The notes beneath the pieces are model-generated. The model was not told where the DNA came from, searched no databases, and worked only from the letters and a program-made list of their open reading frames with translations. Shown here in pieces: positions 1 through 34,191 of a DNA stretch of 34,191 nucleotides (positions are counted from its first letter, which is position 1; every line of letters starts with the position of its first letter). The position numbers were made by a program, and so were the translations under genes. This DNA comes from Thermodesulfobacteriota bacterium (lineage in GTDB: Bacteria > Desulfobacterota_D > UBA1144 > Nemesobacterales > CSP1-2): NCBI GenBank assembly GCA_036397855.1, contig DASWID010000058.1, forward strand, positions 1 to 34,191, given 5' to 3'.

Positions 1-1
1 T

Positions 2-118
2 TGTGATTTATACTTGAAAAAAAATGCAGTGGACGTTATTAGAACTGAAATTAAAAAGATGATAAGAATAGTAATCTTCATATTGGTTTTCTTTTTTATA
101 AAAGAAAAAGTTTTTTAA
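2..118 (+). CDS. 3' end of a possible CDS running in from the left edge (partial)
   Basis: A reading frame is open from base 2 to a TAA at 116-118 and gives 38 residues. The last part is a hydrophobic stretch (MIRIVIFILVFFFI) followed by a basic tail, like a C-terminal membrane anchor. A consensus promoter follows immediately, which fits a gene ending here. No family is recognisable, and in AT-rich DNA a 38-codon open frame can occur by chance, so this is tentative. Confidence 0.3.
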   Translation, partial: CDLYLKKNAVDVIRTEIKKMIRIVIFILVFFFIKEKVF

Positions 119-147
119 TTGACATGATTTGAGGTTTTACCTAGAAT
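119..147 (+). promoter_or_regulatory. Sigma-70-type promoter, TTGACA-N17-TAGAAT
   Basis: A perfect -35 hexamer TTGACA (119-124) is separated by exactly 17 bases from TAGAAT (142-147). Transcription would begin near 154, a few bases before the tRNA-like sequence at 163. This is the closest match to consensus seen in the window, typical of strong stable-RNA promoters. Confidence 0.6.
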
Positions 148-162
148 TATACTCAACTTTGA

Positions 163-237
163 CGCGGCGTCGACTAGTCTTGTAGCTCGTTGGGGTCATA
201 ACCCGAGAGTCGGCGCTTCAAATCCCCCCCGGTGCCA
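163..237 (+). tRNA. Degenerate initiator tRNA(fMet)-like sequence, CAT anticodon, probable pseudogene
   Basis: Aligned by eye, this 75-base stretch follows bacterial tRNA-fMet: TAGCTCG in the D region, TCATAACCCGA across the anticodon arm with CAT at about 197-199, and TTCAAAT as the T loop. The three G:C pairs of the initiator anticodon stem are kept. The acceptor stem (CGCGGCG against CCGGTGC) does not pair, the D stem has a mismatch, and the T stem has two C-C clashes, so a functional cloverleaf is unlikely. Several changes are G-to-C. The sequence sits behind a near-consensus promoter. I read it as a decayed or recombined copy of a real fMet gene; a scar left at an integration site is the alternative. 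Confidence 0.5.
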
Positions 238-329
238 TTTAGTTGATAATTTTCTTCTCCTGAGACCTACTTTTAAATTAACCATTTCGTTATTGTGCAC
301 AGCAGTGGGATTGATCAGTCAGTGTTGAT

Positions 330-2477
330 TCACCGATTCTTCCCAAAATTATAAGATATCGCGATTCCGCCGTAGGTGTTAATAGTTGGGGCGGGTTCAA
401 AGAAATTACCGGCTACGGCATTTATTCGAACATTATCATTATATTTCTGATTAAAGAGGTTTTGAATACCAAAAAAGGGAGAAATAGTCAAACCTTTATA
501 ACTCTTTTCTAAACCGAGACGGACATTTGCTGCTGTATACGAGGGGTTCTTAACGGTGTTTTCATCATTAACGAAAAATGAGCTCACATATAATAGGTCC
601 ACGCCGGCAAAGAACCCAGACGAATGATCGTAAAACATCTCAAGATTTAGCACATTCGGCGGCTGACCGGGTACTTTGTTGCCATCAAAATTAAGCCCTT
701 CAGTTCCGAAGGTCTTGTATTTGGAATTTAGATATGTATAGGCTAAACTCGTTCTGAGACCCGTTATTAGTTCAAAGTCTAGTCCGAATTCCAGTCCGTA
801 TCGCCGCGATTTTCCTGCGTTCCTAAAAAAGGTACGACCATCAATTACAAAGGGAATCAACTCATCACGCAATGTTATATAATAAAGAGCAAGCTGATAG
901 TTCAGTCGATCAAAGGCTTGTCCTTTAACTCCAATTTCGTAGTTGATAGCTTCTTGAGGCTCTAAATCGGGATTGAGTCCTCCGTTTCCCCCTGGATGGT
1001 TCACCAACTCCGTAGTGGTGGGCGTTTCGAAGGATTGAGCTATGTTCAAGTACATATTTGCTGCAGGTACAGGACTATACAGTAATCCAAACCTTCCGGT
1101 TGGCTGCTTGAATGTGCGTGAACCAGATTCATCTGGTTCGAGAAAGTCATCAACAAAAAAGCGTATATAATCGAATCGTCCTCCTAGAAATGCGACCAGG
1201 TTGTCTAGAAGATTAAACTCTTCTTGTATGTATGGTCCAACACTGGTCACATCCTCGTCCTGATCAAGAAGAAGTTTGTTGCCCTTTGTACCGTTGATGT
1301 TATCGAAATTTTTTCTCTTATCGTCCTGTTTTTCTATGTCGACACCGATAGTAAAACGATTATTAAATCCAAATAAATCACCGAGATACCCATATTTAAA
1401 TCCTCCACCAACGAATACACGGTCTAGTTCTACAATAACAAAGGGAATCGAGTTTTGAAATTGCCGTAACGAAGCAAAACCATGGACTTCTAGATCGTGA
1501 AGGCTTGAAAAATTACTTCTATAGATCATACCGAGACGCTGGTCTGTGACCTCTTCTCCAGCCTTAAAAACCCTATTTAGGGGAGCAGCCTGGCGTCTGT
1601 CTTCATTAACTTCCGTACCTGTCAGACCTCCCGGGTCTTCAGCACTGGGTGAGTCTAATAGGGTCATCAAAATGGTCAGGTCAGAGTTTTCGTCGAGATC
1701 CAACCTTACTTTACCACTTAGCAAGCCATTCTCGGTGAAACTCTGGTCCCTGTAACCATCATAGCTAAGGTAAGATAGGTTGAGAAAATAATTCAAGGGC
1801 CCGGTTTGACCACCCATCTTCACTTGGGGTTTGATGAGACCGAATTGACCGACGGTTGTTCGTTCTTGTAAAAACGGTTTTTTCGGCCCTTCTTCGGTTA
1901 TGATGCTTATTACTCCACCAGAGGCATTCCCGTAAAGGGCTGAGATTGGTCCTCTCATAACCTCAATCCGCTGCGTTGCCCCGAGATCGAGTGTATCAAC
2001 CTGGCTCTGCCCATCGGGCAGAGTTAGCGGGATCCCATCGACAAGAATCTTGATCCCGCGAATCCCAAATGCGGCACGTGAGCCAAAGCCTCTTATCGAG
2101 ATGCGAGTGTCCTGCGCGAAATTGAAACGGTCTTGAATGAATACGCCCGGGACGCGAATCAACGACTCCCCCAGACTCAATGTTGGCTGACCTAGCTGAA
2201 TGTCATCCTTCCCAATTACGCTAATTGCAGCTGGAAACTTGTAAAGCGAAATGGGCACCCGCGGAGCAGTGACAATGACTGGTTCTAACTCGATCGCTGA
2301 TCGTGTTTCGGTATCCATAGTATGTTGACTTGATTCGACCTGGAGCAATTTATCGGCATTCGCCTTGCTATCTACTGTTTGTAGTTGAGATTCCTGCGCC
2401 GAATCAACTATTGCAGGGTTTATCAAGATATTGTAAATACTCAATAATGATAGTAATACTTTTGTAGATTTGGTCAC
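330..2477 (-). CDS. TonB-dependent outer-membrane receptor
   Basis: This is a 715-residue outer-membrane gated channel that takes up a scarce ligand with TonB/ExbBD energy. The GTG start precedes a basic then hydrophobic signal peptide (about residues 1-27). A TonB-box-like segment (PVIVTAPR, about 66-73) leads into the plug domain (about 75-195) with the family signatures DTRISIRGFGSR and RIEVMRGPISALYGNASGGV. The rest is beta-barrel with many alternating aromatic strands, ending in SYNFGKNR. Length and architecture are those of siderophore, haem or metal-chelate receptors. No transport partner genes flank it and no cobalamin-riboswitch-like element is visible upstream, so the ligand cannot be named. 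No good Shine-Dalgarno precedes the GTG, so the exact start is uncertain. Confidence 0.92.
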   Translation of the reverse strand: MTKSTKVLLSLLSIYNILINPAIVDSAQESQLQTVDSKANADKLLQVESSQHTMDTETRSAIELEPVIVTAPRVPISLYKFPAAISVIGKDDIQLGQPTLSLGESLIRVPGVFIQDRFNFAQDTRISIRGFGSRAAFGIRGIKILVDGIPLTLPDGQSQVDTLDLGATQRIEVMRGPISALYGNASGGVISIITEEGPKKPFLQERTTVGQFGLIKPQVKMGGQTGPLNYFLNLSYLSYDGYRDQSFTENGLLSGKVRLDLDENSDLTILMTLLDSPSAEDPGGLTGTEVNEDRRQAAPLNRVFKAGEEVTDQRLGMIYRSNFSSLHDLEVHGFASLRQFQNSIPFVIVELDRVFVGGGFKYGYLGDLFGFNNRFTIGVDIEKQDDKRKNFDNINGTKGNKLLLDQDEDVTSVGPYIQEEFNLLDNLVAFLGGRFDYIRFFVDDFLEPDESGSRTFKQPTGRFGLLYSPVPAANMYLNIAQSFETPTTTELVNHPGGNGGLNPDLEPQEAINYEIGVKGQAFDRLNYQLALYYITLRDELIPFVIDGRTFFRNAGKSRRYGLEFGLDFELITGLRTSLAYTYLNSKYKTFGTEGLNFDGNKVPGQPPNVLNLEMFYDHSSGFFAGVDLLYVSSFFVNDENTVKNPSYTAANVRLGLEKSYKGLTISPFFGIQNLFNQKYNDNVRINAVAGNFFEPAPTINTYGGIAISYNFGKNR

Positions 2478-2781
2478 GAATGCACACTGTTATTAACGGT
2501 ACGTAGATTGTATATATATAACTTATCTTGCAACATTATGGGGCGTTTAGGTATTTAAAGTTCCAGTTACCCATATCATTTTGGCTTTAGATTTTGTAGA
2601 TAGAAAATTGCGGTAAATTAGAAGATCTTTATGCCATATCATGTATCAAACCTGTTAATTCCTTAGCCTTCTTGATATAATTTAACGAATTTTATCAGAA
2701 TCTTAACCAACTGTTCAATTTATTTGAGTCGATAGTTAACGGTTTAGGCTTCTCTGATCCTATGTAATTAAGGGGCAAAAA
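2478..2781. other. Divergent intergenic region between the TonB receptor and the antiporter
   Basis: This AT-rich spacer separates two divergent genes and should hold both promoters. Several TATAAT-like strings are present (for example GATATAATTTAACG near 2675), but no clean -35/-10 pair, riboswitch or RNA structure was recognised. AAGGGG at about 2770-2776 serves as the ribosome-binding site of the antiporter. Confidence 0.4.
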
Positions 2782-4608
2782 TTGCTATTAATGATCGTTA
2801 TTGCGGTTATTGCGGGAGTTGTATCACAAATCCTTTCCGTAATCATCGGATTACCCAGCATAGTTATGCTTTTTATAGTGGGAATTTTTCTGGGTCCAGA
2901 AGTATTGGGTTTTCTGGATCCCGAGGTATTTGGGAAGGGTTTTGAAACAATTATAAGACTGTGCGTTGCCATAATACTATTTGAGGCTGGTCTGAACCTT
3001 GATAAATCAGAGATAAAAAAACACCAGAAAATAATATTACCTTTAATTACATACGGGGCATTGATCACAATGGTATTTGGGGCTATATTCGCCATCATTA
3101 TAACTGACTTACCTTGGTCTCTGGCATTTCTTTTTGGCTCTTTAGTCATTGTAACTGGTCCCACAGTGATTCACCCCCTGTTGAGAAGAATAAAGGTGGA
3201 GTCAAGGTTGAAAAACATCCTGGAGACTGAGGGTGTTATCATCGACCCTATAGGCGCCATAATAGCAATATTTGTGTTTGAGCTTATATTGGAGGAATCG
3301 CATTCATTCTTGTTTAATGTATTTCTTGTGTTTTGGAGGTTGGGAATAGGGATCGTTATTGGTGGTGTTGGGGGCTATGTAATAGGAAAGATTGTAATGA
3401 AATTCTCTATTGTCATGGAGGACTTTGTAGATTTGTTTGTCTTGGCTTCTGCCCTAGGAATTTACGCTCTGTCTGAATCTGTAATACCCGAGTCGGGTTT
3501 AATGGCCTCCGTAGCTTCCGGAGCAATCTTGGGTAATATGGATATTCCGGAAGAAGAACCCCTTAAAAAATTCAAGGGCAAGCTTTCAATCCTGGTAATA
3601 TCAGTTCTATTTGTTCTGCTGGCTGCGAACTTAGAAATTCGACATGTTATCTCTTTAGGTTGGGGTGGGGTAATTGTAGTTCTAGCAATACTAATGATTG
3701 TGCGGCCATTACAGATATTCTTAACAACCCTCGGATCGGATCTCCGTTTCAACGAAAAAGTGTTTCTATCGTGTATAAGCCCAAGAGGAATAATCGCAGC
3801 ATCTGTGGCGTCTATTTTTGCCTTACAGCTTAGCAAAAAGGGAATCGATGGGGGAGATCTGGTCCAGGGGCTCGTTTTTCTAACGATTGGTATCTCCGTT
3901 ATTCTACAGGGAACAACTGCTAATACGGTTGCAAAACTTTTAGGTGTCCTTGTTGAAAGTCAAAAAGCAGTGATAGTAGGGGCTAATGCCTTCGGTCGGG
4001 TTGTGGGCAAGCTGCTAAAGATGAATGGGAAGGAAGTTGGATTTGTTGATTCTAATGAATACCTTGTGAGATTGGCGACTCAAGAGGGATTTGAAGCTAT
4101 CGAAGGTAATAGCCTTGACCTGGATGTTTTGGAGAGAATAGGATTGGGCGATGCAGACACAACTCTTGCAGTTACCACCAGCAACAAGGTAAACATATTT
4201 GTCAGCAGGCTTGCTAAAATAGATTTCGGCATAAAGAATTCAATCCCGGTTTTGAATAAGATCAGAGGGGACGTTGATAAAACGACTGCAGAAAAGTTAG
4301 GTTTAGATATTGCCTTCGGTAGATCTTTAAGTATGTATGATATCAATCCAAAGATAGAAAAGGGAGAATATAGGATTATACAGTGTATATTGATCGATTC
4401 TACGAATGTGAAAAAGGTTGAGCATTTGTCACTTCAGGATGAGTTTATTCCTATCATTATAATAAGTTCAAAATCTAAAGTACCAATGATTTGCAAGAGT
4501 AGTCTCAGTATTGAAGAGGGCGATAAAATTGTCATTATCGACCTAAGTAATGGTGCGATAAGTTTAGATAGGGCTTTTTTTAAAGATTGTTCTCAATTGA
4601 AGGTATAA
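2782..4608 (+). CDS. CPA1/NhaP-type cation:proton antiporter with C-terminal TrkA-N/TrkA-C-like domains
   Basis: This inner-membrane antiporter (608 aa) exchanges Na+ or K+ for H+. Residues 1-385 are a run of hydrophobic helices with exchanger signatures: VTGPTVI at about 124-130 and EGVIIDPIGA at about 150-159, the transport-site acidic region of CPA1 proteins. From about residue 394 a Rossmann-type TrkA-N (RCK) domain begins with AVIVGANAFGRVVGKLL, followed by a TrkA-C-like tail, suggesting regulation by nucleotide or ions. The TTG start at 2782 is chosen because AAGGGG lies 6 bases upstream; the ATG at 2791 is the alternative. It is monocistronic. Ion specificity cannot be read from sequence. 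Confidence 0.88.
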   Translation: MLLMIVIAVIAGVVSQILSVIIGLPSIVMLFIVGIFLGPEVLGFLDPEVFGKGFETIIRLCVAIILFEAGLNLDKSEIKKHQKIILPLITYGALITMVFGAIFAIIITDLPWSLAFLFGSLVIVTGPTVIHPLLRRIKVESRLKNILETEGVIIDPIGAIIAIFVFELILEESHSFLFNVFLVFWRLGIGIVIGGVGGYVIGKIVMKFSIVMEDFVDLFVLASALGIYALSESVIPESGLMASVASGAILGNMDIPEEEPLKKFKGKLSILVISVLFVLLAANLEIRHVISLGWGGVIVVLAILMIVRPLQIFLTTLGSDLRFNEKVFLSCISPRGIIAASVASIFALQLSKKGIDGGDLVQGLVFLTIGISVILQGTTANTVAKLLGVLVESQKAVIVGANAFGRVVGKLLKMNGKEVGFVDSNEYLVRLATQEGFEAIEGNSLDLDVLERIGLGDADTTLAVTTSNKVNIFVSRLAKIDFGIKNSIPVLNKIRGDVDKTTAEKLGLDIAFGRSLSMYDINPKIEKGEYRIIQCILIDSTNVKKVEHLSLQDEFIPIIIISSKSKVPMICKSSLSIEEGDKIVIIDLSNGAISLDRAFFKDCSQLKV

Positions 4609-4645
4609 TGTAGCACTATGCATTTCAAAGATCTGCTTCGATGGA

Positions 4646-4828
4646 TCATTTCAAGATTTCTTGAGTGATTTCGATTGGATAGATAGAATTTATCGTATAG
4701 AGAATCACTTTGGATAAGGTCTCTGTTTTTAACATTGCGAGGTCGGAATCACCCAGAACCATATCGATTTTAGAGCTCTTTAAGAAAAATTGTGTCGGAA
4801 GTTGGAGTGTTCTGTACCAAAGCGACAT
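4646..4828 (-). CDS. Small ORF, unknown protein (60 aa)
   Basis: A 60-codon frame on the minus strand between the antiporter and ispA, starting at ATG 4828. Its composition is protein-like (mixed charged and hydrophobic, for example MVLGDSDLAMLKTETLSKVI) and it fills most of an otherwise empty gap. There is no clear Shine-Dalgarno, no signal peptide and no recognised family. It may be a real small protein, a remnant of a larger gene or a chance frame. Confidence 0.25.
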   Translation of the reverse strand: MSLWYRTLQLPTQFFLKSSKIDMVLGDSDLAMLKTETLSKVILYTINSIYPIEITQEILK

Positions 4829-4885
4829 TTAATAAATAGACTAATATGTTTCTTCAAAGAGAATAAGTAAAGGAAGTTTCATGAA

Positions 4886-5797
4886 TTGAGTGGAATGCCT
4901 ATGGGTTTCGATATCAAGGACTACCTTTCCAGTAGAAAGGTGCTGGTCGATAAGACATTATTGGAATATCTGCTGAGATTCAAAAGCGATTTAAGCAAAC
5001 TTCATGAATCAATGCTCTATAGTGTCATGGCGGGCGGGAAAAGGCTTAGACCAATACTTTGTATGGCTTCCTGTGAGATGTTAGGGGGCAACATAGAAAA
5101 AACATTCCCTGTTGCTTGTGCAATTGAGATGATTCATACATATTCATTGATCCATGATGACTTACCATCGATGGATGATGATTTATTAAGACGAGGGAAA
5201 CCAACTAATCATAGCGTTTATGGAGAAGCATTGGCTATTCTTGCCGGCGATGCACTTCTAACAGATGCCTTTTGTCTCATTGTTGATGAGGGGATCTCAT
5301 TGAGATTGACGCCTTCACTAGTTGTAAGTGTCATAAAGGATATTGCTGAGGGTTCGGGATCTCATGGAATGGTTGGAGGCCAGGCTATTGACCTTTCTCT
5401 TGAAGGTAGTAAAGTGGTGACTCTAGAGATGAGTGAGAGGGTTCATTCGTTAAAAACAGGGGCTTTAATCGAGGTATCTGTAATGACGGGTGCGAAGATT
5501 GGTGGAGCGAATCGCGAGCAGCTTTCTCAGCTCAAATCGTATTCAAAAGCACTTGGGCTAGCCTTTCAGATCATTGACGATGTGCTTGACATAGAAGGCG
5601 GGCGGGAGATCGGAAAAAGCAGAGGAGTAGATGTAAGAAAAAAGAAGGCAACATATCCAAGTTTAATCGGAGTTGAAAACGCAAAAAAAATGGCTGCTAA
5701 GCTAACGAATGAGGCTATCGATGCCTTAGAAGATTTTGGCAGTGAGGCAGTGGCACTCCGTGAAATAGCCCACTATTTGGGAGGGAGGACATATTAA
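4886..5797 (+). CDS. ispA: Polyprenyl (farnesyl/geranyl) diphosphate synthase
   Basis: This soluble trans-prenyltransferase condenses isopentenyl diphosphate with allylic diphosphates to make farnesyl or geranylgeranyl diphosphate for quinones and the undecaprenyl carrier. Both aspartate-rich Mg2+ sites are visible: LIHDDLPSMDDDLLRRGKP at about residues 88-106 and FQIIDDVLDIEG at about 227-238, plus the GGKRLRP substrate loop near 51-57. The length (about 300 aa) is normal. The TTG at 4886 follows AAGGAAG by about 9 bases; ATG 4895 or 4901 would align better with family N-termini (MGFDIKDYL). The gene ends inside the start of tlyA, so the two are co-transcribed. In many bacteria dxs sits between ispA and tlyA; here it is absent. 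Confidence 0.93.
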   Translation: MSGMPMGFDIKDYLSSRKVLVDKTLLEYLLRFKSDLSKLHESMLYSVMAGGKRLRPILCMASCEMLGGNIEKTFPVACAIEMIHTYSLIHDDLPSMDDDLLRRGKPTNHSVYGEALAILAGDALLTDAFCLIVDEGISLRLTPSLVVSVIKDIAEGSGSHGMVGGQAIDLSLEGSKVVTLEMSERVHSLKTGALIEVSVMTGAKIGGANREQLSQLKSYSKALGLAFQIIDDVLDIEGGREIGKSRGVDVRKKKATYPSLIGVENAKKMAAKLTNEAIDALEDFGSEAVALREIAHYLGGRTY

Positions 5798-6530
5798 GGG
5801 TAGAGAAAGAATTGATCTGTTACTGGTAAAAAGGGGATTGGTTCCCAGTAGGGCTCGGGCGCAATCCCTGCTGATGTCAGGCGTTGTATTCGTCGAAGGG
5901 ACTAGGGTGGATAAAGCTGGAACACTTATCGCATCAGATTCTAAGATAATCATAAAGGAAGAGCCCCGAAGATTTGTGGGAAGAGGGGGTATAAAGCTGG
6001 AAGCGGCTTTGAATAGATTCAATATCAATGTTACCGGCAAAGTTGCGCTCGATATCGGGGCCTCCACCGGTGGATTTACAGACTGCCTTCTTCAATTTGG
6101 AGCAAGAAAGGTGTACGCTATCGACGTTGGATATGGTCAAATCGATTGGGGTCTTAGACAGGATAAAAGGGTTGTGGTCATGGAGAAAGTAAACGCTAGG
6201 TATTTAAAACCCGAAGACATAGGTGAGTTGGTTGATATTTCTACGATTGATGTATCCTTCATTTCACTCACATTGATAATCCCTAGGGTGAAGAATTTAC
6301 TTAAACCAAATGGAATACTGATCGCCCTGATTAAACCACAATTCGAGGTTGGTAAGGGCGAGGTGGGAAAGAAGGGTGTAGTGAGGGATGAGTCTAAATA
6401 TAGTATGGTAATAGAGAAGATTACTTCATTCTTAGAGGGGGAATACTTTGATATTATGGGAGTTATACCTTCACCTATCCTTGGTGCAGAAGGGAATAAA
6501 GAATTTCTTGTTGTGGGAGCTAAAAATTAA
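5793..6530 (+). CDS. tlyA: TlyA family rRNA methyltransferase / haemolysin-like protein, probable ATT start
   Basis: TlyA enzymes 2'-O-methylate cytidines in 16S/23S rRNA. An N-terminal S4 RNA-binding domain (about residues 1-65, RIDLLLVKRGLVPSRARAQ) precedes an FtsJ/RrmJ-type SAM methyltransferase whose motif I is VALDIGASTGGFTD at about 84; IDVSFISL and ALIKPQFEVGKGEVGKKGVVRD follow. The usual start codons in this frame begin only at TTG 5838, which would cut off half of the conserved S4 opening. The frame reads back in good homology (KGRERIDLLLVKRG) to ATT 5793, with GGGAGG 5-6 bases before it and no ATG/GTG/TTG available in between. The ATT overlaps the ispA TAA (5795-5797), implying translational coupling. 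Function is confident; the start is inferred. Confidence 0.9.
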   Translation: MKGRERIDLLLVKRGLVPSRARAQSLLMSGVVFVEGTRVDKAGTLIASDSKIIIKEEPRRFVGRGGIKLEAALNRFNINVTGKVALDIGASTGGFTDCLLQFGARKVYAIDVGYGQIDWGLRQDKRVVVMEKVNARYLKPEDIGELVDISTIDVSFISLTLIIPRVKNLLKPNGILIALIKPQFEVGKGEVGKKGVVRDESKYSMVIEKITSFLEGEYFDIMGVIPSPILGAEGNKEFLVVGAKN

Positions 6531-6665
6531 GTTAGCTCTTCGATCTAACCGGATAATTCCCTGACGGGACGGGGCCCAATTGTTCTGCTGTTATTGCGAA
6601 ATTTTTTCTTCGATATAGGATAAAGTCCCAAATTGAGCGATCTTAAGCCTGAACGTCCTCCATAG

Positions 6666-6786
6666 ATTAATTGACTCGAAATCAATCGGGACAAGAATGT
6701 CCCGACTATCCATAAGAAATACCGTCTTCAGTAACGATAGGCGGGGTTTTCCAACCCCGCATGGATAAGACAAAAGGAATGGAAAC
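6666..6786. repeat. Dispersed ~121-bp repeat, copy 1, with two hairpins
   Basis: The same sequence recurs in direct orientation at 19099-19218 with one single-base indel and roughly 85% identity by eye. It contains two perfect stem-loops: TCGGGACA-agaa-TGTCCCGA (6686-6705) and GCGGGGTT-ttcc-AACCCCGC (6741-6760). In copy 2 the first stem has a C-to-T change that leaves a G-U pair. It lies between tlyA and the transaldolase gene, which are convergent. It looks like a REP/MITE-like intergenic element. Confidence 0.8.
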
Positions 6787-6806
6787 AAACCTGTCATCGC
6801 CTGATA

Positions 6807-7457
6807 TCATCTTTTTACATCCTTCCAATCTGAAAGAAATCTTTCAAGCCCGGCATCGGTTAACGGATGCTTGACTAGTTGCTTAAAAACCCTATAAGGC
6901 ATGGTCGCAACATGTGCCCCTGCTTTTGCCGCTTCAACTACATGTACAGGATGCCTAATGCTCGCCACTAATACTTGGGTATTAAAGGCGTAATTTTTGT
7001 AAATGTCGACAATGTCTTTCACTACATTCATTCCAATTTCGGAGATGTCATCAAGCCTTCCAACAAACGGGCTGACATAGGTAGCGCCCGCTTTAGCGGC
7101 AAGTAACGCCTGTGAAGCAGAGAAGATAAGTGTGACATTAACTTTGATTCCCTCATCAGACACGATCTTTGTTGCCCTTATTCCGTCTTCTGTAAGAGGC
7201 ATCTTTACTACAACATGGGGATGAATTCCGGCAAGTTCCCTAGCCTCATCGAGCATTCTCTCTATATCAGTGCTTATCACCTCTGCGCTTACAGGTCCCT
7301 TCACAATCTCGCATATTTCCTTTACTAATTCTTTAAATCCCTTCTGTTCACCTTCCTTGGACACTAGGGTAGGATTCGTTGTTACGCCATCCAGGACTCC
7401 AAAACTTGCGGCATCCCTTATTTCATCCAGGTTTGCGGTGTCTAGGAAGAATTTCAT
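6807..7457 (-). CDS. tal: Transaldolase, small TalC/FSA-type
   Basis: This is a 216-residue class I aldolase-fold enzyme of the pentose phosphate pathway, moving a dihydroxyacetone unit between sugar phosphates. The Schiff-base lysine is K85 in [12 protein letters not shown]. Compared with my recollection of E. coli FsaA, the residue equivalent to Gln59 is Glu (SAEVIS) and the one equivalent to Tyr131 is Phe (YVSPFVGR). Glu and Phe at these places are the transaldolase state, so transaldolase is preferred over fructose-6-phosphate aldolase. The opening [13 protein letters not shown] and GVTTNPTLV are classic. AGGAGGT precedes the ATG by 7 bases. It is convergent with tlyA across a repeat. Confidence 0.92.
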
Positions 7458-7610
7458 CGCTTAACCTCCTATTTCGTTACCCGAATATAACATAATTTAT
7501 TTATCGAGTGAAGATGAATTTTTTGTGCTGATTAAACCCCTAAGAGGATTTGACAATCCGGTGAATATCTGAAAAATATCATTCTAAATGTATAGTATAA
7601 ACTAACAAGT

Positions 7611-7904
7611 ATGGCTAATAGAAAAAAATCGGCAATTAAAAGACATCGGCAGGATTTGAAAAGAAGGGCTAGGAATATGAATACCCGTTCAAAATTGAGA
7701 ACCCTTGTCAGAAATATCAGCTCTGCTATCGATTCTAAAGACCTGCCCAAGTCCCGGGAGATGTTAAGGGTTACGATTTCCGAGTTTGATAAGGCTGCTT
7801 CAAAGGGTGTAATTCATAAAGGGACGGCATCAAGAAACATATCCAGGTTCTCAAAAAAGGTGTATGACCTTTCAAAATCATTACCTCAATCTTCTCCGAC
7901 CTAA
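7611..7904 (+). CDS. rpsT: 30S ribosomal protein S20
   Basis: This 97-residue, strongly basic protein binds 16S rRNA in small-subunit assembly. It opens with the family hallmark MANRKKSAIKRHRQ and carries a helical Lys/Arg-rich body with ASKGVIHKGTASRNISRFSKKV near the C-terminus. It stands alone, divergent from the transaldolase gene, and its stop is only 12 bases from the stop of convergent holA; a 12-bp palindrome (CGATTATAATCG, 7905-7916) occupies that gap. A TTGACA lies at 7550-7555 but no well-spaced -10 follows. No strong Shine-Dalgarno is visible before the ATG. Confidence 0.96.
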   Translation: MANRKKSAIKRHRQDLKRRARNMNTRSKLRTLVRNISSAIDSKDLPKSREMLRVTISEFDKAASKGVIHKGTASRNISRFSKKVYDLSKSLPQSSPT

Positions 7905-7916
7905 CGATTATAATCG

Positions 7917-8915
7917 CTACCTGCACATTTCTAAAACTAATTTTGTAAGAATCTGATGACCTGGAGCATAGCTAGTCTTTAATTTTTTATCCACTTGGTA
8001 GAGACTTTTCATTATTTCCCTGATCTCCCCAAAGGTAAGGTTTTTTGCCTGTTCCTGTGCATAGTATAGGGCTCCGGATGAAATTTTAACTTCCTTAAGA
8101 ATTTGATCCCTTGTGAATCTCTTTTCAATAAGTTCCTTTACTCTCCAGATAAGTCTAAATCGCCAGCTCAACATATTTAGTATTGATACGGGGTCCTCGC
8201 TCTTTGATTCAAGATCCAGCAATGCCCTTAGTGTATTTTTCTTGTCCTTTTTGGCAATTGCATTTAATAGTTGGAAGATATTTTCAAACTTGATTTTTTC
8301 TGTAATCCTTTCTACATCGATAGCGTCGATTTTCTTTTTTCCAGCAGCGTATAGTGATAGTTTTTCTATCTCTGTTTTGATATCTTGCAAATTTTCACCT
8401 AATAGTGACGTCAAATGCAGCACCGCCTCTTTCGTTATCTCGTGACCGTAATCCGCTGCGATTTCACTGATTGCTGAATGCAAGTTGTTCTTGTCAACTG
8501 TTGTGTCGACTATAAAAATATTCTCATTATTTGTATTCTCTATACTCTTAGTGTCATTAAATTGAAATACTAGACAAGTGAACGATGACGGTGATTGAAA
8601 GTACTTTTCAAACGGTTTTAATTCATTTGTAGGCAATTTCTCTGCATTTTTCAATAAGATAAGCCTCTTATTGCCAAACATCGGGTAGGTTTCTGCCAAC
8701 GAGATAATATCATCTGCAGATGTTGTATCGCCGTGAAAAAGTGAGTAGTTCAGCTCGGGGTTCTTAATGAAGATGTGTTTTTTTAATCTATCAATGGCCT
8801 GTTCAATCAAAAATGCCTGTCCGCCAGTGAAAAAATAGACAGGTCTTACTACATTGTTATCGAGATCACTGTAAAGACTTTGCAGATTGATTCTATTTGA
8901 TAACTTTTTTTTCAT
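7917..8915 (-). CDS. holA: DNA polymerase III subunit delta
   Basis: This clamp-loader subunit (332 aa) opens the beta sliding clamp during replication. Family signatures run in order: PVYFFTGGQAFLIEQAIDRLKK near the N-terminus (degenerate ATPase-like fold), YSLFHGDTTSADDIISLAETYPMFGNKRLILLKNAEKL at about 58-95, then the helical collar domain with DVERITEKI, SILNMLSWRFRLIWRVKEL and a C-terminal KTSYAPGHQILTKLVLEM. Length is typical. It is the usual convergent or neighbouring partner of rpsT in many Gram-negatives, which supports both calls. The ATG at 8915 gives the expected N-terminus. Confidence 0.92.
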   Translation of the reverse strand: MKKKLSNRINLQSLYSDLDNNVVRPVYFFTGGQAFLIEQAIDRLKKHIFIKNPELNYSLFHGDTTSADDIISLAETYPMFGNKRLILLKNAEKLPTNELKPFEKYFQSPSSFTCLVFQFNDTKSIENTNNENIFIVDTTVDKNNLHSAISEIAADYGHEITKEAVLHLTSLLGENLQDIKTEIEKLSLYAAGKKKIDAIDVERITEKIKFENIFQLLNAIAKKDKKNTLRALLDLESKSEDPVSILNMLSWRFRLIWRVKELIEKRFTRDQILKEVKISSGALYYAQEQAKNLTFGEIREIMKSLYQVDKKLKTSYAPGHQILTKLVLEMCR

Positions 8916-9016
8916 CTTGAAAACTGTAAGTAGTTTATGGATTAATTATATTTCATTAGCAACTCTTCGGCAATTCATCTAAGATTATAATTTTGCGGTA
9001 TATAAAGGGTAACAAT

Positions 9017-9748
9017 ATGATACGACGCTACGTTGAATGGATATACCTCCATGATGTCGAGTACTCTTTTGGAATTGACCTGCAGGGTATATTACACAAA
9101 AGGGTGTCATGTCTACGCTCAGATACAACTGGATTTCTTTTGCTTGTTGAACATAGATCAGTTATTACGATTGGAAGATTCGGTAATAATAGTAATATCT
9201 TATATCCCGAAGAATATTTAAAAGAAAGGGGTATTGTTGTGCATAAGGCGTCCCGCGGGGGAGATGTCACTTTTCATGGACCGGGCCAGCTCGTTGGATA
9301 CCCAATAATAAATCTGAGGGGTTTTAAGTTGGGGATTAAATCTTATGTAAATTTATTAGAGGAAACAATAATTGATGTGCTTAAAGATTTTGATATAGTG
9401 GCGGAGAGGAGGCATGGGTATCCGGGTGTCTGGATTGGCACAGAAAAGATCGCCTCTATAGGTATCCAGGTGAGTAAACGCATATCTATGCATGGGGTGG
9501 CATTGAATGTAAGCAATGATCTCGATAACTTTTCTCTGATAGTTCCCTGTGGCATTAGTGAGGGGGGTGTAACATCCGTAAAGAAATTGATTAATGGTAC
9601 AATTCCGCTCGGGCAGGTCGCACATTGCTTTGCCAGGGAATTCGGGAAGAAATTCGATGCTCAAATCGAGGAAATCCCCGATTTGAACGGGTCGTCTATT
9701 CTAAGAGATGAAACTAGTACGAATATAATCGAAAAGTTCATGATTTAA
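9017..9748 (+). CDS. lipB: Octanoyl-[acyl-carrier-protein]:protein N-octanoyltransferase (lipoate biosynthesis)
   Basis: LipB moves the octanoyl group from ACP to lipoyl domains of dehydrogenase complexes and GcvH. Conserved blocks are SRGGDVTFHGPGQLVGYPII, the lysine motif GTEKIASIGIQ, HGVALNVSNDL and the catalytic cysteine in VPCGI. The ATG at 9017 is preferred over TTG 8993 because AAAGGG lies about 6 bases upstream and the resulting N-terminus (MIRRYVEWIYLHDVEYSFG) matches LipB proteins. The protein has 243 residues, slightly long at the C-terminus. lipA is not next door in this window. It is divergent from holA. Confidence 0.93.
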   Translation: MIRRYVEWIYLHDVEYSFGIDLQGILHKRVSCLRSDTTGFLLLVEHRSVITIGRFGNNSNILYPEEYLKERGIVVHKASRGGDVTFHGPGQLVGYPIINLRGFKLGIKSYVNLLEETIIDVLKDFDIVAERRHGYPGVWIGTEKIASIGIQVSKRISMHGVALNVSNDLDNFSLIVPCGISEGGVTSVKKLINGTIPLGQVAHCFAREFGKKFDAQIEEIPDLNGSSILRDETSTNIIEKFMI

Positions 9749-10100
9749 GGTGGTTATATCTCAATTAAAGGGACGCTCCAAGCTTCGAAACCATACGAAC
9801 GGGGACATGGGTTACACATATCTCCTCCCCCATTTGTGGACCACCCTAGCTTGGTACCCCCTTTATTGAAGCCGAAGGGGTGATTAAATTCAGTTAACAT
9901 TTTTCGGAGGATTGTGGTATTGATGATTAATTATACAATATCAATGCGCTCAGGTTGAACGGAACGGAAACATACAGGAAGTGCCAGAGAAATAATGTAT
10001 ACTCCTCATCTTGATCGCGCCCTTTGGGACAAGATTCTGTGAACTTTTTACCTTCCACTAGGAGGAGCATATCAGTCTTACCCCTCCTAAGAGAACCGAT

Positions 10101-10124
10101 CGCCCTGAGCTCAGTCGAAGGGCG
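10101..10124. repeat. Short palindromic dispersed repeat (CCCTGAGC...GTCGAAGGG type)
   Basis: The 24-base sequence starts CGCCCTGAGC and ends GTCGAAGGGCG, so CGCCCT pairs with AGGGCG. Related strings occur at about 33300-33322 (CCTGAACCTGGTCGAAGG) and at 18970-18990. This CTCAG/TCGAAGG motif is a widespread small dispersed repeat in bacterial genomes. Confidence 0.5.
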
Positions 10125-10165
10125 CATTAAACCAGTAAATTATGCCAGAATTATTTTTGAAGGAA

Positions 10166-10187
10166 TTCACCCTTCGAGAAGGGTGAA
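10166..10187. repeat. Perfect 9-bp stem hairpin
   Basis: TTCACCCTT and AAGGGTGAA flank a CGAG loop, giving a perfect 9-bp stem. There is no following T-run, so it is more likely a repeat palindrome than a terminator. Confidence 0.5.
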
Positions 10188-10357
10188 CGGAGTCACTTGT
10201 AATTTTGTTTGACGACTGAAGGATCGGCTTCCCATCCCTCCTCGGATAGCTCAGGGAGTTCGCCGAGCGGGCGCAGCGCAATCTGTATGAACAAGGAACC
10301 TGTCTTTGGGTCCCCCCAATTCATTTCGGCCGAGACGAAAGGGAGGCGGTGGGTGAG

Positions 10358-10786
10358 TTATGGGTACTCTCTTTCGCAAATCTCTAGCTCGTTGAAAAAG
10401 TAACTTATTTCAAATAAAGCTGATTCAGAGGAGTCGGATCCGTGAACGATATTTTGTTCTATGTTAGATGCGTAATCGTTTCTAATCGTTCCCTTAGCGG
10501 CTTCATCGGGATTTGTAGCGCCCATAATTTCACGTAACTTATTTATTGCATTGTCACCTTCAACTACGGTAACTACACAAGGACCAGAGGACATGAAATT
10601 GGTCAGACTGGAGAAGAATGGTCTATCTTTATGTACGGCATAAAATCCTTCTGCTTGTTTTTTTGAGAGTTTTATCATCTTCAGTGCAATCAATCTAAGG
10701 TCAGCACTTTCAAACCTACTTAAGACCTCACCGATCAAATTTCTTCTGACTCCATCTGGTTTAACTATAGAGAGTGTTCTTTCCAA
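10358..10786 (-). CDS. ndk: Nucleoside diphosphate kinase
   Basis: This enzyme equalises nucleoside triphosphate pools by ping-pong phosphate transfer through a histidine. The family pattern is complete: [20 protein letters not shown] at the start, GTIRNDYA, and the active-site motif [12 protein letters not shown] (histidine at about residue 115). The start is placed at TTG 10786 because GGAGG at 10795-10799 sits 8 bases upstream and the product then begins [12 protein letters not shown], as is normal; TTG 10801 would add five residues overlapping the ribosome-binding site. Length is about 142 residues, ordinary for the family. It is a single gene on the minus strand. Confidence 0.95.
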
Positions 10787-11148
10787 TTTTACAGCCTCCA
10801 AGCTTTTATTTTCCGGTTAAGTTTTCTTCTAAGCCTTTGATTTGTCAAATTATTGTTAGAAAAGGCTAGCTTAACTAATATTAAAGATGATTAATTTCGT
10901 CGATTGATTTTTCAAACATACTGTGCTGTGTATACTAGATTGAAATGCTCAAAATATTTATGGATGATGTTTATTTTGAAATATGCTTTATCGACGCAAC
11001 ATTCAGTAATTGCGCTAATTTATTAACTTTTATAAAACGTAAAAATATATTTTAAAAATCCGAGGTTTGAATTTATTATTGTAAGACGATATCAAGTCGT
11101 ATCTATTTGAACCCTTTATTGAGATATTAAGTTCAAAATACCTTTCCG
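10787..11148. other. AT-rich divergent region between ndk and the nusG paralogue
   Basis: About 360 bases with no open frame of interest. It includes the ndk ribosome-binding site (10795-10799) and the promoter candidate for the nusG-like gene at 11067-11095. No JUMPstart/ops-like element was recognised. Confidence 0.4.
11067..11095 (+). promoter_or_regulatory. Candidate promoter, TTGAAT-N17-TATCAA
   Basis: TTGAAT (11067-11072) is 17 bases from TATCAA (11090-11095), about 65 bases before the nusG-like start. The -10 overlaps a small inverted repeat (ACGA-tatcaag-TCGT, 11086-11100) that could be an operator. Weak evidence. Confidence 0.3.
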
Positions 11149-11160
11149 GTGGAATCTTCG

Positions 11161-11694
11161 ATGCAAGGATTTAATTCTGACACGGATTACAGTCAAACAA
11201 ACAGGCGTTGGTATGCCGTATATACTGTAGTTAGGCATGAAAAGGCTGCAGACAGCGCCCTTAAAGAAAAGCAAATAGAAACCTTTTTGCCCCTTGGAGA
11301 AGTTATAAGTCGATGGAAAGATAGAAAGAAAAGGGTTCTTTTACCACTTTTCCCCGGATATCTCTTTGTAAACACGACGTTAGACTATAAATTAAATATT
11401 CTCAATACTCCTGGGATAGTTAGGATTCTTGGTATATCTGGAACACCTGCTCCAATACCGGACGATCAGATTGAATCGATAAGGAAGCTCCTTGAGAGCA
11501 AGGCGCTATTCGATCCACACCCATATTTGAGTGAGGGGAAAAAGGTGATAGTCACGCACGGGCCTCTTCAGGGGATAGTTGGAAGAATTATAGAGAGGAG
11601 AGGGTTAAGTAAGCTTATACTCTCAGTTGATCTCATTAAGAGAGCTGTTTCAGTAGAGGTGGATATCGAAATCGTTGAGCTCATAGAGCCTTAA
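11161..11694 (+). CDS. NusG-family specialised elongation/antitermination factor (RfaH/UpxY/LoaP-like)
   Basis: About 177 residues. An NGN domain comes first (RRWYAVYTVVRHEKAADSAL, with LLPLFPGYLFVNTTL and TPGIVRILG), followed by a KOW domain (EGKKVIVTHGPLQGIVGRII). NGN proteins bind RNA polymerase and control pausing and termination. Core nusG normally sits beside secE and the rplK-rplA genes; here the gene is alone, and the WKDRKKRVLLPLFPGY wording is that of specialised paralogues controlling long envelope or polysaccharide operons. No such operon lies immediately downstream, so the target is unknown. ATG 11161 follows GGTGG by about 8 bases; GTG 11149 would add four residues. Confidence 0.85.
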   Translation: MQGFNSDTDYSQTNRRWYAVYTVVRHEKAADSALKEKQIETFLPLGEVISRWKDRKKRVLLPLFPGYLFVNTTLDYKLNILNTPGIVRILGISGTPAPIPDDQIESIRKLLESKALFDPHPYLSEGKKVIVTHGPLQGIVGRIIERRGLSKLILSVDLIKRAVSVEVDIEIVELIEP

Positions 11695-12140
11695 CCTACT
11701 TAAAACATTCAAAAGTTTATGTTTATGATGATAATGGAATAGGTCTGTATGGAATCCTTAGTTGATATGTTTCTAATTACTTAAATTATTCCAATCATCT
11801 CAAATTTCCGTATGATGAAAGCAAGTTGCGGTTACTATCTTAGGCATATAAAGAGTGCAACCGCGATATAAGTGTCCGATTTTTGCTTAGAATGGCTTCG
11901 ATTATCCAATCATCATACTTATAAAGATCTTCCGTTTCGTCTTAATAAAATGATCAAGCTTATAAGCCGAACAAATATAAATAATTTTAGTAAGTTAAGA
12001 ACATAACACCACTTTGGTTGCGAAAGATCTGGTTATCAATGACCCCTATGAAAATAATGCTTGACATTGACTTTCGATATATATTATCATTGTATTCATA
12101 ATGGCTTATGAAACGCTTCCAAAGGATAAATATTATCTAA
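11695..12140 (+). other. AT-rich intergenic region upstream of proA
   Basis: This 446-bp region has no plausible gene. Apart from the promoter at 12061-12090 I see no hairpin with a T-run after the nusG-like stop and no riboswitch or T-box pattern. Confidence 0.4.
12061..12090 (+). promoter_or_regulatory. Promoter candidate for proA, TTGACA-N18-TATCAT
   Basis: A perfect -35 TTGACA (12061-12066) is followed after 18 bases by TATCAT (12085-12090), 50 bases before the proA ATG. The same hexamer pair and spacing recur in front of the NDH-2 fusion gene at 19433-19462. Confidence 0.5.
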
Positions 12141-13433
12141 ATGTCGGAAATAAAAACGCGAAGTTTATTGCAAGATACTCAATTTACACAGATAGCGAAT
12201 GAAATTGCTCTAAAAGCAAAAGATGCCTCTAATTGTTTAGCCAAAGTAACTTCTCGTTCCAAGGATGAAGCCCTGTTAGCTATGTCCAGGCTGGTGTCTT
12301 GTGAAGCGAGTTTTATAATCGAAGAGAATAATAAAGACTTAGAAGATGCTAAAAATGAGGGTCTGTCTTCCGCTTTCATTGACAGACTTACAATTAATCC
12401 CGCCCGAATAAAGGCCATGTCAGATGGCTTGAAAGAGGTCGCCGCCCTTCGTGACCCAGTTGGTGAGGTTCTGAGAATGTGGAAAAGACCAAATGGGTTA
12501 ATCGTTGGAAAGATGCGAATACCTATCGGTGTGATCGGAATAATATATGAATCTAGGCCTAACGTAACTGCGGATGCTGCGGGTTTATGTATAAAGGCCG
12601 GCAACGCTGTGATTCTAAGGGGAGGTTCAGAATCAATAAGATCTAATGTCGCCATCGGGAAATTGCTGAGGAAAGCCCTTAATAAGGCTGATCTTCCTGA
12701 AGATTCGCTACAGATAGTTTCTGTTGCTGATAGGTCTTTTGTTGTAGAGATGCTGAAACTTGAGGATCTTATTGACCTTATTATACCTAGAGGAGGGGAG
12801 GGGCTGATAAGGTTTGTCACCGAGAACTCAAGGATACCGGTATTGAAGCACTATAAGGGGGTATGCCATATTTTTGTCGATGAATACGCTGATCTGGAAA
12901 TGGCTGAGAATGTTTGTATCAACGCAAAGGTTCAAAGGCCAGGCGTATGCAATGCTGTGGAGACTTTACTTGTCCATGAAGGTATAGCAGAGGAATTTCT
13001 TCCGATACTCATCAAAAGATTTGAGACAGAGAGGGTTGAAATTCGTGGTTGTAACAGAACTAAACAGATTGTTCCGCATGTCAAAGATGCGATGGAAGGA
13101 GATTGGTTTAATGAATACCTGGATCTAATAATAAATGTTAAGGTTGTTCTTAACATGGGGGAAGCAATATCGCATATCGAGAAATATGGATCGAACCATA
13201 CGGAGGCAATTATCACTAAAAGTTATCATAATGCTCAGTACTTTTTGAATAGTGTGAATTCATCAACCGTTCTGGTTAATGCATCTACTAGGTTTAGTGA
13301 TGGATTTGAACTTGGGTTGGGCGCAGAGATTGGCATCAGTACTTCGAAACTCCATGCCTATGGCCCTATGGGGTTGGAAGAGCTTACCATCACAAAATAC
13401 ATAATTTATGGGGATGGACAAACGCGAAATTAA
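12141..13433 (+). CDS. proA: Gamma-glutamyl phosphate reductase (glutamate-5-semialdehyde dehydrogenase)
   Basis: This enzyme catalyses the second step of proline synthesis, NADPH reduction of glutamyl phosphate to glutamate semialdehyde. The 430-residue length and aldehyde-dehydrogenase-like fold fit. Visible blocks are IGVIGIIYESRPNVTADAAG (about 132-151), CIKAGNAVILRGGSES, LIIPRGGEGLIRFV, the catalytic cysteine in KVQRPGVCNAVETLL (about residue 270), NHTEAIIT and GAEIGISTSKLHAYGPMGLE. The usual partner proB is not adjacent. The sigma factor gene follows 22 bases downstream with its own strong ribosome-binding site, so the two may be co-transcribed. Confidence 0.95.
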   Translation: MSEIKTRSLLQDTQFTQIANEIALKAKDASNCLAKVTSRSKDEALLAMSRLVSCEASFIIEENNKDLEDAKNEGLSSAFIDRLTINPARIKAMSDGLKEVAALRDPVGEVLRMWKRPNGLIVGKMRIPIGVIGIIYESRPNVTADAAGLCIKAGNAVILRGGSESIRSNVAIGKLLRKALNKADLPEDSLQIVSVADRSFVVEMLKLEDLIDLIIPRGGEGLIRFVTENSRIPVLKHYKGVCHIFVDEYADLEMAENVCINAKVQRPGVCNAVETLLVHEGIAEEFLPILIKRFETERVEIRGCNRTKQIVPHVKDAMEGDWFNEYLDLIINVKVVLNMGEAISHIEKYGSNHTEAIITKSYHNAQYFLNSVNSSTVLVNASTRFSDGFELGLGAEIGISTSKLHAYGPMGLEELTITKYIIYGDGQTRN

Positions 13434-13455
13434 ATTAATACAAGGAGGACATTGA

Positions 13456-14796
13456 GTGAGACGAAGAAGACTAAAAACAAATCCGCGCAATCATATTTCA
13501 ATACAGGTTCATAAAGGAGTAAAATCAATCTCTAAGAATACAAATAAAGGGTTCAAGATCAAGAAAAATTCTCATAATGATTACCCATTAGAGGAAATCG
13601 ACGTCTTAAAGGAGGACTTTTTTATTCCTTTAGATATAGATGACACCATTATGTCTGAATTAGATGATGCAGAGTTTGATCTTCAGTTAGAAAGCTCAAA
13701 GGATGGTGTAACTGGAAAAAAGAAAAAGGAGTGGACACCTGACGACGAGTTTAGACTGCTTCAAGTATATTTCAAGGAAATGGGAACTGAGCCGCTTCTT
13801 TCACCAAAGGAGGAAGTAGAAGTATCTGCTAAAATAAAAAAGTGTGAAGCCAGGGCCAAGGAGGCTAAGAAAATACTTGAAAAGGTCTTTAATGGTAAAG
13901 TGGGCGAACCTTTGGAAGAAGTAATATCTGGTTTGAAGGCTTTTTCTTTCGGAAAGGTCAGAAGGGGTCATTTAGGAAGAAGATACAAAACAAAAAAGGG
14001 CATGAGAGTAGATTTCACTCCAGGTCGACTACGAAGTTATAGTGTGTTAACTAAAGCTTATCAGACAAGGGCGCTACGGTTTAAGGAAAGATTTGTCAAG
14101 GCCAATTTAAGGCTTGTTGTAAGCATAGCCAAGAGATATATGGGTAGGGGATTGCCTCTGCCCGACCTTATTCAAGAAGGAAACGTTGGTTTAATGAGAG
14201 CAGTGGAGAGATTTGATCATAGAAAGGGTTTTAAGTTCTCAACCTATGCATCGTGGTGGATTCACCAGGCCATTTCCAGGTCATTACTAGATCAGACAAG
14301 AACAATCAGGGTACCTGTCTATGTCTTGGAGCAGGCAAGTAAGGTGCATAAAATAAGCTCTATGATTCATAAAGAAACTGGAAGAAAGCCATTTCCGGAG
14401 GAGATTTCTAAGAAGTCTGGTATCTCTATAGAGGGAGTGAAAAGGGTTATAGATGCCACAAAGGATGTCGTACATCTCGATTCTCCCATACTTGATGGTG
14501 AGAAAACTACACTTCTGGAGTTTATACCTGATGAGGAGTCACCAACACCCGATTCGGCAGTTGCCAAGGCAACTCTTACAGATAAGATTAGAGTTGCATT
14601 GTCAAATTTATCATCAAGAGAAGAGCAGATCCTAAAGATGAGATTTGGGATTGGCTTTGAAACTACATATACCCTGGATGAAATTGGCAGGTATTTTTGT
14701 CTTACACGCGAGAGGATCAGACAGATTGAGAAAAGATCTCTCGAAAAGCTCGAAGGTTCAGATATTGGTGGGATGCTAAAAAGCTTTATTGATTAG
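13456..14796 (+). CDS. Sigma-70 family RNA polymerase sigma factor (group 2, RpoS/RpoD-like)
   Basis: 446 residues. A basic, probably disordered N-terminus of about 95 residues is followed by region 1.2 ([14 protein letters not shown]), a short non-conserved insert, region 2 from about 212 ([20 protein letters not shown], then [38 protein letters not shown]), region 3 ([16 protein letters not shown]) and region 4 ([14 protein letters not shown] at about 385, [17 protein letters not shown] at about 417). Regions 2.3-2.4 and 4.2 are intact, so it should recognise -35/-10 promoters. It lacks the large RpoD-specific N-terminal block, favouring an alternative (stress or stationary-phase) factor. 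The GTG start has AAGGAGG 7 bases upstream. recN follows 5 bases after the stop, which fits a stress operon. Confidence 0.88.
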
Positions 14797-14801
14797 ATTT
14801 A

Positions 14802-16457
14802 ATGCTTCTCGGACTTACCCTTAAGAATTTTGCCATTGTTGATGACATAACTATAAATTTCGGCAGTGGCCTAAACATCATAACTGGCGAGACTGGGGCG
14901 GGGAAATCCATAATAGTAAATGCGATTAATTTCATCCTTGGTGACAGGGCATCGTCCGATCTTATTAAATCGGGGGAGGATGAGGCTCAGGTTGAGGCCC
15001 TTTTTGATATAAGCGATGACAACGAATTTTTGGAAAGTCTAGGATCCTTAGGGATTCAAACTGGTGGTGGTGAGGTCTTGATCAGGAGGGTCTTTTCTAT
15101 CAGTGGAAAAGGACGCGTATATATAAATGGTAACTTGGCCACAATTGGGATGCTTGATCAAATAACAAATGGAATTATTGATGTATTCAGCCAGCACGAG
15201 CATCAGAGTCTTCTAAAAGAAGGGAATCAATTGAAAGTCCTTGACGAATTCGGTGGGTTAACGGAAATTTGCTTGAGTTTTTCAAAGCTTTACCGAGGTT
15301 ATGTTGAGGTCAAAAAGGAACTAGAGGAAATGAGAATGCACTATGATCATCAAGTGGAAAAAGAGGATTTTTTAAGGTTTCAGTGCGGTGAAATTGATGC
15401 TGCGAATCTAAATGTTGGAGAGGATCAGCAACTTGAACGCGAGAAATTGAAGTTGTCGAATGCCGAACAGCTATTTTCAGTCTCAAAAGAGGCATATGAA
15501 ATTGTGTACGAAAGTGAAGGATCGATAATTGATAAATTGAAAAGGATTAAAATCACTTTAGATAATGCTGCAAAGGTTGACGAGAGTTTATTAGGTTTGT
15601 CTGAAGCCCTAGAAAGGGGGATGTCCGAGATTGAAGATTCGGCTTTTAGTCTTAGGGATTATTTCTCTAAAATTCATTATAGTCCAGAAAGGTTAAATCA
15701 GATTGAGGATCGCCTGCAAGAAATAAAGAGATTAAAGAGAAAATACGGTAATACGATTGAAGAAATAATTGAGAAACGAAAAAAGATGGGCGAAGAGCTA
15801 TTAAATCTAACTGATTTCGAAGAGAAGGAGAAAAGGTTGGAAGCAGATGTGGATCGTCTGAAAAATACGGTCGATAATGGTGTAAGGGAACTCTCGAAAG
15901 CCAGATTAAATGCGGCAGAAAGATTGTCCGGTCAAGTCGAAAGAGGTCTTGAGGAAGTTGGAATAAGAGGGGGAAAGTTAGTCATCGATTTCGATAGAAA
16001 GGCAATCTCTTCAGAGGGTTATGATAAAATTACTTTTCTCTTTTCTGCAAATCCTGATGAAAGACCTAGGCCTCTATCAAGGGTTGCTTCTGGAGGAGAG
16101 CTTTCACGAATAATGCTGGTTTTAAAAGAGGTAATCTCAAGGGCGGAAGGCGGGTCTATCTTGATATTTGATGAGGCGGACTCCGGTATCGGAGGGGCAG
16201 TAGCAGAGACCGTCGGGAAAAAGATCAAAAGTCTTTCAAAAAGGCATCAGGTAATTTGTATAACTCACCTTCCTCAGGTTGCGAAATTTGCGAATACACA
16301 TTTCAAGGTGACAAAAGAATTTCAGCGTAATTCTACCAAGGTTGATATCAGGGTACTGAAACAAGAGGAGATAATCAGTGAAATCGCCAGGATGCTGGGT
16401 GGCATCAAGGTTACAGAAAAAACGTTAGCAGCCGCGCGAGAAATGTTCGAACATTAA
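14802..16457 (+). CDS. recN: DNA repair protein RecN
   Basis: RecN is an SMC-like ATPase that gathers broken DNA ends in recombinational repair. The 551-residue protein has Walker A GETGAGKS at about 29-36, a coiled-coil middle (about 155-370, rich in Glu/Lys/Leu), the ABC signature SRVASGGELSRIMLVLK near 427, and Walker B ILIFDEADSGIGG near 453, followed by QVICITHLPQVA. All catalytic motifs are intact. It begins 5 bases after the sigma factor stop, indicating one transcript. It converges on the arginine decarboxylase gene with a 27-base gap and no visible terminator. Confidence 0.95.
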   Translation: MLLGLTLKNFAIVDDITINFGSGLNIITGETGAGKSIIVNAINFILGDRASSDLIKSGEDEAQVEALFDISDDNEFLESLGSLGIQTGGGEVLIRRVFSISGKGRVYINGNLATIGMLDQITNGIIDVFSQHEHQSLLKEGNQLKVLDEFGGLTEICLSFSKLYRGYVEVKKELEEMRMHYDHQVEKEDFLRFQCGEIDAANLNVGEDQQLEREKLKLSNAEQLFSVSKEAYEIVYESEGSIIDKLKRIKITLDNAAKVDESLLGLSEALERGMSEIEDSAFSLRDYFSKIHYSPERLNQIEDRLQEIKRLKRKYGNTIEEIIEKRKKMGEELLNLTDFEEKEKRLEADVDRLKNTVDNGVRELSKARLNAAERLSGQVERGLEEVGIRGGKLVIDFDRKAISSEGYDKITFLFSANPDERPRPLSRVASGGELSRIMLVLKEVISRAEGGSILIFDEADSGIGGAVAETVGKKIKSLSKRHQVICITHLPQVAKFANTHFKVTKEFQRNSTKVDIRVLKQEEIISEIARMLGGIKVTEKTLAAAREMFEH

Positions 16458-16484
16458 ACAGATGTTAGTTCACACCTACCGTTT

Positions 16485-17027
16485 TTATACCGCAAATACA
16501 ACAGCGGCAACCACTGTTGTCCATAGACCATGTTTATCACCAACGGCGGATTGTGTTACGTTTCTGGTCTTTACCGTATGGCCACTTATCTTCCAAATAT
16601 CTTTCTGTTCATCATAGCTTTTGTCAGGATCAAAGGGGGCATCCAATATTGTCGCCAACATATAAGCCGCGAGATCCTCCGCATACTCGCCAGCGAGTGT
16701 GTCATTTTGGCCAAAACTGTGATGTTCAGAAAGATACCCATAGCGATTCGGATCCTTTGGAATTGCCATTCCGACAGAAGCTGCAACCAGCCTATTGGGT
16801 TCATCCGTAGCGTTCTCACTCATGACTACATAAACTACCTGTCCGGGCTTAAGAAGCTTTAATCCGCCTGAAGTAGATATCAGCCTGCATTTTGCGGGGA
16901 AGATACTTGACACTTTAACTAGATTGAATTCGGCAATCCTTGCGTCTCGAAGCGCCATCTCGAAGCTAGTCAACTTTTCTTTATGCTTGCCCACCCCTTT
17001 TGTTACAAAGGCGCTCTTAGGTACCAC
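16485..17027 (-). CDS. pdaD: Pyruvoyl-dependent arginine decarboxylase
   Basis: This enzyme turns arginine into agmatine, the first step of a polyamine route. The 180-residue proenzyme cleaves itself between two serines to make a pyruvoyl group; the expected NLVKVSSIFPAKC motif is present, with cleavage predicted between S40 and S41. The rest follows the family: VVMSENATDEPNRLVAASVG and GYLSEHHSFGQ with the conserved active-site glutamate at E101. AGGAGGT stands 7 bases before the GTG start. No agmatine-processing gene (speB or ureohydrolase) is adjacent. The C-terminus is hydrophobic (WTTVVAAVVFAV), which is normal for the fold. Confidence 0.93.
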   Translation of the reverse strand: MVPKSAFVTKGVGKHKEKLTSFEMALRDARIAEFNLVKVSSIFPAKCRLISTSGGLKLLKPGQVVYVVMSENATDEPNRLVAASVGMAIPKDPNRYGYLSEHHSFGQNDTLAGEYAEDLAAYMLATILDAPFDPDKSYDEQKDIWKISGHTVKTRNVTQSAVGDKHGLWTTVVAAVVFAV

Positions 17028-17289
17028 GGATTTACCTCCTAATAGTCATATTGAGTAGAGTTCATTAGTTAAAAAAATAAAACGTGAATATTCTTAATAA
17101 AATAATTTACTATGTCAATAAAAAATTAAAATTAATCATATATTAATCAAAGAACTTTACTTATCTTATTTTTTTTTAAATATTTTCTTGAAAAAAACAT
17201 TAGCGTGCATAAATTAAGGGGTAATTCGAAATTATTGAATTCGAACCAACAATTATTTTAATTATATTAACAATGGAGGGAATGAAAAA
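17028..17289. other. AT-rich divergent control region
   Basis: This spacer between the divergent arginine decarboxylase gene and the 71-aa ORF is extremely A/T-rich, with runs such as TTTTTTTTT near 17170 and AATTATT repeats. Both genes carry near-perfect ribosome-binding sites at its edges. No defined operator is visible. Confidence 0.35.
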
Positions 17290-17505
17290 TTGTCAATAAC
17301 AATAGCACCGCTTGAAGTAACCCCGAGCCAGGAGTTCGATCGGTATTCAGGATTAAGCGAAAAAGATCAGGATTTGACAGATAAGAATAGGCCAGTAAGA
17401 TACTGGGGTATTTATTTGGACGGTGAAACTATATCTTATACTTCCAACAAGGAACTTGCGGAAAGGACCAAGGAATGGATGGAAAAATGGTTGAAAAACT
17501 CTTAG
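17290..17505 (+). CDS. Small conserved-looking protein of unknown function (71 aa)
   Basis: Not recognised as a family. It starts at TTG 17290, 9 bases after GGAGGG; no ATG in this frame is available near that site. The product is acidic at first (SEKDQDLTDKN), has a central RPVRYWGIYLDGETISYTSNKE segment and a helical C-terminus (ELAERTKEWMEKWLKN). The central segment resembles a small beta-sheet unit with a turn. There is no signal peptide or membrane span, so it is probably cytosolic. It lies between the divergent arginine decarboxylase and nfo, about 150 bases before nfo. Confidence 0.55.
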   Translation: MSITIAPLEVTPSQEFDRYSGLSEKDQDLTDKNRPVRYWGIYLDGETISYTSNKELAERTKEWMEKWLKNS

Positions 17506-17658
17506 TATTAAGCAAATTGGTGTGCAGCAAAAAGCTCCTATTACATGAAATGCAAGTTGTCTTTATGGAGAAGTTCTTGCAATACTCGCCTAAGATACTG
17601 AAATTAATAATCTTATAATTAATTCCTATAACTTTTCTTTCTATCTTTAAACACTCGA

Positions 17659-18498
17659 ATGAAATTTGGTGCCCATGTCTCAATAGCCAGGGGAATCGAA
17701 AAGGCTCCCGAGCGAGCTCATGAAATTGGTTGCGAGTGTTTTCAGATGTTTACCCGGTCACCGCGAGGTGGAAATCCTCCTCCATTTGATAAAAAAACGG
17801 TCGGATCTTTTTTAAGAGTGTGTTCAAGATACGGATTTGCGAATTATTACATTCACACTCCTTATTATATTAATCTTGCCTCAGAAGATATAAATATAAG
17901 AAGCTCTTCCATCGCAATAATCAAAGAGGAACTCAGGCGGGGGGATATGATTTCAGCGACTTATGTAATGACACATATAGGGAGTTCTAAAGAACTGAGA
18001 AGTCAGAAAGCAATTAGTAGGGTTGTAGAAGGACTAAAAATTGTTTTGGAAAAGTCAAATTACAAGACTAAGCTCCTTTTAGAAAATTCGGCCGGACAGG
18101 GGACAACGATTGGCAATACTTTCGGAGAGCTCTGTGAGATTCTCCAAAAGGTGGGGAATACCGAATTGGGGGTTTGCCTAGACACTGCACATCTTTTAGC
18201 GGCTGGATACGATATCAGGACGAAGAACGCACTGAATAAGGTCATAAGAGAATTTTCTTCAACGATTGGGTTAGATAGATTAAAACTTTTACATGGTAAT
18301 GACTCAAAGGTTGGATTGGGTGAAAAGAAGGATAGACATGAGCATATTGGGGAAGGGTATATAGGATTAACGGGTTTCAGAAACATTGTAAACAATTCTG
18401 ATTTGCAAAACATAGATCTCATAGTTGAGACCCCTCTTGAAAGGATTGAGGATGATATCAGAAACTTGAATAAATTAAGAGAGTTAAAACGAAGTTGA
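17659..18498 (+). CDS. nfo: Endonuclease IV (AP endonuclease)
   Basis: This enzyme cuts DNA 5' to abasic sites in base-excision repair. The 279-residue TIM barrel carries the trinuclear Zn2+ ligands in order: YIHTPYYINLAS, MTHIGSSKE, LLLENSAGQGTT, CLDTAHLLAAGYD, LLHGNDSK, RHEHIGEGYIG and LIVETPLE. The N-terminal KFGAHVSIARGIEKAPERA and MFTRSPRG are the family signatures. The ATG at 17659 is the only sensible start, though no strong Shine-Dalgarno precedes it. It is monocistronic and followed by the 1-kb repeat region. Confidence 0.95.
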   Translation: MKFGAHVSIARGIEKAPERAHEIGCECFQMFTRSPRGGNPPPFDKKTVGSFLRVCSRYGFANYYIHTPYYINLASEDINIRSSSIAIIKEELRRGDMISATYVMTHIGSSKELRSQKAISRVVEGLKIVLEKSNYKTKLLLENSAGQGTTIGNTFGELCEILQKVGNTELGVCLDTAHLLAAGYDIRTKNALNKVIREFSSTIGLDRLKLLHGNDSKVGLGEKKDRHEHIGEGYIGLTGFRNIVNNSDLQNIDLIVETPLERIEDDIRNLNKLRELKRS

Positions 18499-18604
18499 AC
18501 CCGCGAATTCCCCTTAGCCTGCTGCAGATTTGCGTAGCGAGCAAGGGGGAAGCAATTTAATGTTTTTTGCCTGTTTTGATCTGGCTTTCTCCCACTTCGG
18601 GTAG

Positions 18605-18625
18605 GTCACGAGTCTTGCTCGTGAC
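18605..18625. repeat. Hairpin GTCACGAG/CTCGTGAC
   Basis: Perfect 8-bp stem with a 5-base loop (TCTTG). An A-run follows on the plus strand, and GTAGG/CCTAC flank the whole, extending the symmetry. A half-copy (CTCGTGACAAAAA) recurs near 19335. Confidence 0.5.
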
Positions 18626-18720
18626 AAAAAAGGCACCTACTAGAGAGGCTGTTTTTTCGTGTACCTATGCGCTGCAGTTTTCTGCAGGGTCAATCATCAA
18701 ATGTCTATCATGTATTTTTC

Positions 18721-18744
18721 TTTCTTTGTCTTGATACAAAGAAA
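18721..18744. repeat. Palindrome TTTCTTTGT-cttgat-ACAAAGAAA
   Basis: Perfect 9-bp arms around a 6-base loop, inside a 180-base AT-rich block that continues with ACAAAAATCAAGGCTGTCC. I have the impression of similar strings repeated in other bacterial genomes, but a second copy is not present in this window. Confidence 0.4.
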
Positions 18745-18925
18745 CAAAAATCAAGGCTGTCCAAAAATTTGCTAAAAATCATACACTCCGACTAAAAAAT
18801 TTAATCCGACCGCAACCCGCAAATTTTTTTTAACGTCTTCATTTCTGATTTTCTAAACGCAATTTTTGGAATGCCAATTAAGTAATGAGCTTCATTCGCG
18901 TCATTGCGAAAATTGCGAGGCAAAT

Positions 18926-18967
18926 TGAAGCAATCTCATCTTTTTCCCGGTTTTAGATTTCTTCGTC
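18926..18967 (-). repeat. Dispersed repeat module X, copy 1
   Basis: The reverse complement matches 33333-33376 along its length (shared strings include GACGAAG, AATCTAAAAC and GAGATTGC), roughly 80% by eye with small gaps. The orientation is opposite to the 33-kb copy. Confidence 0.65.
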
Positions 18968-19008
18968 CCCCCTCGATTTCGCTCAGGGGACAAGGCTGCC
19001 CCCCTTGT

Positions 19009-19037
19009 TGTCTCCCGCGGATTGTTAGCGGGAATCC
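19009..19037 (-). repeat. Dispersed repeat module Y, copy 1
   Basis: Reverse complement of 33416-33444 with 28 of 29 bases identical. The module contains a small stem, TCCCGC / GCGGGA. Together with module X it forms a mosaic whose order differs between the two sites. Confidence 0.8.
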
Positions 19038-19098
19038 ATGCTTTTACCTCTGGATCCCCGATTAAAACCCTCCGGAGCGACTTGAAAGGCCTCGAGAA

Positions 19099-19218
19099 AT
19101 TAATTGAATCGAAATCAATCGGGACAAGAATGTTCCGACTATCCATAATAAAGACGGTCATTAGAACCGATAGGCGGGGTTTTCCAACCCCGCATGGAGA
19201 AAACATAAGGAATGGAAA
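19099..19218. repeat. Dispersed ~121-bp repeat, copy 2
   Basis: Direct-orientation copy of 6666-6786. The GCGGGGTT/AACCCCGC hairpin is unchanged at 19174-19193. It sits about 290 bases upstream of the NDH-2 fusion gene. Confidence 0.8.
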
Positions 19219-19432
19219 CCTAACATGTCTGGAGGATTGTCAAAGGAAGGTTTCCGCTACATTTCAGAATAAGCCAGCCAGTCCCTTCGATTAAGCCTTC
19301 CGTAAGCTCCATCGACGGGTCAGTGAAGCTTTTCTCGTGACAAAAAGGCAGTTTACGGAAGAGCGCCTTCGTTCATGTGCCGGTACCCCGCGCTTTGCCA
19401 CAGGGCTATTCACTTTCGTAACGATACTTGTG

Positions 19433-19462
19433 TTGACACTATGATAGTTAATTAAGTATCAT
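19433..19462 (+). promoter_or_regulatory. Promoter candidate for the NDH-2 fusion gene, TTGACA-N18-TATCAT
   Basis: TTGACA at 19433-19438 and TATCAT at 19457-19462, 42 bases before the ATG at 19505. It has the same hexamers and 18-base spacer as the proA candidate, so both may use the housekeeping sigma factor. Confidence 0.5.
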
Positions 19463-19504
19463 CTCATCGTTTAAAATTTAAATAAATATTAGAGGATTGT
19501 TTCA

Positions 19505-21529
19505 ATGTCTTCCAAGAGGATCATAATAATTGGAGGAGGCTTTGCTGGCGTAAAGTGTGCTAAAACCTTGTTTAATGGACTGCCTAAAGAGGAATACGAA
19601 ATAGTTCTCTTCAATAGTGAAAACTATATGGTTTTTCAGCCGCTTTTGGCTGAAGTAGTAGGAGCGTCAATAAACCCTGATTCGGTCGCCGTCTCTCTGA
19701 GGCAGTTGTTGCCCGGTGTACTATGTCGAACTGAGGATATAAATAAAATAAATTTTGTGAATGATACCGTCGAATACGAAGGTTCGGAAAGCAGAGTGGG
19801 AGTGATGAGTTATGATCATCTAGTGATTGCTAGTGGGTCGGTTGTGAATCTTGGTGTTATACCTGGTATGGCTGACCATACCTTTCCACTCAAAAATGTG
19901 GGTGATGCTATTGCGTTGCGTTACCATATTATGCAACAGTTGGAGAATGGGGAGGTCTGTGACGATCCTGAATTGAGGCGTTGGTATCTATCATTCATAG
20001 TTGTAGGTGGAGGCTTCAGCGGAGTAGAGGTTGCTGGAGAGATCAATGATTTGGTAAGAGAGACTCAGAAATTTTACAAGAATATCAGACCTGATGATAT
20101 CTCAGTGACTATAATACATTCAAGGGATCAGCTTCTTCCGGAGGTAACCACCAAGCTCCGAGACTTTGCTAAGGTGAAAATGGAGGAGGCTGGGATTAAG
20201 ATAGTTTTGAACACCAGCGTATCTTTTGTGACTCCTCAGGGAGTAGGAATAAGCGGAGATACCTTTATGCAGGGAGCTACCGTTGTTAGTACAATCGGTA
20301 ACGCCATTTCTCAATTTTTGGGTAGGTTAGATGTTCCTAAAGAACGAGGACGGATACTTACAGAACCCGACATGCGAGTGAAAGGATGCAATAATGTATG
20401 GGCAATTGGAGACTGTGCGCACATAGTCAATTCATTTGATGGAAATCCTAGCCCTCCGACTGGCCAGTTTGCCGAAAGGCAGGGCAGGCTGGCTGCAAAT
20501 AATATGATTCGGGTTTTAAATGAAAAGAAAACGAAACCGTTTTACTTCAAACCAATTGGTCAGCTATGTGCGATTGGTGGACATAATGCAGTAGCTGAGA
20601 TATTCGGAATGCATATTTCAGGTTTCATCGCCTGGTTTTTCTGGAGAACCGTCTATATGTTTAAACTTCCTTCCTTGTCCCATAGAATCAAGGTTGGTTT
20701 CGATTGGGCATGGGATCTTTTTTATTCGCGTGACTTAGCACACCCAAAAGCAGATCCTACCGATCGTATATCGAGGGCTCACTATCAACCAGGTGACTGT
20801 ATTTTTATGCAAGGCGATCCTGGCACTAATTTCTATGTAATCGAGAGTGGTGAAGTAGAGGTAATTAGAAATGGTGAAGAAGGTAAATCTCGAAGTATTC
20901 TAGCTGTTCTTGGTCCGGGTGATTTCTTTGGGGAAATGGCTTTAATTGATAACCATCCACGTAACGCTACCATACGTGCGCGAACCGCTGTCGAGGTTCT
21001 TGTAATGGGAAGAAACGTTTTTCAACAAATTTCGAGCACAATGGCCCCTTTTCGTGAGATTCTCGCTAATGCTGTGAGAAGAAGGAGTGGATATCTTTGG
21101 CAAAGATTTCCCCTTGCTGATGAAATTCTAAAAAACCAGCCCTTTTCGTCGTTTGTAGAACATTTGGATGTATATTTACACCCAGAAAGCACTTTTGAGG
21201 ATGCACTTAACCTATTAAGTGAAAAATCTCTGGAATACTGTTGTGTTGTTGATAATGACAATACATTGAAAGGTATTCTAACCAGGACAGATTTTGTTCG
21301 TGCCGTAGATTCAGGGGTTAAACGTCATACAAAGGTGCGTGAATTCATGAAGGCAGATCCCATTATAGTAACAGTAAATGAGGAAACACCGTCCGTAGCT
21401 GCAACTATGCGGCTCCATGATATCAAATGGATGCCGGTTGTTGAAGATCTTGATAGTCGCAAAATTAAGGGTTATGTTAGGATTGATAGAATAATGAAGT
21501 TTGTCCTGCAGCATTTACCCCAGCACTAA
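19505..21529 (+). CDS. Type II NADH dehydrogenase-like flavoprotein fused to cyclic-nucleotide-binding and CBS domains
   Basis: 674 residues in three parts. Residues 1-410 are an NDH-2-type oxidoreductase: FAD-binding RIIIIGGGFAGVKCAKTL (about 5-22), NAD(P)H-binding FIVVGGGFSGVEVAGEI (about 164-180), VWAIGDCAH, a PPTGQFAERQG quinone-side motif and a C-terminal amphipathic membrane-binding part near FWRTVYMFKLPSL. Residues about 425-545 form a cNMP-binding domain (YQPGDCIFMQGDPGTNFYVI, GPGDFFGEMALIDNHPRNAT). Residues about 557-672 are a pair of CBS motifs. The expected role is electron transfer from NADH to membrane quinone without proton pumping, gated by a nucleotide signal. The ATG follows AGAGGA at a normal distance. 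All motifs look intact and there is no frameshift. Confidence 0.88.
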   Translation: MSSKRIIIIGGGFAGVKCAKTLFNGLPKEEYEIVLFNSENYMVFQPLLAEVVGASINPDSVAVSLRQLLPGVLCRTEDINKINFVNDTVEYEGSESRVGVMSYDHLVIASGSVVNLGVIPGMADHTFPLKNVGDAIALRYHIMQQLENGEVCDDPELRRWYLSFIVVGGGFSGVEVAGEINDLVRETQKFYKNIRPDDISVTIIHSRDQLLPEVTTKLRDFAKVKMEEAGIKIVLNTSVSFVTPQGVGISGDTFMQGATVVSTIGNAISQFLGRLDVPKERGRILTEPDMRVKGCNNVWAIGDCAHIVNSFDGNPSPPTGQFAERQGRLAANNMIRVLNEKKTKPFYFKPIGQLCAIGGHNAVAEIFGMHISGFIAWFFWRTVYMFKLPSLSHRIKVGFDWAWDLFYSRDLAHPKADPTDRISRAHYQPGDCIFMQGDPGTNFYVIESGEVEVIRNGEEGKSRSILAVLGPGDFFGEMALIDNHPRNATIRARTAVEVLVMGRNVFQQISSTMAPFREILANAVRRRSGYLWQRFPLADEILKNQPFSSFVEHLDVYLHPESTFEDALNLLSEKSLEYCCVVDNDNTLKGILTRTDFVRAVDSGVKRHTKVREFMKADPIIVTVNEETPSVAATMRLHDIKWMPVVEDLDSRKIKGYVRIDRIMKFVLQHLPQH

Positions 21530-21620
21530 TCATGTATTTTCAGATTTAATCTTGCATTACCACTCTCTGTCAGTAAAATAATATTTCAATTTAGTATGTT
21601 ATCGATCGAGGAGGTCGTAA

Positions 21621-22298
21621 ATGAATAGAATTCTTATAATAACCTCAGTGTCTCTGGTAGTTTTGATCCTGGGTTTATCGAATGTCCGGGCGAGCCATGA
21701 TACTTTAACTGTCAGTCAATTTAGGCAGTTATACGAAAGTTTACTTGCAGAGAAAACACTTGTAAGTGAGATAAAAAAGGATGGAATGGATGTTAGAAAA
21801 GAAAGGATTTTTGGGAAGGCTATTGATATTGATGACGGTCAATTTGAACTACCTGTAAAGATAATAATCACAACCAGCAAGAATGGGGAAATTCAACAAA
21901 AGATTGCAATTGATGTTTTGGATGTGGTACATAATTTGGGTGGTTCTGCTATATTTTCTGAAGAGGTAAGAAAAACTTCTATTGAGAATAAAGGACAGGA
22001 ACCATTTACGACTAGCGAAGTACAATTCCAAGGTGAGTTTCACCTTCAAAAAAACGATAAAGGTGGATTTGATGTTCACAATTTTGGATTACAACCATCT
22101 GTTCTTGTAAAGGACGGTAGCACGAGTTTGGCTGGAAACATGATGTTATATTCATGTTTTCCAGAGAGCGGCGTTACCAAATGTGTGTTAACTATCCGAG
22201 ATTACGTGTTGGGTGAATATAAACCATTAGAAGGATTTGCGCTCGTTGAACCCGCTGGTGGAGACGTTGTGGAAGTTGGCGTAGAGGTTAAACAATAA
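21621..22298 (+). CDS. Exported protein of unknown function (225 aa)
   Basis: Not recognised. An N-terminal signal peptide (MNRILIITSVSLVVLILGLSN, likely cut near VRA-SH) exports it to the periplasm. The mature part starts with a helical TVSQFRQLYESLLAEKTLVSE, then alternating beta-like segments (FELPVKIIITTS, KIAIDVLDVVHNLG, EVQFQGEFHL), and two cysteines (CFPESGVTKC) that could form a disulphide. GAGGAGGT lies just before the ATG. It follows the NDH-2 fusion by 91 bases and precedes a glycine-zipper lipoprotein by 88, in the same direction, so the three may form an envelope-related operon. Confidence 0.7.
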   Translation: MNRILIITSVSLVVLILGLSNVRASHDTLTVSQFRQLYESLLAEKTLVSEIKKDGMDVRKERIFGKAIDIDDGQFELPVKIIITTSKNGEIQQKIAIDVLDVVHNLGGSAIFSEEVRKTSIENKGQEPFTTSEVQFQGEFHLQKNDKGGFDVHNFGLQPSVLVKDGSTSLAGNMMLYSCFPESGVTKCVLTIRDYVLGEYKPLEGFALVEPAGGDVVEVGVEVKQ

Positions 22299-22386
22299 AT
22301 CAAGATTGCAAATTCAATGTGCTGAGGTGTAATCGTTAGAACATTGAAAATTATACAAATCAACAGTAAAATTTTGGAGGTTAATA

Positions 22387-22767
22387 ATGATGAGAAAAAT
22401 AATTTTTGCCTTTTCAATAATGGGCATGTTAGCGTCATGTGCTACTTATAATCCCGTGGTTGATCCTCAGTCTGTACGAAGTGATGATAAATATTATCAG
22501 GATCGTGCAGAATGCCGTGCGTTAGCACAGGCAAACACAAGTACTACGAAATCAGTGGCCAAGGATGCATTAATTGGAGGTGCGGTTGGAGCGGGCACCG
22601 GATCATTAATTGGGGTAATTGCCGGCGATACTGTCAAGGGCCTAGCCCTTGGTTCGGTTATAGGTGGTGTGGCAGGTGGAGCTAAGGGCGTCTATGAAGG
22701 TAATAAAGATTATGAACAAATTTATAGAAATTGCATGATCGGAAGGGGATATAAGGTCCTTAATTAA
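22387..22767 (+). CDS. Glycine-zipper lipoprotein (17-kDa antigen/OmpA-like glycine-zipper type)
   Basis: 126 residues. A signal peptide ends in the lipobox LASC (cysteine about residue 18), marking a lipid-anchored envelope protein. A glycine-zipper stretch (ALIGGAVGAGTGSLIGVIAG and LALGSVIGGVAGGAKGVYEG, about 64-105) would pack into or across a membrane. Two further cysteines (ECRALAQ and NCMIGRGY) and the closing CMIGRGYKVLN are typical of this lipoprotein family. GGAGG sits 6 bases before the ATG. A terminator-like hairpin follows at 22787. Confidence 0.8.
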   Translation: MMRKIIFAFSIMGMLASCATYNPVVDPQSVRSDDKYYQDRAECRALAQANTSTTKSVAKDALIGGAVGAGTGSLIGVIAGDTVKGLALGSVIGGVAGGAKGVYEGNKDYEQIYRNCMIGRGYKVLN

Positions 22768-22786
22768 AACAAGAATTACTAGATTT

Positions 22787-22809
22787 GACGAATTGAGAAA
22801 TTCGTCTTT
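22787..22809. terminator. Terminator-like hairpin after the glycine-zipper lipoprotein
   Basis: GACGAATT-gaga-AATTCGTC is a perfect 8-bp stem followed by a short T-run (TTTA). It separates the plus-strand lipoprotein from the convergent cupin gene and may act both ways. The outer AGATTT/AAATCT adds symmetry. The T-run is short, so strength is uncertain. Confidence 0.5.
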
Positions 22810-22853
22810 ACTCTAAATCTGTATCAGCGAGTTCGAATCGACGGTTTATTCTT

Positions 22854-23279
22854 TTACCAGGGTGAACCCCAGGGATCCGTTTGTTTTAGTGGTATACTTG
22901 AGCCTCCCTGTTGATCCTTAATCTCTACGATTAGCATCTTTGCTTCAGTTGTTCCAATGTTCTGTATTGAATGAGTTACAGGACCCAGCCAGTAAGCCTC
23001 TCCTTCTTTTGCCTCGACGTTAGTAATACTACCGTCGGGAGCCACGACCTTTAGCTTCGCTGGGGTTAGGCTATATGCTAGACGCTGGGGTAGAGAATGC
23101 ATTCTGTCAATCTGACCGGGTTTGGCCTGATACTCGATTAATCGGACTTGATCGTTGTCTAGGATCACTTTATAAATTTCGGGAGAAACTTGTACAGGAT
23201 CTTGAGCAGTTGCTCTACCTGACGTGATAACTAGACTAAAGATCGTCAACAATATAAGGTAATAAGTGTACTCTAGCAT
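22854..23279 (-). CDS. Exported single-domain cupin protein
   Basis: 141 residues from the ATG at 23279, which has AGGAGG 7 bases upstream; the longer frame upstream has no such signal. The N-terminus (MLEYTYYLILLTIFSLVITSG, cleavage near ATA-QD) is a signal peptide. The remainder is a compact cupin barrel: YKVILDNDQVRLIEYQAKPG, MHSLPQRLAYSLT, EGEAYWLGPVTHSIQNIGTTEAKMLIVEIK. The first cupin motif has one histidine (MHSLP) and the second another (VTHSI), so a metal site is possible but not complete. Such proteins are often small-molecule binders in the periplasm; the substrate is unknown. Confidence 0.78.
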   Translation of the reverse strand: MLEYTYYLILLTIFSLVITSGRATAQDPVQVSPEIYKVILDNDQVRLIEYQAKPGQIDRMHSLPQRLAYSLTPAKLKVVAPDGSITNVEAKEGEAYWLGPVTHSIQNIGTTEAKMLIVEIKDQQGGSSIPLKQTDPWGSPW

Positions 23280-23487
23280 TTTTTCCTCCTGCATATCTCT
23301 TGGATTATTAATTTCGTTTAGGGTTAAAATAATAATTGAAGTTTTTCTAAGTGTCCACACTGAAAAAGCAATATTTACTTTTAGTCAAAATGCGAGATAA
23401 AAGTTTGATACACGCTATGGGTTTCGGCAAATTAGATTTGAGTGAATCCAATTTCGAATCTGTTATTCGATCTGTTTCTGCTCGTTA

Positions 23488-24036
23488 CTATTGGTCATTA
23501 ATAGTAATCTTATCCAGATACTCAGTGGGGACAGAGCCGAGGTCATTTGTTACCTGTATTACACCATTATCATCGACCCACTTGTAAATAGGCCGTTTTT
23601 TGGCCGGGGTTGAAGGGGAGCCAATAGAAATTGATTCTTGAGAGCTTAGAGTATCTTCAATGGGAATATCATTTGTTACATCATCAACATTGTCGTCATC
23701 CTGCATCTGTTCCTGCATAGGGGGGTTAACCTGAAGATTGCTGGGCCTCTCCGTGCTCTTTCCAAACGTTGATCCCCCTCCTTCATTTCCGAGCGTGGAC
23801 ATCCCAAATGGGTTTAGGTTTTCATCAGGCCAGTAGTAATACCAGGGCACGTCCGATTCTCCTTGGATGATTGCAGGTTGTTGCGAACCACTTGTGGGAG
23901 ACTGATCCCCCCCAGAGCTACCATCTGGTGCGCTCTCCGTCGTCTGTGAAAAGACGTAGTCTGAAAGCGAAAAATAAAAGGCGGCAATTATAACAACGTT
24001 TACTAAAAATAACTTTATGATGTTAGGTCTTACCAT
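23488..24036 (-). CDS. Exported protein with disordered acidic linker and C-terminal DUF4124-like domain
   Basis: 182 residues from ATG 24036 (TTG 24054 is possible). A hydrophobic signal segment (IIKLFLVNVVIIAAFYFSL) precedes a long low-complexity stretch rich in Ser, Gly, Pro, Gln and Asp (about residues 30-145), probably disordered. The last 40 residues include PIYKWVDDNGVIQVTNDLGS, the signature of DUF4124 domains (Y-K-W-x-D-x-x-G) found in many envelope proteins. The function is unknown. It is downstream of the RND remnant in the same direction but separated by about 70 bases. Confidence 0.65.
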   Translation of the reverse strand: MVRPNIIKLFLVNVVIIAAFYFSLSDYVFSQTTESAPDGSSGGDQSPTSGSQQPAIIQGESDVPWYYYWPDENLNPFGMSTLGNEGGGSTFGKSTERPSNLQVNPPMQEQMQDDDNVDDVTNDIPIEDTLSSQESISIGSPSTPAKKRPIYKWVDDNGVIQVTNDLGSVPTEYLDKITINDQ

Positions 24037-24107
24037 TGCTAATAATATAAACAATAAGTGCTCAAATTAAAATCCCTCTCCAAATAAAGAACTTTTTACT
24101 CATCCAT

Positions 24108-24451
24108 TTATATACGGGATATATTCAGGTGGCAGGGGGGGATTCTGAAAAAGATTGTGTATAATACAGGCACAAAAATGAGGGTAAGCACAGTTGCAAA
24201 AAGGAATCCGAACATTATTGTGACGGCCATGGAAACAAAGAAAGCATCCTGTAGAAGAGGTGTCATGCCGAGTCCTCTGCTTCGCCTCCCCAAGCTATGT
24301 AATACCCCGGCATACCCATGAAAGGTAACTGATCTGACTCTCTTATTCGTATACCCTGATGATTGAAGTCTTTGAAGGGGTCATCTTCAGGACCAAAGTC
24401 TGGGCCCTTTCTAACGTCTAATTTAAGCAGTTTGATATCGACAGCTTTCAC
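24108..24451 (-). pseudogene. Remnant of an RND efflux pump inner-membrane subunit
   Basis: Two overlapping frames on the minus strand look like pieces of one decayed gene. The 24108-24293 frame encodes LGMTPLLQDAFFVSMAVTI followed by MFGFLFATVLTLIFVPVLY and TIFFRI, the last transmembrane hairpin of RND (AcrB/CzcA-like) pumps. The 24263-24451 frame ends in MPGYYIAWGGEAEDSA, resembling the EWGGEYEDSA motif that in intact pumps lies well over a hundred residues upstream. The two are joined with a frameshift, so a large internal part is missing. It begins 36 bases after the TolC-fusion gene, where an RND gene would normally follow. The first frame is less certain than the second. Confidence 0.65.
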
Positions 24452-24487
24452 CTCATCATACTGTGATGAGAATATGAATATAAATAA

Positions 24488-26902
24488 CTATTGCGTTGGC
24501 TGTCTCATTCCTTCTGCAGTGAAAAATTCCTCCAATCTATTGAGCCATTCCAGTCTTTCTTCGTCTGAGGTAAAGAAGTCGAACTTACCCGAGGCTCGTT
24601 GTACGTTCATTAGGTCAATAAGGAAATCATATACAGCTGTCGCAGCATTTAGATCTGCAGCTAATGCAGCGTTTTGCGCATCGAGAAGGTCGAGTATTGA
24701 TACAACGCCCCTAGAGTAAGAATCTCTAACTAAATCTAGGTTTTTTCGGGCAGCTTCTGCCGCATCTCGCGCAAAGCGTATGCTTGGGAATGAGGCTCCG
24801 GTGTTGTTTAGTGCTGATCGTATATTCTCTTCAACCTTTTCTGCCGTGGAGTCACGCTCAAATCGAAGTTGCGATTCGGCTTCTCTGGCTTGTTTATAAT
24901 CTGCGACTTTAGCCCCGCCTCGGAAGAGAGGGAACTTAGCCTGAAGCAAAATAGTCCATTCTGTATCGTCTACACTCTCCAATTGTAAAGGGAAATCTTG
25001 AGGTATAATTACGTCCGAACCTGCTCCTCCATCAGCAAACATCTGTGTTATGTCTCCCACAAATGAAAAGGACGGGAGCCAGAACGCTCGTTTTGTCGAC
25101 TTTAAGATTCGATCTTGAGCCGCTATCTGAGAGTCAATATTTTTAATTTCAGGAGATTGGTTTAGACCTTCATTAACCATGAAGTCAATGAAGATGCTAA
25201 AGCTTCCTGGATTATCGATATAAGGATAAAGTCTCGGGTCGCTTACTATTAGAGAAGGGTCGTCTACTCCAACTTCTACCGTTTCAAAATCTTCACCTTG
25301 ACTGCGGTTTAATAACCGGTTTACTAGGATCTTTGCATTTTGGGTTTGAGCTACGGCGTCGACAACGTCAATTCGGTCAAGAGATATTTCGCTCTCCCAG
25401 CGAAACACCTCCGCGGGGCTGGCAACGCCTATATCACGTCTATTTTTAGCAATTTCAAGATTGGATTTTGAAAGATTGAGATTGTCTTTTCTTATTTTTT
25501 CAAATGTCTTTGCTCTGAGAACATTCAAATAGCCAATTGAGGTAGCCGCTATTATATCTAGTCTTATCTGATCACGGCTCAATTCACGAGCCCTTTGAAG
25601 ATATTTTTGCACGCTAACATTTGCCCAAGTTGGCTCATCGAAAATCAACTGGCGGACACTGGCTGATCCACTTAGTGAACGTTCCGGAAACGTTCCAAAG
25701 CTTGCCGTAGCCCTGTCTTTGTCAATATAAGCATTGTCAAGCGATACTTGTGCTTGAGGAAGCAGTTGTGCGATAGCTAACCATATATCCTGTGCGCCGG
25801 CTGCAACAAATCTATCGATTGCCAAGAGATCAAGATTCACTTTAACGGATTCATCAACAGCTTCTTCTAATGTCAATTTCCTTTCGGATACCTCCGGTTC
25901 TTCCTGAATGAGATCAGCTTCCGTTAGAACATCCCATTTTGGTGAGAATCCGATAGCACGGGCGGTAGCCATATTGATGGTGAGCTCTTCCTGAACAGGG
26001 AATTCAACTGGGAGGGAACCTGCATCTTCACCAAGCAATATACTTAGTGTTGTCAGCGCCACTCTTCTTGCTTCACGGTTTAAGTTTTGAGCGGGTGTGA
26101 GACCTGCGAGAACACCTCGCTCAACTTCATTTCTGCCTAGCATCGAAAAGCTCGGTAGTTTCCTTTCAATCAAGCCGTCAAAGAGATGATCCAATTCATC
26201 CTGTGTGTATTGTAGAAGGGGAGCGACGAAAACTGCCTGCGCATCTTCGGGTATTGCGGCTAATGTGTTTTCTATGGAAGTTTTGACCGGAACAGTTACT
26301 ATTGCAATACCTCGCTCTCTAGCAATTCTTTGGACCACATTTTCAACGTCAGGGATGAGTTGAGTAACGATTGGCATATACAGGAGTGCCATTCTATTAA
26401 ATGGTACTATCTCCCTGAAAACTTGTATATCTCTACTTAGCGTAATGGGTCTTGCAAGGTAGTACAGATTTCTTACGCCACTCGCTCCTTTTTCATTGAT
26501 AGGGAGCCCTAATAACCCCCTATCAATAACCCATGGTGCTATTACAGGTTTATTTAAGTTCCTTCGTTTAGAGACCTCTGTTGAACCGATGATTCCAAGT
26601 GCGATGAGGATGTCTACACCGGGATCGGATAGCAATGTGTCAATTGCTGATCTAACGCTTGCAGCAGTCCAGTCAGCCTGAATTATCTTATCCGTGGGAA
26701 ATTGAACATCGAATTCCCCTTCCGTGACCGCAATAATTTCTTTCTTATAGATACTCAGAGCCCTTTGATTAAGTTCAGAAGGGCCGTCAATTACGATTCC
26801 AATTCGCTTTATTGGTAGGGCATAAGATTTTACCGGTATTGCTATTAAGATAAATAATATAAGTAGTAATTTGTTTGTGATATCGTGCTTTACCGATCTC
26901 AT
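24488..26902 (-). CDS. Periplasmic-binding-protein (ABC_sub_bind) domain fused to a TolC-family outer-membrane efflux channel
   Basis: About 804 residues from ATG 26902 (GGGAGGA upstream). A signal peptide (about 1-29) leads to an N-terminal domain of about 300 residues resembling the ABC_sub_bind periplasmic binding proteins: RIGIVIDGPSELN, VDILIALGIIGSTEV, NKPVIAPWVIDRG, AVFVAPLLQYT. From about 340 a TolC/OEP domain begins with LTLEEAVDESVKVNLDLLAI and contains two related helical halves (LDIIAATSIGYLNVLRAKTF and VEENIRSALNNTGASFPSIR) ending near residue 780 in DLMNVQRASGKFDFF. Normal TolC proteins are about 450-500 residues. The likely role is an outer-membrane exit duct whose periplasmic mouth carries a ligand-binding or partner-docking module. 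The frame is intact throughout. Confidence 0.85.
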   Translation of the reverse strand: MRSVKHDITNKLLLILFILIAIPVKSYALPIKRIGIVIDGPSELNQRALSIYKKEIIAVTEGEFDVQFPTDKIIQADWTAASVRSAIDTLLSDPGVDILIALGIIGSTEVSKRRNLNKPVIAPWVIDRGLLGLPINEKGASGVRNLYYLARPITLSRDIQVFREIVPFNRMALLYMPIVTQLIPDVENVVQRIARERGIAIVTVPVKTSIENTLAAIPEDAQAVFVAPLLQYTQDELDHLFDGLIERKLPSFSMLGRNEVERGVLAGLTPAQNLNREARRVALTTLSILLGEDAGSLPVEFPVQEELTINMATARAIGFSPKWDVLTEADLIQEEPEVSERKLTLEEAVDESVKVNLDLLAIDRFVAAGAQDIWLAIAQLLPQAQVSLDNAYIDKDRATASFGTFPERSLSGSASVRQLIFDEPTWANVSVQKYLQRARELSRDQIRLDIIAATSIGYLNVLRAKTFEKIRKDNLNLSKSNLEIAKNRRDIGVASPAEVFRWESEISLDRIDVVDAVAQTQNAKILVNRLLNRSQGEDFETVEVGVDDPSLIVSDPRLYPYIDNPGSFSIFIDFMVNEGLNQSPEIKNIDSQIAAQDRILKSTKRAFWLPSFSFVGDITQMFADGGAGSDVIIPQDFPLQLESVDDTEWTILLQAKFPLFRGGAKVADYKQAREAESQLRFERDSTAEKVEENIRSALNNTGASFPSIRFARDAAEAARKNLDLVRDSYSRGVVSILDLLDAQNAALAADLNAATAVYDFLIDLMNVQRASGKFDFFTSDEERLEWLNRLEEFFTAEGMRQPTQ

Positions 26903-27233
26903 CTTATGGTATCCTCCCATACGGAACAAAAAACATTAGAGTATACATAAAGCCTTGGATTTGAAAAAAATAAGTTTTAAAAAGACAAAGGTTGATTTTT
27001 TAGTAAATAGGGACAACGCACAACTTTTTTGGTGTTATGTTTAATAAGTGTTAAAAATGGTGAACCAATGTTCTCCCATGTATTACTTTATGTTTTTGGT
27101 CTTTCACGATTAACTAAAGGGGAATATTATATTTTTAAACACCAAGCTTTTTCTCAAAACGCAGAAATCGAGAAAATAGTAGAGTGGTACGTGTACGGGA
27201 TATTAAAAATAGATTCTGATCAAGCTTCAAGAA
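26903..27233. other. AT-rich intergenic region upstream of the TolC fusion
   Basis: About 330 bases hold the TolC-fusion ribosome-binding site (GGGAGGA at about 26910-26917) and little else. A weak open frame (27029-27259, plus) overlaps the 3' end of the GlsB-like gene and is not supported. No structured RNA was seen. Confidence 0.35.
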
Positions 27234-27497
27234 TTATTTTCGCCCAGCTTTACCTTTAACCATGCGGTAGAGCCATAACAAGATTAAAGCTCCGACAAGC
27301 GCTATAATTATGCTCCAAAGGTTTAATCCCGTTACTGTGCTTAAGCCTACGAGAGAGCTTAAGAATCCTCCTATCAATGCCCCAACGATCCCAATGACAA
27401 TTGTGATTATGATCCCACCCGGGTCCTCACCCGGCATGATCCATTTTGCCAAAGCTCCTACGATTAATCCCAGGATAATCCATGAAATGATTCCCAT
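27234..27497 (-). CDS. GlsB/YeaQ/YmgE-family stress-response membrane protein
   Basis: 87 residues with the start at ATG 27497, where GGAGG lies 6 bases upstream. The opening MGIISWIILGLIVGALAKWI with the MPGEDPGG signature is diagnostic of transglycosylase-associated/GlsB membrane proteins. Three hydrophobic segments span the inner membrane (about 3-20, 27-50 and 55-78), ending in a basic tail (MVKGKAGRK). Homologues are often induced by acid, osmotic or general stress. It stands alone here. The function is not biochemically defined. Confidence 0.9.
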   Translation of the reverse strand: MGIISWIILGLIVGALAKWIMPGEDPGGIIITIVIGIVGALIGGFLSSLVGLSTVTGLNLWSIIIALVGALILLWLYRMVKGKAGRK

Positions 27498-27905
27498 GTT
27501 TCCTCCGTAAGGAATTTGCAAGGATAAACATTGAGTTGCTGTTTAGCCTAACTCTTTATGCTATGACATGCAAATGATTCTACAATCTTGAACCAGTATA
27601 AAATGAACTACCTGTGAAATCAACTCTCTGTGCTTAAAATGAATTTGGGGACAAAGTTTTGACGTTTTTATCATGAGTACAGTATAAATCTTTGATTGTG
27701 CCCAACGGTATTATCTGTATTGCCGTGTTTGTGTTCTTATTCTGGGAAAGATTTATTGTATTTAGTCACGATTTTTTAAGATATGTTATTAGTCTTAAAG
27801 TAACAATCGAAAGCTAAATCAATATTAGTTTTTCATTAATAATTCTTTAAATAAATCATACAGCGGTGAGAATAATGAATGAAGCTCTTTGCTGGAGGAA
27901 ACAAA
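27498..27905. other. Divergent intergenic region of about 400 bp
   Basis: No gene or strong hairpin. It lies upstream of both the GlsB-like gene and the small membrane-protein ORF, so promoters are expected, but none was identified with confidence. The GCTGGAGGAA at 27891-27900 is the ribosome-binding site of the following ORF. Confidence 0.35.
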
Positions 27906-28067
27906 ATGGAGAACAGTTTAAATATCAAGGACTGTTGGTCATCAATAAAACATTATAGAAGGCATACGAAATTTTTATATCTTTTATCTTCAATAATTTT
28001 TCTTATTGTTACATCTCCATTCTCGCGCCAAGGCATTGGTAGTCAAATTATATTGATCTTTATGTGA
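27906..28067 (+). CDS. Small membrane protein of unknown function (53 aa)
   Basis: The ATG at 27906 follows GGAGG by 8 bases, a clear translation signal that distinguishes this from chance frames. The product starts with a polar MENSLNIKDCWSSIKHYRRH and continues with a single hydrophobic span (FLYLLSSIIFLIVTSPF), then a short tail and a hydrophobic end (SQIILIFM). It is too short for family assignment. It may be a leader or stress peptide, or decayed. Confidence 0.4.
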   Translation: MENSLNIKDCWSSIKHYRRHTKFLYLLSSIIFLIVTSPFSRQGIGSQIILIFM

Positions 28068-28293
28068 AAGTGTTCAAGAAGAACGGGGTCATGCCTGTAT
28101 TATTACGGCATGTATTTCACTAAACTAACTCGCCGCATTTAACATTTTGTTCTCCGAGAAAATCGTGGACAATATACCTTTTATTTTAGGTAAAAAAACT
28201 GAATTACAAGAATATAGGCCTGACTCCCCTTATTATTACCCCCCCTTTACTTCATTTTCACTGCGATGGCGTTGCCGCCCCTCCGGTTCATCT

Positions 28294-28680
28294 TCACCAG
28301 CTCTCTGGTTCCCCTTCGAAAGGCTGCTCTGGTAGTGACGGCTGCTCTTCTGGTAAAAGTGGTTCTTCCTCAGGTACGTAAGGCTGTTCCGGCAAGTTAG
28401 GATCTTCTTCGGGTAAATAAGGTTCTTCTTCGGGAACATATGGTTCTTCGGGTGGTGCTACGCCTTCTTCTTCCGGGTATGGTTCTTCTTCAGGAATCAA
28501 GGGTTCTTCTTGAACTAATTGTTTTGTTTTACGAGAGTCGAATTCCGGAATATCGTTATCGCTGACTAAGGAATCATAATATCCTATTGCACTATGTACA
28601 AAATTCGTTAACAGAGAGGCATGAGATGCCCGAACATTCGTGCAAAGGATTAGAGCTACTAGAATAATGTTTTTTATCAT
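28294..28680 (-). CDS. Exported Pro/Glu-rich repeat protein
   Basis: 128 residues. A signal peptide (MIKNIILVALILCTNVRASHA) is followed by a 35-residue segment, then an extreme Pro-Glu-rich C-terminal half (about 57-121) built from PEEEP/LPEE/LPEQ units. Residues 81-100 and 101-120 are a clean tandem duplication of a 20-residue unit. The composition suggests an extended, acidic, periplasm-spanning or surface-exposed spacer, comparable in style to the Pro-rich linkers of TonB. No family is recognised. Confidence 0.65.
   Translation of the reverse strand: MIKNIILVALILCTNVRASHASLLTNFVHSAIGYYDSLVSDNDIPEFDSRKTKQLVQEEPLIPEEEPYPEEEGVAPPEEPYVPEEEPYLPEEDPNLPEQPYVPEEEPLLPEEQPSLPEQPFEGEPESW
28321..28440. 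repeat. Two tandem 60-bp coding repeats
   Basis: Two adjacent 60-base copies (28381-28440 and 28321-28380) encode PYVPEEEP-type units within the Pro/Glu-rich protein. Shorter GGTTCTTCTTC-like units extend the repeat pattern to about 28510. Confidence 0.6.
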
Positions 28681-28868
28681 TTGTACCAGCCTAGATAAAA
28701 TATACGAAAAATACGGGATTTCAAGTTAATTAATTTCGCACACGTAATGCGTTAATGTATTGACACATGATAACTGTGAGAAAACTCAGCTGTGTAAGAG
28801 TATCACGAGGTTAATTACGGCTGGTAATACATTTCATGTATTTGTTGTGTGTGCATTTGTTGGGATGA

Positions 28869-28893
28869 ACGGCGTTTGTTATACTAACGCCGT
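28869..28893. terminator. Stem-loop between the Pro/Glu protein and mlaE, possible terminator or regulatory hairpin
   Basis: ACGGCGTT and AACGCCGT form a perfect 8-bp GC-rich stem around a 9-base loop, followed by CTTTCGTTAATT, which has only a weak T-run. It is the only strong hairpin in the 288-bp divergent gap. Since both flanking genes point away, it would lie in the mlaE leader rather than at a gene end, so an attenuator or protein-binding site is as likely as a terminator. Confidence 0.35.
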
Positions 28894-28968
28894 CTTTCGT
28901 TAATTAAAATTCTTATTGTTCAGCAAAAATCTAATACTAAATAAAGTCATATTGAATATTTAATAATC

Positions 28969-30114
28969 ATGGAGAATACGTTACGAGCTATTAATACTGT
29001 CTCTCTTAATACTGAAGTCATCGAGGAAGGGGCTCTTAAGCTAATAATCGATGGGAGACTTGATTCGAATTCAACCGGGAAAATGTGGCGCGAGTCATTA
29101 CTTGCGGTTGATAAATATTCTCCGGAAAAGGTCATTCTAGATGCTTCCGGAGTGAGTTACTGTGACGGTACTGGAATTGCTCTTCTGTTTGATCTCCAGT
29201 TAAAGCAAATACAAAGAGGTGGAGTGTTTGAGATTCTAGGACTGGCAGAAGAGTTTCAACAATTATTTGACCAATTCAAACCTAGTGAGTTCATCGAAGC
29301 TAAGATAGAGGCACCTGAACCTTCGAACATTTTTGTGAACGTTGGCAGGCAAACAATTGATATATTTCGGGGGATAGAAGCTAACATATCATTTCTGGGG
29401 GAAATAGTGGTTGCACTTTTTTATGCAATGCTTAATCCCAAAAGTGTTCGATGGAAAGATTTTTTCATCACTTCTGAATTGATTGGTGTTAATGCCTTTT
29501 CTATCGTTGCACTCGTATGTTTTCTTATCGGTCTTGTAATGGCTTTTCAAGCCGCAATACCTATGCAGCAATACGGCGCACAGTTGTTTGTGGCGGACCT
29601 GATTGTGATTGCTATGTTCAAGGAGCTCGGGCCTCTGATGACCGCTTGGGTGGTTAATGGTCGTAGCGGGTCAGCCTTTGCAGCAGAACTTGGCACTATG
29701 AAGGTAAATGAAGAAATTGACGCGCTCACTACAATGGGGCTCGAACCGGTTAGATTTTTGGTCGTACCTAAGGTGTTGGCATCATTCGTTATGATACCGG
29801 TTCTTACTATATTTGGAAATCTGTTTGGTCTCATAGGCGGATTGGTGGTTATGCTTTCTCTGGGGTTTACTATCGTAACATATGTCGATCAAATAGTGTC
29901 TGCGGCAACATATGTTATGCTTCTGGCAGGCCTTATCAAATCAGTTGTTTTTGCATTTATAATAGCGGGTGTTGGATGTATGGAGGGACTTCGAACCAAG
30001 ACAGGCGCATCAGCGGTTGGAGATTCTACCACCTCGGCTGTTGTTATTGGCCTTGTGTTGATTATATTTGTAGACGGTGTTTTTGGGGTTATTTATTACT
30101 TCTTAGGGATTTAA
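28969..30114 (+). CDS. mlaE: MlaE-family lipid ABC transporter permease with N-terminal STAS (MlaB-like) domain
   Basis: 381 residues. Residues about 15-115 are a STAS domain (KLIIDGRLDSNSTGKMW, KVILDASGVSYCDGTGIALL), the role played by separate MlaB in E. coli. Residues about 120-380 are the MlaE permease with five or six membrane helices, GPLMTAWVVNGRSGSAFAAE and the conserved cytoplasmic loop MKVNEEIDALTTMGLEPVRF. It moves phospholipids between inner membrane and MlaD to maintain outer-membrane asymmetry. The stop is immediately followed by the mlaF ATG. No strong Shine-Dalgarno precedes the start. Confidence 0.92.
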   Translation: MENTLRAINTVSLNTEVIEEGALKLIIDGRLDSNSTGKMWRESLLAVDKYSPEKVILDASGVSYCDGTGIALLFDLQLKQIQRGGVFEILGLAEEFQQLFDQFKPSEFIEAKIEAPEPSNIFVNVGRQTIDIFRGIEANISFLGEIVVALFYAMLNPKSVRWKDFFITSELIGVNAFSIVALVCFLIGLVMAFQAAIPMQQYGAQLFVADLIVIAMFKELGPLMTAWVVNGRSGSAFAAELGTMKVNEEIDALTTMGLEPVRFLVVPKVLASFVMIPVLTIFGNLFGLIGGLVVMLSLGFTIVTYVDQIVSAATYVMLLAGLIKSVVFAFIIAGVGCMEGLRTKTGASAVGDSTTSAVVIGLVLIIFVDGVFGVIYYFLGI

Positions 30115-30894
30115 ATGAAAATGGGTGGAGATATGGATCCAATTATTAGAGTTGAAAATTTTACCGCTGCTTACGGAGGTAGTGTAATAATAGATAATAT
30201 ATCCTTCGATGTTTGTCCTGGCGAAGTTTTTGTCATTCTTGGTGGATCGGGATGCGGGAAGAGTACAGTACTAAAACACATGATAGGTCTATACGCACCT
30301 GCCGCGGGTAAAATTATTATTGATGGTGATGACATTTCCACTGCCGAAGGAGAAGATCGTCTTAGGATTTTAAAGAAGATCGGGGTTGCCTATCAGAGCG
30401 GGGCACTCTTTGGATCCATGACGATACTCGAAAATGTTCGGCTGCCCCTTGAGGAATATACAGATCTTTCTCCTGAAGCGATGGATCTCATCTCTCTCAT
30501 GAAACTGAAGCTTGTAGGGCTTTCAGGTTCTGAAAATAAAATGCCTTCTGAGCTTAGTGGAGGGATGCAGAAGCGTGCTGCCTTAGCGAGGGCAATGGCA
30601 CTGGATCCGCTCATTCTTTTTCTGGACGAGCCTTCAGCAGGACTGGACCCTATCACATCTGCTGAGCTCGATGAGCTAATCCTGCGCCTTTCTCGAAATC
30701 TTAAGATAACATTTGTTGTTGTAACCCATGAATTGCCGAGCATCTACACGATAGCGGATCGAGTCATTATGCTAGATAAACGTATAAAAGGCATAGTTGC
30801 AACTGGTAAGCCCCAGGAACTGCGTGACCAATCTGATAATGCCTGGGTGCGGCAATTTTTTAACAGACAGGTGGAGTCTGAGGTAGCAGCGTGA
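30115..30894 (+). CDS. mlaF: MlaF-family phospholipid ABC transporter ATP-binding protein
   Basis: This 259-residue ATPase powers the Mla lipid transporter. Walker A is LGGSGCGKSTVLKHM (about 45), the Q-loop is VAYQSGALFGSMTILENV, the ABC signature is SELSGGMQKRAALARAMALD (about 143-162), Walker B is LILFLDEPSAGLDP and the switch histidine is in VVTHELPS. The ATG directly abuts the mlaE TAA, indicating coupling; ATG 30133 would give a more typical N-terminus. The 30-base extension after the last strand (QFFNRQVESEVAA) matches the MlaF-type C-terminus. It belongs to the four-gene operon. Confidence 0.93.
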   Translation: MKMGGDMDPIIRVENFTAAYGGSVIIDNISFDVCPGEVFVILGGSGCGKSTVLKHMIGLYAPAAGKIIIDGDDISTAEGEDRLRILKKIGVAYQSGALFGSMTILENVRLPLEEYTDLSPEAMDLISLMKLKLVGLSGSENKMPSELSGGMQKRAALARAMALDPLILFLDEPSAGLDPITSAELDELILRLSRNLKITFVVVTHELPSIYTIADRVIMLDKRIKGIVATGKPQELRDQSDNAWVRQFFNRQVESEVAA

Positions 30895-30929
30895 TATATA
30901 CATAAGAATCTAATAATTAAATTAATTTT

Positions 30930-31910
30930 ATGAGCAGAAAACCAGATTTTTTCAAAGTTGGCATATTTGTTATTGTCGGATTGGTAATTTTATTTATAGG
31001 TATTATGGTTTTTGGTGGGAGTAAATATTTTCGTAAGAAAATCTATTTTGAGACCTATTTTGACCAATCAGTACAGGGGCTTTCAGTGGGTGCGCCTGTA
31101 AAGGTTCTCGGAGTTGATGTTGGAGCGGTAAGCGAAATATCATTTGTGCGCAGTGTATATAAATCTGATTTTCGATCTGCACCATATGTAATGGTAAGAG
31201 GTTTTTACTATCCAGAGACACTGGGCAGGGAAATCGATACTTATAGGGAATTCGAGGAGAGGGTTGAGAAATTAGTAGAGAAGGGGTTTAGATTGCAGTT
31301 AGCGTCTCAGGGTGTTACCGGAGTGGCATTTTTAAATGGAGGATTCTTTGAACCAGATCAGTATCCCCGTTACAAAATCGACTGGAAACCCGAGTATTTT
31401 TATATACCATCTGCCCCAAGTACCCTAACAACCATCACCGATTCGGTCACAGAGCTGACAAGAAGCATAAATCAAATTAACTTCAAGCAAATTGCGGATG
31501 ATATACAAACACTGTTAGAGGTTGTGACAAAGTCAGTCGAGGATGCTGAGATTGCTAATGTGAGCCAGGGTCTCCAGAATACAATACTGGAGTTTAAAAA
31601 GGTCGCGGCGAATTTGGATTCTTTAACCGGTAGCGAGGAATTAAAACAAAGTCTAAAGGATCTTAATAAGTCATTGGAAGATATAAAGACTGGTTCTGAA
31701 GATTTGCCAGAGGTGGTATCTAAGTTAAATACCATCTTGAATAGATTTGATAGTTTGGTAGCAAGTCGTCAAGCAGAAATTACAACAATTCTTCAGAATA
31801 TTTCTGTAATTTCGGAGGATCTTAGACGGTTCATGAATATAGCAAACAACTATCCGTCGTGGATTCTTTTTGGCAATCCTCCACCAAAGTTGAACGAGGC
31901 ACCTAAATGA
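30930..31910 (+). CDS. mlaD: MlaD/MCE-domain lipid-binding protein
   Basis: 326 residues. A short N-terminus and one membrane helix (FFKVGIFVIVGLVILFIGIM) anchor it in the inner membrane. The MCE domain follows (about 38-130: YFDQSVQGLSVGAPVKVLGV, with LQLASQGVTGVAFLNGGFF), forming the hexameric ring that carries lipid through the periplasm. The C-terminal half (about 165-310) is a long amphipathic helix rich in Leu/Ser/Asp/Glu, consistent with a coiled-coil or needle-like extension longer than in E. coli MlaD. Its stop overlaps the start of the lipoprotein gene in an ATGA. Confidence 0.92.
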   Translation: MSRKPDFFKVGIFVIVGLVILFIGIMVFGGSKYFRKKIYFETYFDQSVQGLSVGAPVKVLGVDVGAVSEISFVRSVYKSDFRSAPYVMVRGFYYPETLGREIDTYREFEERVEKLVEKGFRLQLASQGVTGVAFLNGGFFEPDQYPRYKIDWKPEYFYIPSAPSTLTTITDSVTELTRSINQINFKQIADDIQTLLEVVTKSVEDAEIANVSQGLQNTILEFKKVAANLDSLTGSEELKQSLKDLNKSLEDIKTGSEDLPEVVSKLNTILNRFDSLVASRQAEITTILQNISVISEDLRRFMNIANNYPSWILFGNPPPKLNEAPK

Positions 31911-32542
31911 TACTTAAGCACTACGGATATATTTGGCTCATTGTCTTTAATTTATTAATTCTGAATTTAGGATGTGTAGGTTTGCAAAAGAATTATCCAG
32001 AAAGAAAATACTATGTCTTCGATGTAACGCCATCAAACAATTACAATGAGAGTTCTAAGCATTCGGTTCTTGAAATTCGTAATTTTCGAGTTTCGCCTGC
32101 TTACTATGGAAATGAATTTGTGTACCGTGTAAGTGGCGATGGTTACGAGTCTGACTTTTATAACCAATTTTTTAAGTCACCTGCTTCACTTATAACCCAA
32201 GAAGCATTTAAATGGTTTTCACAAGCTAGCGCGTTTAAATATGTGGTCGTCGCACCCAGTGAAGTACCACCCGATTATATATTAGATGGATATATCAATA
32301 GCATATATGGCGATTATAGTGACACGGGGTTACCGAAGGCTGTACTGTCAGCCCAGCTCTTTTTGATTAAAGAAGATTCTGGTAAGAATAGCATTGTTTT
32401 TAATAAAAGTTACCAGAAAGTTGTCGATATTACTTCTCAATCCCCAACAGCGTTAGTTAATGGATGGAATGAAGCCCTGAATCAAACCTTGACTGAATTA
32501 GAAAGTGATCTCAGTAAGCTAAATTTAGAAGCTTCGCAATAG
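31907..32542 (+). CDS. ABC-type transport auxiliary lipoprotein (PqiC/YmbA-like) of the Mla/MCE cassette
   Basis: 211 residues. The signal peptide ends in a lipobox-like LNLGC (cysteine at about residue 23), so the protein should be lipid-anchored, probably to the outer membrane. The body follows the ABC_trans_aux/PqiC pattern: RKYYVFDV, VLEIRNFRVSPAYYGNEFVY, FYNQFFKSPASLITQEAFKW, ILDGYINSIYGD, NGWNEALNQTLTELESDL. It overlaps mlaD by four bases (ATGA), so it is translationally coupled. By analogy with PqiC and LetA/LetB systems it likely docks the MCE bridge to the outer membrane. Confidence 0.82.
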   Translation: MILKHYGYIWLIVFNLLILNLGCVGLQKNYPERKYYVFDVTPSNNYNESSKHSVLEIRNFRVSPAYYGNEFVYRVSGDGYESDFYNQFFKSPASLITQEAFKWFSQASAFKYVVVAPSEVPPDYILDGYINSIYGDYSDTGLPKAVLSAQLFLIKEDSGKNSIVFNKSYQKVVDITSQSPTALVNGWNEALNQTLTELESDLSKLNLEASQ

Positions 32543-32704
32543 GATCATCCCATGTTCCTCTCGAAATGATAATAATCAACAGGCCTATAGCAAAGGGTAT
32601 TTCATTCTGTTACTTGGTTAATGGATAGAGGTGTTAATTTGAGGTTATTAGGATATGAGACGTGTGGTGTTGAATAAATAAAAAATTTTGTGCCCGAAGG
32701 CGAT

Positions 32705-33109
32705 TCAGCGTTTGTTGAATGTACAAACGTATTCATAAATCATACGGTTTGAACCGGGACTAATCTGTTCCCATTTATTTGCATCCCCTGTGAATATATA
32801 ACCGTCGAGATATTTGTCCTCAGGGCTAAAAAAGGAGATACTGCCTTTTACGTAATATTCGTTGTCACAATCAAAATAGCCAATAATCTGTACTGTACCA
32901 ATATTCCTTAATGATTTTCCTCTGGTATAGATCCGTTTCTCTTTATAACTTCTAATGCCATTTGTTATTCCAATTTCATCTGTATCTATATAATATGAGA
33001 TTTCTATACCATCAGGAGTGGAAACTGATGTAATAAATTCCCAGTTGATTGAATACCCAGGGACTACACCGATAAGCAGGGTCAAGATTGCGAATATTGT
33101 GGGTTTCAT
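32705..33109 (-). CDS. Exported protein resembling surface-adhesin E-type small periplasmic proteins
   Basis: 134 residues. A signal peptide (MKPTIFAILTLLIGVVPGYS) is followed by a compact beta-rich domain: INWEFITSVSTPDGIEISYY, IDTDEIGITNGIRSYKEKRI, and a pair of cysteines (FDCDNEYYV and YEYVCTFNK) that may be bonded. The W...DG...YYID...I...G.R..KEK pattern is reminiscent of the surface-adhesin E (PF16747-type) family, though I cannot confirm this. It is divergent from the right-hand repeat cluster and convergent with the Mla operon. Confidence 0.6.
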   Translation of the reverse strand: MKPTIFAILTLLIGVVPGYSINWEFITSVSTPDGIEISYYIDTDEIGITNGIRSYKEKRIYTRGKSLRNIGTVQIIGYFDCDNEYYVKGSISFFSPEDKYLDGYIFTGDANKWEQISPGSNRMIYEYVCTFNKR

Positions 33110-33332
33110 TTTATAAGATCCTTAAAAACGTAAGTTTAGTAATTTAACGTATTTTGTCTAATCAAATTCTTTAATTTTATAAGATTAAACAGAACTTACA
33201 AATCAATGAAACCCTTTCTAGCAAGGGAAATGTATTGGTACCAAACTATGGGTATGTCATGCTCGTGCAAGGAACCCTGAGTCCTGAGTTCATCGAAGCC
33301 TGTCCTGAACCTGGTCGAAGGGGATCGACGAG

Positions 33333-33376
33333 GACGAAGTAATCTAAAACAGGTAAAAAAAGAGGAGATTGCCTCA
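33333..33376 (+). repeat. Dispersed repeat module X, copy 2
   Basis: Inverted relative to 18926-18967. Shared strings include GACGAAG, AATCTAAAAC and GAGATTGC. It continues weakly to CAATGGGA at about 33402. Confidence 0.65.
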
Positions 33377-33415
33377 AAGTAAAATTCCTCCAAATGACGC
33401 AATGGGACCAAGCCT

Positions 33416-33444
33416 GGATTCCCGCTTACAATCCGCGGGAGACA
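33416..33444 (+). repeat. Dispersed repeat module Y, copy 2
   Basis: Reverse complement of 19009-19037 with a single base difference in 29. It carries the TCCCGC/GCGGGA stem. Here it follows module X by about 40 bases; at 19 kb, read on the minus strand, module Y comes before X. Confidence 0.8.
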
Positions 33445-33748
33445 TCTAGTTTGTCATCCCCGAGGAATCCCCGACCAAGGATTTCGAGGACAAGCTTTGT
33501 CGGGGATCCAGAGATATGTCTTGGGGGTTCTCTGTTAAGGCTATTAATCACGGCAGGGTTGGCTGGCATCGTGATGACAGCGGAAGCCTCTTTAGCAAGC
33601 TACAGGGAATTATCAAGTTAAAACTGGATGATTTGACTTCGCAAATTAAAAATTTTATCATGAGGTCTTAAAAAGGGTGTGTAATTGTACAAGTATTTTC
33701 TGATTCCATGATTATTTGACAATTTTATATAGAAGGAGGTACTGTATA

Positions 33749-34191
33749 ATGACATCAGATACGACTCAAGCTGAACATCAATCCCTGGAAGCTCGTGCCC
33801 TGGAGAAGGGTTGGGGGTGGCTTCTTGCTCTCGGTGTAGTCTTTATTATACTGGGTATCATTGCCCTTGGAACTCCATATGCACTGGCTCTGGCTGTCGA
33901 TTTAATGCTCGGATGGATCTTTATCATCTGCGGAATCACTTCAATCGTAAGTGCTTTTTCATCCGGTAACCGGGGGAAATTTCTTTTAATATTATTGAGT
34001 GGAATTATATTTGTAATCGCTGGAATATTATTGCTTGCAAATCCTCTAAAGGGAGTGCTCACACTGGTTCTTATATTAGCTGCATTTTTGCTGGTAGAGG
34101 GAATCTTTAAGATCATTTATGCCTTTCAAATGAAGTCTACACAAAACTGGAGTTGGGTTCTCGCTAGCGGTATTATTTCATTAATACTCGC
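33749..34191 (+). CDS. hdeD: HdeD/DUF308-family membrane protein (runs off the right edge)
   Basis: The first 147 codons are present. ATG 33749 follows a perfect AAGGAGGT by 8 bases. After a polar start (TSDTTQAEHQSLEARALEK) come repeated short membrane helices: GWLLALGVVFIILGIIALG, LMLGWIFIICGITSIVSAF, KFLLILLSGIIFVIAGILLL, GVLTLVLILAAFLLVEGIFK. The alternating G-W and G-I-F/L-L pattern and the ANP/TPY turns are typical of HdeD acid-resistance membrane proteins (about 180-200 residues), so perhaps 40-50 residues lie beyond the window. Confidence 0.82.
   Translation, partial: MTSDTTQAEHQSLEARALEKGWGWLLALGVVFIILGIIALGTPYALALAVDLMLGWIFIICGITSIVSAFSSGNRGKFLLILLSGIIFVIAGILLLANPLKGVLTLVLILAAFLLVEGIFKIIYAFQMKSTQNWSWVLASGIISLIL

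Follow-up and report, generated by a model that had tools for sequence, protein, structure and literature searches.

We report a gene coding for a TolC-type outer-membrane duct with a periplasmic-binding-protein-like head fused to its N-terminus, located in the window, that is, the whole stretch of DNA analysed (34,191 nucleotides). Taken together, the evidence is probably best explained by a headed exporter duct whose heads act as a docking collar and which has been orphaned in the window genome. To our knowledge, TolC-type ducts are thought to be without a substrate- or signal-binding part, and selection is credited to the pump and the adaptor. With a conserved, selected head found in distant phyla, alongside pumps of both the RND and the ABC kind, sensing, docking or selecting at the outer membrane becomes directly testable, and the carriers include isolates of Sulfuricurvum kujiense and Cetobacterium somerae. 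The window represents a natural case of a duct outliving its pump. Both domains, like the adaptor and pumps, belong to known kinds; what appears to be new is the headed duct as a class of ancient origin that forms operons. No description of such a fusion was found in the open literature searched, which included a 2021 review (PMC8277102). Database entries for headed ducts exist under the name of either half ('TolC family protein' or 'ABC transporter substrate binding protein'), and present annotation conceals the class behind the name of one half.

The gene and its parts are as follows.

24488..26902, minus strand: complete fusion gene of 804 amino acids, comprising a signal peptide, an ABC_sub_bind-like head and a TolC/OEP domain (open frame, Pfam and full-length homologues).
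26913..26917, minus strand: Shine-Dalgarno-like GGAGG, 10 nt 5' of the ATG of the fusion gene (sequence reading).
26819..26902, minus strand: probable signal peptide, residues 1-28, sequence MRSVKHDITNKLLLILFILIAIPVKSYA, with no lipobox cysteine.
25898..26815, minus strand: head domain, residues ~30-335, class I periplasmic-binding-protein fold of the ABC_sub_bind type (profile and structure model).
24578..25885, minus strand: TolC/OEP outer-membrane factor domain, residues ~340-775 (PF02321, TolC chains in PDB).

The reading-frame check gave 804 uninterrupted codons from an ATG start at 26902 down to 24488. The preliminary description had claimed one intact frame joining an ABC_sub_bind-like domain to a full TolC/OEP domain, and this was confirmed by the frame, Pfam and the fold match. 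In the domain search which it had proposed, OEP (PF02321) was found in two stretches with 145.9 bits, above the curated cut-off, and TolC chains in PDB matched the same half (E 2e-13). ABC_sub_bind (PF04392) matched the head at residues 146-329 with 22.6 bits, slightly below the curated cut-off of 25.9. Four homologous fusions pass this cut-off (L068, 26.2; L087, 33.5; L083, 40.1; Sulfuricurvum, 38.6 bits), the solved structure 3lkv, an ABC_sub_bind protein, is recovered by a profile built from the heads (E 5.6e-8), and the head-only predicted model is confident (pLDDT 92) and has ABC_sub_bind structures as its nearest solved relatives in Foldseek (3lkv, 3lft and 6hni; E 6e-17 to 2e-15, TM 0.73-0.79). 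Judged by these profiles and the predicted model, the weak match is therefore taken as real. The full-length AlphaFold model, a monomer built from 7 sequences, was unusable (pLDDT 52.7), and the structural comparison rests on the head model. A PF04392 family search across the window's own genome failed to recover even the window gene, so absence there means little. A fold search against viral proteins gave no convincing match.

Compared with the TolC/OprM outer membrane factors (PF02321, TIGR01844), the headed duct has the same two OEP repeats over ~435 residues, the same match to TolC chains and the same gene association with adaptor and pump, but it adds a 300-residue binding-protein head before the duct and scores under the cut-offs of the NCBIfam outer-membrane-factor subfamilies. 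The head resembles the ABC_sub_bind proteins (3LKV, VC_1101; 3LFT, SP1069; 6HNI, CD0873) in fold and length. Those proteins are free or lipid-anchored importer components, whereas the window head is neither; the fused heads also form a separate clade and have an extra segment near the ADWT motif.

Fusion homologues are known from other Candidatus Dadabacteria, Aminicenantes, S. kujiense, C. somerae and six further bacterial families. In the sister family, 6 genomes carry a full or contig-cut fusion with 60-65% identity to the window protein. The homologue on an Aminicenantes chromosome is 44-45% identical, that of S. kujiense DSM 16994 (SULKU_RS13415) 33%, and that of C. somerae, which has a shortened head, 22%. 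The six additional families came from a head-profile search of 387 genomes, of which 329 lie beyond the phylum. When a broader profile was applied to almost the same set of genomes, fused heads scored 325-436 bits and free binding proteins 63 at most. Within the limits of rooting and sampling, all fused heads fall on one side of a branch separating them from the free binding proteins (support 100/99), and all fused OEP halves fall on one side of a branch separating them from other ducts (99/99). Since heads and OEP halves each form a single clade, the headed duct appears to have arisen by one ancient fusion and to have been inherited as a unit; the pattern is as expected for such an origin, subject to the same limits of rooting and sampling. 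The homologues are equally fused, and the fusion thus withstands the two objections raised against it beforehand, namely that the halves are separate genes joined here by an artefact, and that the head has no ABC_sub_bind match.

The neighbours of the homologues, a survey of which had also been proposed, indicate what the fusion works with. A membrane-fusion adaptor of the HlyD/RND type is the next same-strand gene in 13 homologous loci (L031-L035, L068, L084, L085, L087, L088 and L109-L111). Where a third gene is visible, it is usually an RND permease (10 loci), and once, in S. kujiense, by Pfam an RbbA-like ABC-2 exporter. One headed duct (L086) has no adaptor or pump neighbours; the contexts of L036 (contig end) and L083 (scaffold gap) were left outside the count, and the seeming truncation of the fusion in L083 (genome G115) is a 100-N gap. 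The RND genes of these operons fall into at least two divergent groups (65% versus 35-37% identity to that of L031), so the headed duct is not bound to one pump. Because an adaptor and then an RND or ABC-2 pump follow in homologous loci, the headed duct is, on this gene-order evidence, the part of a tripartite exporter that sits in the outer membrane. The fusion protein would be its exit duct (outer membrane factor), with the ABC_sub_bind-derived domain permanently at the N-terminus. The operons resemble RND tripartite efflux operons (HAE-1-like) and YhiI-RbbA-type ABC-2 exporters in that adaptor and pump genes directly follow the duct homologues, and differ from them in that the headed duct gene stands first, with its head, and in that the adaptor and pump of the window are lost.

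On the S. kujiense plasmid pSULKU01 (L109, 7902-15158), the headed duct, the adaptor and the ABC-2 exporter lie behind a TetR regulator, with no RND gene. C. somerae plasmids (L110, L111) hold a pair of headed-duct paralogues. Their heads are much reduced, at ~260 residues, and match no Pfam family; adaptor and RND genes follow each duct.

Downstream of the fusion gene, the window contains the following features.

24266..24433, minus strand: RND permease remnant corresponding to residues ~839-896 of a homologous 1060-aa permease, 69% identical (tblastn, four homologous permeases).
24138..24272, minus strand: another piece of the RND permease gene, residues ~1012-1056, 87% identical; it abuts the first piece and lies in a different frame (tblastn, four homologous permeases).
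23488..24054, minus strand: DUF4124-like gene of 188 amino acids, 36% identical to L031:3352-3918 (Pfam DUF4124 weak).
22387..22767, plus strand: syntenic neighbour, 62% identical to L032:1009-1383 (locus orthologous).
21621..22298, plus strand: syntenic neighbour, 47% identical to L032:233-946 (synteny).

Both RND remnants lie directly downstream of the fusion gene, after its stop codon and ahead of the gene that follows. In a related operon the homologue of the DUF4124-like gene lies just past the RND gene, and it thus marks the far edge of a deletion; the syntenic neighbours further downstream make the locus orthologous to the related operons. No intact adaptor or RND permease is present at the window locus, where two RND pieces are left, and no close copy of either was found elsewhere in the assembly (best adaptor 31%, best RND 26% identity). 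The window genome has thus lost the adaptor gene and the greater part of the RND gene by deletion, and for this reason the copy is called an orphan duct. The transport role suggested in the preliminary description holds at the level of the family, where the fusion is conserved and stands in adaptor-pump operons; what that description missed is that the partner genes are deleted in the window, with RND remnants left behind.

If still working, the orphan duct would have to serve another pump. An adaptor-RND pair with no adjoining duct gene is present in the same genome on contigs C80 and, by matching ends, C153, and as a guess this pair may be its partner. The window branch is not long in the trees (0.23 and 0.21), and the window protein differs at 3 of 58 otherwise invariant sites, against 4-26 in other isolated lineages. 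With the frame intact, the branch ordinary and few invariant sites altered, the sequence gives no sign of decay in the window duct so far.

Similar losses were found in related genomes. G004, a member of the same family, has a frame of 76 codons in which residues ~50-70 of the adaptor run into residues ~1001-1059 of the RND permease, and it no longer has the headed-duct fusion. This adaptor-RND remnant (L062, 9093-9323) is bordered by a pump of the type found in a canonical operon of G041, a genome of the sister family. There, the canonical adaptor-RND-NodT duct operon (L063, 3797-9585) occupies the very site where synteny would place the headed-duct operon, beside an RND remnant (9714-9824); displacement by the canonical pump is a conceivable cause of the loss. 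The remnants in the window, G004 and G041 point to repeated loss of the headed-duct system in the phylum. It is a serious possibility, although we stop short of calling it probable, that the window gene is a passing remnant whose pump disappeared not long ago, which no longer has any function and which has decay ahead of it. The missing adaptor, the reduction of the RND gene to two out-of-frame pieces, the survival of just an adaptor-RND remnant in G004 and the canonical operon of G041 all agree with this, and the RND pieces are little more diverged than expected, so the loss may be recent. Against it stand the intact 804-codon frame with its ribosome-binding site, the ordinary branch with few changed invariant sites, and the C80/C153 pair, which could be served.

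We turn to the head itself. In the three closest pairs among related Dadabacteria, to which the estimate is limited because synonymous sites are saturated beyond them, the window copy included, dN/dS was 0.09-0.11 for the head and 0.045-0.06 for the OEP half. These values show that in these relatives the head and the OEP half are both under strong purifying selection. The closest solved relatives of the head bind Phe, Trp and Tyr (PMC6816091). The residues of this aromatic-amino-acid pocket (positions of Glu263/Ala and Tyr279/Gln, PMC6816091) differ in all fused heads, and the relatives' motifs EHPALD, ATPxAQ, TDP and DN, which presumably line the pocket, are not kept. The core-strand loops on the cleft side are no more conserved than the rest of the head (p 0.92), and the cleft loops of lobe 2 are among its least conserved parts (0.20 versus a mean of 0.35). 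Clade-specific conservation is concentrated instead at the N-terminal ends of the lobe 1 strands, on the face opposite the cleft, where the patch comprises window residues 93-97, 118-119 and 141-142; the p value of 0.0007 comes from a post hoc comparison and is uncorrected. DGP (39-41) and GxxxS (103-107), which rank among the best conserved motifs specific to the clade, follow lobe 1 core strands on the cleft side, and through them some ligand contact may survive. Parts of the fold are missing from the Cetobacterium heads, and one head type is used with both RND and ABC-2 pumps.

The N-terminus of a TolC-type duct sits near the equatorial domain, below the outer membrane. Three heads would on this account encircle the periplasmic barrel as a collar, the likeliest job of which would be docking and stabilisation (of the adaptor, the envelope or a neighbouring protomer) and not the sensing of one conserved ligand. 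In E. coli, TolC is encircled at its equatorial domain by the separate lipoprotein YbjP, the two forming a 3:3 complex (PMC13095208), and docking or stabilisation is the role proposed for YbjP. YbjP (PMC13095208, PMC13082787) forms a periplasmic ring such as the covalent head might form, by analogy only: it belongs to the DUF3828 family, is a separate lipoprotein and is confined to some Enterobacterales. From the post hoc conservation pattern and this analogy, a docking collar seems about twice as likely as one shared ligand, since the pocket motifs are lost, the cleft loops are unremarkable, the conserved patch lies opposite the cleft and the Cetobacterium heads are reduced.

For the same reasons, namely the altered pocket residues, the unremarkable cleft loops and the reduced Cetobacterium head, the earlier proposal that a periplasmic ligand gates or loads the duct is doubtful; the accompanying idea of a partner protein docked at the duct mouth comes near to the docking collar preferred here. 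A ligand-responsive duct, in which the head binds a small periplasmic solute and by closing controls the channel gate, permits the pump to assemble or passes substrate to the duct, is conceivable but doubtful. The two-lobed binding-protein fold, the aromatic ligands of the solved relatives (PMC6816091), the strong purifying selection on the head and the conservation of DGP and GxxxS across the fused clade speak for sensing; the lost selectivity residues, the poorly conserved lobe 2 cleft loops, the incomplete Cetobacterium fold and the sharing of one head type between RND and ABC-2 pumps weigh against it. A bolder form, which we consider unlikely, is that headed ducts are an ancient separate class in which a periplasmic solute sensed by the three heads either opens the duct or permits it to assemble with RND or ABC pumps, which would be interchangeable. 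If true, this would place a checkpoint on export at the outer membrane.

ABC_sub_bind proteins normally serve importers, and a free homologue in G004 adjoins an ABC permease and ATPase, which would suit an importer whose head captures a solute for uptake through the TolC-like channel. Among the loci read, no ABC importer permease or ATPase lies beside a fused gene; the fused genes accompany an adaptor and an export pump, either RND or ABC-2, and never the importer permease of the free proteins, and the importer reading, highly improbable on this ground, was rejected.

An assembly or frame artefact, in the fusion or in the neighbour deletion, is scarcely credible even though the window spans one complete contig of a draft assembly broken into 195 contigs, since independent genomes carry the same fusion, which rules out an artefact there, and the remnants record two separate deletions and a frame change, unlike a single misjoin.

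Other features of the window were also noted. Positions 26930-28294 comprise ~1.3 kb without any 100-codon frame. At this place a CVNH-domain gene is present in related loci, and a search for a remnant of it found none. A type II NADH dehydrogenase-like protein of 674 amino acids (19505-21529, plus strand) is fused to a cyclic-nucleotide-binding domain and two CBS domains, an unusual architecture for a regulated oxidoreductase. An Mla-type lipid transport operon (28969-32542, plus strand) encodes a STAS-MlaE fusion, an ATPase, an MlaD-like protein and an ABC_trans_aux lipoprotein.
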